Below are positions 1-64,000 of a stretch of 64,000 nucleotides of DNA, piece by piece. The translations under genes and the position numbers were made by a program. The notes under the pieces were generated by a model. That model did no database searches and was not told where the DNA came from. It was given only the letters and a program-made list of their open reading frames with translations. This DNA comes from Clostridia bacterium (lineage in GTDB: Bacteria > Bacillota > Clostridia > Oscillospirales > Acutalibacteraceae). The stretch is from the NCBI GenBank assembly GCA_024404115.1, contig JAKSQM010000001.1:310001-374000 (forward strand). Direction: 5' to 3'. Numbering within the stretch: position 1 is the first letter of the stretch; the number at the start of each line of letters is the position of its first letter.

Positions 1-1323
1 CCCGTTTACTTACAGCTTTATAATCATTTCCGCTCCCTCATTCTTTCAGGTGCGCTGAAATCTCAGACCCGCCTGCCGTCTATCAGAAAGTGTGCAGAAA
101 CCTACGGCGTCAGCAAAACCACCGTTGAGGCGGCATATGTTCAGCTTGAATTGGAGGGGTGCATTTACTCTGTGCCTCAAAGCGGATTTTATGTTGCCGA
201 TATGCCCGATTTCACCCCCGCAGGCAAAATTACGCCCGAAAAATCTAAAAGTGAAAATCACGGCAAAGCGCAGTTTGATTTCACATCATCTGCCGCAGAT
301 AAAGAAAGCTTCGATTTCAACCTCTGGCAGCGATATGTTAAAAGTGCGCTGAGGACAGGCACAAGGCTTCTTGATTATGGCGACCCGCAGGGGGAGGAGG
401 ATTTGCGCCGTGCTTTATGCTCTTATGTTTCAAAATCAAGGGGCATAATCTGCGGAGAAAATCAGATTGTTATCGGCGCAGGTGTGCAGAATCTTTTGCA
501 GCTTCTGTGCGCTCTTGAAAAGGAGCGAAAGTGTGTCAAAATTATGGGCAAGCCCTATAAAAAAGGCGAGGCTGTTTTCACCGATTACGGCAAATCGGTT
601 GAAAACGTCAGCAGCTATTCCTGCAATGATTTTTCCTGCGGAATGATTTACACAAGCCCCTCCCATATCAATTATAAAGGCGATGTGCTGAGCCTTTCAA
701 AACGAATCGACCTTTTAAAGCACGCAAGAGAAAACGATTGCCTTATTATTGAGGATGACTATGACAGCGAATTCAGCTACACAGGCAGACCCGTGCCGTC
801 TCTCAGAAGCCTTGACGGCGGCGAAAGGGTGGTGTATATCGGCACTTTTTCAAAACTGCTTCTGCCCTCAATCAGAATAAGCTTTATGGTGCTGACAAAT
901 TCTCTCACTGAAAAATACGAAAAAATCAGAGAGCTTTATAATCAGACCGCTTCAAAAACAGAGCAGATTGCCCTTTGCCGATATATCAGCGACGGTCATC
1001 TTGATTCAAGAATCAAGCGCACCAAAAAGCTATATGCCGATAAAACACGCAGGTTTTATAACGGTATCTGCGAAAACAAAAATGAAAAATTCAAAATCAG
1101 CATCAGCCACACTGGCTTCTCTGTTTCAATCAGCGGAAAAAATGAAGATGTTGACAGCCTGCTTTGCTTTTTTCAAAAAGAGAATATGCGTGTAAACTGC
1201 AAGCCGACAGAGAACGAAGATGAAAAGGTGATAGTTCTTTCTGTTTCGGCAATATCGTCAGAACAAATTGACTTTTTAGCTAAAAAGGTTTGTGAATGTA
1301 TAAAAAAATATAAAAGTTTTTGA
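1..1323 (+). CDS. MocR/PdxR-type transcription regulator (GntR HTH + aminotransferase-like domain), 5' truncated
   Basis: The reading frame is open from base 1, so the true start lies left of the window; an ATG at 151 is internal. The first ~55 visible codons read as the second half of a GntR winged helix (LPSIRKCAETYGVSKTTVE, then AYVQLELEG). The rest is a fold-type I aminotransferase-like domain with the usual MocR landmarks: TSPSHINYKG, then DDYDSEF, then the PLP-lysine context GTFSKLLLPS. MocR proteins use the PLP domain as a ligand sensor; many control pyridoxal phosphate or amino-acid genes, but the target here cannot be told because the upstream neighbour is outside the window. The downstream gene has its own promoter. 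Family is firm, the ligand unknown. Confidence 0.9.
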   Translation, partial: PVYLQLYNHFRSLILSGALKSQTRLPSIRKCAETYGVSKTTVEAAYVQLELEGCIYSVPQSGFYVADMPDFTPAGKITPEKSKSENHGKAQFDFTSSAADKESFDFNLWQRYVKSALRTGTRLLDYGDPQGEEDLRRALCSYVSKSRGIICGENQIVIGAGVQNLLQLLCALEKERKCVKIMGKPYKKGEAVFTDYGKSVENVSSYSCNDFSCGMIYTSPSHINYKGDVLSLSKRIDLLKHARENDCLIIEDDYDSEFSYTGRPVPSLRSLDGGERVVYIGTFSKLLLPSIRISFMVLTNSLTEKYEKIRELYNQTASKTEQIALCRYISDGHLDSRIKRTKKLYADKTRRFYNGICENKNEKFKISISHTGFSVSISGKNEDVDSLLCFFQKENMRVNCKPTENEDEKVIVLSVSAISSEQIDFLAKKVCECIKKYKSF

Positions 1324-1342
1324 AAAAATTCACTTAATTCTA

Positions 1343-1371
1343 TTTACAAATTGAAAAGTTTCTGTTAATAT
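1343..1371 (+). promoter_or_regulatory. Probable sigma-A promoter of the dockerin protein gene
   Basis: TTTACA at 1343-1348, a 17-base spacer and TAATAT at 1366-1371, 81 bases before the ATG at 1453. The region between the MocR stop and this gene holds nothing else I can recognise. Confidence 0.55.
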
Positions 1372-1452
1372 TAACTCAATGATAATAGAGTAGGTGTAGA
1401 GGAGCATTCTGCACTTTTTCAACTTATCACAAATTTATTGGAGGTGCTTCAG

Positions 1453-4400
1453 ATGAAACAATCTAAGCGAATGCTGTCAGTGCTTCTGGCTATCATCATG
1501 ATCTGCTCCACCTTTACTATTGGTGCACAGGCATTGAAAGCCAACATTGACACTGCAAAAGGTTATGACGAAGTTCTTGACCCCGTTATCACCAGTGAGC
1601 AGGCAGCTCGTATGATCCTTGACGAAATCGATCCTATCCTCGCTGACGTTGACGTTAACGAAAAGGTTGCCGGTCTGGAAATTAAAATCCAGAGCGTTGA
1701 TACTCTTCTCGACACAGTTCATAACCTTAGCGACAGCACACTTGTTGGCTTTGCAAAGGCTATTGCAAACCTTGGCGATATCGAAAAGCTTGCACTTAAA
1801 GCCGGCGATGTTAAAGACAGCAAGGGTAATGTTTGCCGTCGTAGAAATACAACTTCAACAGACTTTGAGGTTCTTGGTGCGGTTCTTACATTCCTTGAAA
1901 CAAACGCAAGTTATGTAGCAAAATTTGCATACAACGGCTTCAACTTCGGTTGGCTTGACGGACTTGGAGTATTCGGTAACGATGACCTTGCCGCTCTCTA
2001 CGATGTTCATGGCCTTGTTGTAACATTGGTTGATAAGCTCCTTGCAGGCGAAGAATTTGAATTCGACATTGAGCAGCGCTACACTTCAACCAAAACTCTT
2101 GATGGACTCCTTCAGGACTTCATCGATAACAAACTTGTTAAACTTGTTGTTGACGGTTTCGGCAGCAAGGATGGCACAAATGAAGTTGCAGACATCCTTG
2201 GTCTTACATCTTATGTTGCAGAGGATGGTACTCTTACTCAGGACATTCCTACAACAAAAGTATTCCCCAGCCTCACAGCAGGTCAGCTCGGTAAACTCGA
2301 CCTTAATAAGGACTCTTTCTATGATTTCATTTATAAGATTTTCCATGCAGCTATAAACGACATCATTATTCCTTATGCAGGCACACTTCTTGGCGACCTT
2401 CTCAGCGATGACGTTGCACAGTACATTGATATTGTTCTTCCTATCCTTGAGATCGACCTTGTTTTCCCCGAGGGTGCATCTGGTAAAGAGAAGATTGATA
2501 TGCTTCTTAACTACCTCCTCGTTGGCGAAGGCAAAACAAAGTTTATCTGCTTCAAAGAAGCTACATCTCCCTCAGGCGTGGCAGTTAAATACCTTTCATT
2601 AGCAGACGGATTCTGGACAATGCTTACAAATCTCCTTCGTACAGCACTTCCTATGCTTCCTCCTCTTCTTGGTGATGATTGCCCCAACTTTGATAAGACA
2701 GATGCTGAATTATCAGAGCTTACAACACAGGAATTCCTTACATATGTTATTCAGAGAGTTCTTGAAAAATTTGTTGACGGCGTTGAGTTTGCAGATGATT
2801 GCCACTCAATCAGAGAGCTTGCATCACGCACACTCATCGAAGTATGTAAAGACCTTATGCCTGAAAAGAATTTTGAAGAAGAATTCGAAGCAGGTCAGAA
2901 AGTATATGACAGTGATGACTGCCTTACACTTGCAGCATATGTTCTCCGTTATTACCTTAACGGTGAAACAACAATCCAGGATAATACACCTGACTCAGCA
3001 ATGAACCTTACAGCAATGCTTAACACAGCTCTTGACTGGGTTCTTAATAAGTTCGGTGCTGTCGTTGGATACGATAAGACAAAGTATGCCGGTGCTTCAG
3101 TATGGAAGAAAGCATATGAAACAGCTTTCGCTATTATTCCTCTTAACCTCTTTGTAGGTGCAACACCTGTATCAAAGAACGGCAAGACCCTCTTTATGCC
3201 TGGTCTTCCCGATTCAGCAGCAGGTCTTGAAGCACTTATTCTTGACGATATCCTTGGCGGCGTTCTTGAATTCAACATTGAAGAGGGCGCACTTGACGAT
3301 GTAGGTATCACAGGTCTTAATAAAGTTCTTTCACTTATCGGCCGTCGTTCAGACTCTGACTTCAATAAGCCCATTCCTCAGTTCATTATGGACTTACTTG
3401 GCAGACTTATTAACCCTCTCTTTGGTCTTCCCACAGAGAAGAATGCTACAGATCAGTTAGAACTTATTATCCCTTACAACTACACATCACTTGATCAGCT
3501 TGTAACTGCAAATCAGAATTTAACAACTTGCAGCCTTACAAATACTCTTTACAGACTTTGCCTTAACATCGGCTTCATCAATAAGGGTACATCAAGCCTC
3601 TTCTATTCAGGTTGTCCCTTCATTGCTCAGGTTATGACTCTTTGGGGCGCTGAAAAGGGTAAGTACAGATATCCGTTCATCGATGAAAAAGCTCCCACAA
3701 GCTTCAACGATGGCAAGCAGTATAGCTATGATGAGCTTAAAGCTCTCTATGAAGAGTATGCTGACGAATCAAATGAAGGCATCGAATATGACGATCCTGC
3801 ATACAGCTACTTCCACATGGTTGACTTCCAGCCTTACCTCTATCTTGATTTCAAGAGCATGCGCAGCAATGTTGCAAGCCTTCTTTCACAGTATGAAAAC
3901 GGCGAAATCAACCCCTCAGATTTCAGATCAGCAGCTACAGACGCAGCTTACAGATTCCTTACAGTAATCCGCTTCCTTGAGCAGGGCTACAACTGGGATA
4001 AATCAGTATCTGCTAACGAAAACAACTACCAGGTATTTGGTGAAACAACAGCTAACGATAACCAGCTTATTAAGGTTATCAACAAGGCAAATGCTCTCAA
4101 CTTAACACAGGTTGATAATGGCGACGGCACAAAGACATATTCAGACAGAACATGGAATGCATACGCAAGAGCAAAGGCATTTGCAGATAAGGTAGAAGCT
4201 GAGTATCAGGCAGCAAAGAATGCTGGCGCAGATAGCGGCAAGCTCCTTCGTGATCTTCGTCAGTCAAGAATCAACACAGCAAGAAAGATGCTTGTTGATG
4301 CTCTTGCAAACCTTAAAGAGTGGGTTAACCTTGCTGACTATTCGATGCTTGACAGCTCAATCGAGTTCGCAAGCTTCTATACAAGTCTTAGAAAGTATAG

Positions 4401-5115
4401 CGACAAGGCTATTGAAAAAGCACTTGCAGCATACCTTGAAGCTTATAAGCTTGACAGAGACTATGACGAAACAGAACAGTACATCGTTGACCAGAAGCAG
4501 ATAGCTCTCGATGAAGCTCTTAACAGATTCAACGAGGATCAGGTTGATTACCTCGAACTCTGGAATGACGGTTACGGTCAGTATATTGACGAAACTAACA
4601 GCTACCTCTTCGGTCTTGAAGAAGGCTTCGCATTACCTCAGGTTCTTGAAGAAGAGTACGGTGGAGTATTCAACGATTATATGTTGAACTACGGTATGGC
4701 TATGTCTCCTGTAGACGGTTATGACCTTGCTACAGGCATCACAGGCACAAATACTGGTAACGGCACAGGCTCAGTTATCAAGATGTATGAGTATGACGAA
4801 GAAGGCGCACTTGTTAACCCACGTAAGACAGACTACACTGTAGTTATCTTCGGCGACGTTGACGGCGACTCATATGCAAACGCTATGGATAGCCTTGTTC
4901 TCAGAGCTTTCACATCATTCAAACTTTCAGAAGAGCAGATGGGCGAAGCTTCTCTCTATGCAGCAGATGCTGATGATAACGGCGCAATTGAAGTAAAGGA
5001 TGCAAAACTTTACGAAGCAAACGCTATCATGAGAGATACAATCAGCCAGGAACCCGAAAGCCGTATCTATAAGACATACGGTATCCTCGACAGACTTGGA
5101 CTTAACAACGGCTGA
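1453..5115 (+). CDS. Large secreted protein with C-terminal dockerin-like module
   Basis: Product of 1220 residues. A TTG at 1438 would extend it by five codons, but GGAGG at 1440-1444 sits eight bases before the ATG at 1453 and decides the start. Residues 1-27 form a signal peptide (KR, then MLSVLLAIIMICSTFTIGA, cleaved near AQA). Residues about 1133-1195 carry two calcium-loop repeats of dockerin type I style (FGDVDGDSYANAMDSLVLRA and AADADDNGAIEVKDAKLYEA), followed by a short tail. Dockerins bind cohesins, tethering exported enzymes to a scaffold or the cell surface. The ~1100 residues between are helix-rich and I recognise no glycosidase, peptidase or binding domain in them. No cohesin gene is in the window. 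Codon use is like the highly expressed rpo/str genes, suggesting strong expression. Exported dockerin protein: likely; activity: unknown. Confidence 0.8.
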   Translation: MKQSKRMLSVLLAIIMICSTFTIGAQALKANIDTAKGYDEVLDPVITSEQAARMILDEIDPILADVDVNEKVAGLEIKIQSVDTLLDTVHNLSDSTLVGFAKAIANLGDIEKLALKAGDVKDSKGNVCRRRNTTSTDFEVLGAVLTFLETNASYVAKFAYNGFNFGWLDGLGVFGNDDLAALYDVHGLVVTLVDKLLAGEEFEFDIEQRYTSTKTLDGLLQDFIDNKLVKLVVDGFGSKDGTNEVADILGLTSYVAEDGTLTQDIPTTKVFPSLTAGQLGKLDLNKDSFYDFIYKIFHAAINDIIIPYAGTLLGDLLSDDVAQYIDIVLPILEIDLVFPEGASGKEKIDMLLNYLLVGEGKTKFICFKEATSPSGVAVKYLSLADGFWTMLTNLLRTALPMLPPLLGDDCPNFDKTDAELSELTTQEFLTYVIQRVLEKFVDGVEFADDCHSIRELASRTLIEVCKDLMPEKNFEEEFEAGQKVYDSDDCLTLAAYVLRYYLNGETTIQDNTPDSAMNLTAMLNTALDWVLNKFGAVVGYDKTKYAGASVWKKAYETAFAIIPLNLFVGATPVSKNGKTLFMPGLPDSAAGLEALILDDILGGVLEFNIEEGALDDVGITGLNKVLSLIGRRSDSDFNKPIPQFIMDLLGRLINPLFGLPTEKNATDQLELIIPYNYTSLDQLVTANQNLTTCSLTNTLYRLCLNIGFINKGTSSLFYSGCPFIAQVMTLWGAEKGKYRYPFIDEKAPTSFNDGKQYSYDELKALYEEYADESNEGIEYDDPAYSYFHMVDFQPYLYLDFKSMRSNVASLLSQYENGEINPSDFRSAATDAAYRFLTVIRFLEQGYNWDKSVSANENNYQVFGETTANDNQLIKVINKANALNLTQVDNGDGTKTYSDRTWNAYARAKAFADKVEAEYQAAKNAGADSGKLLRDLRQSRINTARKMLVDALANLKEWVNLADYSMLDSSIEFASFYTSLRKYSDKAIEKALAAYLEAYKLDRDYDETEQYIVDQKQIALDEALNRFNEDQVDYLELWNDGYGQYIDETNSYLFGLEEGFALPQVLEEEYGGVFNDYMLNYGMAMSPVDGYDLATGITGTNTGNGTGSVIKMYEYDEEGALVNPRKTDYTVVIFGDVDGDSYANAMDSLVLRAFTSFKLSEEQMGEASLYAADADDNGAIEVKDAKLYEANAIMRDTISQEPESRIYKTYGILDRLGLNNG

Positions 5116-5156
5116 GTGTCAGATTCGTAATTCTCAAGTTTAAAATCCAATAAAAA

Positions 5157-5188
5157 GGCGGCATCCTGAAAAGGGTGCCGCTGTTTTT
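5157..5188 (+). terminator. Intrinsic terminator of the dockerin protein gene
   Basis: GGCGGCATCC (5157-5166), six-base loop, GGGTGCCGCT (5173-5182), then GTTTTT. It lies about 40 bases after the stop codon. Confidence 0.85.
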
Positions 5189-5231
5189 GTGTAAAAATGG
5201 GGCTGTCGCTTAAAGTGCCGCTGTTTTTGCA

Positions 5232-5265
5232 TAAAAAATCCCTGCAAAGTGTTAGCCTTGCAGGG
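5232..5265 (-). terminator. Intrinsic terminator of the minus-strand aldo/keto reductase operon
   Basis: CCCTGCAA (5240-5247) pairs with TTGCAGGG (5258-5265); on the minus strand the stem is followed by ATTTTTT. It closes the convergent operon that ends at 5285. Confidence 0.85.
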
Positions 5266-5284
5266 TTAAATTATTTGTGAATAA

Positions 5285-6421
5285 TTATTTTAAACCGAGC
5301 TTTTCAGAAAAATCTGCCATAGCCTTTGAAATTTCAATGCCCTGCGGGCAGACAGCCTCACAGCTCTGGCAACCAATGCAGGCAGATGGACGCTTATCTT
5401 CATCCATTGAGTTAACTCTCATAGGTGCAATGAATCCGCCGCCAGTGAATGTATGCTCGTTGTAAAGCTCAAGAAGCTCAGGAATATCCAGCTCCATAGG
5501 GCAGTGGCTTGTGCAATAACGGCATTTGGTGCAGGGGAGGGACTTCTTGCTTGTCATATCCTCTGCAATGTCAAGAAGTGTAGAAAGCTCTTTGCCGTCA
5601 AGCTCTTTGTTTTCACTGAAAATCTCAATATTTTCTTTTACCTGTTCAAATTCTGTCATACCAGAAAGAGTAACAACAACCTCTGGGATAGTCTGAATAA
5701 ATCTGAATGCCCACGAAACTATGCTCTCATCGGGGCGAAGTGCTTTCAGCTGAGCGGCATATTTCTCGTCAAGTGATGCCAGCTTGCCGCCACGAACAGG
5801 CTCCATAACCCAAACAGGAATTTTATATTCCTTGAGAAGCTCAATTTTCTCTTTTGCGTCCTGAAAATCCCAGTCAATATAATTTAACTGAATCTGACAA
5901 AATTCCATTCCCTCGCCATATTTTTCAAGGAAACGCTCCATTGTTTCATAAGAGCCGTGAACAGAAAATCCAAGATGACGAATAAGACCTTTCTTTTTCT
6001 GCTCCATCAGATAATCATAAATGCCGTATTTAGGGTCAAGATACTGCTCAATATTGCGCTCACAAACATTGTGAACAAGATAAAAATCAAAATAATCAAA
6101 GCCTGTTTTCTGAAGCTGTTCGGGGAAAATTGTTTCAACCTTGTCCATATTTCTCAGGTCATAACCGGGGAACTTTGTTGCAATGTAAAAGCTGTCTCTT
6201 GGGTATTTGCTGAGAATTTTGCCCGTAACGATTTCAGAGTTACCGCAGTGATAACCGTAAGCTGTGTCAAAATAATTAACTCCGTTTTTGATTGCATAAT
6301 CAAACATCTCTGCTGCCTTTGCTTCATCAACCTTGCTGTCATCACCGTCAATCAGCGGCAGACGCATTGTGCCAAAGCCAAGCGCAGAAAGCTTTTTGTC
6401 TTTAAACTGTTTATAAATCAT
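5285..6421 (-). CDS. Aldo/keto reductase with C-terminal 2x[4Fe-4S] ferredoxin domain
   Basis: 378 residues. The N-terminal ~290 residues are an AKR TIM barrel: the active-site tyrosine lies in YFDTAYGYH, the lysine in YIATKFPGY and the histidine in FYLVHNV. The C-terminal ~80 residues carry two cysteine clusters, CTKCRYCTSHCP and CIGCQSCEAVCP, that can hold two [4Fe-4S] clusters, typical of AKR proteins in anaerobes thought to pass electrons between ferredoxin and a small carbonyl or alcohol substrate. The substrate is not known. It is the last gene of a three-gene minus-strand operon after pyrR (21-base gap) and ends at a terminator. Start ATG 6421 is preceded by GAGGAGATAAAAT. Confidence 0.9.
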   Translation of the reverse strand: MIYKQFKDKKLSALGFGTMRLPLIDGDDSKVDEAKAAEMFDYAIKNGVNYFDTAYGYHCGNSEIVTGKILSKYPRDSFYIATKFPGYDLRNMDKVETIFPEQLQKTGFDYFDFYLVHNVCERNIEQYLDPKYGIYDYLMEQKKKGLIRHLGFSVHGSYETMERFLEKYGEGMEFCQIQLNYIDWDFQDAKEKIELLKEYKIPVWVMEPVRGGKLASLDEKYAAQLKALRPDESIVSWAFRFIQTIPEVVVTLSGMTEFEQVKENIEIFSENKELDGKELSTLLDIAEDMTSKKSLPCTKCRYCTSHCPMELDIPELLELYNEHTFTGGGFIAPMRVNSMDEDKRPSACIGCQSCEAVCPQGIEISKAMADFSEKLGLK

Positions 6422-6442
6422 ATTTTATCTCCTCTCAGCATT

Positions 6443-6994
<552 letters not shown>

Positions 6995-8623
6995 TTACGC
7001 CTGATATGAAACAGGGAAATCCTGCTCAGAATATTCAACCGAAATAAAATTATTGCGGGGTACATATGCCCATTTGAATTTAAAAATGTTGCAGAATCCT
7101 TCAAGTGGAATATAAAGCTGGTCGCAGCTGCCACGGTAAACAGGTGCATTCATCTTGAATTCCTGTCCGTCGGCAATGGCAATGTCGCTGTTTTCAAAGA
7201 ATGTTGCCTTGTGGCGCATAAATTCGCAGGTAACCTTGCCCTCTTCTTTAAGAACGTATCCGCCTGTGAATGTGCAAAGTGTAGCCATGGGAGCAAACCA
7301 TGTGCCGTCTTTCTTTTCGGGTGGAGTGCGTACAAGGCAAAGACCAAGGTCAACGCCCTTAAACATCATTCTTGTCCTGTTAAAAATGGGCGCAACTGCA
7401 AATGGCTGAATTTCATCCTTGTCTTTGTCAATTGTGCATTTGTCAACAATTCTGCCGTCATTAAGGACGGATGTGAGTGTCATCTTGTTGCCGTCAACTT
7501 CAATAATGGCAACCATCTGATTGTTCTCCTCCTGCGGATAAAATGCAGGATGCCATACCTTTGCAAGAGTCTTTGACCCTGGAGGATTTTCGTTTGTGTT
7601 GCCAAGCATATAATGGATCGTTCCCTGTGAGGGGCGGTCAAACATTTCTTCGTTTTTAATTGGGTAACTGCGTGAGAAGTTGTGCTCATGCCCAGAGAAA
7701 ATAATATCGCACATTTCCATGCTCTCTCTCATCATGGGGTAAGCGTCGTCATTCTGACTTTCGGGGCCCGAATAATAAATGGGGAAGTGGTAAGAACCGA
7801 GCTTCCATGTTTTGTCGCACTTGCTCAAATCCTCTTTAAGCCAGTCATTAACCTCTTCGGGGCCGTTAACGCCAAGAATTGCAATGTGAACATTGCCGTA
7901 GTTGAATGTATAGTTTTCGGTTTTCCAGTTTTCGGGACCGTCATATGCGTAAGAGCCTTTGAACTGCTTGTCAAAAAACTCAGCAGGCTCAGCGTAGTAT
8001 CTGCCCTCGCACTTTTCCTCTGAATAAATTTTAAATCCACGGTTATCGTGATTGCCAACTGTCATCATATAGGGGATGCTTTCAATAACCCCTGTCAGAC
8101 CGCTGAACATACCGTTCCATTGAACCTCGTGCTGACCGCAATCTGTGTTGTCGCCGCCTGTGAGAATGAATCTTGTGTCGGGATTTTCTTCAAGAACTTT
8201 TTTAAGGAAATTGCCAACCTTTGAATAGTCGGGCTTGTTGAAAGGATGACCTTTCTGATGGTCAGAAATAGCGATAAACTTAAATTTTGTAAGGTTTTCG
8301 GGCTCTGTAGTGAAGCAGAATTCTCCGCTTCTGAATTCTTCATTGCCGCAGGTGTAAAAATATTTTGTGTCAGGTTTAAGACCTGTGATTTTTGCCCAGA
8401 AAAGGCTGCTGGAATCAATATCGCTGTCAAAAATCTCTGTAACAGCAATAGTCTTTTTATATTCGTCAGTTCCGTCCTCACGGCAGAGAACGAAACCCTC
8501 TTTAATTGAGGCGTCGGTGCGCCATGTAACTGTCATTGTAGTCTTTGCATCATCTGAAATGCTCAGCATAATGTGGTCGGGCATTTCTGTTGAACCTCTG
8601 ACAGGCTTTTTGCTCATATCCAT
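6995..8623 (-). CDS. Purple-acid-phosphatase-like metallophosphoesterase with N-terminal Fn3-like domain
   Basis: 542 residues, ATG at 8623 with GGAGG eight bases upstream. Residues ~15-100 look like the fibronectin-type β-sandwich found before purple acid phosphatase domains (DHIMLSISDDAKTTMTVTWR, later KPDTKYFYTCG). The phosphoesterase core follows: FIAISDHQK, FILTGGDNTDCG, MTVGNHDN and IIFSGHEHNFSRSYP, giving the metal ligands D, GD, GNHD and GHxH. The last ~150 residues form an extra domain of unknown role. No signal peptide or membrane segment is visible, which is unusual because many relatives are exported. Natural substrate unknown: a phosphate monoester or diester. First gene of the operon with pyrR and the aldo/keto reductase. 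Confidence 0.88.
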   Translation of the reverse strand: MDMSKKPVRGSTEMPDHIMLSISDDAKTTMTVTWRTDASIKEGFVLCREDGTDEYKKTIAVTEIFDSDIDSSSLFWAKITGLKPDTKYFYTCGNEEFRSGEFCFTTEPENLTKFKFIAISDHQKGHPFNKPDYSKVGNFLKKVLEENPDTRFILTGGDNTDCGQHEVQWNGMFSGLTGVIESIPYMMTVGNHDNRGFKIYSEEKCEGRYYAEPAEFFDKQFKGSYAYDGPENWKTENYTFNYGNVHIAILGVNGPEEVNDWLKEDLSKCDKTWKLGSYHFPIYYSGPESQNDDAYPMMRESMEMCDIIFSGHEHNFSRSYPIKNEEMFDRPSQGTIHYMLGNTNENPPGSKTLAKVWHPAFYPQEENNQMVAIIEVDGNKMTLTSVLNDGRIVDKCTIDKDKDEIQPFAVAPIFNRTRMMFKGVDLGLCLVRTPPEKKDGTWFAPMATLCTFTGGYVLKEEGKVTCEFMRHKATFFENSDIAIADGQEFKMNAPVYRGSCDQLYIPLEGFCNIFKFKWAYVPRNNFISVEYSEQDFPVSYQA

Positions 8624-8653
8624 GAAAAAACCTCCGTATAAACTGATATTTCA

Positions 8654-8682
8654 ATTGTAGCATAATTTGCATAAATTTTCAA
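8654..8682 (-). promoter_or_regulatory. Promoter of the phosphatase-pyrR-AKR operon
   Basis: Read on the minus strand: TTGAAA (8682-8677), 17-base spacer, TACAAT (8659-8654), about 30 bases before the start at 8623. It is back to back with the plus-strand promoter at 8690. Confidence 0.7.
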
Positions 8683-8689
8683 TCAGTTG

Positions 8690-8718
8690 TTGAAAAATTA
8701 AAAAGCTGATGATATAAT
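8690..8718 (+). promoter_or_regulatory. Promoter of the PI-PLC-like gene
   Basis: TTGAAA at 8690-8695, 17-base spacer, perfect TATAAT at 8713-8718. The ATG at 8736 is only 17 bases past the -10 box, so the 5' leader should be about 10 bases, just long enough for GGGGTGA. Confidence 0.75.
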
Positions 8719-8735
8719 CATTCGGGGTGATTTTT

Positions 8736-9860
8736 ATGATAACAAGATTTATTTCATTGATTCTTTCCACAGCACTTCTTGTAATTCCCATCCTCGCACA
8801 GAATGCTGTGAATAAAAGAGTTGACAAGGCTGAGCAGATTGAAAGAATTGCACAGCTTGAGGCAGACTATGAAAGCGGCAAAATAGCTCCCGTTGATATG
8901 GCGTCTTCCTTTGACGGCGACCTTAACGCTGAAATTGAAAACGGCATCAAATTCAACGAGCTTTCATATATCGCAACACACAACAGCTATCAGAAAGACG
9001 AAACTGAAGCAGCAAAGCACGTTTTCAGAAATCTTGAGAAGCTCACATTCGGTCTTGTAACCGAGGAAAGAGCTCTTTTTGAAAGCGAAACTCTCACTCA
9101 GCAGTTCAACAAAGGCATTCTCAGCGTTGAGATTGATGTTGAGCCTGTTGTTAAAAAGGGTGTAACCTCATTCGTTTGCATGCATATGCCCGTGTGGAGT
9201 GCAGGCACAACCTGCTATGATTTTGCACTTGCAATGAAAGAGATTTATCTCTGGAGCGAAAATAATCCGAATCATCTTCCGATTACAATTATTATCGAGC
9301 CTAAGAAATATGCTTTCCCTGCAAACGGAATGAAGAAATTCAGCCTCCAGTACGCAAACGAGCTTGATGCGATTATCAGAGATACTCTTAAAGATAAGCT
9401 TCTCACACCTGCCGATATGCTCCGTGATTATGAGAGCTTCAGAGATATGCGCCTTAATGATGACTGGTGCAAGGTCAGCGACATTCTGGGCAAGGTTATG
9501 ATTTTGCTTCATCCCTGCGACACTACAACAGATTATATCGCACAGGATTATTCAATCAGATCACAGGCAATGTTCCCAGCTCTTACATACGGCAACAAAA
9601 ATGACAGCTTCGCAAGCTTCCTGCTTATCAATGACCCGCAGACAGCTTTTGACACAAGCGAAGAGATTATTGATAATCTTAAATTTGTTGTAAGAACAAG
9701 AGCGGATAAATATATGGATGTAACCGAAGAGGGCAGAAAGAACGCAGATTTAAGCGGTGCGCAGATTGTTTCAACCGACTATCCACAGAGGGACAGAAAC
9801 ACACCTGCTGATGATGTTTTCTCATTTGCTAACGGTAAAAATATAAAGAAAAACAAATAA
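8736..9860 (+). CDS. Exported PI-PLC-like phosphodiesterase (Ca2+-dependent PLC family)
   Basis: 374 residues from ATG 8736; a GTG at 8727 is in frame but lies inside the ribosome site GGGGTGA. Residues 1-24 are a signal peptide or signal anchor (ITRFISLILSTALLVIPILA). The core resembles bacterial Ca2+-dependent phosphatidylinositol phospholipase C-like proteins: NELSYIATHNSYQ with the first catalytic-type histidine near residue 82, then GILSVEIDVEP, and VCMHMPVW with a second histidine. Such TIM-barrel enzymes cleave phosphodiester bonds of inositol phospholipids or related head groups; the substrate here is inferred only. The downstream 107-residue gene follows after 12 bases and is probably co-transcribed. 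Confidence 0.78.
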   Translation: MITRFISLILSTALLVIPILAQNAVNKRVDKAEQIERIAQLEADYESGKIAPVDMASSFDGDLNAEIENGIKFNELSYIATHNSYQKDETEAAKHVFRNLEKLTFGLVTEERALFESETLTQQFNKGILSVEIDVEPVVKKGVTSFVCMHMPVWSAGTTCYDFALAMKEIYLWSENNPNHLPITIIIEPKKYAFPANGMKKFSLQYANELDAIIRDTLKDKLLTPADMLRDYESFRDMRLNDDWCKVSDILGKVMILLHPCDTTTDYIAQDYSIRSQAMFPALTYGNKNDSFASFLLINDPQTAFDTSEEIIDNLKFVVRTRADKYMDVTEEGRKNADLSGAQIVSTDYPQRDRNTPADDVFSFANGKNIKKNK

Positions 9861-9872
9861 CAGGAGCTTGTT

Positions 9873-10196
9873 ATGGGTGAAGTTAAAGTTTTAAGCTATA
9901 AATATCTTGTAGGTGCGGCGAATGTAGGCTGGAAAAGCAATAGCTATTCTGGCTCGCTGACCCTCGACCCGCAGCACCACAATGCCTTTGACGAAGAGTT
10001 TAAGTATCGCTTCTTTTTGAGAAAGGAAGAGGAGGAGCTTAAAGTGGTTGCCCAGTGCTTTGTGGGCAATGTTTCGTTTGATTGCGTTGACGAGGCAAAA
10101 ATTCAGGAGCTCACCTTTGAGGGCAGTGATGACGGCGTTCAGCAGGCGAGGGAATGGGTGCAGGGGGCATTTGATTCCATAATGGCGAATAGATAA
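9873..10196 (+). CDS. Small conserved-looking protein of unknown function
   Basis: 107 residues, ATG at 9873 preceded by CAGGAG. Cytosolic in appearance: no signal peptide, no membrane segment, mixed α/β, acidic, two cysteines (near residues 62 and 70). I do not recognise a family. It sits 12 bases after the PI-PLC-like gene and is followed by a strong terminator, so the two form a two-gene unit. Confidence 0.75.
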   Translation: MGEVKVLSYKYLVGAANVGWKSNSYSGSLTLDPQHHNAFDEEFKYRFFLRKEEEELKVVAQCFVGNVSFDCVDEAKIQELTFEGSDDGVQQAREWVQGAFDSIMANR

Positions 10197-10201
10197 AAAT
10201 A

Positions 10202-10233
10202 AACTGGGCAGACGAAAGTTTGCCCAGTTTTTG
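10202..10233 (+). terminator. Intrinsic terminator of the PI-PLC-like unit
   Basis: AACTGGGCA (10202-10210) pairs with TGCCCAGTT (10221-10229), followed by TTTT. Confidence 0.85.
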
Positions 10234-10270
10234 CGTATATGATAAATGGTTATTGGTTATTTTCATTGCG

Positions 10271-10294
10271 GTAAGGGGAGTGGCTTTGCTCCCG
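10271..10294 (+). repeat. REP-like palindrome (GTA-GGGG...CCCG family), divergent copy
   Basis: GTAAGGGGAG, eight-base loop, CTCCCG. Same GTAgggg-stem-loop-CCCG layout as the copies at 10323, 10401, 11201, 36999 and 37157. Confidence 0.6.
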
Positions 10295-10322
10295 AATTTG
10301 CAATGTGCTTTGAATAATGTTT

Positions 10323-10349
10323 GTAGGGGATGGCGTCCTCGACATCCCG
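10323..10349 (+). repeat. REP-like palindrome
   Basis: Starts GTAGGGGATG and ends CATCCCG with a ten-base loop. Another member of the GTAGGGG...CCCG family in this island. Confidence 0.65.
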
Positions 10350-10390
10350 TATGTAAGCACAAATTTATCTGATATATAGTATAAAACGGT

Positions 10391-10425
10391 ACCACACGCC
10401 GTAGGGGAGGGGCTTGCTCCTCCCG
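10391..10425 (+). repeat. REP-like palindrome, 35-base unit identical to 11191-11225
   Basis: The 35 bases 10391-10425 are identical to 11191-11225, exactly 800 bases downstream. The unit is ACCACACGCC followed by a palindrome GTAGGGGAGG...CCTCCCG. Confidence 0.85.
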
Positions 10426-10477
10426 TTTCTGACCGATTGCACAAATATAAATTTGAACGAAAAATTGTCGGTACTCT

Positions 10478-10502
10478 CATTGCGGGCGAAGCGTGGCAAT
10501 CC
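10478..10502 (+). repeat. CATTGCG...GTGGCAATCC-type short repeat
   Basis: Begins CATTGCGGGCGAAGCG and ends GTGGCAATCC: an imperfect palindrome, ATTGC with GCAAT. A longer relative lies at 10755-10786. Short repeats of this general look are common between genes in gut Clostridia. Confidence 0.6.
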
Positions 10503-10518
10503 ACTCTCACGATAACTA

Positions 10519-10674
10519 TTATTTCTGCTCGTTTTCCTGCTGGTTGATGTATTCTTTCAATACCTTGTTGATAAATTGTGAAAATGAGCGGTCGTCATAT
10601 TCTGCCATTTCTTTGATTTTTTTAACAATGTCATTGTCAAGGGTAATGCTGACTTTTTCTTTTAACGGTCTCAT
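10519..10674 (-). CDS. Small ribbon-helix-helix (CopG/Arc-like) DNA-binding protein, 51 aa
   Basis: ATG at 10674, stop at 10519; AGGAGG lies just upstream with a six-base gap. The product starts MRPLKEKVSITLDNDIVKKI and continues KEMAEYDDRSFSQFINKVLK, then EYINQQENEQK. This is the ribbon-helix-helix pattern: β-strand KVSITLD, helix DIVKKIKEMAEY, turn DDRSFS, helix QFINKVLKEYINQ. RHH proteins bind DNA as dimers and serve as repressors, antitoxins or plasmid copy regulators. It has its own consensus promoter and no partner toxin next to it: one flank is repeats and the other a terminator. It may be a chromosomal orphan repressor or the relic of a mobile element. Confidence 0.8.
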   Translation of the reverse strand: MRPLKEKVSITLDNDIVKKIKEMAEYDDRSFSQFINKVLKEYINQQENEQK

Positions 10675-10698
10675 AAAATCCCTCCTGTTGTTTTTATT

Positions 10699-10727
10699 AT
10701 AGTATCACTTCTGAATGGTATTGTCAA
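10699..10727 (-). promoter_or_regulatory. Promoter of the ribbon-helix-helix gene
   Basis: Minus strand: TTGACA (10727-10722), 17-base spacer, TACTAT (10704-10699), 25 bases before the ATG at 10674. Near-consensus, which supports the gene being real. Confidence 0.75.
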
Positions 10728-10754
10728 TTCGCATAAAGTAGGATAAAGTATTGT

Positions 10755-10786
10755 CATTGCGAGGCTTCGCAGAAGCCGTGGTAATT
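10755..10786 (+). repeat. CATTGCG...GTGGTAATT-type short repeat
   Basis: Starts CATTGCGAGGCTTCGC and ends AGAAGCCGTGGTAATT. The centre GGCTTC/GAAGCC can form a hairpin. Related to 10478-10502. Confidence 0.55.
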
Positions 10787-10792
10787 CATTTT

Positions 10793-10832
10793 CACCGCAA
10801 ATCGGTATTAACTGGTTTGCGGTGTTTTTTTT
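10793..10832 (+). terminator. Orphan terminator-like hairpin in the repeat island
   Basis: CACCGCAAA (10793-10801) pairs perfectly with TTTGCGGTG (10816-10824), followed by eight T. No plus-strand gene precedes it within 500 bases, so it ends either an unannotated small transcript or nothing. Confidence 0.6.
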
Positions 10833-10846
10833 GCACTATGCCAAAC

Positions 10847-11050
10847 GGCTCCTTTGTGTAAAGGGAGTTGTCAGCGAAGCTGACTGAGGGATTGTCTATT
10901 GAAAGCTAAATATCCGCTGATTTCAAACGAACAATTCTCCCGCCGGCAGGAGATACTGTTAAAAATTCAATCAATAGGGACAACGGAAAATCTTTTTCTC
11001 TCCCTCAGTCTTTCGCTGTGCGAAATCCAGCTCCCTCGTCAGAGGGAGCC
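10847..11050. repeat. MITE-like element with ~48-base inverted ends
   Basis: Left end 10847-10894 (starts GGCTCC, contains AAGGGAGTTGTC, ends GACTGAGGGATTG). Right end 11000-11050 (starts CTCCCTCAGTC, ends CAGAGGGAGCC) is its imperfect reverse complement. Inside, ATTGTCTATTGA near 10891 also mirrors TCAATAGGGACAA near 10973. About 200 bases in all, with no gene. The frames open across it (10899-11120 and reverse) are products of the repeat. Confidence 0.65.
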
Positions 11051-11401
11051 AAGAAAGCATACCTCTAAAAGTTGGCAAACTGTCCAAGCGATAGCACCGA
11101 GCTTTTTTGTCGCCCCTTGACAGGGGAGAGCTATAGAGAGTAGATATAAGATAACAGATAATAAATAATAGATAATGGTGAAAATAATTCACCACACGCC
11201 GTAGGGGAGGGGCTTGCTCCTCCCGAACTAATATCGTAAAAATGAGTGTTCACTGCAACAACATCCTTTACAAAATGTGCAAGGACATACTTTACAAAAC
11301 ATTTCCCTCTCCTTGCGGTTATACCCGCACCAACCGCAACTTTTAGTAAATCTGCACACCACATTTATTTGTAAAAAATATCAAATATTTGAAATTACCT
11401 A
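11051..11401. other. Non-coding remainder of the repeat island
   Basis: Contains the second copy of the 35-base REP unit at 11191-11225 and A+T-rich sequence. I see no convincing gene or RNA. The 77-residue minus-strand frame at 11131-11364 owes part of its length to the REP palindrome and has no credible protein features. Confidence 0.6.
11191..11225 (+). repeat. REP-like palindrome, second copy of the 35-base unit
   Basis: Base-for-base identical to 10391-10425. Confidence 0.85.
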
Positions 11402-11430
11402 TTGACAAGCCGAACTAGTTGGTATATAAT
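11402..11430 (+). promoter_or_regulatory. rpoBC promoter
   Basis: Perfect TTGACA (11402-11407), 17-base spacer, perfect TATAAT (11425-11430). A perfect 12-base palindrome, CCATTATAATGG, lies at 11438-11449 near the expected transcription start, and the leader to the ATG at 11576 is about 140 bases. Confidence 0.85.
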
Positions 11431-11575
11431 GTTATAACCATTATAATGGAATTATGTGTCTAAAGATATTTTTGTGTAGAAAATTTTATACAAAAATTCA
11501 CGCAAAAAATTCCCTATATAGGATTTAATCACAATAAATCATGGCGAAAACATAAAGAAACGGAGTGGTTATAAC

Positions 11576-14500
11576 ATGGTGAAGATTTCTCCTGTTACTA
11601 ACGGCAAGAGAGTTCGCAACAGCTTCAGCAAAATCAATGAGGTTATGGAAATGCCCAACCTTATTGAAATCCAGAAGGATTCTTACAAGTGGTTCCTTGA
11701 TAAGGGTCTTAAAGAGGTATTCAGAGATATTGCCGACATCACTGATTACACTGGCAACTGGATTCTGAAGTTCGTTGACTACAGAATGGACGATAAGCCA
11801 AAGTACACTGTCAGAGAGTGCAAAGAGCGTGATGCTACTTACAATGCTCCCATGCGTGTTACTGCAAGACTTCGCAACAAAGAAACAGGTGTTGTTAAAG
11901 AGAGCGAAGTTTATATGGGTGATTTCCCGCTGATGACAGACAGCGGTACATTCATCATCAATGGTGCAGAAAGAGTTATCGTTTCACAGTTGGTTCGTTC
12001 CCCCGGTGTTTATTATGATATGACTCATGATAAGACTGGTATTGAGCTTTACAGCAACACAGTTATCCCTAACCGAGGCGCTTGGCTCGAATACGAAACA
12101 GACGTTAACGATATATTCTATGTTCGTATCGATAAAAACAGAAAAATTTACATCACAACTTTCATCAGAGCACTTGGTCTTAGCTCAGATACTGAAATCC
12201 TTGAGTTCTTCGGCTATGACCCCAAAATTGAGGCTACTCTTGAAAGAGATGAAACTCAGAACACCGAAGAAGCTATTATGGAAGTTTATAAAAAGCTTCG
12301 TCCAGGTGAACCTGCCACTCTTGAAACTGCCAAATCATATATAGATAACCTCTTCTTTGACCCTTACCGCTACGACATCTCAAGGGTAGGAAGATACAAA
12401 TACAACAAGAAGCTTGCTCTTTCTGAAAGACTTGTTGGTGCAACACTTGCAGAGCCTATCGTAAACGCTCTTACAGGCGAGGTTGTTGCAGAGGCTGGCG
12501 AAACAATTGCTAAAGATAAGGCTTTTGCAGTTGACCAGTCAGGTCAGAAGGAAGCATATGTTAAGGTTCGTGATGATAAAGTCATCAAAGTAATTTCAAA
12601 CGGTATGGTTGAAATCGGCGAATACCTTCCTCAGTTCTCAGTTGAGCAGCTTGAAGAAATCGGCATCAACGAAAAGGTTTCTTTCAGCGTTCTTGCAGAA
12701 ATCCTTGAATCATGCGAGGATGACACAGCTATTCTTGAAGCTCTCCGCACACGCTGTGATGACCTTATTCCAAAGCACATCACAATTGATGATATTTTCG
12801 CATCAATCAACTATGTTAACTCTATCGCTTTCGGCGTAGGTAAAACAGACGATATCGACCACCTTGGCAACAGAAGAATCCGTTCTGTCGGCGAACTTCT
12901 TCAGAACCAGTTCAGAATCGGTATTGCAAGAATGGAAAGAGTTGTCCGTGAAAGAATGACTCTTCAGGCTCAGGAGGATGAAGACAAGATCACTCCTCAG
13001 TCCCTTATAAATATCCGTCCCGTTCTTATGGCTATCCGTGAGTTCTTCGGTTCATCTCCTCTTTCACAGTTCATGGATCAGATTAACCCCCTTGCAGAGC
13101 TTACACATAAGCGTCGTCTTTCAGCTCTTGGTCCTGGCGGTCTTTCACGAGACAGAGCAGGTTTCGAGGTTCGAGACGTTCACTACAGCCATTACGGAAG
13201 AATGTGTCCCATTGAGACTCCCGAAGGTCCCAACATCGGACTTATCTCTTACCTTGCAACTTTTGCAAAAATCAATAAATACGGCTTTATCGAAGCTCCC
13301 TATCGTAAGGTTGTTGACGGTAAGGTACTTGACGAAGTTCGCTATATGACCGCTGACGAAGAGGATGAATACATCGTTGCACAGGCAAACGAACCCCTTG
13401 ATGAAAACGGTATGTTCAAGAATAAGCGTGTTATGGCTCGTTATCGTGATGAATATCATGAAATGGACAAGGCTCGTATCGACTACATGGACGTTTCACC
13501 TAAGATGGTTGTTTCAGTTGCTACAGCAATGATTCCTTTCCTTGAAAACGATGACGCTAACCGAGCACTCATGGGTGCTAACATGCAGCGTCAGGCAGTT
13601 CCGCTTCTTACAAGCAGCGCTCCTCTTGTTGGTACAGGTATGGAATACAAAGCAGCCGTTGACTCAGGCGTTGCAGTTCTTGCTAAGAGAGCTGGTACAG
13701 TTACACACGTAAGCGCAGATTCAATCGAAATCAAAGCTGATGAAGACGGACTTGCTGATAATTATACACTTATTAAATTCATGCGCTCAAACCAGAGCTC
13801 CTGCGTAAACCAGAGACCTATCGTTGAAATCGGTCAGCATGTTAATGCTAAGGATGTTATTGCAGACGGCCCCGCAACTGATCAGGGCGAAGTAAGCCTT
13901 GGTAAAAATGCTCTCATCGGCTTCATGACATGGGAAGGCTACAACTACGAGGATGCTGTTCTTATTAACGAAAAGCTGGTTAGAGATGACGTTTACACTT
14001 CAATTCATATTGAAGACCACGATATAGAAGCCAGAGATACAAAGCTCGGACCGGAAGAAATCACAAGAGATATTCCCAATGTTGGTGATGACGCTCTTAA
14101 AGACCTCGACGAAAGAGGTATTATCCGTGTAGGTGCTGAGGTTCACTCAGGCGACATTCTTGTAGGTAAGGTTACACCTAAGGGCGAAACCGAGCTTACA
14201 CCAGAAGAAAGACTTCTCCGTGCTATTTTCGGTGAAAAAGCTAAGGAAGTTAGAGATACTTCTCTCCGTGTTCCTCACGGTGAATACGGTATCGTAGTTA
14301 ATGTTGAGGTATTCACAAAAGAGAATAGCGACGAGTTAAGCCCGGGCGTAAACAAAGTTGTTCGCTGCTACATCGCTCAGAAGCGTAAGCTTTCAGTCGG
14401 CGATAAGATGGCTGGTCGTCATGGTAACAAGGGTGTTGTTTCACGCATTCTTCCTCAGGAGGATATGCCTTTCCTTGAGGACGGCACACCGCTTGATATC

Positions 14501-15469
14501 GTTCTTAACCCCCTCGGCGTTCCTTCCCGAATGAATATCGGTCAGGTTCTTGAGGTTCACCTCGGCTTTGCCGCAAGACATCTTGGTTGGCATGTTCAAA
14601 CTCCCGTATTCGACGGCGCACACGAGGAAGACATCCAGTATCTTCTCACAAAATCTGCTTATTACAGATTCGGTGATGATTATATTAAATCACTTGTTGA
14701 TGAGTATGAAGCATCAAAGGGCAGCGAAGGCTTCGTTCTTGACGAGCTCACAAATTATGTTGAGAGCAACGCAACAGACGAAAAATACGCTCAGATTCTT
14801 GCAAAAGCAAGCGCAGCAAGAGACGGTAAATCAATCCTTACAGACGGTAGAACAGGTAGAAAGTTCGATAACCCCGTTACTGTCGGCGTAATGTATTACC
14901 TCAAGCTCCATCACCTTGTTGATGATAAGATTCATGCCCGTTCAACTGGTCCTTACTCACTTGTTACACAGCAGCCTCTGGGTGGTAAAGCTCAGTTCGG
15001 CGGTCAGCGTTTCGGTGAAATGGAAGTTTGGGCTCTTGAAGCTTACGGTGCAGCATACACACTTCAGGAGATTCTTACAGTTAAATCAGACGATGTTGTT
15101 GGTCGTGTTAAGACATATGAAGCAATCGTTAAAGGTAACAATGTACCTCAGCCAGGTATTCCCGAATCATTTAAGGTTCTCGTTAAAGAGCTTCAGTCCC
15201 TCGGTCTTGATGTTAAGGTTTATGATGCTGATGAGCAGGAGATAGACCTCCGTCAGAACTTTGACGACGAGCTTGGCTTCGGTTCTTCAGATGATAAGGC
15301 ATTCACTAATGTTAATGATGCTGGTTCTGCTGAAGGCTACAGCCTTGAAGACGAAGAAGGAAATCCGATTTACGAGGATGAAAACGAAGACGAAGATGAT
15401 TTTGCTGATGAACTTGGCGAAACCATGTTTGATGCAGATGAGGATTTTAACGACGATTATTTTGATTGA
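11576..15469 (+). CDS. rpoB: RNA polymerase β subunit
   Basis: 1297 residues, full length for a Firmicute RpoB. The rifampicin-pocket segment reads [20 protein letters not shown] then [20 protein letters not shown], keeping the residues equivalent to E. coli Q513, D516, H526 and S531, so target-site resistance is not suggested. Near the C-terminal end are the usual [20 protein letters not shown] and a long very acidic tail ([20 protein letters not shown]), longer than I would expect but not diagnostic. Start ATG 11576 follows GGAG. It forms an operon with rpoC (55-base gap). The ribosomal stalk genes rplJ-rplL that normally precede rpoB are absent; the upstream kilobase is a repeat island and rpoB has its own strong promoter. 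Confidence 0.98.
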
Positions 15470-15524
15470 TAACAATTCACTGCTCAGACAACCACACTAA
15501 TCTTATAGAAAAGGGGAAGTTACA

Positions 15525-18500
15525 TTGGAAAACAATACCTTTGAATCAATAAAGATAGGCCTTGCCTCACCTGACCAGATTCGTGAATGGTCATATGGCG
15601 AGGTAACAAAGCCTGAAACTATAAACTACCGTACACTCAAACCCGAAAAGGACGGTCTTTTCTGTGAGCGTATCTTTGGACCCACAAAGGACTGGGAGTG
15701 CCACTGCGGTAAGTATAAGAGAGTTCGCCATAAGGGTATCATCTGCGACCGCTGCGGCGTTGAAGTTACAAAATCCAAGGTTCGCCGTGAGAGAATGGGT
15801 CATATCGAGCTTGCAGCTCCCGTTTCTCACATCTGGTATTTTAAGGGTATCCCATCAAGAATAGGTCTTATTCTTGATGTTACACCCAGAAACCTTGAAA
15901 AGGTTCTTTACTTCGCATCATATATTGTTGTTGACCCAGGCGACACACCGCTTGAGAAAAAGCAGATTCTTGACGAAAAGACATATAACGAGTATCGTGA
16001 AAGATACGAAGACGATTTTAAAGCTGGCATGGGTGCAGAGGCTGTTAAGGCACTTCTTCAGGATGTTGACCTTGATAAGCTTTCAGAAGAGCTTCGTGAG
16101 GAGCTTAACAGCAACTCAGGTCAGAAGAGAACAAAGGCTCTCAAACGCCTTGAGGTTGTTGAGGCATTCCGTCAGTCTGGCAACAGACCTGAATGGATGA
16201 TTATGGATGTTGTTCCCGTAATTCCGCCCGAAATCCGTCCTATGGTTCAGCTGGACGGCGGCAGATTCGCAACATCAGACCTTAATGATCTTTACAGACG
16301 TGTTATCAACAGAAATAACCGTCTTAAGAAGCTCCTTGAATTAGGCGCTCCCGAAATCATTATCCGCAACGAAAAGAGAATGCTTCAGGAAGCTGTTGAC
16401 GCTCTTATTGATAACGGCCGTCGTGGACGCCCCGTTACTGGTCCTAACAACAGAGCTCTTAAATCACTTTCTGATATGCTTAAAGGTAAGCAGGGTCGTT
16501 TCCGTCAGAACCTTCTCGGTAAGCGTGTTGACTACTCTGGCCGTTCCGTTATCGTTGTTGGTCCCGAACTTAAACTTTATCAGTGCGGTCTTCCCAAAGA
16601 GATGGCTCTTGAGCTGTTCAAACCCTTCGTAATGAAGAGACTTGTTCAGACTGAGCTTGCAGGTAATGTTAAATCAGCCAGAAAGATGGTTGAAAAGGCA
16701 AACCCCGTTGTTTGGGATGCACTTGAAATCGTTATTAAAGACCACCCTGTAATGCTTAACCGTGCTCCTACACTTCACAGACTTGGTATTCAGGCATTCG
16801 AACCCGTTCTTGTTGAGGGCAGAGCTATTAAGCTTCATCCTCTTGTATGTACCGCTTTCAACGCTGACTTCGACGGCGACCAGATGGCTGTTCACGTTCC
16901 TCTTTCAGCAGAGGCACAGGCAGAGGCTCGTTTCCTTATGCTTGCAGCTAACAACCTTCTCAAACCCTCAGACGGCAGACCTGTTGCAGTTCCCACACAG
17001 GATATGATCCTTGGTTCATATTACCTCACCCTTGAAAAACCGGGTGAACCTGGCGAGGGCAAGGTATTCCGTGATGTTGAAGAGGCTCAGATGGCATATG
17101 ACGAGGGCGTTATCGGTCTTCATTCAGCTATCAAGATCAGAATGAGCAAAGAAATCAACGGTGAAATGGTTACAAAGCTCGTTCCCACAACTCTCGGTCG
17201 TGTTATCTTCAATAATCCCATTCCTCAGGATTTAGGATTTGTTGATAGAAGCGATCCCGAAAACGCATTTAAACTTGAGATTGACTTCCTCGTTAAGAAG
17301 AAGAATCTCGGTACTATCATTGATAAATGTATCCGCAAGCACGGCACTGCAATCGCTGCTGAGATGCTTGATAAAATCAAGGCTCAGGGCTACAGATACT
17401 CAACACGAAGCGGTATCACAGTTGCTGTTTGCGATGCTACAATTCCTCCACAGAAGGCTGACCTTCTTGCAGAGGCAGAAAGCAAAATTGATAAGGTTAA
17501 CAGAAACTACGCAAGAGGTCTTATTACAGATGCAGAACGCTCAGACAGAGTTATCGAAATCTGGGAAGACTGCACAAAGAAAGTTGCTGATGAACTTAAA
17601 GCAAACTTCGATGCTTACAACCCAATCAACATGATGCTTGATTCAGGTGCTCGAGGCAATGATTCACAGCTTCGTCAGCTTGCTGGTATGCGTGGACTTA
17701 TCGCTAACACCGCTGGTAAAACAATCGAAGTTCCCATCAAGGCTAACTACCGTGAAGGTCTTAACATCCTCGAATACTTCATCTCATCCCGTGGTGCCCG
17801 TAAAGGCTTGGCAGATACAGCTCTTCGTACCGCTGACTCTGGTTACCTTACCCGTCGTCTTGTTGATGTTTCTCAGGAATGTATCATTCATGAAGAGGAT
17901 TGCGGATGCACAGAGGGTCTTCAGGTTTATGACATCTTCCACGGCAACCGTAAGATCGTTGACCTTCAGGAAAGACTTTCAGGCAGATTCCTCCTTGAGG
18001 ACTTCGTTGACGAAGAAACAGGCGAGCTTATCCAGAGCAAGGATGCAATGATGAGCGACGCTGACGCTGAAAGAGTTGCAGCAAAAGTTAAGGCTGACTA
18101 TGCAGCAAGAGAAGCTGCTGGTCTTGGCAATATATATGATAAACCCACAATCGTTATCCGTTCACTCCTTACCTGTAAGGCAGACCACGGCGTATGTATC
18201 AAGTGCTACGGTGCAAACCTTGCAACAGGCGGCGCAGTAACAGTTGGTGAAGCAGTTGGTATTATCGCTGCTCAGTCAATCGGTGAGCCTGGTACACAGC
18301 TTACCATGAGAACATTCCATACTGGTGGTGCTAAGGACGCAGGCGATATTACACAGGGTCTTCCCAGAGTTGAAGAGCTTTTCGAAGCAAGAAAGCCCAA
18401 ATCACTTGCTATCCTTGCTGAGATTGACGGTAATGTTTCAATCCGTGAGATTAAGAAGAGCCGTCATATCGTTATCACAGGCAGCGACGGAACAGAAAAA

Positions 18501-19121
18501 GCATACCTTATCCCCTACGGCTTCCGTGAAATTGTTCAGGAAGGCGACTGGGTATCAAAGGGTCAGGCACTTACAGACGGTGCTCCCAACCCACACGATA
18601 TTCTTGCTATCAGAGGCGTTGATGATGTTCACGATTACCTTATCCGTGAAGTTCAGATAACTTACCGTACACAGGGCGTTGACATCAACGATAAGCACAT
18701 TGAGGTTATCGTTCGTCAGATGATGCGCAAGGTTAAGATCACAGATCCGGGCGATTCAGATCTTCTTCCCGGAATGCAGATCGAAAAGACAGAGTTCTAC
18801 GCAATTAACAGAGAGATTGAGAAGAAAGCCAAGGAAGAGGGCAGAGAGCCAATCTTTGCACAGGCAGCACCCACACTTATGGGTATCACCAAGGCTTCTC
18901 TTGCAACAGAATCATTCCTTTCAGCAGCTTCATTCCAGGAAACAACACGTGTTCTTACTGACGCTGCAATCAAGGGCAAGGTTGATCCTCTCATGGGTCT
19001 TAAAGAAAACGTTATTATCGGTAAGCTGTTACCCTCAGGTACTGGTATGCGTTGCTACTCAGAGGTAGAAATCAACCGTTCCAGCTTTGATTATGATGTA
19101 AATTCAGAAGAAAATCTTTGA
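15525..19121 (+). CDS. rpoC: RNA polymerase β' subunit
   Basis: 1198 residues, starting at a TTG (15525) preceded by AAGGGGAAG; no in-frame ATG is suitably placed. The N-terminal zinc site uses C59, C61, C74 and C77 (WECHCG and CDRCG). The catalytic Mg loop NADFDGD is at residues 446-452. A second cysteine set occurs in [23 protein letters not shown]. The trigger-loop region ([20 protein letters not shown]) is intact. The last codons end about ten bases before the str operon promoter. Confidence 0.98.
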
Positions 19122-19128
19122 TTAACTA

Positions 19129-19157
19129 TTGACAATTTACGCATAATATAGTAAAAT
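19129..19157 (+). promoter_or_regulatory. str operon promoter
   Basis: TTGACA at 19129-19134, 17-base spacer, TAAAAT at 19152-19157, in the gap between rpoC and rpsL. Confidence 0.8.
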
Positions 19158-19173
19158 AACAAACTGTATGTTG

Positions 19174-19219
19174 AGCAAAATTGCTTTACCGTGAAAATAA
19201 TGCGGTAGAGCATTTTGCC
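19174..19219 (+). promoter_or_regulatory. Leader hairpin upstream of rpsL
   Basis: GCAAAATTGCTTTACC (19174-19189... with small bulges) can pair with GGTAGAGCATTTTGC (19204-19219...). It follows the promoter and precedes the ribosome site of rpsL. It is not followed by a clean T run, so I read it as a leader structure, possibly for autogenous control or RNA stability, rather than a terminator. Confidence 0.5.
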
Positions 19220-19256
19220 TTGACTATATATTTTTGAAGAAAGGAGATGTTTGTGT

Positions 19257-19679
19257 TTGCCAACCTTTAATCAGTTAGTTAGAAACGGCAGAGAAACACA
19301 GGAAAAGAAGGCTAAAGCACCCGCACTTTTAAAGGGACTCAATTCTAAGAAGAACGTTATGACCGATCAGAATTCTCCCCAGAAGAGAGGCGTTTGCACA
19401 GCAGTTAAGACAGCTACTCCCAAGAAGCCCAACTCAGCTCTTCGTAAGATCGCAAGAGTTCGTCTTACAAACGGAATCGAAGTTACTTCATACATTCCCG
19501 GCGTAGGTCATAACCTTCAGGAGCACAGCGTTGTTCTTATCCGCGGCGGTCGTGTTAAAGACCTTCCCGGCGTTCGTTACCATATCGTTCGTGGTACACT
19601 CGATACCCAGGGCGTTAACGGTAGAATGCAGGCTCGCTCAAAGTATGGCGCAAAGCGTCCTAAGGCAGCCAAAAAATAA
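19257..19679 (+). CDS. rpsL: 30S ribosomal protein S12
   Basis: 140 residues from a TTG start at 19257, giving the family N-terminus MPTFNQLVR; the frame also has a TTG at 19251, but AAAGGAG nine bases before 19257 and the conserved start decide. The decoding-centre loops are intact: [17 protein letters not shown] with the lysine equivalent to E. coli K42 (streptomycin-sensitive type) and [20 protein letters not shown] with the K87 equivalent. First gene of rpsL-rpsG-fusA-tuf. The L7Ae-like gene often found between rpoC and rpsL in Firmicutes is absent. Confidence 0.97.
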
Positions 19680-20330
<651 letters not shown>

Positions 20331-20389
20331 TTTGTTTTACACGTATTTTATGTTTAAGAGTCGCCGCAAGGTGATTATGGAGGTTTATA

Positions 20390-22486
20390 ATGCCAAGAGA
20401 AGTATCGCTTGAATATACAAGAAATATCGGAATCATGGCACATATCGATGCAGGTAAAACAACTACCACAGAGCGCATTTTGTATTACACCGGTATCAAC
20501 CATAAGATTGGTGAAACACATGATGGTACTGCCACCATGGACTGGATGGCTCAGGAGCAGGAGAGAGGTATCACAATCACTTCTGCTGCAACTACCTGCT
20601 TCTGGCAGGGTTCCGAGCATCAGTATAAGAGACACCGTGTTAATATTATTGATACTCCCGGCCACGTTGACTTCACAGTTGAGGTTGAGCGTTCACTTCG
20701 AGTACTTGACGGTTCTGTAACCGTTCTTTGTGCAAAGGGTGGCGTTGAGCCCCAGTCTGAAACAGTTTGGCGTCAGGCTGATAAGTACCATGTTCCAAGA
20801 ATGGTTTACGTAAATAAGATGGACATCATGGGCGCTGACTTCTACAGAGTTATCGACATGATGAAAGAGCGTCTTAAATGTAACGCCGTTCCGATTCAGC
20901 TCCCAATCGGTTCTGAATCAACATTCAGAGGCGTAATCGACCTTGTTAAGATGGAAGCAGAGGTTTATTACGACGATCAGGGTAAGGATATGAGAAAAGA
21001 GCCTATCCCTGAGGATATGAAAGAAATAGCTCAGAAATATCATGATGAGCTTATCGAAGCTGTTGCTGAGCAGGATGACGAGCTTATGGAGAAATTCTTC
21101 GAGGGTGAAGAGCTCACAATCGACGAAGTTAAGAAGTGCATCCGTAAGGCAACAATTGCAAATGATATGGTTCCCGTTACTTGCGGTACATCATATCGTA
21201 ACAAGGGCGTTCAGATGCTCCTTGATGCAATTATCGATTATATGCCCGCTCCTACAGACATTGAGGCTATCAAGGGTGTTAACCCTGATACAGAAGAAGA
21301 AGAAACAAGACCTTCATCAGACACAGAGCCTTTTGCAGCTCTTGCTTTCAAGATTGCAACAGACCCCTATGTTGGTAAGCTTTGCTTCTTCCGTGTTTAC
21401 TCAGGTACTGTTGATGCAGGTACAACCGTTTATAACTCTGTAAAGGGTAATAACGAGCGTATGGGTCGTCTTCTCCAGATGCACTCAAACAACAGAAAAG
21501 ATATCGAATGCTGCTACGCTGGTGATATCGCAGCTGCTGTTGGTCTTAAGAACACAACAACTGGTGATACACTTTGCGATGCTAAGCATCCTATCATTCT
21601 TGAATCAATGGAATTCCCCGAGCCTGTTATCCGTGTAGCTATTGAGCCCAAGACTAAGGCAGGTCAGGAGAAGATGGGTATTGCTCTTGCAAAGCTTGCA
21701 GAGGAAGACCCCACATTCCGTTGCTATACAGACGAAGAAACAGGCCAGACCATTATCGCTGGTATGGGTGAGCTTCACCTTGAAATCATCGTTGACAGAA
21801 TGCTTCGTGAGTTCAAAGTTGAAGCAAACGTAGGTAAACCTCAGGTTGCTTACAGAGAAACAATCACTGCTCCCGCAGACGTTGACTGCAAGTATTCTCG
21901 TCAGTCAGGTGGTCGTGGTCAGTACGGTCATGTTAAGATTAAAATTGAGCCCAACCCCGAAAAAGGCTTTGAGTTTGTTAACTCAATTGTCGGCGGTGCT
22001 ATTCCTAAGGAATATATCCCCGCTGTTCAGGCAGGTATTGAGGGCGCAATGCAGTCTGGCGTACTTGCAGGTTACCCCGTTGTTGACGTTAAGGTAACAC
22101 TTTATGATGGATCATATCATGAGGTTGACTCTTCAGAAATGGCATTCAAGATTGCTGGTTCTATGGCTTTCAAAGATGCAATGAAGAAAGCAGCTCCCTC
22201 ACTTATGGAGCCTATCATGAAAGTTGCAGTTATCGTTCCTGATGAATACATGGGCGACGTTATGGGTGATGTTAACTCACGCCGTGGTATGATTCAGGGC
22301 ACAGAAAACAGAACAGGTGCAGTTCAGGTTAACGCAACAATACCTCTTGCAAATATGTTCGGTTATGCTACAGACCTCCGCTCTAAGACACAGGGCCGTG
22401 GTCAGTACGCTATGGAACCCAGCCACTACATGGCAGTTCCAAAATCAATTTCGGACGAAATCATTACATCTCGTTCAAAAGGTTAA
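20390..22486 (+). CDS. fusA: Elongation factor G
   Basis: 698 residues, ATG with GGAGG upstream. GTPase motifs: G1 [12 protein letters not shown]2 region [11 protein letters not shown]3 DTPGHVDF, G4 NKMD. Domains II-V are all present, ending in the usual EF-G C-terminus. It catalyses translocation of the ribosome. Third gene of the str operon. Confidence 0.98.
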
Positions 22487-22502
22487 TTATTTGAAAAAAC
22501 TC

Positions 22503-22543
22503 TTGCAATTTGCGCATAAACTTGATAAAATGTTTATGTGCAA
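22503..22543 (+). promoter_or_regulatory. Probable internal tuf promoter overlapped by an inverted repeat
   Basis: TTGCAA (22503-22508), 17-base spacer, TAAAAT (22526-22531). A 12-base stem, TTGCGCATAAAC (22510-22521) with GTTTATGTGCAA (22532-22543), brackets the -10 box, so the repeat is either an operator or a hairpin in read-through mRNA. Confidence 0.5.
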
Positions 22544-22586
22544 TGCGCATAGTTATAATTCGTAATTTAGTTAGGAGGAAATCCCA

Positions 22587-23789
22587 ATGGCAAAAGAAAA
22601 ATTTAACCGTAGTAAAGCTCACGTTAACATTGGTACAATCGGCCACGTTGACCATGGTAAGACAACACTTACAGCAGCTATCACAAAGACCCTCGCAATG
22701 AAGGGCGGCGCTGCTTTCGTTGACTATGCAAACATCGATAAGGCTCCCGAAGAGAGAGAGCGTGGTATCACAATCAACACAGCTCACGTTGAGTATGAGA
22801 CAGCAACTCGTCACTATGCTCACGTTGACTGCCCCGGTCATGCTGACTATATCAAGAACATGATCACTGGTGCTGCTCAGATGGACGGCGCTATCCTTGT
22901 TATCGCTGCTACAGACGGTCCTATGGCACAGACAAAAGAGCATCTTCTTCTTGCTCGTCAGGTTGGTGTTCCTTACATCATCGTATTCATGAACAAGTGC
23001 GACCAGGTTGACGACGAAGAACTCATCGAGCTCGTTGAAATGGAAATCCGTGAGACTCTTGACGAGTATGAATTCCCCGGCGATGATACACCTATCATCA
23101 AGGGTTCAGCTCTTAAGGCTCTTGAGTATGCTGGCAACGACGTAAACGCTCCCGAGATCGCTTGCATCTGGGAACTCATGGACGCTGTTGACTCATACAT
23201 CCCCACACCTGACCGTAAGGCAGACCTTCCCTTCCTTATGCCTGTTGAAGACGTATTCACAATCACTGGTCGTGGTACTGTTGCAACTGGTAGAGTTGAG
23301 CGTGGTCAGCTCAAGACAGGTGAAGAAGTTGAAATCGTTGGTCTTCAGGACGAAAAGAGAAAGACAGTTGTTACTGGTATCGAAATGTTCCGCAAGATCC
23401 TTGACTATGCAGAAGCAGGCGATAACATCGGTGCTCTTCTTCGTGGTGTTCAGAGAACAGAGATCGAAAGAGGTCAGGTTCTTTGCAAGCCCAACTCAAT
23501 TCACCCCCACACAAAGTTCGCTGGTCAGGTTTACGTTCTGAGCAAGGATGAAGGCGGTCGTCATACACCTTTCTTCAACAACTATCGTCCTCAGTTCTAT
23601 TTCCGTACAACTGACGTTACAGGTGTTATCACTCTTCCCGAAGGAACAGAGATGTGCATGCCTGGCGATAACGTTGTTATGAACGTTGAGCTTATCACTC
23701 CTATCGCTATTGAAAACGGTCTTCGTTTCGCTATCCGTGAAGGCGGCCGTACAGTAGGTTCAGGCGTTGTTACTGAAATCTTTGAATAA
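22587..23789 (+). CDS. tuf: Elongation factor Tu
   Basis: 400 residues, ATG after TTAGGAGGAAA. Motifs: G1 GHVDHGKTT, effector region [25 protein letters not shown]. Domains II and III complete. It delivers aminoacyl-tRNA to the ribosome. Last gene of the str operon, followed by a terminator. Confidence 0.98.
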
Positions 23790-23820
23790 TAAAATAGCAT
23801 AGATTAACGGCTAACACTTT

Positions 23821-23852
23821 AGCGGCAATCCGAAAGGGTTGCCGCTTTTTTC
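23821..23852 (+). terminator. str operon terminator
   Basis: AGCGGCAATCC (23821-23831), GAAA tetraloop, GGGTTGCCGCT (23836-23846), then TTTTTT. Confidence 0.93.
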
Positions 23853-23933
23853 TGTTTATTTTAAATTTATTGCGCTATAATCTAATAAATAACGGTTTTT
23901 TATTAACATAAAGTTAAAAGTGGATATATTTTC

Positions 23934-23962
23934 TTGAAAGCGTCAACAATATGTGATAGAAT
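23934..23962 (+). promoter_or_regulatory. Promoter of the YfhO-like gene
   Basis: TTGAAA (23934-23939), 17-base spacer, TAGAAT (23957-23962), 51 bases before the ATG at 24014. Confidence 0.65.
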
Positions 23963-24013
23963 TAAATAGAAATTTTCGGTAAATCCGTTTATATAAATTT
24001 GCGAGGAATAATT

Positions 24014-26986
24014 ATGAAACACAAACAAAAAAAAGAAAGTAAGTTCAGCCGCTTTATCAGCGAAAATATATTTTTGGTGATGGCGTTTGTCGCCGCCGCC
24101 GCAATTATGATGATTGTCTATTTCTGCAACGATGTCATTCCATTTGGCAACCGCACCGTTTTGCGAATGGATTTGTTCCACCAGTACGGCCCTCTTTTTG
24201 CAGAACTTTATGACAGAATCATTCACTTTAAAAGCTTTGCTTTTTCGTGGACTTCGGGCGGCGGAAGCAGCTTTTTAGGTAACTACTTTAATTACCTTTC
24301 AAGTCCCGTTGCAATCATAATTCTTGCATTCGGTCATCTCAGAATCCCCGAATCCATCGGCGCAATGGTGCTTATCAAAAATGCACTTGCCGCCTCAACA
24401 ATGGCATATTTCCTTAAAAAGACATTTAAAAAGAACGATTTCACAGTTTCAGCCTTTGGTATAATGTATGCTTTCTGCGGATTTTTCGTTGCATACTACT
24501 GGAACATTATGTGGATTGATGCAATGTACCTGTTGCCCCTTGTGGCTCTCGGCATTGAAAAAATTATTGAAGAAAATAAAGCAAAGCTCTATGTTGTGAG
24601 CCTTTTTGTAACATTTTTTGCCAACTACTATATGGCATTTATGGTTTGCGTTTTCTCTGTTGTTTTCTTCTTTGCATATTATTTCTCAAACCATTCAGTT
24701 AAAGATTTTGCAAAATCCCCAAAAAAATATCGCACTAAAAGCGGCGAAATCAAAGTTGATACCCTTGACAGCATTAAAAAATCACTTTTCTTAAACCGTG
24801 CTGTTGTTTTCGGCTTTTCTTCAATAATCGCTGGTGCGCTTGCGGCTTGCTTCCTTATTCCAACTTACCTCATTCTCAAAAGCTGCTCTGCCACATCAGG
24901 CGTTATGCCAGAGGAGCTTACATCCTACAACGCAGTTTTTGATTTTATCGCAAATCACCTTGCTTCTGTTGAGCCCACTATCCGCAGCAGTGGCGACCTT
25001 GTTGTGCCCAATGTTTATTCGGGTATGCTCACCCTTGTGCTTCTGCCGCTTTTCTATTTCTGCAAAAAAATACCAGTTGCAGATAAAGTTGCAACAACGC
25101 TGACCCTCGGTCTTTTCTTCCTTGCGTTCAATTTCAACATTCCAAATTATGTAATTCACGCCTTCCATTTTCCAAATGATCTGCCATTCAGATTTTCGTT
25201 TATCTATTCTTTCTTTATAATTCTCACCGCTTACAAGGTGCTTATTAACCTTAAATCTTTCAGCAGTAAAGAGCTTCTGGCATCTGGTCTGGCGGTTGTG
25301 GTTTTCACAATTCTTGTGGAAGCCAAGGGACACGAAAATGTTGACGAAAACACCGTGCTTATCAGCATTGTTTTTGCGGTGATCTATACATTCGTTCTGT
25401 GGCTTATGCGCCACCCCGATTATCACCAGCCAACTGTTGCGCTCCTTTTGATGTGCTGTGTTTTTGCAGAAATCTCTGTTGCCGAAACAGACCGATTTGA
25501 AATCACACAGGAAAAGCCCAATTTTGTCAACGGCTATGAGGAGTTTACCCGCCTTAAATCCACCCTTGATGAAAAAGAGAAAAACGGCTTTTACCGCATG
25601 GAGCTTACAAACCTTAACACCCTTATGGATAACTGCTGGTTTGGTTACAACGGAATGAGTATGTTCTCATCAATGGCATATGAGAGCTTTGCCAATATGC
25701 AGGATGACCTCGGCATTAAGAGCAACTACATCAACAGCTTTGTTTATAACAAAAACACGCCCATTTATGACGCTATGATGGGACTTAAATATATCGTAAG
25801 CAACGATGAATCTCAGCTTAATCCCGATTTTTATGAGTACGTTGCTTCCTCAGGCAAGTTCACCGCCTACGAAAATAAATACACCCTGCCCATTGCATTT
25901 TGCGTTAATAAAAACATCAAAAAATGGAACGCAGGCGATTACAGCAATCCGTTCACCAATCAGGTTAATTTCTTTGATTGTGCAACTGGCATAATGGATA
26001 TTTTCAAGCCTGTTGAAATCACCGATTATACTCTTTACAGTATGGACGAAGATAATTCAGCGTTTACAGGCACGCTTTTCAACTTCGTAACTGACGGCTC
26101 TGACGACGACGCTTCGGCAACTGTTGCCTATAACCTCCCAGAGGACGGCAATGTTTATGCTTATGTTGATTCAGATGCCCTCGACGAAACAACAATCACC
26201 TGCAACGAATTTTCTGTAACGCAGGATTTGACCGAGCCTTATATTGTTGATTTAGGCTTCCATAAGGCAAACGAAGTTGTAGAAATCAATATGCCCGTCA
26301 ATGAGGATTATAACGCAGGCAGCATTGATTGCTATGTTTACACCCTTAATGATGAAAACTTCAAGGCAGGGTACGAAACCTTGAAGAGCGGTGCAATTCA
26401 GATTGATGAATTTACCGATACCCGTTTCAGCGGCAAGGTCAACGCAAAAGAAGATTGTGTGCTGTTCACATCTGTTCCTTATGACGAGGGCTGGCAGGTT
26501 AAAATTGACGGCAAAGCTGCAAAGACATTCTACCTTAGCGACAAGGCTGTTGTTGCGGTGGAAATGCCAGCAGGCGAGCACAATGTTGAGTTTTCATACC
26601 ATGTTAAGGGTCTGATGCTCGGTGCCTGCATTTCAGCTGGTGCGTTGCTGTTCCTTATTCTTTTCCTCATTATCAGAGCAATTGCAAGGCTCGTGAAAGA
26701 TAAGAAAAAGGCTGTCTATTTCTCAGAAATGAAGCCGCAAAATTCAACTCCCATTGAAGAAAGCGAAGAGCCAAAACAGTTAGCCGAAGCCGAAGCCGAA
26801 ACGGAAACGCAAGAGGCGGTTGAAGAATCCGCAGAGGGCGAGAGTGAAAACACTGCACCTGTTGAAGCAGCGCAGGAGCAGACGGAATCGGCAGAAGTCG
26901 AAGAAGCTTCTGAGGAGAAAGAAGCAGAGGAAACTCCTGCTGAAGAAAACATTAGCGACCCCGACCCAACAGAAGAAACTGAATAA
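24014..26986 (+). CDS. YfhO-family multi-pass membrane protein
   Basis: 990 residues. ATG 24014 with GAGGA six bases before it is preferred to the TTG at 23999. After a short basic N-terminus there is one membrane segment (IFLVMAFVAAAAIMMIVYF), then ~a dozen more up to about residue 480, an extracellular domain of ~350 residues (from about QEKPNFVNGYEEF to VEFSYHVKG) and a last membrane helix (LGACISAGALLFLILFLIIR). YfhO proteins of Firmicutes are GT-C-like and take part in adding sugars to wall polymers such as lipoteichoic acid; the loop PFGNRTVLRMDLFHQYGPLF fits that family's conserved early Asp region. The C-terminal ~75 residues are an unusual cytoplasmic Glu/Ala/Thr-rich tail that looks disordered. 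Specific sugar or acceptor unknown. Confidence 0.88.
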   Translation: MKHKQKKESKFSRFISENIFLVMAFVAAAAIMMIVYFCNDVIPFGNRTVLRMDLFHQYGPLFAELYDRIIHFKSFAFSWTSGGGSSFLGNYFNYLSSPVAIIILAFGHLRIPESIGAMVLIKNALAASTMAYFLKKTFKKNDFTVSAFGIMYAFCGFFVAYYWNIMWIDAMYLLPLVALGIEKIIEENKAKLYVVSLFVTFFANYYMAFMVCVFSVVFFFAYYFSNHSVKDFAKSPKKYRTKSGEIKVDTLDSIKKSLFLNRAVVFGFSSIIAGALAACFLIPTYLILKSCSATSGVMPEELTSYNAVFDFIANHLASVEPTIRSSGDLVVPNVYSGMLTLVLLPLFYFCKKIPVADKVATTLTLGLFFLAFNFNIPNYVIHAFHFPNDLPFRFSFIYSFFIILTAYKVLINLKSFSSKELLASGLAVVVFTILVEAKGHENVDENTVLISIVFAVIYTFVLWLMRHPDYHQPTVALLLMCCVFAEISVAETDRFEITQEKPNFVNGYEEFTRLKSTLDEKEKNGFYRMELTNLNTLMDNCWFGYNGMSMFSSMAYESFANMQDDLGIKSNYINSFVYNKNTPIYDAMMGLKYIVSNDESQLNPDFYEYVASSGKFTAYENKYTLPIAFCVNKNIKKWNAGDYSNPFTNQVNFFDCATGIMDIFKPVEITDYTLYSMDEDNSAFTGTLFNFVTDGSDDDASATVAYNLPEDGNVYAYVDSDALDETTITCNEFSVTQDLTEPYIVDLGFHKANEVVEINMPVNEDYNAGSIDCYVYTLNDENFKAGYETLKSGAIQIDEFTDTRFSGKVNAKEDCVLFTSVPYDEGWQVKIDGKAAKTFYLSDKAVVAVEMPAGEHNVEFSYHVKGLMLGACISAGALLFLILFLIIRAIARLVKDKKKAVYFSEMKPQNSTPIEESEEPKQLAEAEAETETQEAVEESAEGESENTAPVEAAQEQTESAEVEEASEEKEAEETPAEENISDPDPTEETE

Positions 26987-26996
26987 TACCATAAGC

Positions 26997-27012
26997 CGCA
27001 CCTGTTGGTGCG
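26997..27012 (+). terminator. Small perfect hairpin after the YfhO-like gene
   Basis: CGCACC-TGTT-GGTGCG. There is no T run after it, so it may be an mRNA-stabilising hairpin rather than a true terminator. Confidence 0.35.
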
Positions 27013-27037
27013 ACTTGTGCTTTAAATGGAGGGAACT

Positions 27038-28201
27038 ATGAGCAGAATAATTTCGATAATTTTATCGTTGATAATGCTGTTGCCGCCAGTGGCTTTTAGT
27101 GATAGTGAGGAGGAATACGAAAAAATGACCAGCTTTAAAGAGTCTTTGTATGTTCTATTTAACAAAAAGGATGTGGCAGGGGAATACCACACAGGCAAAG
27201 TGTCAGAAGAAGTTTTTGATGAAAACGCAGAGTTTACATCTGATATGATGCAGACAATCGTGAAAGAAAAGGGCAAGGATTTCAAAATTCTTACCCTTGC
27301 CGATATTCACTATGCAGACTACGGCTATAGAATATTTACCTCATTTTTTAACACAGCCAAAATCAAAAATCTTGTTAAAAAGACCAATCCCGACCTTATA
27401 ATTCTCACGGGTGATAATGTTTGCGGAGCTGACGGCAACTCAGATTATTATTCTATTCAGCGAATCACCGATATGATGGAAAGCTTCGGCATTCCGTGGG
27501 CGCCTGTTTTTGGCAATCACGATGATGAATCAAACTGCGACCTTAACTTTATTGCGGATGTGATGATGCAATCGCCCCACTGCCTTTTAAATAAGGGTGA
27601 CAGCCGTATGGGCATCGGCAATTACATTATCAATGTTGCTGAGAAAGACGAAAACGGCAATCTTTCAACAGTTGAGTGCATTTTTATGATGGACTCCCAC
27701 CATTCACAGCCAAATGAATTACAGCAGAAATGGTATAAATGGGCAACAGACGGTATCCGCCGCATGACTGATGATAATGTAGAATTTTCACTTTTTATGC
27801 ACATTCCACTGCCAGAGTATCAGTATTTTTATGAAGAAGCGTGGAACAACGAAACAAAAAGCTGGAATGACGGCTACGAAGCATACGGCAGGCTTCACGA
27901 ACCTGTCAGTTGTGAGTTTGACGCAGATGAAATCCCTGTTCAGCGTGGCTTTTTTGACATTATAAAGGCAAGCGGTGCAAAATATGTTTTCTGCGGTCAT
28001 GACCATAGAAATGATTTTTCGGGTGTCTATGAGGGTGTCCGCCTTACATATCTTATGAAATTGGGTCTTTCCTCTGGCTTCCAGTTCTTTTATGACGGCG
28101 GAAGTGTTATAACGCTTTCTGATAACGGCATCAGCCGAATAACGCATATCATTTCACTTTTGGGCGTGTCAATAAAGCTTGTAGATTTTGCAACCAACTA
28201 A
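27038..28201 (+). CDS. Exported calcineurin-like metallophosphoesterase
   Basis: 387 residues. The ATG at 27038 follows GGAGGG and gives a clean signal peptide (SRIISIILSLIMLLPPVAFS); the ATG at 27026 overlaps the ribosome site. Metal-binding motifs are complete: ILTLADIHYADYG, LIILTGDNVCG, PVFGNHDDE, FMMDSHH and VFCGHDHRND. Relatives hydrolyse phosphate mono- or diesters outside the membrane; the substrate is not known. It starts about 50 bases after the YfhO-like gene and is followed 10 bases later by a small transporter gene, so the three may share a transcript. Confidence 0.87.
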   Translation: MSRIISIILSLIMLLPPVAFSDSEEEYEKMTSFKESLYVLFNKKDVAGEYHTGKVSEEVFDENAEFTSDMMQTIVKEKGKDFKILTLADIHYADYGYRIFTSFFNTAKIKNLVKKTNPDLIILTGDNVCGADGNSDYYSIQRITDMMESFGIPWAPVFGNHDDESNCDLNFIADVMMQSPHCLLNKGDSRMGIGNYIINVAEKDENGNLSTVECIFMMDSHHSQPNELQQKWYKWATDGIRRMTDDNVEFSLFMHIPLPEYQYFYEEAWNNETKSWNDGYEAYGRLHEPVSCEFDADEIPVQRGFFDIIKASGAKYVFCGHDHRNDFSGVYEGVRLTYLMKLGLSSGFQFFYDGGSVITLSDNGISRITHIISLLGVSIKLVDFATN

Positions 28202-28211
28202 AGGAGTCAAA

Positions 28212-28640
28212 ATGAATTTTAATCTGTATATCCCCATAGGGATTATTGTTTTTTCAAATGTTTTTTACCACATCTGTTCAAAGTCCATGCCCGAAAAGCT
28301 CAATACCTTTGTGGCACTGCCGATTACATACCTTGTGGGCGCAGTTGTTTCGTTTATTCTCTATTTTGTGCTTTACCGTGATGGCAATTATTTTGAGGAG
28401 CTAAAAAATATCAACTGGACAACGTGGGTTTTGGGCATTGCAATTGTGGGTCTTGAGGCAGGCAATGTTTATATGTATAAGGCAGGCTGGGACATCAGCA
28501 CAGGTCAGCTGATTTGCAGTTCAGCTCTTTCAATCTGCCTAATTCTTGTGGGCATTATCCTTTATAAAGAGCATCTTAACCCGTCAAAAATTGCAGGAAT
28601 AATCATCTGTATGATAGGTTTATATTTCATAAATAAATAA
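28212..28640 (+). CDS. Small EamA/DMT-type membrane transporter (half-size)
   Basis: 142 residues, ATG 28212 with AAAGGAG upstream; an earlier in-frame start at 28188 overlaps the preceding gene and lacks a ribosome site. Four or five hydrophobic helices; the second half (GQLICSSALSICLILVGIIL, then YKEHLNPSKIAGIIICMIGL) is the classic EamA/DMT repeat end. Only one repeat is present, so it would have to dimerise, as small multidrug-resistance-like proteins do. Substrate unknown. Confidence 0.75.
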   Translation: MNFNLYIPIGIIVFSNVFYHICSKSMPEKLNTFVALPITYLVGAVVSFILYFVLYRDGNYFEELKNINWTTWVLGIAIVGLEAGNVYMYKAGWDISTGQLICSSALSICLILVGIILYKEHLNPSKIAGIIICMIGLYFINK

Positions 28641-28643
28641 AGG

Positions 28644-28786
28644 TAGGACTGTCGCCTTTAGCGTAGATCGAAAAGTAAATAAGAATATGATGTAAGACGA
28701 TTATGAATTGTTTATTTAATGGTTCATAATCGTCTTTGCTTTTTAAATTATTTACTTTTCGATCTACGCTAAATTCGACAGCCCTG
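28644..28786. repeat. 143-base palindromic element (nested inverted repeats)
   Basis: Outer arms 28644-28682 and 28748-28786 are reverse complements over 39 bases with about five mismatches (core TTAGCGTAGATCGAAAAGTA). A second, perfect 13-base inverted repeat lies inside: AGACGATTATGAA (28695-28707) and TTCATAATCGTCT (28723-28735). No gene inside. The form is that of a MITE; transcribed, it would fold into one long hairpin that could also end transcription before spoIIIAA. Confidence 0.85.
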
Positions 28787-28881
28787 TTTCAGATGATTAT
28801 AAAAGGCTTGTTTAATTTGCTTGTTCTATTTCAGGACAAGATTACATATCTATAATTGAGATTAAAAAAGGAGACGGTGAA

Positions 28882-29811
28882 ATGCAGAGATTCAAAAAAG
28901 CAACAAGCTACCTTTCAAAAAAAGTCAATTCAGCCATAAAGCCGTTGAATGAGGATTTTTTAAAAACTGTTTGCGAAATCCGTATGCGGACAGGCAAGCC
29001 GCTGTCTTTCGTAACCTTTGAGGGCATAACATATCTCACAAAATCGGGTCGACTGACAGGCATCCCAAACAGCTCCGCTTTTGTGGTGAGCGGTGCGGAT
29101 ATTAAAGAAAGCTTTCAGCGTATCTGCGAATATTCTGTTTACAGCTACGCTAAGGATATTTCGCAGGGATTCATCACCGTCGGCGGTGGTCATAGGGCAG
29201 GCATTTATGGCACGGCGGTTTATGAGGGCAAAAATATAACGGGGCTTCGTGATGTCAGCGGCATAAACCTGCGTATTTCCCGTGAATTTAAGGGCTGCGG
29301 TGCGGAGCTTACATCAAAAGCATTTAGCGAGAATTTGCAGGGGCTTCTGCTTTGCGGTGCACCCTCAACGGGCAAAACTACAATGCTCCGTGATGTTGCC
29401 CGCCTTGCATCTGATATGCTTTTTAAAAAGGTTGCGATTATTGATGAGCGTGGCGAAATTGCGGCAACAAGCAAGGGTGTGGCGCAAAATGATGTGGGCA
29501 TCAACACAGATGTGCTGGATGGCTACCGCAAAGGCGAGGGCATTTTGCAGGCGGTGAGAACGCTTTCGCCAAACATTATTATATGCGATGAAATCGGCGG
29601 CAAGGACGATTGCGATGCAATAAGGCAGGGCATAAATTCGGGCGTGGCATTTGTGGCGGCGGTGCACGCTTCGGGCGTGGACGAATTAAAAAATAAATCG
29701 TCTGTGATAAAGCTCATAAAGGCAGGCGCATTTCAGCAGATAGCCTTTCTTCAAAGCGGAAAACCTTGCTGTGTTAGTGAAATCATCACCGCAAAGGAGC
29801 TTTTAAAATGA
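28882..29811 (+). CDS. spoIIIAA: Stage III sporulation protein AA (secretion-type ATPase)
   Basis: 309 residues, ATG after AAGGAGACGG. Walker A GAPSTGKTT at residues 159-167, Walker B in NIIICDEIGG near residue 228. SpoIIIAA is the ATPase, related to type II/IV secretion motors, that powers the channel between mother cell and forespore. First gene of an eight-gene operon; it overlaps spoIIIAB by ATGA. A sigma-E type promoter is expected before it; the best I see is a weak CATATCTA near 28847, not convincing. Confidence 0.96.
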   Translation: MQRFKKATSYLSKKVNSAIKPLNEDFLKTVCEIRMRTGKPLSFVTFEGITYLTKSGRLTGIPNSSAFVVSGADIKESFQRICEYSVYSYAKDISQGFITVGGGHRAGIYGTAVYEGKNITGLRDVSGINLRISREFKGCGAELTSKAFSENLQGLLLCGAPSTGKTTMLRDVARLASDMLFKKVAIIDERGEIAATSKGVAQNDVGINTDVLDGYRKGEGILQAVRTLSPNIIICDEIGGKDDCDAIRQGINSGVAFVAAVHASGVDELKNKSSVIKLIKAGAFQQIAFLQSGKPCCVSEIITAKELLK

Positions 29812-30317
29812 AAACTGTTGCGGTTATGGCTCTTTCTTTTGCCGTTGCCTGCGGAGGCTGTTTATACTCAAAACACCTTGAAATGCGTGTGCAAAAAATA
29901 GAAAAAATTCTAATTTTTCTGTCGCAGATAAAAACCGCCATAGAGTTCACCGCCGATAATGTTGAGGGGATTTTTAGCTGGCTCACCACATCCTGCGACT
30001 TTTCATCTTTGCCGTTTGTTGCGATTTGTACGGCAAAAATGGGTGATGGAGTGTCATTTTTCGCTTCGTGGAGCGAGTCTCTTTCAAAAAGAGAAAATGT
30101 TGTTCCCTTAAAAAAAGAGGATGTGGCATTGCTTTTGTCATTCGGGTCGGCTCTTGGGGCAACCGACTCCGCAGGGCAGATACAAAACTGCGAAATGCAC
30201 GAAAAGCTGTTTAAAGAAAGGCTGTCAGCCGCTGTCAGTGAAAAAAACACACTTTCAAAGCCTGCGAGGGTCGTGGGGATTCTCACAGGGGCGATTGTGC
30301 TGATTCTGTTTTTGTGA
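29808..30317 (+). CDS. spoIIIAB: Stage III sporulation protein AB
   Basis: 169 residues. N-terminal hydrophobic segment (VAVMALSFAVACGGCLYSK), a helical body resembling GspF-type proteins and a C-terminal membrane helix (VVGILTGAIVLILFL). The motif CEMHEKLFKERLSAAVSEKN matches the family. Its position between AA and AC confirms the call. Confidence 0.9.
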   Translation: MKTVAVMALSFAVACGGCLYSKHLEMRVQKIEKILIFLSQIKTAIEFTADNVEGIFSWLTTSCDFSSLPFVAICTAKMGDGVSFFASWSESLSKRENVVPLKKEDVALLLSFGSALGATDSAGQIQNCEMHEKLFKERLSAAVSEKNTLSKPARVVGILTGAIVLILFL

Positions 30318-30325
30318 GGGATTGT

Positions 30326-30514
30326 ATGGAGCTTGTAATAAAAATTGCACTGATTGGCATAATCGTGGCGGTGCTCAATCAAATTCTTGCCCGCTCGGGC
30401 AGGGATGAATACGCAATGCTCACCGTGCTTGCAGGCATTGTGGCGGTGGTGCTGATGCTTATGCCCGAATTAAAAGAGCTTTATTCGTCAATCACCTCCG
30501 TCTTTCCGTTTTAA
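30326..30514 (+). CDS. spoIIIAC: Stage III sporulation protein AC
   Basis: 62 residues from the ATG at 30326, which has GAGGG five bases upstream; the GTG at 30314 is a less likely start. Two membrane helices (LVIKIALIGIIVAVLNQILA and YAMLTVLAGIVAVVLMLMPE) linked by SGRDE, as in all SpoIIIAC. Stop and the spoIIIAD start overlap in TAATG. Confidence 0.93.
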   Translation: MELVIKIALIGIIVAVLNQILARSGRDEYAMLTVLAGIVAVVLMLMPELKELYSSITSVFPF

Positions 30515-30906
30515 TGAGCGAAATTATAAAAGCGGCTGTGGTGGCGGCGGTTTGCGCCGTTATGGTGGTGCTAATTAAAAAATACATCCCCGAATATGCC
30601 CCCTTTGCGCAGATAGCGGCAATGATAGCGGTGGTTTTCTCTGTTTTGAATATTGCAAAAACAGTTATTTTTTATTTCAACGATTTCTTATCGTCTGGTG
30701 TAATTGACGCAGGCTACGCAATGCTTCTTTTCAAGGCCTTGGGGATAGCCATAATCGCCCAGTTTGGCGCAGAAATGTGCAGGGACAGCGAAAATTCCGC
30801 CCTTGCATTTGCCCTTGAAACGGTGGCAAAGGTTGCAATTATCGCCATGAGCCTGCCAATGTTTAAGGCTCTTGCGGATATTACCGCAGGGCTTCTGAAA
30901 GGATGA
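30514..30906 (+). CDS. spoIIIAD: Stage III sporulation protein AD
   Basis: 130 residues, four hydrophobic segments. The motif YAMLLFKALGIAIIAQFGAE, then MCRDSENSALAFALE, is typical of SpoIIIAD. A membrane component of the SpoIIIA-SpoIIQ channel. Confidence 0.94.
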   Translation: MSEIIKAAVVAAVCAVMVVLIKKYIPEYAPFAQIAAMIAVVFSVLNIAKTVIFYFNDFLSSGVIDAGYAMLLFKALGIAIIAQFGAEMCRDSENSALAFALETVAKVAIIAMSLPMFKALADITAGLLKG

Positions 30907-30910
30907 AAAT

Positions 30911-32032
30911 ATGAAAACGATGTTAAAAATCGTGGTGGCACTGTGCCTTATGTTTTTCTGCTCCTTCTCTGCTTTTGCAGTTGAAAAAGGCGAATATTTT
31001 GATTCTCAGCTTGAAGCGTCGGGTGCAGAGGATATTTACACCGCCTTTGATAACGAAACAAAGGACACGCTCTCTGCCCTCGGCGTTGACGGTGTGGATT
31101 TTGATTCACTTTTTGATATTTCACCTCAGCGGGTTTTCAGCTTTATAAAAAATATCATTGCAGGCAAAATCAAAGAGCCGTTAAAAGCTGTTGTTAAGGT
31201 CATGGGCATAATCCTCATTCTTTCAGCAGGGGAGTCATTTCTGCCCGATAATCAAAAGATGAAAAGCGTTCTCAATACCCTTGGCGTTTTGCTGATTATT
31301 TCCGCTTTGAGCATACCTGTTTATGAGATTATCGGCTCCGCTGTTTCGAGCGTGGGGATGTGCTGCACATTTATGAAAACGCTCATTCCTGTCCTTGCAG
31401 GGGCGGTTATCGCTTCGGGGAATCCTGCCCTTGCGGTGAGCTTTCAATCGTGGGCATTCGCCGCCGCACAGCTGATTTCTTCCGTCTGCCAAAGCTTCAT
31501 TATCCCCATTGTGGGCGGAGTTATCGGCATCGACATTTCTGGTGCACTGATTCCCGATTATCATCTTGACGGCATAACAAAGCTTATAAAAAAGACGGTT
31601 ATTACCGCTCTTTCATTCACTGCAACTCTTTATGTTTCATTTCTCGGCATCAAGGGTGCGCTCTCCACTGCGGCAGACAGCGTGGCGGTCAAGGGCATAA
31701 AGCTGATTATCAGCTCCGCTGTGCCTGTTGTGGGCGGTGCTTTAAGTGAAGCCTACAGCGGCATAATCGGCTCATTAACCCTTGTTAAAAGCACCCTCGG
31801 TGTGTTTGGCATAATCAGCGTTGTCGCCATAACGTTGCCGTCCCTTTTACAGATTCTTCTGTGGATTTTTGCCCTTAAAATCTGCTCAGCAGCAGGGGAA
31901 GTCTTTTTGCAGAATGAAACATCAAAGCTTCTTGAATCCCTTTCATCTGCCCTCACGCTTATGAATGTTGTGCTTCTTTTTAACGGTGTTCTTTTTATAA
32001 TTTCAATGGCTTTGTTGCTGAATTTAAAATAA
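30911..32032 (+). CDS. spoIIIAE: Stage III sporulation protein AE
   Basis: 373 residues with a signal peptide (MLKIVVALCLMFFCSFSAFA) and about eight membrane helices. SpoIIIAE is the large multi-pass component of the channel. Sited between AD (4-base gap) and AF (17-base gap). Confidence 0.95.
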   Translation: MKTMLKIVVALCLMFFCSFSAFAVEKGEYFDSQLEASGAEDIYTAFDNETKDTLSALGVDGVDFDSLFDISPQRVFSFIKNIIAGKIKEPLKAVVKVMGIILILSAGESFLPDNQKMKSVLNTLGVLLIISALSIPVYEIIGSAVSSVGMCCTFMKTLIPVLAGAVIASGNPALAVSFQSWAFAAAQLISSVCQSFIIPIVGGVIGIDISGALIPDYHLDGITKLIKKTVITALSFTATLYVSFLGIKGALSTAADSVAVKGIKLIISSAVPVVGGALSEAYSGIIGSLTLVKSTLGVFGIISVVAITLPSLLQILLWIFALKICSAAGEVFLQNETSKLLESLSSALTLMNVVLLFNGVLFIISMALLLNLK

Positions 32033-32049
32033 AAAGGGGAAATATATAA

Positions 32050-32496
32050 ATGAATATTATTCATTCGTGGGCGGTTGGAATGTGCTCGGCTGCGGTTATC
32101 GGTGCGGTTGTAACGGCACTTATTCCCTCTGGCTCTTTAGAAAAAAGCGTAAAAACAGTTGTTTCCGTCTTTTTGCTTTGTTGTATGATTTTACCTTTCT
32201 TTAAAGAAAATTTGGCTTCACAGCGTTATTTATCGACAAATTTCGATGAAGCGATTGAAACGGAAACGGCACTTTCTTCTGAAATCAGCAAAGAAACAGA
32301 GAAATATCTAAAATTATCGATAAAAGAAATTCTTCAAAAAAATGGAATATCCTGTGATGATGTAATCATAGAAATGGAAGTAAAGGACGAGTCAGTTAAA
32401 GTCAGCAGTGTGGTTATCAAAACCACGGCAGACAGCGAAAAAGTGAAAAGCATAATTAAACAGGAGCTGGGCGTTGAAGCCACAGTTGAAAGCTGA
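32050..32496 (+). CDS. spoIIIAF: Stage III sporulation protein AF
   Basis: 148 residues, ATG after AAAAGGGGA. Two N-terminal membrane helices followed by a soluble YscJ-like domain (IKEILQKNGISCDDVIIEME, then DESVKVSSVVIK). Sequence conservation in this family is low and the call leans partly on gene order. Confidence 0.9.
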   Translation: MNIIHSWAVGMCSAAVIGAVVTALIPSGSLEKSVKTVVSVFLLCCMILPFFKENLASQRYLSTNFDEAIETETALSSEISKETEKYLKLSIKEILQKNGISCDDVIIEMEVKDESVKVSSVVIKTTADSEKVKSIIKQELGVEATVES

Positions 32497-32504
32497 AATG
32501 TAAT

Positions 32505-33047
32505 ATGAAAAAGTTAATCGAAAAAGCGGCAGACAAATTTAATACAGATAAAAAAACTGCGGTGATAATTCTCATCGGCATTGCAGGTGTGATACTTCTT
32601 GTGATTTCTGAAATTATCCCCCTTTCAGCTTCTAAAGAGAAGCACAACGAGCGGAATGAAACGCAGACAGTTTCCTGCTCTGATTATGAAAAAGAGGTTG
32701 AACAGCGTTTGCAGAGCATAATCTCAAAAATTGAGGGAGCAGGAAATGTTAGCGTTATGGTAACGCTTGAAAGCACAGTTGAGAGCGTCTATGCGCAGGA
32801 GGAGAAGCAAAGCGGAGGCGAAAACAAAAATTATGAAAATCAGTATGTAATCATCAAAACAAATGACGGCGAGGGCGGAATCCTCCTTAAAACAACCGAA
32901 CCGCAGATAAGAGGCGTTGCCATTGTCTGCACAGGGGGCAATTCAGCGGTTGTCCGTCAGAATATCACAAACACCGTTACTGCGGTGCTGGGTATCAGCT
33001 CCGCCAGAGTGAATATAACGGCAATGAAAAAAGATAACGGAGGATAA
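32505..33047 (+). CDS. spoIIIAG: Stage III sporulation protein AG
   Basis: 180 residues. One membrane helix at ~17-42 (KKTAVIILIGIAGVILLVIS) and a ring-building extracellular domain (EQRLQSIISKIEGAGNVSVM, later PQIRGVAIVCTGG). SpoIIIAG forms the large ring in the intermembrane space. Confidence 0.94.
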   Translation: MKKLIEKAADKFNTDKKTAVIILIGIAGVILLVISEIIPLSASKEKHNERNETQTVSCSDYEKEVEQRLQSIISKIEGAGNVSVMVTLESTVESVYAQEEKQSGGENKNYENQYVIIKTNDGEGGILLKTTEPQIRGVAIVCTGGNSAVVRQNITNTVTAVLGISSARVNITAMKKDNGG

Positions 33048-33050
33048 TTT

Positions 33051-33593
33051 ATGAGCATCAAAATCAAAAAAGGTCATGCGGCATTGCTTGCAATGGTTCT
33101 GGCTTTGGGGGCGGCGGTTTTCATTAACTGGTATTACACCTCGCCAAAGGCAGAAACAAAGGTGAATCAGGTTGACACAACATCCCGACAAAGTGCAAAT
33201 CTTGGGGATGCGGAGCTGGTTGGTGCAACGGTAGTATCTCAGCAGGACGAATCCTTTGCAAAATACACCGTTGAAAGGCAGGCGGCGCACGATAAAGCCA
33301 AAGAAACGCTTCAGCAGGTCATTAAGGACAGCGGCGCATCGCAGACAGCTGTTGCCAACGCTTCAAAATCCCTTGAGGAGCTGAGCGAATCAATCAAGCG
33401 TGAAAATGACCTTGAAACGCTTATCAATGCCAAAACAGGCAGCGAAAACATAGTTATCATTGACGGCAGGGATGTTAAAGTCATCACCGCAAAGGGTACG
33501 CTCACCGATAATGTAACAATGCAGATTAAGGAGCTTATTCTTTCTCTTGGTGATTTCACTCCCGAAAAAATCTCAATTTTTGAGCTGAAATGA
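33051..33593 (+). CDS. spoIIIAH: Stage III sporulation protein AH
   Basis: 180 residues, ATG after GGAGGA. Membrane helix at ~9-26 (ALLAMVLALGAAVFINWYY), then a helical stretch and a C-terminal YscJ-like domain (NIVIIDGRDVKVITAKG). SpoIIIAH binds SpoIIQ from the forespore. Last gene of the operon; no clear terminator follows, and the 194 bases to the next gene hold nothing I can name. Confidence 0.93.
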   Translation: MSIKIKKGHAALLAMVLALGAAVFINWYYTSPKAETKVNQVDTTSRQSANLGDAELVGATVVSQQDESFAKYTVERQAAHDKAKETLQQVIKDSGASQTAVANASKSLEELSESIKRENDLETLINAKTGSENIVIIDGRDVKVITAKGTLTDNVTMQIKELILSLGDFTPEKISIFELK

Positions 33594-33787
33594 TTTTTCT
33601 TTTAAAAAATGCACAACATAATAAAGATGCACTTCACAGCGTGATGCTTCTGGCATTGCGCTGATTCTCTTTGCATACTCTTTAGGAAAATTCCCCCACC
33701 GCAGGCGATTTTGGGTGCGATTTTTGACTTGTTTGCTCCATTTTACATAAAAAACTCTCCACTACATATTTTTTCGGAGCTGATAAA

Positions 33788-34771
33788 ATGAACTTTTTTG
33801 ATATATTGCGCCTTGCAGGAGGGCTTGCACTTTTTCTTTTTGGTATGCGCTATATGGGCGAAAAGCTTGAAAAGCAAACAGGCAAACGGCTTGAGCCGCT
33901 TTTGAGCCGATTCACAGAGAATAAATTCAAAGGCTTCCTCACAGGCACGGCAGGGGCGGCACTTATGCAGTCCTCATCTGCCGTAACGGTGATGGTTGTG
34001 GGCTTTGTGGATTCAGGTCTTATTACCCTTCACAACGCAACAGGGGTGATTATCGGCTCCAATGTGGGCACAACATTCACCTCGTGGATTCTCTCTCTTT
34101 CGGGTGTGGAGGGCGGCACATTCCTCCTTGATTTGTTGATGCCATCATCTTTAGCTCCCATTGCCGCAGTTGCAGGCATACTCCTTTTTAATGGCAAAAA
34201 GTCAAACAGAAAGGATGTTGGCGGCATCATCTTAGGCTTTGCGGTGCTTATGACGGGGCTTAATGTTATGGCAGATTCAGCATCGGGTATCAAAAATGAG
34301 CCGTGGGCAATGGAGATGCTCACACTGTTTTCAAACCCTGTTCTTGGCGTGATTGCAGGTGCGCTTCTTACCGCCATTGTGCAAAGCTCCTCGGCATCTG
34401 TGGGTATTCTTCAGACTCTCTCACTTACAGGTGCAATTTCTTTTTATTCCTGCGTGCCTATTGTGCTGGGGCAGAATATCGGCACCTGCGCCACAACGCT
34501 TATAGCAGGTCTTGGAGCTTCAACCAATGCACGGCGGGCGGCACTGATTCATCTTTATTTCAACACATTTTCGGCGGCAATTTTTGGCGGACTTTTCTTT
34601 ATTATTCAAAGGTTTGCGGATATTTCGTGGATTCACAACCCTGCGGACGCCGTTGGCATAGCGGCAATTCATACCGCATTTAATGTGTTTTCGGCAATAA
34701 TAATGTTGCCTTTATCAACATTTCTTGAAAAAACGGCTATAAAGTCGGTCCCTCAGCTAAAAAATATTTGA
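33788..34771 (+). CDS. Na+/Pi-cotransporter-type membrane protein, short form
   Basis: 327 residues, about eight membrane helices. Two copies of the QSSS signature of the NptA/PNaS family: LMQSSSAVTVMVVGFVDSG and VQSSSASVGILQTLS. Many bacterial members have ~550 residues with a PhoU-like C-terminal domain; this one ends after the membrane part, so the regulatory domain is missing or never present. Predicted to move phosphate with sodium, but transport is not shown for all relatives. Confidence 0.86.
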   Translation: MNFFDILRLAGGLALFLFGMRYMGEKLEKQTGKRLEPLLSRFTENKFKGFLTGTAGAALMQSSSAVTVMVVGFVDSGLITLHNATGVIIGSNVGTTFTSWILSLSGVEGGTFLLDLLMPSSLAPIAAVAGILLFNGKKSNRKDVGGIILGFAVLMTGLNVMADSASGIKNEPWAMEMLTLFSNPVLGVIAGALLTAIVQSSSASVGILQTLSLTGAISFYSCVPIVLGQNIGTCATTLIAGLGASTNARRAALIHLYFNTFSAAIFGGLFFIIQRFADISWIHNPADAVGIAAIHTAFNVFSAIIMLPLSTFLEKTAIKSVPQLKNI

Positions 34772-34811
34772 CAATTCAGTTGTTTTTGATTAAAATATAC
34801 AATAGGTTATA

Positions 34812-35591
34812 ATGGGGGAGGGGTATGAACTGAATAAGGAAAGACGACACAGCTTAACTCGAGGTTTGCTCAGATTGGCAACCTTTGGCTGCACAGTGCT
34901 TGCAATAGTTTTTTTAATACTTCTCATCCTCTCGTGGAATGACCATGTTCAGCTTTGGTGGGCAACCTACAGGGAGTACCTTCTTGATGCCCAGCGGCAG
35001 GTTGAGGAGCTTGACAACAAGTTTTATATTATCTTCACAATCTGGTTCCTCTTTATTTTTAAGGCATTTATTCCCCTTTATCCGCTGTCCCTTGTGGTTG
35101 CGGCAACAGGTGCAGTTTTCCCTGTTTATTTTGCCGTGCCAATCAATTTAATCGGAATAATCATTCACTACACCCTTAAATATATGTATGGCAAAAGGCT
35201 CGGTCAGGGCGCAGTTAATAATATAGTTCAGCGCAGTGAAACTATCCGTGTTATTATGAAAACGGACGATACGGGTAACCCGTGGCTGCTTGTGGTTTTC
35301 AGGCTGATTCCGTTCTTCCCTGTGAATCCCGTCAGCCAGCTTTATGGCGCTCTCGGCTTTACTTACTGGAAATTCCTGCTTTTGTCCCTGCTTGGCTATA
35401 CACCTCTTTTAATGTCTTATACCATTGTTGGTAAAAATATTTATAACCCGCTTTCGGCAGGCTTCCTGTTGCCTCTTTTTGTGTTGTCTGCTCTTGGTGC
35501 AATCGTATCATACGCTATAAGAATGTTGTGGTTTTATACTGAAAAAAGGAGAAATAAAAATGGAAATATCAATGTTAAAAAAGAATCTTAA
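34812..35591 (+). CDS. TVP38/TMEM64 (VTT/DedA-like) membrane protein
   Basis: 259 residues with about five membrane helices. The VTT-domain core is clear: IFKAFIPLYPLSLVVAATGA, then FRLIPFFPVNPVSQLYGALG. Bacterial relatives include lipid scramblase-like proteins. The start is uncertain: ATG 34812 has little ribosome site in front, while GGGGGAGGGG lies just inside the frame, so an in-frame CTG at 34830 is possible. The end overlaps galK by 32 bases. Confidence 0.85.
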   Translation: MGEGYELNKERRHSLTRGLLRLATFGCTVLAIVFLILLILSWNDHVQLWWATYREYLLDAQRQVEELDNKFYIIFTIWFLFIFKAFIPLYPLSLVVAATGAVFPVYFAVPINLIGIIIHYTLKYMYGKRLGQGAVNNIVQRSETIRVIMKTDDTGNPWLLVVFRLIPFFPVNPVSQLYGALGFTYWKFLLLSLLGYTPLLMSYTIVGKNIYNPLSAGFLLPLFVLSALGAIVSYAIRMLWFYTEKRRNKNGNINVKKES

Positions 35592-36837
35592 TGAAGGTAA
35601 GTTTGACGAAAAAATGCTTGAGGTTTATTCACCCTCAGCTCTCGAATTTCAGAAAGAAAGACATCTGAAAGTTCTTGATACATACGCTGAGCTTTATGGA
35701 GAAAATGATGATGTTTCTGTTTTCAGTGCTCCCGGCAGAACAGAGGTTGGCGGTAACCACACCGACCATAACCACGGTAAGGTTCTTGCCGCAAGCATAA
35801 ATCTTGACACTATCGCCGCCGCCGCAAAAAGAGATGACGGTATGATTTATGAAAAATCATCAGGTCATGGCATGAATAAGGTTGATACAAATGACCTTGA
35901 GCCAAACGAAGCAGAGTTTGGCAAATCCTGCGCTCTTATCAGAGGTATGTGCGCTGGCTTTAAAAAGTACGGCTACAATATCGGCGGCTTCAATTCAACA
36001 GGTGTAACACAGGTTCTTTCAGGTTCAGGTCTTTCATCATCTGCCGCATATGAGGTGCTTATCGGCACAATCCTCAATTACCTTTATAATGACGGCAAGG
36101 TATCAAGTGTTGACATTGCAAAAATCGCCCAGTTTGCAGAGAATGTTTATTTCGGCAAGCCCAGCGGACTTATGGACCAGATGGCTTGCTCAGTTGGCGG
36201 ATTTATTTCTATTGATTTTAAAGATAACTCAAACCCCGTTATCACAAAGGCAGATTTTGATTTTGGCAAAACAGGTTATTCTCTCTGCATTATTGACACA
36301 AAGGGAAGCCACGCAGATTTAACAGATGAATATGCCGCTGTTCGTGGCGAAATGGAAGCAGCCGCTTCTGTTTTTGGCAAGAGCGTTTTAAGAGAGGTTG
36401 ACGAAGCAGAGTTTTATAAAAACATCGCCCTTGTAAGAGAGAAATGCGGTGACAGAGCAGTGCTTCGTGCAACACATTTCTATAACGAAAATCACAGAGT
36501 TGAAAGACTTAAAAAAGCTCTTGCAGAGAATGATTTTGAACAGTTCAAGAGCATTATTATTGAAAGCGGACATTCTTCATTTATGTTTAATCAGAATGTT
36601 TTCTCAACAAAGGCAACGGCTTCACAGCCTGTTTCAGTTGCACTTTGCATTTGCGAAAGAGTGCTTGCAGGCAAAGGCGCATGGCGAGTTCACGGCGGTG
36701 GATTCGCAGGCACAATTCAGGCATTCGTTCCCGATTGTGTTCTTGATGAATTTAAAGCAGAAATCGAAGCAGTTTATGGCGACGATTCATGCCACATCCT
36801 TAAAATCAGAAATGTAGGCGGAACAAAGCTTTATTGA
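35560..36837 (+). CDS. galK: Galactokinase
   Basis: 425 residues, ATG 35560 after AAAGGAG, inside the last codons of the VTT gene. The galactokinase signature GRTEVGGNHTDHNHG and the GHMP ATP-binding motif VLSGSGLSSSAAYEV are both present, with the third motif at VHGGGFAGTIQAF. It phosphorylates galactose to galactose-1-phosphate (Leloir pathway). No galT or galE lies nearby. Codon use is richer and more uniform than in the preceding membrane gene. Confidence 0.95.
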   Translation: MEISMLKKNLNEGKFDEKMLEVYSPSALEFQKERHLKVLDTYAELYGENDDVSVFSAPGRTEVGGNHTDHNHGKVLAASINLDTIAAAAKRDDGMIYEKSSGHGMNKVDTNDLEPNEAEFGKSCALIRGMCAGFKKYGYNIGGFNSTGVTQVLSGSGLSSSAAYEVLIGTILNYLYNDGKVSSVDIAKIAQFAENVYFGKPSGLMDQMACSVGGFISIDFKDNSNPVITKADFDFGKTGYSLCIIDTKGSHADLTDEYAAVRGEMEAAASVFGKSVLREVDEAEFYKNIALVREKCGDRAVLRATHFYNENHRVERLKKALAENDFEQFKSIIIESGHSSFMFNQNVFSTKATASQPVSVALCICERVLAGKGAWRVHGGGFAGTIQAFVPDCVLDEFKAEIEAVYGDDSCHILKIRNVGGTKLY

Positions 36838-36887
36838 TAAAGCAGAATTTTTATAATTAAAATGTGGGTGCTGAAAACACTGACAAT

Positions 36888-37355
36888 ATGGAAACGAGAA
36901 AGCATAACAGATTAAAAGAATATGATTATTCGCAAAATGGTTATTATTTCATAACGATCTGTACGGCAGAAAGAAGCAAAATATTGTGTGATATACCCGT
37001 AGGGGCGAACTGTGTTCGCCCGAAAACGGCTCTGTCTGAAATCGGAAAGCTTGTTGACGAAAATATCAGAGTATTAAATGATATTTATGAAACAGTACGG
37101 GTTGATAAATATGTTATAATGCCAAATCACATACACTTGATTGTTGTAATACAAAGCGGGCGAACACAGTTCGCCCCTACGATCTCACGCATTATTAAAC
37201 AATTTAAGGGTAAAATCACAAAACAGGTTGGCTATTGCATTTGGCAAAAATCCTTTTATGACCATATTATTCGTGATGAAAAAGATTATTTGCGAATTTG
37301 GGAGTATATCGAAAACAATCCTGTTAAATGGACAGAGGATAAATATTTCATTTAA
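36888..37355 (+). CDS. REP-associated tyrosine transposase (RAYT, Y1/IS200-like)
   Basis: 155 residues from ATG 36888 (a GTG at 36864 is also in frame). N-terminus RLKEYDYSQNGYYFITICTA, HUH motif PNHIHLIVV at residues ~79-87, and the conserved end DYLRIWEYIENNPVKW. RAYTs act on REP hairpins rather than moving as ordinary IS elements. Two perfect 24-base REP palindromes lie inside the gene in opposite orientation, read in frame as residues 38-45 (VGANCVRP) and 90-98 (SGRTQFAPT), with the catalytic HIH between them. The frame is unbroken, so the protein may be active. It sits alone between galK and the M42 genes. Confidence 0.9.
   Translation: METRKHNRLKEYDYSQNGYYFITICTAERSKILCDIPVGANCVRPKTALSEIGKLVDENIRVLNDIYETVRVDKYVIMPNHIHLIVVIQSGRTQFAPTISRIIKQFKGKITKQVGYCIWQKSFYDHIIRDEKDYLRIWEYIENNPVKWTEDKYFI
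36999..37022 (+). repeat. REP palindrome inside the RAYT gene (forward copy)
   Basis: Starts GTAG, then the stem GGGCGAAC-TGT-GTTCGCCC, then G. Encodes VGANCVRP in the transposase frame. Exact reverse complement of 37157-37180. Confidence 0.95.
37157..37180 (-). repeat. REP palindrome inside the RAYT gene (inverted copy)
   Basis: Exact 24-base reverse complement of 36999-37022, 134 bases downstream of it. Its translation is GRTQFAPT. Confidence 0.95.
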
Positions 37356-37387
37356 CGAACAAATCAGAATTTGGCGAGCAAAAACAA

Positions 37388-37412
37388 CCCGTTGAAAAGT
37401 TTTTTCAGCGGG
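37388..37412 (+). other. Hairpin downstream of the RAYT gene
   Basis: CCCGTTGAAAA (37388-37398) pairs with TTTTCAGCGGG (37402-37412). A weak T-rich tail follows (TATCTTTG). Possible terminator of the RAYT gene or the right boundary of its REP cassette. Confidence 0.5.
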
Positions 37413-37434
37413 TATCTTTGTATCATACCATAAT

Positions 37435-37465
37435 CTCCCTGTCGGAAATCCGATGGGAGCTTTTT
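37435..37465 (+). terminator. Intrinsic terminator before the M42 genes
   Basis: CTCCCTGTCGG (37435-37445), AAAT loop, CCGATGGGAG (37450-37459), then CTTTTT. Confidence 0.75.
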
Positions 37466-37495
37466 AAAAGAAATTTATAACAGAGAGATGATATT

Positions 37496-38512
37496 ATGAA
37501 TATTAAAAACACACTTTTTTCACTTTGCAGTGCTTCATCCGCTTCGGGGGATGAAATTTTCACCGCACCCCTTTCAATGAAGCTTTTAAGCGAGTTTATG
37601 CCCGCTCACATTGACGCAATGGGCAATGTTGTTGGCGAAAATGACGGTGAAGGCGAGGGCATCCTCCTTGACGCTCACCTTGACACAATCGGCATGGTTG
37701 TTACTGGCATTGAGGATGACGGCTTCCTCCATGTGGATAAATGCGGCGGTGTTGACCTTCGCACCCTGCCTGCCCATGATGTTGCAATTCACGGCAAAGA
37801 AACCGTCTATGGTGTTGTAACCTCCACCCCTCCGCACCTTTCAAAAGACCCGAAAGAGGCTTCGGGCTTCGATATGCTTATGGTTGACACAGGTCTTACA
37901 TCTGGCAAAGCAAAAGAAATTATCTCCCTTGGCGACAGAGTTACCTTTGCCACCGCTTACAGAGAGCTTCTTGAGGGCAACCTCAGCGGTGCATATTTTG
38001 ACGATAAGGCAGGCGTTGTCGCAATTCTCCGCTGTCTTGAAATCCTCAAAGAGAATAACTGCAAAAAGAAAGTGTCTGTTCTTTTCTCTGCGCAGGAGGA
38101 AACAGGCTCATCTGGCGCAATTGCCGCAGGCTTTAACTCTGATGCTACAGAGTGCATATGCGTTGATGTGAGCTTTGCCAAGAGTAAGGGCACACCCGAA
38201 AGCGTAACCGCTTCTTTGGGCGGCGGCACAATGATTGGCATTGCCCCTGCGTTAAATTACGGTATGGCAAACAGCCTTAAATCAATTGCAACGCAAGAAA
38301 AAATTCCTTTCCAGCTTGAAGTTATGGGCGGCAAAACTGGCACAAATTCAGATTATATCGCCGTAAGCAAAGGCGGAAAGAGAACTGCACTTCTTTCAAT
38401 TCCACTTAAAAATATGCACACACCCGTTGAGGTTGTGAATGTCAACGATATTGAATCAACAGCACAGCTTATGGCACGCTATATAATGAATAAAGGAGGC
38501 GTAAGAGCATGA
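37496..38512 (+). CDS. M42-family metallopeptidase (paralogue 1)
   Basis: 338 residues. The di-metal ligands of M42 aminopeptidases are in place: H in LLDAHLDTIG, D in GAYFDDKAG, EE in SAQEETGSSG, D in CVDVSFAK and H in NMHTPVEVV. M42 enzymes form large tetrahedral dodecamers that trim peptides in the cytosol. Its stop overlaps the start of the second M42 gene by ATGA, so the two are translationally coupled. Confidence 0.92.
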   Translation: MNIKNTLFSLCSASSASGDEIFTAPLSMKLLSEFMPAHIDAMGNVVGENDGEGEGILLDAHLDTIGMVVTGIEDDGFLHVDKCGGVDLRTLPAHDVAIHGKETVYGVVTSTPPHLSKDPKEASGFDMLMVDTGLTSGKAKEIISLGDRVTFATAYRELLEGNLSGAYFDDKAGVVAILRCLEILKENNCKKKVSVLFSAQEETGSSGAIAAGFNSDATECICVDVSFAKSKGTPESVTASLGGGTMIGIAPALNYGMANSLKSIATQEKIPFQLEVMGGKTGTNSDYIAVSKGGKRTALLSIPLKNMHTPVEVVNVNDIESTAQLMARYIMNKGGVRA

Positions 38513-39540
38513 CAGAGCTTATGAAAACACTTTGCACTCTTTGCGGAACATCGGGCAGAGAGGACGAGGTAAGAAATTATATAATCAACGAAATCAAACC
38601 GTTTGCAGATAAAATCACAGTTGACCCCATGGGCAATCTGATTGTTTTCAAAAAGGGCAAAAATCCTGCAAAGAAAAAGGTTATGCTTGACGCTCATATG
38701 GACGAGGTTGGCTTCATCATCACCTCAATAAATAATGACGGCACGCTTCTTTTTGATTGCGTTGGCGGTATCAATGCCGCTGTTATGACAGGCATCCCAG
38801 TTATTGTTGGCGAGAAAAAAATCCACGGTGTTATCGGTGTTGTGCCTGTGCATCTGCTTTCCGCTTCACAAAAGGGCGAATACCCCGATAAAAAAAGCCT
38901 TGTTATTGATATTGGCGCATCTTCAAAGGAGGAAGCCGAGAAATTTGTTACCCTTGGCGATTGCGCATATTTTGATTCCGCCTTTGTGAAATTCGGCAAC
39001 GGATTCATAAAATCAAAGGCGATTGACGACCGTGCAGGCTGTGCAATTCTTATTGAAATGATTAAAAAAGAGCAGCCTTTTGATTTGTATTTCACATTCT
39101 CCACAGGCGAAGAGGTGGGACTTGGTATGGTTGACACAGCCGCATACACCGTTGCGCCCGATTACGCTATTGTTGTTGAATCCACCACCGCCGCCGACCT
39201 TGCAGGCGTTGAGGACGGCAAAAAGGTATGCTGTCTTGGCAAGGGTGCGGCAATCTCTTTTATGGACAGACGCACAATTTATAACAAAAATCTCTATAAT
39301 TTTGCCCTTGACCTTGCAAAGAAAAATAATATAAAAGTTCAGCTTAAAACTATGGTTGCAGGCGGCAATAACGCAGGTCATATCCACAAGGTTGCAGGCG
39401 GCATAAAAACTCTTGCAGTTTCCGTTCCCTGCCGTTATCTCCATTCTCCATCCTGCGTAATCAAAGAAGAAGATTTTTATTCCTCATACGAAATTATCAC
39501 CGCCCTTGCAAAGGAGCTTGCAGATGATAAGGCTGATTGA
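38509..39540 (+). CDS. M42-family metallopeptidase (paralogue 2)
   Basis: 343 residues. Ligands: H in MLDAHMDEVG, D in AIDDRAGC, EE in STGEEVGL, E in IVVESTTAADLAG and H in YLHSPSC, that is, the canonical M42 set. It differs from its upstream paralogue in the substrate-facing residues, so the pair may have different specificity or build a mixed particle. The end overlaps the GNAT gene by 17 bases. Confidence 0.93.
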   Translation: MTELMKTLCTLCGTSGREDEVRNYIINEIKPFADKITVDPMGNLIVFKKGKNPAKKKVMLDAHMDEVGFIITSINNDGTLLFDCVGGINAAVMTGIPVIVGEKKIHGVIGVVPVHLLSASQKGEYPDKKSLVIDIGASSKEEAEKFVTLGDCAYFDSAFVKFGNGFIKSKAIDDRAGCAILIEMIKKEQPFDLYFTFSTGEEVGLGMVDTAAYTVAPDYAIVVESTTAADLAGVEDGKKVCCLGKGAAISFMDRRTIYNKNLYNFALDLAKKNNIKVQLKTMVAGGNNAGHIHKVAGGIKTLAVSVPCRYLHSPSCVIKEEDFYSSYEIITALAKELADDKAD

Positions 39541-40276
39541 AAATAAAACCGCCGACCTTGACTTCGTTTGCAGTCGGGATGTTTTCGGCACAAGAATCCT
39601 TTCTTATTTTAATACTTACGGTGCAAAGTTTGATTTTTTAAAGGTGTGGGTGCAGTATGATGAAAGCGGTGCGCCCTGCGGAGCAATATCCCTTATGGAT
39701 GCTGATATGACCCTCACCTGCAATGAAAATGCCGACTTTGAAGAGCTTGAATTTTTTATAAAAGCAACGCCATTTTCCTCGCTCCAGTGCCAGCGTGATG
39801 TGATGAAAAAAATCGGCATAACAGAGAGCATATGGGGCTATGTTGTCCGCTATGAAAAGCCACAGCCTGTGAAAGAAGCTGACATATCATTTTTTGTGGA
39901 TTATAAAAAGATGTATTCCCTCATAAGCGGAGCGAAGCTCATTGGTGTTGGGGAATATCTGCCGTGGCTTTCAGATATTTCATATCGTGTTAATCACGGC
40001 ACAGCCATAACCGCAGGCATCACGGAGGGGGAAAATCTCTCTGCCTGTGCGGCGGTGCTGTTTATGGCAGAGCATTCCGCACTCCTTGGCGCAGTAGCCA
40101 CTGACCCCCACCGCAGGGGCAACGGCTTTGGCGGCGCAATAGTGAAAACCCTCGGCAATAAAATGCTGAAAGAGGGCAAACGCACCGAACTCCTTTGCAA
40201 AAACGATTCCATAGTGGAATTTTATAAATCCCTCGGCTTTATCGTCGCCGACCAGTGGGGGATAAAGTATAATTAA
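39524..40276 (+). CDS. GNAT-family acetyltransferase
   Basis: 250 residues from ATG 39524, which follows AAGGAG inside the end of the previous gene; the TTG at 39506 is less likely. The C-terminal half has the acetyl-CoA loop (VATDPHRRGNGFGGAIVKTL) and the end KNDSIVEFYKSLGF. The N-terminal half is a second, degenerate GNAT-like or substrate domain. Third gene of the M42 operon; the acyl acceptor is unknown. Confidence 0.85.
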   Translation: MIRLIENKTADLDFVCSRDVFGTRILSYFNTYGAKFDFLKVWVQYDESGAPCGAISLMDADMTLTCNENADFEELEFFIKATPFSSLQCQRDVMKKIGITESIWGYVVRYEKPQPVKEADISFFVDYKKMYSLISGAKLIGVGEYLPWLSDISYRVNHGTAITAGITEGENLSACAAVLFMAEHSALLGAVATDPHRRGNGFGGAIVKTLGNKMLKEGKRTELLCKNDSIVEFYKSLGFIVADQWGIKYN

Positions 40277-40293
40277 GTGAAAGGATGTAAAAA

Positions 40294-41715
40294 ATGGAAA
40301 CAGTTGAAAAATTGGACGATATAAAAGAAACTAAATCTATAAAGAAAATCGACTATTTACAAAGAGAAGATTATATTTGTGATATTTACAATATTGCAAT
40401 GAATTTATCAAGGGATAAATCTAATATATCTTTTGCCATTGATGGAGAATGGGGCTGTGGAAAAACATTTCTTTTAGAAATGATTGAAGAAGAGTTAAAA
40501 GAGTGTCAATCTGAAGAAACAAATAATGACAGGTTTGCAGTTTTTCATTATAACTGCTGGCAATATGATTATTATGAAGAGCCGTTAGTAGCAATCGTTT
40601 CAATGATGATAAATCAGATTGAAAAAAGTGAGAATCTCCTTACAACTGAACAAAAGAAAAAGACTCTTGCGGTTTTAAAAGGCGTGGGTACTGTTGTTCT
40701 TGCAGGACTTAACAATAAAATTGAAGATAAAACAGGTGTAAATGTTAAAGCTATTCTTGATGAAATAAAAAAAATTGAAGAGGGAACAAAAGAAACACTT
40801 GATAATATCAGAAACTTTGACCCGTTCTGGTCATTTAATCAGGCACTTGATTCAATGAGAAAATCACTTAAAGAAATAGCAAAAGATAAAACAATAGTCT
40901 TTGTTGTTGATGAGCTTGACCGCTGTTTGCCCCAGTATGCCATAAAGGTTCTTGAAAGACTTCATCACATTACAGAGGGCATAGATAATTTTATTACTAT
41001 AATAGCTATTGATAAAAAGCGGTTGCTTCACAGTATAGCGAATGCTTTCGGCTATGATAAAAACGGAGAAAATAAAGATTCGGAAAAATATCTTAAGAAA
41101 TTTATAAAGTTTGTTATTCCTTTGCACGCTGGGTTTATAGATGTAGGTATCTCAAAAAAATACGAAAAATATATTAGTATGTTTGATGAATTGTTATATG
41201 ATTGTGTATGTCTTTTTGATGATTACTTTAGCGAATTGTTTAATGAAATCAATATGCGAGAACAGGAACAGCTTATGGCAAAAATAGAACTTGCACATTG
41301 CATAATAGCTGATCCGTCAAGGCATTACGATTACACAGTAATGTATATGGAGCTTTTACTTGCTGTTTTTTGCACTCATTATAAGGTTGAACTTGAAGAT
41401 ATAGATAAAGAACTTTTAAAATTTGACCAAAAAGATAATTTGATGTTTTTTAGAGAAAACTTCAAACTCATTAAATCGGACTATGAAAATAATACTTTTA
41501 ATCGTAAACCGATTAAAATCATCAAAGATGATTTTTCACCAATAGTGCACTGGTACTCATCATTTTTAAAGGAATGCGATTTTAGTGGAAATCTTTCTGA
41601 AGATTTGAAGTGCGTTGATGGTCTTTCCCGTGATACAAGCAATGTTGAAGGCATAAATATGGAAGATAACCTAAAGTTTCTATATCACTTCTACCAAGAA
41701 CTAATTAAATTATAA
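40294..41715 (+). CDS. KAP-family P-loop NTPase
   Basis: 473 residues, ATG after AAAGGATG. Walker A GEWGCGKT at residues 51-58; the KAP-type FHYNCWQYDY about residues 84-93; Walker B IVFVVDELDRC at 201-211. The region between holds one short hydrophobic stretch (AVLKGVGTVVLAGL, ~126-139) that could be a membrane or hairpin segment, fewer than usual in KAP NTPases. The C-terminal ~230 residues match nothing I know. KAP NTPases include phage-exclusion PifA-type proteins and are frequent in defence islands. The gene is visibly richer in A+T and AAA/TTA-type codons than its neighbours and starts 17 bases after the GNAT gene, suggesting transfer. Family firm, role inferred. Confidence 0.85.
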   Translation: METVEKLDDIKETKSIKKIDYLQREDYICDIYNIAMNLSRDKSNISFAIDGEWGCGKTFLLEMIEEELKECQSEETNNDRFAVFHYNCWQYDYYEEPLVAIVSMMINQIEKSENLLTTEQKKKTLAVLKGVGTVVLAGLNNKIEDKTGVNVKAILDEIKKIEEGTKETLDNIRNFDPFWSFNQALDSMRKSLKEIAKDKTIVFVVDELDRCLPQYAIKVLERLHHITEGIDNFITIIAIDKKRLLHSIANAFGYDKNGENKDSEKYLKKFIKFVIPLHAGFIDVGISKKYEKYISMFDELLYDCVCLFDDYFSELFNEINMREQEQLMAKIELAHCIIADPSRHYDYTVMYMELLLAVFCTHYKVELEDIDKELLKFDQKDNLMFFRENFKLIKSDYENNTFNRKPIKIIKDDFSPIVHWYSSFLKECDFSGNLSEDLKCVDGLSRDTSNVEGINMEDNLKFLYHFYQELIKL

Positions 41716-41722
41716 CCCCCTC

Positions 41723-41753
41723 GGCTTCATTCCCTTTGAATGGAGCCTTTTTT
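41723..41753 (+). terminator. Intrinsic terminator after the KAP gene
   Basis: GGCTTCATTC (41723-41732), five-base loop, GAATGGAGCC (41738-41747), then TTTTTT. Confidence 0.88.
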
Positions 41754-41882
41754 GCGAAATTATAAATTTTTACTGTTATTTTTCGCTTGGTTGTGTTATA
41801 ATCTTTAATTGCGGTGTCCGCCGTCTGTAATTGATTTATTACAAAAAATCGGGCATTTTCTTATATATTTTTCACAAACATC

Positions 41883-41911
41883 TTGACTTTGTTGTTTTAT
41901 CGTGTTACTAT
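41883..41911 (+). promoter_or_regulatory. his operon promoter
   Basis: TTGACT (41883-41888), 17-base spacer, TACTAT (41906-41911), 46 bases before hisZ. The short leader leaves no room for a T-box or leader peptide after this promoter, and I recognise neither in the 240-base gap. Confidence 0.7.
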
Positions 41912-41956
41912 GCTAAAGTAAAATAAAGAATACCAAAAATCGGAGGAAAAAGGACT

Positions 41957-43069
41957 ATGACAAGCAATCTTCCTTTAAAGGCGAATGAAAACATCATCTT
42001 TTCACTTCGTGCTCTTTACAATTCCTACGGCTATTCTCATTACAAAATGAGCAAGTTTGAGGAATACGACCTTTACTCAAAAAACAAGGATTTCCTTGTT
42101 TCAGACAGTGTTATTACTTTCACAGACACTAACGGCAAGCTTATGGCTTTGAAGCCTGATGTTACCCTCTCAATCGTTAAAAACACCAAGGATACGGACA
42201 AGGCTATTGAAAAGCTCTATTACAACGAAAATGTTTACAGGGTGTCAAAAAGCACTCACACATTTAAAGAGATTATGCAGGCTGGTCTTGAGTGCATTGG
42301 CGATGTTGACGATTACTGCATCTTTGAGGTGTTGAGCCTTGCACTTAAAAGCCTTTTCACAATTTCTGAAAACAGCGTGCTTGATATTTCTAACCTTGCA
42401 GTGCTGAAGCAGGTGGTTGATTATATCGGCATCCCCGACAGTGAAAGGGCAGATGTTATCCGCTGTATCGGCGAAAAAAATCTTCACGAGCTTTCACAGA
42501 AATGCAAAGAGCTTGGCATACCCGAAGAGAAATTCAATATCTTAAAGGGCATTGTTTCACTTCACGGCACACCTAAAAAAGTTTTCCCAAAAGCAGAGGA
42601 GCTTTTAAAGGGCACAGGCTGTGATGAGATTATTGAGAATTTCAAAAAAATTGCCACCGCACTTCCGAATCAGCAGGCGGTGAATGTTGATTTTTCTGTT
42701 GTTGATAATGTTCATTATTATAACGGCATCGTTTTCAAAGGCTTCATTCAGGGCGTGCCAAACAGCGTGCTTTCAGGCGGTCAGTATGATAAGCTCCTTA
42801 AAAAAATGAAGCTTAAAAAGAGCGCAATCGGCTTTGCAGTTTATCTTGATATGCTGGAGCTTCTCAACACAAATAATAACGATTATGATGTTGACACCGT
42901 GCTTGTTTATGACAGCGAAACAACATTCAGCGAAATTGAAGCACAGACCGAAATTTTAAGAATGAAAGGAAGCGTGCTGGCTCTCTGCCAGCTTCCAAAA
43001 AATATCAGATGCAGAAAAATTGTTACAGTTAAAAAAGGCGAGGTGATTTCAATTGAAAACAATGCTTAA
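41957..43069 (+). CDS. hisZ: ATP phosphoribosyltransferase regulatory subunit
   Basis: 370 residues, ATG after CGGAGGAAA. A histidyl-tRNA-synthetase-like fold without a C-terminal anticodon domain: KPDVTLSIVK, YYNENVYRV, QAGLECIGD and VDNVHYYNGIVFKGF, LSGGQYDKL. HisZ activates the short HisG and gives histidine feedback control. First gene of hisZGDCBHAF-IE. Confidence 0.92.
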   Translation: MTSNLPLKANENIIFSLRALYNSYGYSHYKMSKFEEYDLYSKNKDFLVSDSVITFTDTNGKLMALKPDVTLSIVKNTKDTDKAIEKLYYNENVYRVSKSTHTFKEIMQAGLECIGDVDDYCIFEVLSLALKSLFTISENSVLDISNLAVLKQVVDYIGIPDSERADVIRCIGEKNLHELSQKCKELGIPEEKFNILKGIVSLHGTPKKVFPKAEELLKGTGCDEIIENFKKIATALPNQQAVNVDFSVVDNVHYYNGIVFKGFIQGVPNSVLSGGQYDKLLKKMKLKKSAIGFAVYLDMLELLNTNNNDYDVDTVLVYDSETTFSEIEAQTEILRMKGSVLALCQLPKNIRCRKIVTVKKGEVISIENNA

Positions 43070-43685
43070 TGTGGCTCTGCCAAAGGGCAGACTTGGCGAA
43101 AAAGTTTATGCCATGTTTGAAAAGGCAGGTTATCCCTGCCCCTCAATTAAAGAGGTAAACAGAAAGCTCATTTTTGAAAATGAAGAGTGCGGTGTCCGCT
43201 ACTTCTGGGTTAAGCCCTCTGATGTTGCAATTTATGTTGAAAGGGGAGCGGCAGACATCGGCGTTGCTGGCAAAGACATTCTCCTTGAATATGAACCCGA
43301 TATTTATGAGCTTCTTGATATGAAATTCGGCAAATGCAGAATGGCTGTTGCCGCAAAGAAAGATTTCAGAGATGACACAAGCAGAACGCTCCGTGTTGCC
43401 ACAAAATTCTCTAACATAGCAAGGCAGTATTATCTTTCAAAGGGCAGAGATATTGATATTATCCACCTTAACGGTTCAATCGAAATTGCACCGATTTTAG
43501 GTCTTTCAGATGTTATTGTTGATATTGTTGAAACAGGCACAACCCTTAAAGAAAATGACCTTGAGGTTTTTGACACAATCGTGCCTATCAGTGCAAGATT
43601 CATTGCAAATAAATCAAGCTATAAATTTAAAAGCGAGGCAATTGATGCCCTCGTTTCTGACCTTGAAAAATTAGTGGAGGACTGA
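43053..43685 (+). CDS. hisG: ATP phosphoribosyltransferase, short form
   Basis: 210 residues if read from TTG 43053, which has GAGGTGA at the right spacing; ATG 43062 gives MLNVALPKGRLGEK and is the other choice. The short form (no C-terminal regulatory domain) needs HisZ, encoded just upstream and overlapping by 17 bases. Motifs: E..DIGVAGKDIL and DVIVDIVETGTTLKEN. First step of histidine synthesis: ATP + PRPP to phosphoribosyl-ATP. Confidence 0.95.
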   Translation: MKTMLNVALPKGRLGEKVYAMFEKAGYPCPSIKEVNRKLIFENEECGVRYFWVKPSDVAIYVERGAADIGVAGKDILLEYEPDIYELLDMKFGKCRMAVAAKKDFRDDTSRTLRVATKFSNIARQYYLSKGRDIDIIHLNGSIEIAPILGLSDVIVDIVETGTTLKENDLEVFDTIVPISARFIANKSSYKFKSEAIDALVSDLEKLVED

Positions 43686-43687
43686 AA

Positions 43688-44965
43688 ATGATTAAGATTT
43701 TAAAATATGGCGAAGTTTCAAATGATGAAATTTTTGCAAGAGCTGTCCCCAGTGTGAATGTTGAGGATATTGTTGCAGAAATCATTGAAAATGTTAGGAA
43801 AAACGGTGACAAGGCACTTCTTGAATATTGCAAAAAGTTTGATAAGGCAGACCTTGAAACACTCCTTGTTTCAGAGGAAGAGATTGAAGAGGCAGTGAAT
43901 TCTGTTGAGCCTGTTTTCATTGAAATTCTCGAAAAGGCAGCAAAGAATATTAAAAAATTCCACGAAAAACAGCGCCGCAACAGCTTCATTATAAATGACG
44001 AGGACGGCATTGTAATCGGTCAGAAGGTTATCCCCGTTGACCGTGCAGGTCTTTATGTTCCGGGCGGCACAGCGGCTTACCCCTCAACCGTTCTTATGGA
44101 TTCTATCCCTGCAAAAATCGCAGGCTGCAAAGAGGTTGTTATGGTAACACCTCCCAATGCAGAGGGCAAGGTGAATCCCGTTATCCTCGCCGCCGCAAAG
44201 GTTGCAGGTGTTGACAAAATCTTTAAGGTTGGCGGTGCGCAGGCAATTGCCGCTTTGGCATACGGCACAGAGAGCGTGCCCGCAGTTGATAAAATCGTAG
44301 GCCCCGGCAACGCATTTGTTGCAGAGGCAAAGAAGCAGGTTTTCGGCAAGGTTTCTATTGATATGATAGCAGGCCCCAGCGAAATTCTTATTGTTGCAGA
44401 CGGCGAAACAAACCCCAAATATGCGGCGGCAGATTTGCTTTCACAGGCAGAGCATGACAAAATGGCATCAGCCGTTCTTGTTACAGATTCTTACGAGCTT
44501 GCACAGGGCGTGAGTGCGGAGCTTGAAAAGCAGATTCCCATGCTTGAAAGAGCAGAGATTGCACGCACATCGATTGATAATAACGGCAAAATCATCGTTG
44601 CAGATACACTTGATAAGGCAATCGACATTGCCAACGAAATTGCACCAGAGCATCTTGAGCTTTGCGTTTCACAGCCCTTTGATTATCTTGATAAAATCCG
44701 CCACGCTGGCTCAATCTTTATGGGCAGAAATTGCCCCGAAGCTCTTGGCGATTATTTTGCAGGTCCTAACCACACACTTCCCACAAGCGGAACTGCAAAA
44801 TTCTCAAGCCCCCTTTCTGTTGACGATTTTGTTAAGAAAACACAGTACACCTATTACACAAAAGAGGCTCTTTCAAAGGTTGCAAGAGATGTTGAATATT
44901 TTGCAAAGGCAGAGGGACTTACAGCCCATGCAAAGAGTGCGGTTATCCGCATAGAGGAGGAATAA
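43688..44965 (+). CDS. hisD: Histidinol dehydrogenase
   Basis: 425 residues. Motifs: VPGGTAAYPSTVLMDSIPAK, GPGNAFVAEAKKQVFG, DMIAGPSEILI, SQAEHDKMA and the C-terminal GPNHTLPTSGTAKFSSPLSV. It carries out the last two oxidations, L-histidinol to L-histidine, with Zn2+ and NAD+. Two bases separate it from hisG and hisC. Confidence 0.97.
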   Translation: MIKILKYGEVSNDEIFARAVPSVNVEDIVAEIIENVRKNGDKALLEYCKKFDKADLETLLVSEEEIEEAVNSVEPVFIEILEKAAKNIKKFHEKQRRNSFIINDEDGIVIGQKVIPVDRAGLYVPGGTAAYPSTVLMDSIPAKIAGCKEVVMVTPPNAEGKVNPVILAAAKVAGVDKIFKVGGAQAIAALAYGTESVPAVDKIVGPGNAFVAEAKKQVFGKVSIDMIAGPSEILIVADGETNPKYAAADLLSQAEHDKMASAVLVTDSYELAQGVSAELEKQIPMLERAEIARTSIDNNGKIIVADTLDKAIDIANEIAPEHLELCVSQPFDYLDKIRHAGSIFMGRNCPEALGDYFAGPNHTLPTSGTAKFSSPLSVDDFVKKTQYTYYTKEALSKVARDVEYFAKAEGLTAHAKSAVIRIEEE

Positions 44966-44967
44966 TA

Positions 44968-46032
44968 ATGAGCAGATTTTTTTCACAGAAATACGAAAAG
45001 TTGGTGCCATACACCCCTGGTGAACAGCCAAAGGATATGAAATATGTCAAGCTCAACACAAACGAATCTCCTTTCCCGCCTTCACCGATTGCGCAGAAAT
45101 ACGCAAAGGAAGCCGCAGAGAATCTTCAGCTTTATTCAGACCCCGAGTGCCGTGATTTAGTTAAAAAGGCGGCAGAATATTTTGGCATCGAAAAAGATGA
45201 AATTATCTTTGTAAACGGTTCAGACGATATTCTGAACTTTGCATTTATGGCTTTTTGTGATGACAAAACTCCCGTTGCATTCCCCAATATTTCTTATGGC
45301 TTCTATCCTGTTTTTGCAGAGTTCAACGGCATTCCCTATGAAGAAATCCCTCTTAACGAGGATTTCACAATCAACCCCGAGGATTATATGGGCATCAATA
45401 AAACAATCTTTATTGCAAACCCCAATGCTCCCACTGGCATTGCACTGCCCCTTGAAACTATCGAAAAAATCGTAAAGAGCAACCCCGATAATGTTGTTGT
45501 TATTGACGAGGCTTATGTGGATTTTGGTGCAGAAAGTGCTGTTTCACTTGTGCATAAATATGAGAATCTTCTTGTTACACAGACATTCTCAAAATCACGC
45601 TCCATGGCAGGCGCAAGGCTTGGCTTCGGTATCGGCTCAAAGGCTCTTATTCAGGATTTAAACACTGTCAGATATTCCACAAATCCATATAACATCAACC
45701 GCATGACTATGGCGGCTGGTATCGGCGCACTTGAAGATAACGAATATTTCAAAAAGAATTGCGAAGCCATTAAGGCAAACCGTGCGTGGACTGTTGCGGA
45801 GCTTGAAAAGTTAGGCTTCACCGTTTTGCCCTCATGTGCAAACTTCGTTTTTGCAAAGCACGCAAAAATTGACGGCGGCGAGATTTACACAACTCTTAAA
45901 AAAATGGGCATCCTTGTGCGTCATTTTGATAAAGAAAGACTTTCTGATTTTAACCGAATCACAATCGGCAGTATGGAGCAGATGGAAACTCTTATTTCTG
46001 CCCTTAAAAAGATTACGGAGGGTGCAGAATGA
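44968..46032 (+). CDS. hisC: Histidinol-phosphate aminotransferase
   Basis: 354 residues, ATG after GAGGAGG. PLP lysine in QTFSKSRSMAGARLGFG; ANPNAPTG and VIDEAYVDFG are typical of HisC. Overlaps hisB by ATGA. Confidence 0.96.
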   Translation: MSRFFSQKYEKLVPYTPGEQPKDMKYVKLNTNESPFPPSPIAQKYAKEAAENLQLYSDPECRDLVKKAAEYFGIEKDEIIFVNGSDDILNFAFMAFCDDKTPVAFPNISYGFYPVFAEFNGIPYEEIPLNEDFTINPEDYMGINKTIFIANPNAPTGIALPLETIEKIVKSNPDNVVVIDEAYVDFGAESAVSLVHKYENLLVTQTFSKSRSMAGARLGFGIGSKALIQDLNTVRYSTNPYNINRMTMAAGIGALEDNEYFKKNCEAIKANRAWTVAELEKLGFTVLPSCANFVFAKHAKIDGGEIYTTLKKMGILVRHFDKERLSDFNRITIGSMEQMETLISALKKITEGAE

Positions 46033-46616
46033 GAACAGCAGAATTTAAAAGAACAACCGCTGAAACAGATATTGCACTCAACTTAAATCTTGACGGCACT
46101 GGCAAAAGCACAATCAGCACAGGCTGCGGATTTCTTGACCATATGCTGACCCTCTTTGCAAAGCACGGCAGGTTTGACCTTGATGTTGCCTGCAAGGGCG
46201 ACACTTATGTTGATTATCACCACACAGCAGAGGATATCGGCATCACCCTCGGCAAGGCTTTTAAAGAGGCACTTGGGGATAAAAAAGGCATCATCCGCTA
46301 CGGCAGTACAATCCTCCCGATGGACGAAGCTCTTATCCTTTCAGCCGTTGATATTTCTGGCAGAGATTATTTAGGCTATGAGCTTTCAATTCCAACAGAA
46401 AAGGTTGGCGATTTTGACACAGAGCTTTGCGAAGAGTTCTGGCTTGGCTTTGTAAGAAATGCAGATGTTACACTTCACATCCGCTCACTTGCAGGCACAA
46501 ATTCACACCATATCATTGAGGGCGCATTCAAATCTGTTGCAAGAAGCCTTAAAACAGCGGTTAAAATTGATGCAGATTTTGCAGATGAAATCCCGTCAAC
46601 AAAAGGAGTTTTATAA
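46029..46616 (+). CDS. hisB: Imidazoleglycerol-phosphate dehydratase
   Basis: 195 residues, the dehydratase only (no fused phosphatase). Motifs GCGFLDHMLTLFAKH, DYHHTAEDIGI, AGTNSHHIIEGAFK. Stop overlaps hisH start (TAATG). Because HisB is monofunctional and no HisK/HisN gene is in the operon, histidinol-phosphate phosphatase must be encoded elsewhere. Confidence 0.97.
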   Translation: MRTAEFKRTTAETDIALNLNLDGTGKSTISTGCGFLDHMLTLFAKHGRFDLDVACKGDTYVDYHHTAEDIGITLGKAFKEALGDKKGIIRYGSTILPMDEALILSAVDISGRDYLGYELSIPTEKVGDFDTELCEEFWLGFVRNADVTLHIRSLAGTNSHHIIEGAFKSVARSLKTAVKIDADFADEIPSTKGVL

Positions 46617-47242
46617 TGATAGCCATAATTGATTACGGCGTAGGCAACCTGTTTTCACTTAAAAGCTCTTTTGCTTGCATCGGTGTTCAGGTTAAGGTTA
46701 CAAATAAAAAAGAAGATATTGAAGAAGCAGACGGAATAATCCTCCCTGGTGTTGGCGCATTTGAGGATGCGGCAAAAAAGCTCCGTGAAACAGGTCTTGT
46801 GGATGTTATCAAGGCGCAGGTGGCAAAGGGCAAGCCTCTTATGGGTATCTGCCTTGGTATGCAGATGCTTTTTGATAAAAGCTTTGAATACGGTGAGCAC
46901 GAGGGTCTTGGTCTGATTAAGGGCAATGTTAAGCCTATAGCAGATGTTATTCCGTCAGATTATAAAGTGCCCCACATTGGCTGGAACGCACTTCAGTTTA
47001 AAAAAGACAGTCCGCTTTTCAAATATATTAAAAACGGCGATTATGTTTATTTTGTTCATTCATTTTATGCTACAGATTGCGAAGATGCTGTCAGTGCCAC
47101 AAGTGAATACGGCGCAGAGCTGACCGCCTGCGTTGAGGATAAAAATGTATTCGGCTGTCAGTTCCACCCCGAAAAGAGCGGAACAATCGGACTTAACATA
47201 TTAAAGGCATTTGCCGAAATGAAGGAGGGCGAAATATGCTGA
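46616..47242 (+). CDS. hisH: Imidazole glycerol phosphate synthase, glutaminase subunit
   Basis: 208 residues. Class I amidotransferase triad: Cys in MGICLGMQML, His and Glu in QFHPEKSG. It passes ammonia to HisF. Overlaps hisA by seven bases. Confidence 0.97.
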   Translation: MIAIIDYGVGNLFSLKSSFACIGVQVKVTNKKEDIEEADGIILPGVGAFEDAAKKLRETGLVDVIKAQVAKGKPLMGICLGMQMLFDKSFEYGEHEGLGLIKGNVKPIADVIPSDYKVPHIGWNALQFKKDSPLFKYIKNGDYVYFVHSFYATDCEDAVSATSEYGAELTACVEDKNVFGCQFHPEKSGTIGLNILKAFAEMKEGEIC

Positions 47243-47949
47243 TTTACCCTGCAATAGATTTGTTTGACGGCAAGGCTGTCAGACTTTTTAAGGGCGACTA
47301 CGCACAGATGACCGTGTATAGTGAAAATCCGCCCGAAATTGCACTTGATTTTAAAAACAGCGGTGCAACACATATGCACATTGTTGACCTTGAGGGTGCA
47401 AAAAACGGCACAACACCAAATTTTGAAACAGTATGTGCTATCAAAAAAGCAGGCGGACTTTTCTGCGAGGTTGGCGGTGGAATCCGCAGCATGGAAACCA
47501 TCGAAAAATATGTTTCAGCAGGCATTGACCGTGTTATTTTAGGCACAGCCGCTGTTACAGAAGAGGGCTTCGTTGAAAAAGCCGTTAAAAAATACGGCGA
47601 CAAAATCGCTGTTGGTATCGACATCAAAGACGGCTTTGTTGCCATAAAAGGCTGGACAGAAAAATCAGAAATGACCGCCATGGATTTCTGCGCAAAAATG
47701 CAGGCAATTGGCGTTAAAACTCTCGTTTGCACCGATATTTCAAAGGATGGTGCAATGCAGGGCACAAACCACAGCCTTTATAACGAGCTTATGGAAAAAT
47801 TCAATATGCAGATTATCGCATCTGGCGGTGTTTCATCTATTGAAGATGTTGAAAAGCTGGCAAAAAGAAATATGTATGGTGCAATAATCGGCAAGGCATA
47901 TTACACAGGCGCAATCGACCTTAAAAAAGCAATCGAGGTGGCAGAATGA
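47236..47949 (+). CDS. hisA: Phosphoribosyl-ProFAR isomerase
   Basis: 237 residues, (βα)8 barrel. Catalytic Asp in the first strand (YPAIDLFDGKAVRL) and HIVDLEGAKNG, with phosphate-binding VGGGIRS and ASGGVSS. Overlaps hisF by ATGA. Confidence 0.97.
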   Translation: MLIYPAIDLFDGKAVRLFKGDYAQMTVYSENPPEIALDFKNSGATHMHIVDLEGAKNGTTPNFETVCAIKKAGGLFCEVGGGIRSMETIEKYVSAGIDRVILGTAAVTEEGFVEKAVKKYGDKIAVGIDIKDGFVAIKGWTEKSEMTAMDFCAKMQAIGVKTLVCTDISKDGAMQGTNHSLYNELMEKFNMQIIASGGVSSIEDVEKLAKRNMYGAIIGKAYYTGAIDLKKAIEVAE

Positions 47950-48704
47950 TTACAAAAAGAATTATTCCCTGCCTTGATGTAAGAAACGGCAGAGTTGTTA
48001 AGGGCGTTAATTTTGAAGGCTTGCAGGATGTTTCATCGCCTGTTGCCCTTGCGCAGTATTACAGCGATAACGGTGCAGACGAGCTTGTTTTTTATGACAT
48101 CACCGCTTCGTCAGACGGCAGAAAGCTTTTCACCGATATCCTTTGCGAAACTGCAAGCAAAGTGTTCATTCCCCTTACAGTTGGCGGCGGTATCAACACC
48201 GTTGCGGATTTTGACCGTGTTTTAAAGTGCGGTGCAGATAAAGTCAGCGTAAATTCCGGTGCAATCAGAAACCCGCAGCTTGTTTATGATGCCGCAAAGC
48301 TTTATGGCGACCAGTGCGTTGTGCTTTCAGTTGATGTTAAGCGTGTTGACGGTGTTTTCAGAGTTTTTGCAAAAGGCGGCAGAGAAAACACAGGGCTTGA
48401 AGCTATCAGCTGGATAAAACGCTGTGTTGACAACGGAGCAGGGGAGATAGTTGTTAATTCCATTGATACAGACGGCGTTAAGGGCGGTTTTGACCTCGAA
48501 ATGCTCGATGCTGTCTGCAACGTTGTTTCAGTGCCTGTTATTGCTTCGGGCGGAGCAGGCAAAGCAGATGATTTTATTACACTTTTTAAAACACTTCCCA
48601 AGGTTGACGCAGGTCTTGCAGCGTCAATATTCCATTTTGGTGAAGTTAAAATATCCGACCTGAAAAATCTTATGGCAGAGTCGGGCATACCTGCAAGAAG
48701 ATAA
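47946..48704 (+). CDS. hisF: Imidazole glycerol phosphate synthase, cyclase subunit
   Basis: 252 residues. IIPCLDVRNGRVVKGVNF, DELVFYDITAS, TVGGGINT, ASGGAGKADDF are the HisF signatures. Partner of HisH. Confidence 0.97.
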   Translation: MITKRIIPCLDVRNGRVVKGVNFEGLQDVSSPVALAQYYSDNGADELVFYDITASSDGRKLFTDILCETASKVFIPLTVGGGINTVADFDRVLKCGADKVSVNSGAIRNPQLVYDAAKLYGDQCVVLSVDVKRVDGVFRVFAKGGRENTGLEAISWIKRCVDNGAGEIVVNSIDTDGVKGGFDLEMLDAVCNVVSVPVIASGGAGKADDFITLFKTLPKVDAGLAASIFHFGEVKISDLKNLMAESGIPARR

Positions 48705-48716
48705 GGAGCGAAAAAT

Positions 48717-49367
48717 ATGATTAACATTGATGAATTAAAATTTGATGAAAAGGGTCTTATCCCTGCAATTGTTGTTGACGCAGTTTCAAAGCAGGTGCTT
48801 ACCCTTGCTTATATGAACAAAGAAAGTCTTGCAATTTCACTTGAAAAGGAGCTTACCTGCTTCTGGAGCCGTTCCCGTCAGGAGCTTTGGCTCAAAGGCG
48901 AAACAAGCGGAAATTATCAGCATATCGTTTCAATCACAGCAGATTGCGATAAAGACGCACTTGTTGTTATGGTTGAGCCAGACGGCCCTGCCTGCCACCT
49001 TGGCACAAAGTCATGCTTTGAAAATCCCGTTTTCCAGAGCGAGGAACGCCACGAATTCTCTTATGAGGGACTTATGAAGCTCATCGAGGGCAGAAAGACA
49101 GAGAAAAAAGAGGGTTCATACACAACATACCTCTTTGAAAAAGGTCTTGATAAAATCCTCAAAAAGGTTGGCGAGGAATGCACAGAGGTTATTATCGCCG
49201 CCAAAGCAGAGGATAAAAAAGAAACAATCTATGAAATTGCGGACCTTGCATACCACACAATGGTGCTTATGATTCAGCAGGGCATCAGCCTTGAGGATAT
49301 TCACAAGGAGCTTGCATCCCGCCATGTAATCGACCATAAGGTTAAGCAGGAAAAAATGACATCATAA
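48717..49367 (+). CDS. hisI: Bifunctional phosphoribosyl-AMP cyclohydrolase / phosphoribosyl-ATP pyrophosphatase
   Basis: 216 residues, ATG after AAGGAGCG. The N-terminal half is the cyclohydrolase ([40 protein letters not shown]), the C-terminal half the pyrophosphatase ([20 protein letters not shown]). Also called hisIE. It carries out steps 2 and 3 of the pathway. Last gene of the operon. Confidence 0.96.
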
Positions 49368-49372
49368 AAATC

Positions 49373-49396
49373 GCCTCCCACATCGGGAGGCTTTTT
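49373..49396 (+). terminator. his operon terminator
   Basis: GCCTCCC (49373-49379), short loop, GGGAGGC (49385-49391), TTTTT. Confidence 0.92.
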
Positions 49397-49473
49397 AATG
49401 AGCGTATTTACTTTTTTTATTTGTTGTATTATAATACTATTAGTTGTAAATATTTTGATATGTGGTGATAATG

Positions 49474-51432
49474 ATGAAAGCCAAAAACAAAATCCTGAAA
49501 ATATTATTCAGTGCAATAATATCCTTTGTTTTGTGTGTATGTGTTCAGTTAACAATTCACCTTAATAAGCATTCATGGCAGGTTGTTATGCTTGCTGTTG
49601 TTTTTGCAGTTAGCTTCGCTGTCTCTTTAATATTAAAGCATAGTTTTAAAAGATATATTGTATCAATAGTTTCAATTTTAACTGCAACAGGGATATTTTT
49701 CGGTGCCTTTTTTGGTGTTTATAAATATTACAAGCCACTTTCACAATATTCAAATCCTGATGAATATACAGACTTGTGCAAAGATAAAACAATACTTTTA
49801 GTTGTTCCGCATCAGGATGATGACCTTAATATTTCATCTGGAATGATAGACATCCTTGCCAAAAATAGCAGCAGGGTTTTCATTGTGTTTACTACAAACG
49901 GCGATGCTTACGGCCTTGGCGAAACAAGGCTTAACGAAAGTCTTAATGTTGCAAAACAATATAATATTCCCGAAAGCAATATAATATTTTTAGGTTATCC
50001 TAATGAGTTAGACCCCTGTTCGCAGAGTCTGTATAATTCAGAACCAGATGAAAAGGTTACATCAAAAATCGGCAGAACTGAAACATATGGTTTAGAAAAT
50101 CATCCTGCTTATAGAGAGGGAATACCTTATACCAGAAATAATTTAAAGAGCGATTTAATCAGTGCCATCCTTGAAGTGAAACCTGATATTATCTTCGCTG
50201 TTGATTGTGATTTTCATCCCGACCACAGAATGACTTCGTTAATTTTTGAAGAGTCAATGGGAGAGATTCTGGCTAAAAATACTGAATATAAACCGTTGGT
50301 ATTCAAAACATTTGCATATTGCACATCATTTTATGGTATTTTTGATTTTTATCAAAAAAATATCTTCTCAACAAAAGTGGAATGTAAAGACGGTTTAATT
50401 CCGAATATAAACATCTATAAATGGTCTGAAAGGGTAAGATTCCCTGTTTCATCTGCCAGCCTTTCACGTTATATTGAAAACACATCAACTTATAATGCAC
50501 TTAGCTTATATGCTTCTCAGTATATTATTTATCAGGCGGAGGGTGCTATTAACGGCGATAGAGTTTTTTGGAAAAGAGATACGAATTCTATTCTGTATAA
50601 TGCTGAAATTAACGCTTCATCTGGAAACGCATCGCTGTTAAACAATTTTAAATTGCTTGATTTCAATGATGTGGTTCCAATTGACGCTGTACCTTTTGAC
50701 GGAGTATGGGTTCCGCTAAGCACCGATAAAGAAAAAAAGGTAATAATAAATCTTGCAGAACCTTCAGATATTTCTGAAATACGCCTTTATGACAATCCGT
50801 CGCTTGATGATAATATTCTCAAAGCAGAGATTACATTTGATGACGGAACAACCATAGAAACTCAGGAGCTTCAATCCAACGGTTCAGCAACTAAAATAAC
50901 CTGCAATCAGAAAAATGTAAAATCATTTGAGGTTTCAATTAAAGAATCAAAAGGTCAGCAGGCAGGATTTACAGAAATTGAAGCGTATAAAGATGTTGAT
51001 GACAGCAGCAATTTTGTTCATATAATGAAAGTCGTTAACAGTAATGACGATTTTGTATATGATTATTATATTGATAAGAGCGGCAGCGAAGAGTTTTCGC
51101 TTTATAAATATAACTGTGCTCCTGTAAAAGATACTGATTATGAAATCACTTGCGATAACAGCAATTGTACCGCAGAAATATCAAATGGAGTGTTGAAAAT
51201 AAATTGCCCAAAAGGAAACAGGTGCACCGTTTCAATTGCGGATAAAGTAAATGGCTTGGTTGATACTGTTGTATTTTCAAATCCACGAGATGCTTTTATG
51301 AGAAATCTTGCTCAAAGATTTGACAAAATGTATAGTCAAAAGTATAGTATCGAAAATCAAAAGAAATACTACTATGAAACAAAGTCCGAAATCTATAAAT
51401 TCATTTTTGATAAAAGTTCATTAAATTTCTAA
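49474..51432 (+). CDS. Membrane-anchored PIG-L (LmbE-like) deacetylase with C-terminal β-sandwich domain
   Basis: About 652 residues; ATG 49474 gives the best spacing to GGTGAT, and ATG 49471 and GTG 49462 are alternatives. Three hydrophobic segments in residues 1-85 place the rest outside the cell. The PIG-L metal site is clear: VVPHQDDDLN at ~110-119 and HPDH at ~248-251. Residues ~400-500 look like a discoidin/F5-8-type carbohydrate-binding domain (PSDISEIRLYDNPSLDDNIL). PIG-L enzymes remove acetyl from N-acetylglucosaminyl compounds; a wall or surface glycan is the likely substrate. A+T-richer than the his genes. Confidence 0.82.
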   Translation: MKAKNKILKILFSAIISFVLCVCVQLTIHLNKHSWQVVMLAVVFAVSFAVSLILKHSFKRYIVSIVSILTATGIFFGAFFGVYKYYKPLSQYSNPDEYTDLCKDKTILLVVPHQDDDLNISSGMIDILAKNSSRVFIVFTTNGDAYGLGETRLNESLNVAKQYNIPESNIIFLGYPNELDPCSQSLYNSEPDEKVTSKIGRTETYGLENHPAYREGIPYTRNNLKSDLISAILEVKPDIIFAVDCDFHPDHRMTSLIFEESMGEILAKNTEYKPLVFKTFAYCTSFYGIFDFYQKNIFSTKVECKDGLIPNINIYKWSERVRFPVSSASLSRYIENTSTYNALSLYASQYIIYQAEGAINGDRVFWKRDTNSILYNAEINASSGNASLLNNFKLLDFNDVVPIDAVPFDGVWVPLSTDKEKKVIINLAEPSDISEIRLYDNPSLDDNILKAEITFDDGTTIETQELQSNGSATKITCNQKNVKSFEVSIKESKGQQAGFTEIEAYKDVDDSSNFVHIMKVVNSNDDFVYDYYIDKSGSEEFSLYKYNCAPVKDTDYEITCDNSNCTAEISNGVLKINCPKGNRCTVSIADKVNGLVDTVVFSNPRDAFMRNLAQRFDKMYSQKYSIENQKKYYYETKSEIYKFIFDKSSLNF

Positions 51433-51514
51433 AATAGAAGCAAAAACCGTGGAAAATATAGTAAATTTTACTTGAAGCAATCGCTTCGGTACAATAAAAA
51501 TTGGGGGTTTTAAA

Positions 51515-51904
51515 ATGTCAGATTTAAACGACAAAATCAATGAATTCACCAACACACCCGACACCACAGCAGAGTATGACCCTGAGGACATCGAAAAGAG
51601 CCGAGTAATTTCAGTTTTCGCTTATCTTTCATGGCTCGTTATTATTCCTCTTATTGCTGGTAAAGATTCAAAATTCGCAAAGTTCCATGTGAATCAGGGA
51701 CTTGTTCTTGCAATTGTTGAAATTGCCTGCTCCGTTATCACTGGCATACTTAAAGATGTTCCGATTGTTGGCTTCATTTTCAGCATCGCCAGCAGCCTTA
51801 TCGGCCTTGCCTGCCTTATTCTTGCAATCCTCGGCATTATCAATGCTGTCAGCGGCAAAGCTAAAGAGCTTCCTATCATCGGCAAAATTAAATTACTTAA
51901 ATAA
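51515..51904 (+). CDS. Tic20/DUF4870-like small membrane protein
   Basis: 129 residues. Acidic N-terminus, then three or four hydrophobic helices: VISVFAYLSWLVIIPLIAG, then KFAKFHVNQGLVLAIVEIAC and IVGFIFSIASSLIGLACLIL. The FHVNQGLVL segment is typical of DUF4870/Tic20-like proteins, whose job in bacteria is unknown. ATG after GGGGGTTTT. Stands alone with its own terminator. Confidence 0.82.
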   Translation: MSDLNDKINEFTNTPDTTAEYDPEDIEKSRVISVFAYLSWLVIIPLIAGKDSKFAKFHVNQGLVLAIVEIACSVITGILKDVPIVGFIFSIASSLIGLACLILAILGIINAVSGKAKELPIIGKIKLLK

Positions 51905-51916
51905 TCCAATCAGCAG

Positions 51917-51946
51917 TCGGCTCTCCAGACGGGGAGCCGATTTTTT
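51917..51946 (+). terminator. Intrinsic terminator after the Tic20-like gene
   Basis: TCGGCTCTCC (51917-51926), AGAC loop, GGGGAGCCGA (51931-51940), then TTTTTT. Confidence 0.92.
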
Positions 51947-51988
51947 GTGCTGTTTTTCGGCACATTTTAAAAGCGACCGTATAATACC

Positions 51989-52016
51989 TTGAAAAATTTT
52001 CATATTATGTTAAAAT
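51989..52016 (+). promoter_or_regulatory. Promoter of the lipoprotein gene, twin of 53174-53201
   Basis: TTGAAA (51989-51994), 16-base spacer, TAAAAT (52011-52016). The spacer and flanks (TTCAT, ATATGTTAAAATAT-like) closely match the promoter of the lipase-like gene. Confidence 0.7.
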
Positions 52017-52036
52017 ATCTGTTGGAAGGTGATTTT

Positions 52037-53065
52037 ATGAAAAAAATTATTTCGCTGATACTGGTTGCAATTATGCTTTTCTCATTCACTGCCTGTACTC
52101 CTCAAAAATTCAGAGTTGCAGGGGATAGAAAAATCCTTAAAAAATTCTCTGATACTATGACAATCGAAGAAATTTTTAAGGATATTGAGAATGTTGACCT
52201 TTACCACAAAATGAATACAGAGGGTCTTTCGCAGGAAATTACTGAAAATGAGGAAAGCGCTACCACAGACATAATCCTGAAGGATGCTGACGGCAATATC
52301 GTTTATGAAACAGGCAAAGGCTACGGCGAGGAGTTTTTTGAATATCACACCAAGTCTGTTTCGGGCAAGGATATTGTGTGCAATTATGTTGACGAGGGAT
52401 ATAAGTCAGTGTTTATTGACTGCGACAGTTATTATGTCAGTCTTACGAATCTTGATAAATCAGAGCCGTTTGGTGCAGAGAGAGTTTATGTTGAGTCAAA
52501 AACAGGAGATAAGTCGATTCTTAACAATTGTATCTGCTATGAGTATGTTGATAAATGGATTCCAAACGCATATTTTGCAGATGAAAAAGGTTATCATCTT
52601 TACTCTACCTATATAGACAATATCGGCTGGGCAAAATCAGTTGACTATATTAAGTATGAGCGCCTTACAGAGAAGCCGAATACCGACACAAAAATCCTCA
52701 CCGCAAAGGAGCTTACAATCAAGCCTGAATTTGTTTTTGGCAAACATAAATACAGCTATCTTGATGAAATCACAGGTCAGTGGTATCTGACAGCCGACTT
52801 TGTTCTCACCTTTGAAACAGAGAAAGACCGTGAAAACTTTATGAAAAAGTATAACATCAAGCCTTCCTCAACCAGTGGCAATGAAGATGAATATATAACA
52901 CTTCGCACAGGTGAAATCACCGTCCCCATTGCAGAGAATTGTAAAGGCTTTAAAAAATCACTGGATACATTTGAAGTTGACGATTATACATATAATTCAG
53001 TTTCGGTAAATGATAAAGGCGAAATCACAGAGCTTTCATCAAGTTCAAATTACAGCTATTATTGA
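52037..53065 (+). CDS. Putative lipoprotein of unknown function
   Basis: 342 residues from ATG 52037 (GGAAGGTGA upstream); the frame runs back to 51989, but that part covers the promoter. Lipobox FTAC with the lipidated cysteine near residue 19. The rest is a soluble, charged domain, β-rich in look, without motifs I recognise. It shares near-identical promoter sequence with the exported lipase-like gene next door. Confidence 0.8.
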   Translation: MKKIISLILVAIMLFSFTACTPQKFRVAGDRKILKKFSDTMTIEEIFKDIENVDLYHKMNTEGLSQEITENEESATTDIILKDADGNIVYETGKGYGEEFFEYHTKSVSGKDIVCNYVDEGYKSVFIDCDSYYVSLTNLDKSEPFGAERVYVESKTGDKSILNNCICYEYVDKWIPNAYFADEKGYHLYSTYIDNIGWAKSVDYIKYERLTEKPNTDTKILTAKELTIKPEFVFGKHKYSYLDEITGQWYLTADFVLTFETEKDRENFMKKYNIKPSSTSGNEDEYITLRTGEITVPIAENCKGFKKSLDTFEVDDYTYNSVSVNDKGEITELSSSSNYSYY

Positions 53066-53072
53066 TAAATTA

Positions 53073-53115
53073 AACGAGCTTCATTCCATATTGGTGTGAG
53101 GCTCGTTATTTTTTT
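53073..53115 (+). terminator. Intrinsic terminator after the lipoprotein gene
   Basis: AACGAGC (53073-53079) pairs with GCTCGTT (53101-53107), followed by ATTTTTTT; the long loop has some further pairing. Confidence 0.75.
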
Positions 53116-53173
53116 GCGTTGATTGTACCTTTTCGACAATATTATACTTTTATTTTTATATATTTCACCATTC

Positions 53174-53201
53174 TTGAAAATAATTCATAATATGTTAAAA
53201 T
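53174..53201 (+). promoter_or_regulatory. Promoter of the lipase-like gene
   Basis: TTGAAA (53174-53179), 16-base spacer, TAAAAT (53196-53201), 23 bases before the ATG. Twin of 51989-52016. Confidence 0.7.
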
Positions 53202-53224
53202 ATATGTCGAAAGGTGGTTAAATA

Positions 53225-55126
53225 ATGAAAAAATTTATTTGTATATTTATGGCTTTGGTGCTTGTGCTGTCCACATCCGTCTGCGCATTTGCAGAGAAGC
53301 CAAAGAAAGACAACGAATACCCCGTCATTATGGTTGCAGGCTATTCCTCAAGCAAGCTGATGATGACAGATGACAAGGGCAATGTATCGCAGGCTTGGGG
53401 CGGATTTGATATTCAGGCAATTATTTCTTACCTTTTAAATTTTATCCTTTTTGATAAACGAGCCAAAGAGGCTTTTTCAACCTTCACAGATGAGCAGATT
53501 GCCAAAAATGTTGGCGGAGCTGTTACCGACCTTTTTGGTCATCTTGCACTTGATGATGGCGGCAACAGCATCAATAATATCAAGCCATATCTCACCACAG
53601 CAGAGGAAAGCTCCACAAAAGCACTTGTTGAGCAGGGCAAGGATTTTTACATAACCGAACCCGAAATTCAGGCAGAGATTGCAAACCGCATGGGCGGTTA
53701 TGATATGCTCTATACTTTCAATTGTGATTTCAGATTAGGCACTGTTGAATGTGCAAAGGAGCTTGACAGATTCATTGAAGATGTTCTTAAAACTACAGGC
53801 AGTGAAAAGGTCAATATTTATGCTGTCAGCCACGGCGGACAGACCACCGCAACATATCTTTCACTTTACGGCTACAAAAAGCAGGTGAATAACGCTGTTC
53901 TCACTGTTCCTGCAATTGGCGGTGCGGCACTTGCCTATGACATTCTTTCTGGCACAGCCACACTTGACGAAGAAAACCTTGTTCGCTTTATAGAGCATGG
54001 CATGATGTGGGAGCCTGACCTGCACTGGCTTGTTCAAAGTCAGCCTCTTAAAAGAATTGATAACATCATCAAGCTCGTCATTCCCTACGTCCTTGACGGT
54101 GCTTTGGGCAACTGGGGCAGCCTTTGGGATTTCATCCCTGCCCAATATTATGAAGATGTTAAGGCTCTGCGACTTGACCCCGTTAAGAATAAAGAGCTTA
54201 TAGAAAAGTCAGATTATGTTCATTATGAGCTGATGCCAAACTTCGGCGAAAACCTCAGAAAAGCAAGGGACGAATACGGCGTTGATGTGAGCATTCTTGC
54301 AGGCACAGATAACGGTGCTGTAACAGGCTTGCAGGAAAATTCAGATTCAATCATCACCACAAACGCTTCAACAGGCGCAACTGTTGCACCCTTCGGCAAA
54401 AAATTTGCAGAGGGCTATACCGCAATTAACGGCGACAATTCATATGTTTCGCCCTCAATGACAATTGACGCTTCAACTGCTTATCTGCCCGATAACACAT
54501 GGTTTGTCAGCGGACTTTTCCACGGTATGACAATCAAGGATGAATACACCACCGAGCTTGTAATGAAGCTTCTTCTTACAGACGATTTAAAGGATGTAAA
54601 TTCTGACCCTGCATATCCGCAGTTCAGAGCAACATCAAATAAAAGCAGTAAGGTTTATTTTGAGTTTAAAGATGCACCAAACGGCAAAATTACAAGCCAA
54701 AACAATACCCTTGTTATAACCAATGTATCAGAAAAGAACAATATGCGACTTCTTGCCGTTACATCAAAGGGTATGGGTGATGTGAAATTTGCGATTCCTA
54801 AAAAGACAGTTCTTGCCCCTCACGAAAGCGTTGAGATTAAATATGACGGTCAGCTGAGAGGGGCAGCAAAAGCCGCCTGCGAGGTAACAGTTTCATATTG
54901 TATGCAGGGGTCTGTAACACCTGTTAATGAAAGAACGCTGTATTTCACTCTTGATAACGGCGAAGCTCCGCAGTATGACGCAAATACCCCCTATATGACC
55001 CTCGGTGTATATGGCAGCGATTCCACTTTGCAAAAGGCATTTTCAGAAAAACTTGCCACAGTGTGGTACGCAAAAATCCTTAAACTTCTGATGAATATAT
55101 TCCTTTACACTTTAAAACTTGCATAA
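53225..55126 (+). CDS. Exported α/β-hydrolase (lipase/acyltransferase-like)
   Basis: 633 residues, ATG after CGAAAGGTGG. Signal peptide residues 1-23 (FICIFMALVLVLSTSVCAFA). Oxyanion region PVIMVAGYSSSKL near residue 35, nucleophile S202 in IYAVSHGGQTTAT (AxSxG type), with LCAT/PlaB-lipase-like order. A likely acid/His pair lies later (DNTWFVSGLFHGM, near residues 423-435). The C-terminal ~170 residues form a β-sandwich (KVYFEFKDAPNGKITSQNNT) ending in a hydrophobic helix (KILKLLMNIFLYTLKLA) that may keep it at the membrane. Substrate unknown; lipid or ester. Confidence 0.82.
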   Translation: MKKFICIFMALVLVLSTSVCAFAEKPKKDNEYPVIMVAGYSSSKLMMTDDKGNVSQAWGGFDIQAIISYLLNFILFDKRAKEAFSTFTDEQIAKNVGGAVTDLFGHLALDDGGNSINNIKPYLTTAEESSTKALVEQGKDFYITEPEIQAEIANRMGGYDMLYTFNCDFRLGTVECAKELDRFIEDVLKTTGSEKVNIYAVSHGGQTTATYLSLYGYKKQVNNAVLTVPAIGGAALAYDILSGTATLDEENLVRFIEHGMMWEPDLHWLVQSQPLKRIDNIIKLVIPYVLDGALGNWGSLWDFIPAQYYEDVKALRLDPVKNKELIEKSDYVHYELMPNFGENLRKARDEYGVDVSILAGTDNGAVTGLQENSDSIITTNASTGATVAPFGKKFAEGYTAINGDNSYVSPSMTIDASTAYLPDNTWFVSGLFHGMTIKDEYTTELVMKLLLTDDLKDVNSDPAYPQFRATSNKSSKVYFEFKDAPNGKITSQNNTLVITNVSEKNNMRLLAVTSKGMGDVKFAIPKKTVLAPHESVEIKYDGQLRGAAKAACEVTVSYCMQGSVTPVNERTLYFTLDNGEAPQYDANTPYMTLGVYGSDSTLQKAFSEKLATVWYAKILKLLMNIFLYTLKLA

Positions 55127-55130
55127 AATT

Positions 55131-55165
55131 AAGGACTGCATTCCTTTTGGTTTGCAGTCCTTTCT
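55131..55165. terminator. Bidirectional terminator between lipase-like and GH20 genes
   Basis: AAGGACTGCA (55131-55140) pairs with TGCAGTCCTT (55153-55162). T-rich on the plus side, and AATTTTAT on the minus side. Confidence 0.8.
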
Positions 55166-55166
55166 G

Positions 55167-56594
55167 TTATAACAATGTATAATCGCCAACCTGTGTTTTT
55201 GACCAGCCAGCTTTTCTGTAATCTCCATTTACGGGGAAAACTTTGCGCACAACTGTTGCCGTATGCGTGCCAAAGAACGCAGGCTGTGGCAGTGTGTCTT
55301 TCGTGCAGCTGCTCCATGCAAGATATGCCGCCTTGCCCACATCACGCATACCAATGGTGTGGCTGTTCCATGTGGTGTGCATTATGCCCATAAGCTCCGC
55401 CGACTTTGCGGTGCCTACGCAGGGGGTGATTGAATCGCACTTCACAGTGAAATCCCACGGGCAGAGAAGCGTGTCAAATCCCGCATTTTTAAATGTGAGA
55501 GCTGTTTCAACAGGCTCTTCCTTAACATTATATTGCCAGTCGGCTATGATAATATCACGGCTGAGGTCAGATAAAATAAGCTTCTCAATTTTTTCGCTTT
55601 GGCAGTTTGTGATGTAGCTGTTGTTCGTTTCATATTTCTCTCTTTTTGCAATGAGCATATCGCCCCAAACAATGGCTCGTCTGCCAAATCCTTTAAGCTC
55701 CTGTGCAATTCCGTTAAGGTAAGATGTCAGAACGGTGTAGTTTTCTTCTGTGATTTCAACATTGTATGCCTCATCACATCCAAGGTGAAAGTATTCGCCC
55801 TCACCGCAAAGGTCAATAAGCTCTGTGCGTATTTTCCTCAAAAGCTCAAGAGTGTCTTTGTTTTTCAGATTCCACACCCATCCGTCATCGCTGAAAAGTG
55901 GCTGAAGCCTTGGATTCTGGTCAAGCACAACATGCTTGCCGTGAATAACTCTGCTGGCAGAGGCATGCCCCCAGTGGTTAAACATAGGTATAATCTCAAT
56001 GCCAAGCTGGTTTGCCATTTTGAAAAGCGGACGAATCTGCTCCTTTGTGTAGCCGTGGCTCCAGCTCAGCTCTTTAAGGCAATCATATTTAAACATACCC
56101 CAAAACTCAACAACAATGTGTGTGTATTTCAATGCACCGCAAAGGCGAATGAATCTGTCCAGCTCCCACAGCTCCGTTTCGGGGAAAATGCAGAAATGCA
56201 CCATCTGATTTTTTAATGTAGGCTTCTCTTTAAACACACCGCAGGGGATTTCAAACTCTGCGCTGTCATCAGTGATTTTTGTTGCCTTAATCTGATGCAG
56301 AAGCGTCATAAATCCGTTGATTAACCCCTTTTCGCTGTCGCCAACAATTGTGAATCCGCCTTTTTCAACACTCACTGCGTATTGATTACCATCAAGTGTC
56401 GGCATTTCAGCTTCGCCAACCGAAAAAATCAACTCGTCAACAGGCGTTATCTTAACTTCACCTGCCTGACAGCAAAATCCGCTCCAGAATTCCTTAATAA
56501 ATTTATTGTCAAGGCACTTGTTTGCTTTGGCAGAAACCTCTGACCCGAACACAAATTTATCATCACTTTTAATTGTATATTGTGGAATAAACAT
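55167..56594 (-). CDS. GH20-type β-N-acetylhexosaminidase
   Basis: 475 residues from ATG 56594, with GGGAGGG upstream. The frame stays open to 57101, but those codons lie over the 5' end of murT on the other strand and are not coding. An N-terminal α/β domain (~1-125) precedes a TIM barrel; the GH20 catalytic Asp-Glu pair is D274-E275 in FHLGCDEAYN. FNHWGHAS is a barrel loop. No signal peptide: the enzyme seems cytosolic and would act on imported chitobiose-like or muropeptide GlcNAc-containing sugars. Confidence 0.88.
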   Translation of the reverse strand: MFIPQYTIKSDDKFVFGSEVSAKANKCLDNKFIKEFWSGFCCQAGEVKITPVDELIFSVGEAEMPTLDGNQYAVSVEKGGFTIVGDSEKGLINGFMTLLHQIKATKITDDSAEFEIPCGVFKEKPTLKNQMVHFCIFPETELWELDRFIRLCGALKYTHIVVEFWGMFKYDCLKELSWSHGYTKEQIRPLFKMANQLGIEIIPMFNHWGHASASRVIHGKHVVLDQNPRLQPLFSDDGWVWNLKNKDTLELLRKIRTELIDLCGEGEYFHLGCDEAYNVEITEENYTVLTSYLNGIAQELKGFGRRAIVWGDMLIAKREKYETNNSYITNCQSEKIEKLILSDLSRDIIIADWQYNVKEEPVETALTFKNAGFDTLLCPWDFTVKCDSITPCVGTAKSAELMGIMHTTWNSHTIGMRDVGKAAYLAWSSCTKDTLPQPAFFGTHTATVVRKVFPVNGDYRKAGWSKTQVGDYTLL

Positions 56595-56705
56595 TGTTCC
56601 CTCCCGGTTGTCTGAATGGCTGTAAAGCACATTTCCGTTTTGCAGATATTGTATTATAACAAAGAATAAATAGCAATAGAATACAGTTCTTTTTCTGCAC
56701 AAATC

Positions 56706-56734
56706 TTGACTTTTAGGGGATTTTGTGTTAAAAA
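56706..56734 (+). promoter_or_regulatory. Probable murT-gatD promoter
   Basis: TTGACT (56706-56711), 17-base spacer, TAAAAA (56729-56734). On the opposite strand a TATAAT near 56650 could serve the GH20 gene, but its -35 box is weak. Confidence 0.5.
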
Positions 56735-56793
56735 TTATATAGGTGTGGTTTGACCGCATCACAAAAAAATAAAACGATTGAAAGAATTTTAAA

Positions 56794-58029
56794 ATGAAAG
56801 CATTAAGTATATTGCTCGGCAAGAGCGTAAAAAAAATTGCACAGCTTAAAGGCTCCAACGGCTCTGCGCTTCCGGGGCTTCTTGTTGAAAAAACAGACCG
56901 TGATTTTGTCAGAAAGGTGCTCAAAAACCTGCCATATGGTGTTGTTGTTGTTTCGGGTACTAACGGCAAAACCACCACAACCAAAATCATCACCGAGCTT
57001 CTTGAAAAGCAGGGCTTAAAGGTATTCACCAATAAAACAGGCAGTAACTTTGTCCGTGGTGTTATCTCTGCAATTCTTGATTCTATCAGCTTCACAGGCA
57101 AGTTTGATTATGACATTGCCGTGCTGGAGCTTGATGAAGCATATTCAGTTAAATTCTGCGAGGTTGCAGATGTTGACTATGCGCTTCTTCTCAATGTTCA
57201 GCGTGATCAGCTTGATAGATTTGGTGAAATCGACTACACAGCGGAGCTTCTTCAGAAGCTTGCATCTCATGTTAAAAAGACAGTTGTCCTTAACCGTGAA
57301 GATCCGAGAGTTTCAAAGATTGAAGCTAAGAATAAATCATTCTTCGGTCTTAGCGAAAAAATGATGAGCTTCTTCCCGTCAGATGACTGCCTTCTTTCAA
57401 AAGAGGATTTCCGTGTATCCACCACAAAAGCAAAGGTTATTTTTGAATCCCTTGAGGGTAGAGAAGCAGAGTATTCTATGGACGGTCAGAAATGTTCATG
57501 CCACCTTACCCTCAAAGGCAATTACAATGCCTATAATGCGGCAGGTGCGCTGGCTCTTTGCCTTGAAATTCTGCCCGATGTTCCATTTGAAAAGCTGGTT
57601 GGCGACCTTGCAAATATTAAATCTGCATTCGGCAGAGGTGAGGATTTTGTAATCAACGGCAAAAATGTTGAGCTTCTCCTTGTTAAGAATCCCTCCGCAT
57701 TCCAGCTGAGCCTTACATCCTTTGCGGATGACGATTATGATTATATGATTTGCATTAACGATAATGATGCTGACGGCAGAGATGTTTCATGGCTGTGGAA
57801 TGTTGATTTTGATTGCCTCAGAGAGGTTAAATATGTCAGCGGAATCCGTGCAGCAGATATGGCATTGAGATTAAAATATGACGGTGTAAAAGTGGGTGTA
57901 ATTGAAGAGAATCTTGAAAAAGCACTTAACGGCTTCACAAGCGAGGGCGACAAGCCAAAGCGCATATTCTCCACATACACATCAATGCTTGAATTAAGAA
58001 AAATAATTTTAGGGAAGAGCCTTATATGA
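56794..58029 (+). CDS. murT: Lipid II isoglutaminyl synthase, MurT subunit
   Basis: 411 residues. Mur-ligase ATP site SGTNGKTTTTK near residue 54, NVQRDQLDRFGEIDYT, and the late motif DADGRDVSWLWNVDF with the Asp that completes the GatD active site in S. aureus. MurT activates the D-Glu carboxyl of lipid II for amidation. The Cys4 zinc-ribbon insertion of many MurT proteins is not recognisable: between residues ~200 and 250 there is only CSCH and a lone Cys, no pair of CxxC. Overlaps gatD by ATGA. Ribosome site weak. Confidence 0.93.
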   Translation: MKALSILLGKSVKKIAQLKGSNGSALPGLLVEKTDRDFVRKVLKNLPYGVVVVSGTNGKTTTTKIITELLEKQGLKVFTNKTGSNFVRGVISAILDSISFTGKFDYDIAVLELDEAYSVKFCEVADVDYALLLNVQRDQLDRFGEIDYTAELLQKLASHVKKTVVLNREDPRVSKIEAKNKSFFGLSEKMMSFFPSDDCLLSKEDFRVSTTKAKVIFESLEGREAEYSMDGQKCSCHLTLKGNYNAYNAAGALALCLEILPDVPFEKLVGDLANIKSAFGRGEDFVINGKNVELLLVKNPSAFQLSLTSFADDDYDYMICINDNDADGRDVSWLWNVDFDCLREVKYVSGIRAADMALRLKYDGVKVGVIEENLEKALNGFTSEGDKPKRIFSTYTSMLELRKIILGKSLI

Positions 58030-58742
58030 CACTTAATATACTTCACTTATATCCAAAAGAAATGAATCTTTACGGCGACCACGGCAATGTTCTTGCACTT
58101 AAAAGAAGATGCGAGTGGCGTGGAATCGACACAAAAGTTTATGCATACGAGCCTGGCGATGAAATCCCCGATGATATTGATATAATCTTCGGCGGCGGCG
58201 GTCAGGATTCAGGTCAGTCCAAAATCGAAGAGGACTTAATGAAAATTGCACCGAAGCTGAAAGCAATGGTAGAGGATGGTATGCCCACCCTCGTTATCTG
58301 TGGCGTTTATCAGCTTTTCGGTAAGTATTTCCATACCCATGAGGATAAAATGATTGACGGTATTGATGTAATGAATCTTTATACCGAAGCAGGACCCACC
58401 CGCCTTATCGGCAATATCACAATCGAATCCCCGCAGTTTGGCGAAATCGTAGGTTACGAAAACCATTCAGGACTTACATATATTGAAAATAAGGACGCAG
58501 CATTCGGTAAGGTAGTTGTTGGTGCAGGTAATAACGGCACCGATGGCACAGAGGGTATGATTTATAAGAATTGTATCGGCACATACCTCCACGGACCAAT
58601 CCTGCCCAAGAATCCCAAGGTGGCAGATTATATTATCGAAAAGGCAATTGAGCGCAAAACAGGCGAAAAAGCCAACCTTGCCCCCCTCGATGACACAATC
58701 GAGGAGCGTGCCCATAAAGTTTCCGCCTCAAGACCGAGATAA
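58026..58742 (+). CDS. gatD: Lipid II isoglutaminyl synthase, GatD glutaminase subunit
   Basis: 238 residues. Class I amidotransferase-like domain: nucleophile C92 in TLVICGVYQLFG, His at residue 189 in IGTYLHGPILPKN, oxyanion region IIFGGGGQDSGQ. Supplies ammonia to MurT so that D-Glu of lipid II becomes D-isoglutamine. Confidence 0.95.
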   Translation: MTLNILHLYPKEMNLYGDHGNVLALKRRCEWRGIDTKVYAYEPGDEIPDDIDIIFGGGGQDSGQSKIEEDLMKIAPKLKAMVEDGMPTLVICGVYQLFGKYFHTHEDKMIDGIDVMNLYTEAGPTRLIGNITIESPQFGEIVGYENHSGLTYIENKDAAFGKVVVGAGNNGTDGTEGMIYKNCIGTYLHGPILPKNPKVADYIIEKAIERKTGEKANLAPLDDTIEERAHKVSASRPR

Positions 58743-58768
58743 AATTTAAAAAATTTAATAATAACTAT

Positions 58769-58797
58769 TGACAAAGGGATAGAATTTTGGTAAACTA
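58769..58797 (+). promoter_or_regulatory. tRNA operon promoter
   Basis: TTGACA (58769-58774), 17-base spacer, TAAACT (58792-58797), 12 bases before the first tRNA. Confidence 0.75.
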
Positions 58798-58809
58798 ATA
58801 GAGCTGTCG

Positions 58810-58886
58810 GGACCATTAGCTCAGTTGGTTAGAGCAACCGGCTCATAACCGGTTGGTCCGGGGTTCGAGTCCCTGATGGTCCACCA
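58810..58886 (+). tRNA. tRNA with CAU anticodon (Ile2 with lysidine, or elongator Met)
   Basis: 77 bases with encoded CCA. Acceptor GGACCAT/ATGGTCC, D arm GCTC...GAGC, anticodon arm ACCGG-CTCATAA-CCGGT, T arm CGGGG-TTCGAGT-CCCTG. From memory the GGACC acceptor and CTCATAA loop resemble Bacillus tRNA-Ile(CAU) more than its elongator tRNA-Met. A scan that separates the CAU types, or the presence of TilS identity elements, would decide. Confidence 0.9.
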
Positions 58887-58910
58887 AGCGCATCCACGGG
58901 GTGCGTATAT

Positions 58911-58986
58911 AGGGGTATAGCTCAGTTGGTAGAGCAGCGGTCTCCAAAACCGCGTGCCGAGGGTTCGAGTCCTTCTGCCCCTGCCA
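58911..58986 (+). tRNA. tRNA-Trp (CCA)
   Basis: 76 bases with encoded CCA. Acceptor AGGGGTA/TGCCCCT, discriminator G, anticodon arm GCGGT-CTCCAAA-ACCGC, T arm GAGGG-TTCGAGT-CCTTC with two G-T pairs. Its 3' end faces the mobile element and is the most likely integration target. Confidence 0.95.
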
Positions 58987-58987
58987 G

Positions 58988-59014
58988 AAAGCCTTGATTT
59001 TTCAAGGCTTTTTT
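58988..59014 (+). terminator. tRNA operon terminator
   Basis: AAAGCCTTG (58988-58996), ATTTTT loop, CAAGGCTTT then TTT. If the element entered at the tRNA 3' end, this hairpin is part of the element or of the recreated site. Confidence 0.85.
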
Positions 59015-59125
59015 CTTTTGCTTAACCGGTGTCCTAACACTCGTCCTAACATTTTCCTAACGCACCACAGATAAACCGCAAAAAACCGCAGGCAATAAAG
59101 TTCATTTAACCGCATATAATCCTGC

Positions 59126-60370
59126 TTATTTCGTCCTTTTTACAGGGCGAATTTTTATTTTTTTAGACTTTTCAGATGCAGATTTTTTGTCGTTTTTCAA
59201 CTGAATAAATCCGTTTTCGGCATCAATTTTATCAAGCTGATTTGCGATTTGCAGTTTTGATGTTTTATCAACATGAGCATAAAATGTGAGCGTGGTTGCG
59301 GCAGAGCTGTGTCCGAGCCACTCCTGCACCTGTGTAACCGAAAAGCCGTCATTGAGCAGATTGCTTGCGACGCTGTGGCGAAGCAGGTGCAGCGTTACCT
59401 GCGGCAAATCACTTTTGCTGATCGTTGAATGAAAAACTCTCTCGATATAGTTCGGTGCAATCACTCTTCCGTCGGGCATGGTGCAGACATAATCACTGCT
59501 GAAATAATATGATCCCATCAGCTTTTTGTTCTCAGTCTGCTTTGCCTTGAATTTCAGCAAAACCTCTTCCACTCTTTTCGTCATCGGCAGGGTTCTGTAA
59601 CTGCTGTCTGTTTTCGGCGCAGCTGTATAATCACCGCCGCCTGCACTCTGCTGAAGCGTTTCACATATTGTGATAGCTTTGTTGTGAAAATCAATGCTTT
59701 TCCACTTCAAGCCTAAAACTTCACTTCTTCTGAAACCGTAAATGGAGCAGAGAAAAACGGGAAGCTCTATGACCGTTCCCGAAAACAGCCTGTTCAGTTC
59801 TTCAAGCTGTTCCTTGTTCAGATAATCGGGGCGATACGGAATCTTTTTCGGAAGTCTTACGGTTGAGGCAGGATTTGCAACAATCAGCCCCTCCCGGACA
59901 GCATCGTTTAATGCTTTGCTGATATTCTGATGATGGTGATGAATTGTTGTCGGAGACAGTGCGGTTCCCGTAGTCAGATTGCTTTCGGGCTTCAATAGAG
60001 AATAATAATATTCTTCCAAGATCATCGGCGTAACATCCTGCAACGCTACGGGATGCTGCTTGAAATACGGGATAATATGGTTGTTCATATTGCCGCAGTA
60101 TCCCCGGTAGGTTGAGGGACGAATATCTCTCGGTATAGTTTCGAGCCAATGTTCAAGATACTCCGCAAGACCTGTACCGATAAATATTCCGTTGCGTCCG
60201 TTCCACAGTGCAAGCTGTTCTTGAAGAAATTTCTCGGCTTTGCGTTTGTTGCCGTCCTTGACTTCCAAGCCCGTGCTTATCCATTTGGGTTTTCTTTTGC
60301 CGTTCTCGTCTTTGAGATTTATAACGGCATAATATTTGCCTTTATTTTGTTGAATACTTCCTGTGACCAT
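59126..60370 (-). CDS. int: Tyrosine recombinase (integrase)
   Basis: 414 residues from ATG 60370 (AAAGGAG upstream); a longer frame to 60436 lacks a ribosome site. N-terminal AP2-like DNA-binding region (GSIQQNKGKYYAVINLKDEN), SAM-like core-binding domain ~65-165, catalytic domain ~185-370. Active-site residues: R in YGFRRSEVLGL (~215), HLLRH (H328, R331), H354 and Y364 in WLGHSSAATTLTFYAHV. Resembles Tn916-type integrases. A Lys/Ser-rich tail follows. The 3' end lies 110 bases from the tRNA terminator. Confidence 0.95.
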   Translation of the reverse strand: MVTGSIQQNKGKYYAVINLKDENGKRKPKWISTGLEVKDGNKRKAEKFLQEQLALWNGRNGIFIGTGLAEYLEHWLETIPRDIRPSTYRGYCGNMNNHIIPYFKQHPVALQDVTPMILEEYYYSLLKPESNLTTGTALSPTTIHHHHQNISKALNDAVREGLIVANPASTVRLPKKIPYRPDYLNKEQLEELNRLFSGTVIELPVFLCSIYGFRRSEVLGLKWKSIDFHNKAITICETLQQSAGGGDYTAAPKTDSSYRTLPMTKRVEEVLLKFKAKQTENKKLMGSYYFSSDYVCTMPDGRVIAPNYIERVFHSTISKSDLPQVTLHLLRHSVASNLLNDGFSVTQVQEWLGHSSAATTLTFYAHVDKTSKLQIANQLDKIDAENGFIQLKNDKKSASEKSKKIKIRPVKRTK

Positions 60371-60447
60371 AATATAAACTCCTTTCCACGGGTCACGGTC
60401 CGATGATATATTATCATCAACGAACCGTGCTTGCAATGATGTGATTT

Positions 60448-60639
60448 TTATTTGGCAGTCGCTAAAAAGTTAATAACTGACTGCTTCGGAATGATATATC
60501 TTTTTCCGACCTTGATGGTCTTTATCAATCCGGATTTGAGAATATCGTATGCTGAATTTCTGCCGATTTTAAGCATTTTCTGCAAATCGTCAACGGTTAC
60601 AACATCGGGATATTCACTGAAAAGTATGTTGTCAGACAT
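60448..60639 (-). CDS. Excisionase-like HTH protein
   Basis: 63 residues, ATG after AAGGAGG. A MerR-type/excisionase fold: VVTVDDLQKMLKIGRNSAYD, then GLIKTIKVGKRYIIPKQSVI. Lies directly upstream of int; such proteins steer Int toward excision. Confidence 0.88.
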   Translation of the reverse strand: MSDNILFSEYPDVVTVDDLQKMLKIGRNSAYDILKSGLIKTIKVGKRYIIPKQSVINFLATAK

Positions 60640-60670
60640 GATTTTTCCTCCTTATTTTAAAAATTAGGAG

Positions 60671-60726
60671 GTTATAACCTTTGAGTATTAAATAATAAGT
60701 AAATAGGTTAATCAGTTATAACCTTT
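60671..60726. repeat. Direct repeats upstream of xis: possible operator
   Basis: GTTATAACCTTT occurs at 60671-60682 and again at 60715-60726, 44 bases apart, in the A+T-rich gap between parB and xis. Each copy contains the palindrome GTTATAAC. Spacing of about four helical turns suggests a regulator binding site on one face. Confidence 0.5.
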
Positions 60727-60761
60727 AAAATGGCATCACTCCTTTACGGGCCGAAAACAAG

Positions 60762-61700
60762 TCATCTTCCTCTGTCTTCTCTTTTTCTTTGTAAATGGCG
60801 ATTGTAAAACTCAACTGCCTTGAGTACATAATCGCTGTGATTTTCGGGCGGTATATTCTTCGGAATAGCTTCTGCAATGCGCTTGTCCCTGAACATCGGC
60901 TTTTCTTTCTGATTGGGTTTTTCTTCGCACATTATGCTGCTTATTGTTTCTGTGGTAAGATTACCATCGGCAGAAAGCTTTCTCATACGGATAGCCTGTG
61001 CGTGGGAGGGTGTAGCTTCCGTTTCGTCAATGGCGTCGAGCAGGTCTCTCTGCTCGTCTTCGGTAAGGTAAGAAATCTCAACCGCCGGGCGAAGCTTCAT
61101 TCTGCCTTCGTCAACTAATTCCAAAAGTTCGGGCGTGAGATTGTTGAGACGGATATATCTTCGGATTTGCTCACGGCTTTCACCAACTGAATCAGCAAAC
61201 ACTTCATTACTTCTTGACTTTGACACCGTTGGTGTCGAAGTTAAATCCGTCCTCCGACCCTGACGGTTCATCGCATCTAACCTCATTTTGTAAGCCTTTG
61301 CTTTCTCACTGGGGAGTATTGTTTCTCTGTAACAGTTGCTCTCAACCATTGTGATAATGGCTTCTTCAAGGGTCATTTCCTGAACTCTGCAAGGTATGGT
61401 TTCAATTCCCGCAAGCTCAAAAGCTCTTTTTCGCCTGTGTCCCGATACCATTTCATATTTGTCATTCTCAATCGGTCTTACAAGCACGGGCTGCAACAGT
61501 CCGTGGTTTTTAATGCTTTCGATTAACTCCGTCATTCTCTCATCATCAAGCACCTTGTACGGATGGCCGGGAAAGTCCTGAATGTCGCAAACAGGAATAT
61601 CAAATATCCGTTCACGCTTCAAATCGGCTCTGCTTTCGTCGGTTTCAAATAAATCATCAAAAGCAGAAAGTTCAATGTTAAGTGCGCTGTGTCTGCTCAT
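60762..61700 (-). CDS. ParB/RepB/Spo0J-family protein
   Basis: 312 residues. N-terminal ParB/Srx CTPase fold with VSGHRRKRAFELAG near residue 87, then a central HTH (RSNEVFADSVGESREQIRRY) and a C-terminal ~80 residues rich in charge (KPNQKEKPMFRDK). ParB proteins load on DNA at parS-like sites; in mobile elements they help upkeep or regulation. Start overlaps the stop of the upstream ParB-like gene by four bases. No parA or parS is seen. Confidence 0.92.
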   Translation of the reverse strand: MSRHSALNIELSAFDDLFETDESRADLKRERIFDIPVCDIQDFPGHPYKVLDDERMTELIESIKNHGLLQPVLVRPIENDKYEMVSGHRRKRAFELAGIETIPCRVQEMTLEEAIITMVESNCYRETILPSEKAKAYKMRLDAMNRQGRRTDLTSTPTVSKSRSNEVFADSVGESREQIRRYIRLNNLTPELLELVDEGRMKLRPAVEISYLTEDEQRDLLDAIDETEATPSHAQAIRMRKLSADGNLTTETISSIMCEEKPNQKEKPMFRDKRIAEAIPKNIPPENHSDYVLKAVEFYNRHLQRKREDRGR

Positions 61701-62014
61701 TCTTCTACCTCCGAAAATGTCAGGTTGCTATCCGCGGTGAGAATAATCGCTTCGTTGTCGTCAACCTCATAAACGATTGCAGGTACACTTCTCATGCTCA
61801 ATATATCCGCCACATACACACGCCTCTGACCTGATATGATTTCATATTTGCCGTCCTTTTCACGCACGGCAACGGGTTCGATAATACCGACTTTTTTAAT
61901 GCTGTTTAATAGCCTTACGAAACTTCCGTCTTCTGTGTTTTTGAACGGGTTATCGGGATTGCGGATAATGTCTGCTGTTGAAATTTCTCTTACATAATTG
62001 ATGGATTTAATCAT
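61697..62014 (-). CDS. Stand-alone ParB/Srx-domain protein
   Basis: 105 residues, only the N-terminal ParB CTPase-like fold: IIRNPDNPFKNTEDGSFVRL and VGIIEPVAVREKDGKYEIIS, GQRRVYVADIL. The GQRR motif corresponds to the GHRR CTP-binding box of the longer neighbour. No HTH or dimer domain. It is translationally coupled to the full ParB (ATGA overlap) and lies two bases after the relaxase gene. Confidence 0.88.
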   Translation of the reverse strand: MIKSINYVREISTADIIRNPDNPFKNTEDGSFVRLLNSIKKVGIIEPVAVREKDGKYEIISGQRRVYVADILSMRSVPAIVYEVDDNEAIILTADSNLTFSEVEE

Positions 62015-62016
62015 TT

Positions 62017-63423
62017 TTATCTTGCTCCTCTCATATTTGTTTTTCTTGCTGCCTGCGGATTAGGTTGTAAATCGCGCTCACTTAAATTACGAATATCGTT
62101 TAATCTGTTTTCTATTCTCGGCTCGTTATCCGTAATTCTGTCGCAGATTTTCAACTGCTTCCGTATTACATTTAACCGATTGGATATACTTGAAATATCA
62201 GATTTCAGTTCACGCTGTCTGAATTCATCTTCCGCTCTCACAGCTTTCTTTAATTCATTTCGGTATGTTCTTCTGGTGTCTGTAAGAGCCGAAAATTCTT
62301 GGAGTAAGTTTTCTCTGAAATTCTCAATATCCTCATCGGTGTAAAGATTGTTGTCGAGTAAAAGATTCTGCTCTTCAACCCGTTTGTCAAACTTTATTAA
62401 GTCATCTGCAAGCCATCGCTGTAATTCACGGTTATAGCTGCCGCGTTCCTTAACAACGGTAAGACCTGCAACAAAATGAACATAAACAGTCTGATAGTTT
62501 TGAAATACAAGTCTGTTATTTTTGTTGCCGTCAAAAAACAGATTTTCAGGCTTGTCCTGTTCGGAATATACAAGTATTCTCCTTGTCCAGTTTGAAGCAA
62601 TTTTTGCTTTTATTGCTTCCGGTACATAGTCTTCACCGAGCGTTTTTAAGCGCCTCGGTTTAGCAAAAGACAGGTGAGATACAGTTGCGTATTTGTGCGA
62701 AAAATCAAAAGTATATCCGAGAGCTTTCATATCGCTGAAAAACTGGCTGCGGGTTGTAGCCGTCTTTAAACAAGCGTCAATATCTCTTCGTATAATGTCA
62801 TTTTTCGTAAGTTCGCCGTTCTTTTCTGCCTTGTATTCCATATAGCTTTTCTTTTCATTTTTGGGATAATAAATGACATTTAAGCCGTATTCTTTGCAAA
62901 GCCTGTCCGACACCTTTTGCATATTTCGGTAGTCTTCATTTGTTCTGTGAAACTTTTTACCGTCAATAAAAGAAACTGTGTTAAGTACAAAATGATTGTG
63001 TATATGAGACTCTTTATCAATGTGAGTTGCAACCACAACCTGATATCTTTCGCCCCATAATTCCTCGGCAAGCCGGCACCCGATAAGGTGTGCTGTCTCG
63101 GCGTCAACCTCTCCCTGGGAGAACGATTGATAACCGTGATAAGCTGCTGTACCGCCTGTTTTTCCGAAATCATTTTTGACTTTCATCATCTCTTTATCGG
63201 CATTGTTCGGATTACAGTTTATTCCGCTTACAAGTTTTTTCTGCTCTGTTGCAGTTCCTCTTTCGGCATAGTCAAGAACCGCATTAAGAACATTTTCGGG
63301 GAGCTTTGTGTTAAGGTTTGTATCTATGTTTTCACCGAAGAAGGTTGTCTTATCCGGATTTTCGGCATAGATAATAACCTTGTTTACCGCCCCCTTAATT
63401 CGCCATAATGATGTTACTGCCAT
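62017..63423 (-). CDS. Relaxase (MobA/VirD2-like, probable MOBP)
   Basis: 468 residues. Probable catalytic Tyr19 in NKVIIYAENPDKT; metal-binding histidines H134 and H140, H142, H144 in VATHIDKESHIHNHFVLN; between them AYHGYQSFSQGEVDAETAH. The second half is a long coiled coil (DIENFRENLLQEFSALTDTR, then KSDISSISNRLNVIRKQL). It nicks oriT and leads the strand into the recipient. Starts with a one-base overlap with mobC (TGATG). Confidence 0.94.
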   Translation of the reverse strand: MAVTSLWRIKGAVNKVIIYAENPDKTTFFGENIDTNLNTKLPENVLNAVLDYAERGTATEQKKLVSGINCNPNNADKEMMKVKNDFGKTGGTAAYHGYQSFSQGEVDAETAHLIGCRLAEELWGERYQVVVATHIDKESHIHNHFVLNTVSFIDGKKFHRTNEDYRNMQKVSDRLCKEYGLNVIYYPKNEKKSYMEYKAEKNGELTKNDIIRRDIDACLKTATTRSQFFSDMKALGYTFDFSHKYATVSHLSFAKPRRLKTLGEDYVPEAIKAKIASNWTRRILVYSEQDKPENLFFDGNKNNRLVFQNYQTVYVHFVAGLTVVKERGSYNRELQRWLADDLIKFDKRVEEQNLLLDNNLYTDEDIENFRENLLQEFSALTDTRRTYRNELKKAVRAEDEFRQRELKSDISSISNRLNVIRKQLKICDRITDNEPRIENRLNDIRNLSERDLQPNPQAARKTNMRGAR

Positions 63424-63734
63424 CAGTAAATTACCTCCATAATTTTGCCTATTTGGGTCTGCAAATCTTCATAGTTACTGCGGTATAAGGGTGCATCAAT
63501 AAAACCTAATGTGTGCGCTTTAACTGCGACCTGCTGGATGTTAATACCTATCCTGCGAAGCTGTGAAATGACTTCTTTCAGGTCGGCAGACGGCTGCTCT
63601 TTAATCTCTTTATCTGCGCATAATCTGCGAAGAAATGCCGACTGCGACATACCTGATTTTCTTACTTTACTGTTTAAAGATTTCAGTTCATTGTCATTAA
63701 GACAAAATACAATTCTGTTGTTTCTGTTACGCAT
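63423..63734 (-). CDS. MobC-type relaxosome accessory protein
   Basis: 103 residues, ATG after AAAGGAG. N-terminal ribbon-helix-helix (RIVFCLNDNELKSLNSKVRK, then SGMSQSAFLRRL) and the MobC helical end (LKEVISQLRRIGINIQQVAV). It helps the relaxase melt and nick oriT. First gene of the mob unit. Confidence 0.92.
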   Translation of the reverse strand: MRNRNNRIVFCLNDNELKSLNSKVRKSGMSQSAFLRRLCADKEIKEQPSADLKEVISQLRRIGINIQQVAVKAHTLGFIDAPLYRSNYEDLQTQIGKIMEVIY

Positions 63735-63860
63735 ATATTTTCTCCTTTCATAGGGTTTCAGGGATATCGCCCTGACAAGCTGCCGTTGTGTTGCAACAAA
63801 GGCGATGCTTGATAAGACGATACCGCTTCTTTTGCGTTACGATAGTTACGGTCGTTACGG
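63735..63860. other. Candidate origin of transfer (oriT) region
   Basis: Non-coding stretch just upstream of mobC, the usual place of oriT. It holds CAGGG...CCCTG (63759-63774), the palindrome GTTGCAAC near 63787-63795, and three GTTACG units about 9-10 bases apart near 63834-63860. The nick site cannot be fixed by eye. Confidence 0.45.
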
Positions 63861-64000
63861 TTAAACACCGCACGGCCATTTATCGTCGCAATCGTCGCCG
63901 ACCGTCGCGGTTCTTTTCTCAACAAGCTGAAATTCAATGAATCTTCCGTTATGTGTATGTACGTTTTTGTAGTCAATACCGTGGTCATAACGAAGCTTTG
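63861..64000 (-). CDS. 3' end of an unidentified element gene (partial)
   Basis: Read on the minus strand from the window edge, one frame gives KLRYDHGIDYKNVHTHNG, then RFIEFQLVEKRTATVGDDCD and DKWPCGV before a TAA at 63861-63863. This has protein-like composition. A competing frame runs on to 63758 (76 residues) but its end is made from the oriT-region repeats. With only 45 codons I cannot name a family. Confidence 0.4.
   Translation of the reverse strand, partial: KLRYDHGIDYKNVHTHNGRFIEFQLVEKRTATVGDDCDDKWPCGV

Follow-up and report, generated by a model that had tools for sequence, protein, structure and literature searches.

The stretch of 64,000 nucleotides that was analyzed (the window) contains a gene for a REP-associated tyrosine transposase (RAYT) of the HuH/Y1 type (Table 1). 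The initial annotation had placed its beginning at the in-frame ATG at 36888; the full open reading frame (ORF) runs from a GTG codon at 36864 to the stop at 37355. The window protein scored 81.1 bits against the REP_Tyr_transpos profile (NF047646; cut-off, 80) and 18.9 bits against Pfam Y1_Tnp, which is under the cut-off of 23. Its best solved relative by profile was E. coli TnpAREP (4ER8; E = 2.6e-13), and a fold search of the PDB returned as the top match 4er8_A, which is TnpAREP bound to a REP hairpin (E = 1.1e-7; TM, 0.64/0.63). The AlphaFold model of the protein had a mean pLDDT of 80.8. The motifs NHIH, WQ, and YIENNP were all present, and Q128, H89, H91, Y148, and N152 were invariant across the 54 sequences of the RAYT alignment. 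The GTAG-contacting region of TnpAREP, with the contact residues as given in PMC8266576 and PMC6006769, could be aligned with the window RAYT and appears to be conserved in it. We infer from these likenesses that the gene encodes a predicted TnpAREP-type enzyme, which may bind or cut the REPs embedded in its own coding sequence.

Table 1. Features of the RAYT gene and of the REP pair within it (positions are those of the window)
Feature	Position	Strand	Description or basis
RAYT CDS (REP-associated tyrosine transposase, HuH/Y1)	36864..37355	+	GTG start, 163 aa; an in-frame ATG at 36888 is a possible alternative start
Site 1, GTAG-first REP hairpin coding VGANCVRP	36999..37022	+	Loop between strand 26-34 and helix 59-74 (AlphaFold model)
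Spacer of the REP arms, 134 nt	37023..37156	+	Codes the HIH-bearing segment; ORF and inverted-repeat search
HIH (HuH) codons, residues 89-91	37128..37136	+	ORF translation and alignment
18-nt inner flank of site 2, minus strand GCTTTGTATTACAACAAT	37140..37157	-	Codes part of LIVVIQS; common to genomic copies of the first REP family
Site 2, same REP inverted (GTAG on minus), coding strand read as GRTQFAPT	37157..37180	-	Loop joining strand 89-96 to helix 107-122 (AlphaFold model)
WQ....DH..R, residues 127-137	37242..37274	+	Aligns with the part of E. coli TnpAREP that contacts GTAG
Putative catalytic tyrosine codon, Y148 of YIENNP	37305..37307	+	Alignment and 4ER8 profile

An inverted repeat lies within the ORF, with arms at 36998-37022 and 37157-37181 (25 nt each, 100% complementary, 134 nt apart). 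Two perfect 24-base REP palindromes in inverted orientation, in frame on either side of the HIH motif and read as VGANCVRP and GRTQFAPT, had been described in the initial annotation; the ORF and the inverted-repeat search confirmed this description, and the perfect arm is one base longer. The term palindrome is correct because each 25-nt arm folds alone into an 8-bp hairpin. Each embedded REP is a GTAG-tagged hairpin of the form GTAG-GGGCGAAC-TGT-GTTCGCCC. When up to three mismatches were allowed, this REP had two matches in the window, both in the gene, and none in 100 dinucleotide shuffles. A search of the whole genome with the embedded REP, proposed as a check in the initial annotation, showed that genomic REPs match it: at the same threshold, 46 sites were found, two in the gene and 44 elsewhere (51 rows minus five opposite-strand duplicates; reversed-pattern control, 0). 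The genomic copies of this first family form doublets, with GTAG facing outward as in the gene pair and a spacer of 32-33 nt. No GTAG hairpin was found within 1 kb on either side of the window RAYT gene.

The in-frame residues had been thought to form loops, and both sites do fall in loops of the AlphaFold model; at site 1, the predicted pLDDT was <50 at residues 47-52. The proposal that both segments might be clean insertions held only in part. The profile alignment to 4ER8 skips 14 positions at site 1 and six at site 2, the stretch ahead of the site-1 gap not being significant alone. However, site 1 has 22 residues in the window RAYT and 21-22 residues in the REP-less relatives L092, L099, L127, L130, and L137, and such similar lengths indicate a replaced loop. 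Compared with the window RAYT, site 2 was one to three residues shorter in four of these five relatives and seven residues longer in L092. Tandem in-frame expansions were present at the REP loops of L136, L074, L114, and L076: L136 has VDERTPLS several times together with GRDENH repeats, and L074 has repeated VGATFG units.

Relatives of the same genus were aligned together with the best 80 of at least 445 relatives from genome contigs, so the set is not a random sample. Record titles were mostly Clostridia or Oscillospiraceae, with a few other labels, and many of the assemblies were MAGs. There were 110 loci with matches, seven of which failed the first filter (incomplete or frameshifted); two of the seven (L053 and L131) were kept, which gave 105 loci, and three others (L043, L082, and L118) were dropped for unreadable sites, which left 102 readable genes. 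A pair was defined as an inverted match between site 1 and site 2 with a score of at least 12. A matching inverted REP pair was found at the same two loops in 86 of the 102 genes, although these genes are related and gene counts are therefore not event counts. Pairs drawn from different genes reached a score of 12 in 13.7% of cases. The sum of the scores of own pairings was 2074, compared with 907 (SD 34) over 2000 re-pairings, and 84 of the 86 paired genes beat the best of 50 synonymous recodings. The own partner was the best or tied best in only 52 of the 86 genes, because related genes have REPs in common. In one gene (L091) that had a pair by score, GTAG was not located; thus, 85 of the 86 pairs entered the hairpin counts. 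GTAG was intact at each site in 84 of these 85, and 35 pairs were identical across 24 nt. The relatives carried 62 different site-1 hairpins. The absences of the pair were scattered: a tree from which the REP columns had been excluded, and in which 54 of 99 inner branches were unresolved, required 14 changes between pair and no pair. REP sequence was correlated with the backbone of the RAYT (r = 0.34; maximum under permutation, 0.15).

The embedded pair as a trait of all RAYT-like genes was rejected, since none of 29 readable NF047646 matches from the phylum, mostly longer proteins, had a GTAG pair (best inverted pair, 14.0); a thirtieth control locus (L234) had no ORF. Among 17 further RAYTs from five genomes, 15 had a REP inside. 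In L264 and L268, which belong to these 17, no hairpin was detected inside or flanking the gene, although weak pairs were scored there (14.0 and 14.5). Plasmid RAYTs were examined in four of seven matching records: the Monoglobus gene has the pair, and those of Spirosoma, Leptolinea, and Kovacikia do not.

Several single loci differed in their surroundings or state. The RAYT of Monoglobus pectinilyticus plasmid 12 (L253), with its embedded REP pair, lies between two annotated site-specific DNA methyltransferase genes. In L104, both sites have GTAG, but the REPs differ between the two sites of the one RAYT. In L066, the same REPs and inner flanks recur approximately 900-1100 nt after the RAYT start, so that the gene has probably been duplicated in tandem there. 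A long downstream REP array, with units every ~170 and 340 nt, was seen ~600-1540 nt from the RAYT start in L072 (Fonticella tunisiensis). Several of the RAYT copies of G007 and G017 (L043, L055, L060, and L047) have stops or frame breaks, which shows that RAYT genes decay in some relatives.

The same REP sequence was read in more than one frame. Translation of the 22-mer GTAGGGGCGAACTGTGTTCGCC gives VGANCVRP in two genes (L031 and L064) and RGELCSP in five others (L065, L071, L073, L081, and L085). Over all located pairs, site 1 was in phase 0 in 73 genes and in phase 1 in 12 genes; phase 2, which would place a TAG stop in frame, was never seen. Codons were compared in 21 independent gene pairs, each gene being used once. 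Where the two genes of a pair had the same residue, they used the same codon in 232 of 251 cases within REPs vs. 1298 of 2145 cases outside (Fisher, P = 5.5e-28), and this excess was found in all 20 testable gene pairs; the residue-matched expectation inside REPs was 137.9 of 251. When all genes were compared by alignment column, without conditioning on pairs, the corresponding values were 293 of 327 and 1711 of 3041. The most conserved seven-codon windows were the two REP sites (best elsewhere, 0.78; median, 0.63). The constraint at the embedded REPs is on the DNA and not on the protein.

TnpAREP has been reported to recognize and bind REPs as single-stranded DNA (ssDNA) hairpins of the GTAG strand (PMC8266576). 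Under symmetric scoring of G·T and A·C, the ratio of G·T to A·C among stem mismatches on the GTAG strand was 19:2 at site 1 and 22:3 at site 2 (13:2 and 18:3 when only distinct hairpins were counted); the other stem mismatches (26 and 25 at the two sites) were more frequent than G·T. Site-to-site pairing on the coding strand showed little bias (44 G·T vs. 35 A·C). At the inverted site 2, GTAG lies on the antisense strand. The G·T bias on the GTAG strands, together with the weak site-to-site bias, points to separate ssDNA hairpins and not to one long mRNA stem. Thus, the unit that is kept looks like two separate ssDNA hairpins on the GTAG strands. The G·T bias was present in one of the three genomic REP families of the window's genome (second family, 43:7; the others, 1:2 and 5:9), and its absence from two of three counts against wobble as a general signature. 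In Chakrabartyella (L275, L276, and L278), both hairpins are kept despite paired changes in the stems that distinguish one site from the other; therefore, the hairpins persist without homogenization.

One alternative that agrees with the DNA-level conservation of two REPs in the gene is autoregulation, in which the RAYT would bind its own embedded hairpins, as ssDNA or as mRNA, and thereby limit its own expression or copying. The predicted 25-bp pairing of the two arms, which is strong (DNA, z = -8.0; RNA, z = -5.5), also speaks for it. Of the long mRNA stem, to which the initial annotation had given 24 bases, the predicted formation stands; as a selected feature it is unsupported, since the site-to-site mismatches show little G·U preference, whereas the hairpins of the GTAG strands do. 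That small preference, together with the bias at site 2, which lies on the antisense strand and not on the mRNA, tells against the mRNA form of autoregulation and not against binding to DNA. We regard autoregulation as possible but doubtful.

According to Nunvar et al. (2010; PMC2817692), a RAYT gene always has an inverted REP pair on its flanks. We scanned 250 nt on each side of the RAYT genes for GTAG hairpins. A flanking REP on any side was less frequent in genes with the pair (17 of 86) than in genes without it (9 of 16; P = 0.004), and so were REPs on both flanks (3 of 86 vs. 4 of 16; P = 0.011). GTAG hairpins were found in none of 102 shuffled upstream flanks. Both flanks carried a REP in four of the seven genes with none detected inside and in three of the 95 with one (P = 2.7e-4); if L032 and L094, whose site 2 still has a REP that is degenerate or was not scored, are moved to the class with a REP inside, the counts become 4 of 5 vs. 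3 of 97. Among the 17 further RAYTs, the two with REPs on both flanks carry an internal REP at just one of the sites. This inverse relation between inside and flanking REPs suggests that the linked REP pair is a component able to sit either outside or inside the gene.

The window's genome holds three RAYTs with different REPs, and two of them carry exact members of genomic families. Besides the window RAYT, the C6 RAYT has a pair of another REP at the same loops (GTAGGGGAGGGGCTTGCTCCTCCCG at site 1 and one change at site 2); the pattern for this second family gave 57 rows in the genome, two of which are the embedded copies. The C41 RAYT has a related third REP type at site 2 only. The pattern of the third genomic family gave 54 rows, but the embedded C41 copy differs from this pattern by four bases and only three were allowed, so this search is uninformative on identical copies of the C41 REP. 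One third-family and two second-family REP copies lie in the window itself (10323-10349, 10401-10425, and 11201-11225), amid mixed repeats. Outside this genome, the embedded REP of G009 matches its genome exactly at site 1, with at least seven other exact copies among the matches listed, and that of G018 (RAYT L262) is exact, with at least nine copies outside the gene among the 50 matches listed of 73. The genome of L127/L261, a RAYT without an embedded REP, has 82 matches to the general REP pattern; thus, embedding is not required for a REP population.

The embedded REPs might also be tolerated passengers that entered two permissive loops of an ancestor and have no selected function, their likeness being maintained by gene conversion with either the genomic copies or the other site as donor. 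In-frame REPs are known from various unrelated genes (PMC3733652), and the tandem expansions in L074, L076, L114, and L136 and the low-confidence site-1 loop of the model suggest that these loops are permissive. However, both embedded copies of G004 have a stem version that a search of that genome found only in the gene. In G005, the only two copies found of its REP type are the embedded ones (a third row is another type), and the nine other copies in G014 have both partners of one stem pair changed relative to the embedded REP, yet these two orthologues keep the codons in 14 of 14 cases in the REP vs. 57 of 101 elsewhere, in assemblies that are 83% (G005) and 79% (G014) complete. A genomic REP population therefore seems unnecessary for keeping the embedded pair, as judged from incomplete assemblies (72-88% complete for G004, G005, G009, and G014). 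The paired stem changes between the sites of L275, L276, and L278 and the lower frequency of flanking REPs when the pair is inside also argue against passengers, and we consider this explanation improbable.

Two further explanations concern the protein. The REP-encoded peptide could be the part of the protein that recognizes REPs; site 2 directly precedes helix 107-122, which matches the order of the DNA-binding helix in TnpAREP as described in PMC8266576, but one REP gives unrelated site-1 peptides in different frames, and Quentin et al. model the insertion of subclass 2.4 away from the DNA-binding and catalytic sites (PMC6006769), which makes this role very improbable. Ordinary protein conservation, in which the residues matter and the likeness of the DNA is a by-product, had been named in the initial annotation as what would undo the REP interpretation; most pairs do use the same phases ((0,2) in 64 of 85), but this cause has a negligible probability and is rejected as the sole one, because the same 22-nt REP occurs in two reading frames, the silent positions are kept, and 84 of the 86 paired genes beat their synonymous recodings.

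The genomic copies of the first REP family also shared sequence with the gene beyond the REP itself. Among 34 genomic contexts of this family, the gene's own sites being excluded, 16 matched at least 14 of the 18 nt that adjoin site 2 on its inner side, and one matched all 18. The gene's own site 1 matched three of the 18 nt, none of the other 84 RAYTs matched more than 12, and a match of at least 14 occurred in 1 of 20,000 random 18-mers taken from the window. In the gene, the 18 nt lie beside HIH. Copying between the gene and the genomic elements would be the simplest reading of this sharing, and the coding constraint on the 18 nt would favor the direction from gene to genome. The sharing was absent in G004 and G009 and is thus rejected as a general rule. 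In the flanks of other loci, inspected by eye, it was seen only in L066, where a second gene copy lies downstream, and in the window's genome the flanks of the second family were, also by eye, unlike its RAYT. The RAYT gene might be a master copy, with the inverted REP pair around its HuH segment as the template from which genomic REPs are founded; the 18-nt coding scar in the genomic copies counts for this proposal and the absence from G004 and G009 against it, and we consider it less likely than not. If it were true, a single ORF would bring both the enzyme and a seed substrate to a new genome.

The REPs of these genomes showed some further patterns. In the first REP family of G000, the inner flank often contains TTGCATTGCAA or TTGTATTACAA. 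Both are palindromes around one base, and the changes between them come in pairs, as would be expected if a second symmetric site were maintained. The genomic doublets of G004 and G009 (L287-L290) have unlike arms (GCGC/GACC and GTCT/GACC) and short spacers. The aligned RAYTs of these two genomes (L038 and L039) have the same or almost the same stem type at the two sites.

The basic fact, that REPs lie in frame inside tnpAREP genes of subclass 2.4, is already known. Quentin et al. (2018) reported such REPs, generally between HuH and Y, in this subclass (PMC6006769), with which the window RAYT shares its motifs. Subclass 2.4, which equals RAYT group 4 of Bertels et al., is described there by the HuH motif NH[IFV]H, the W motif WQ, and the Y motif YIxNNP. 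The NHIH, WQ, and YIENNP of the window RAYT and REP stems that start with three G-C pairs are like those of subclass 2.4, and the variable insertion that contains the REP in that subclass, located after strand 3 and ahead of helix C, has its counterpart at site 2 (six positions relative to 4ER8). By motifs and by the REP-bearing insertion, the window RAYT thus appears to fit subclass 2.4 (RAYT group 4). Its relatives are mostly labeled Clostridia or Oscillospiraceae, unlike the taxa named for subclass 2.4 in PMC6006769 (Cyanobacteria, Bacteroidetes, and scattered phyla). We did not find the REP site before the HuH motif or the matching inverted pair described in the main text of that paper, whose supplementary Figures S6 and S10 may show more, and as far as our literature search goes they are apparently new. 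The same applies to the silent-site conservation, the wobble specific to the GTAG strand, and the inverse relation to flanking REPs, on which the supplements may likewise show more.

Three other described arrangements resemble the one in the window. Like the REPtron (Nunvar et al. 2010; PMC2817692), the window gene combines a single RAYT with two inverted copies of its REP; unlike in the REPtron, the pair is inside the ORF, no GTAG hairpin flanks the gene within 1 kb, and the 64-kb window has no other copy of this REP. The pair is also like a REPIN (Bertels and Rainey 2011; PMC3116915) in being an inverted REP doublet able to form a hairpin in ssDNA. Unlike a REPIN, it is not a dispersed extragenic doublet but part of a coding sequence, and its spacer of 134 nt codes the HuH segment; the REPIN-like doublets of the window's genome are the shorter ones found elsewhere, not the embedded pair. 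GTAG REPs that lie in frame in genes were also described by Di Nocera et al. (2013; PMC3733652), but those genes are varied and unrelated, whereas here the gene is a RAYT and the two sites are fixed.

The explanation that we favor, and consider somewhat more probable than its negation, is that the window RAYT is a REPtron-like unit in which the flanking inverted REP pair is now inside the ORF, so that the enzyme and its cognate substrate are kept on one DNA. Here and in most of the relatives examined, the inverted pair, with its GTAG tags outward, sits in two loops around the HuH-coding segment, and each embedded REP would be maintained as a single-strand hairpin on its GTAG strand. Selection would keep the enzyme and its substrate on one indivisible stretch of DNA, and the RAYT would presumably bind or cut its own embedded copies. 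As for the benefit of such linkage, the most likely would be that, following transfer or loss, a genome could be reseeded with the REPs that belong to it, and the next would be binding of the RAYT to its own gene. Several points count against this REPtron-like unit. Gene conversion among copies could keep the REPs alike without selection. RAYTs without an embedded REP exist (L127/L261), no REP was detected inside or flanking L264 and L268, and the two REPs of L104 differ from each other. Stem mismatches other than G·T are also the more numerous, and two of the three genomic families lack the G·T bias.

Silent-site rates in RAYT genes that embed REPs are not neutral, and these genes are a clear case of overlapping information for a protein and for hairpins of single-strand DNA. 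A gene that contains its own silently kept substrate offers a handle on the reasons for the joint persistence of RAYTs and REPs. The embedded substrate could be erased synonymously, with the enzyme unchanged, which would separate a need for the enzyme from a need for the linked substrate.
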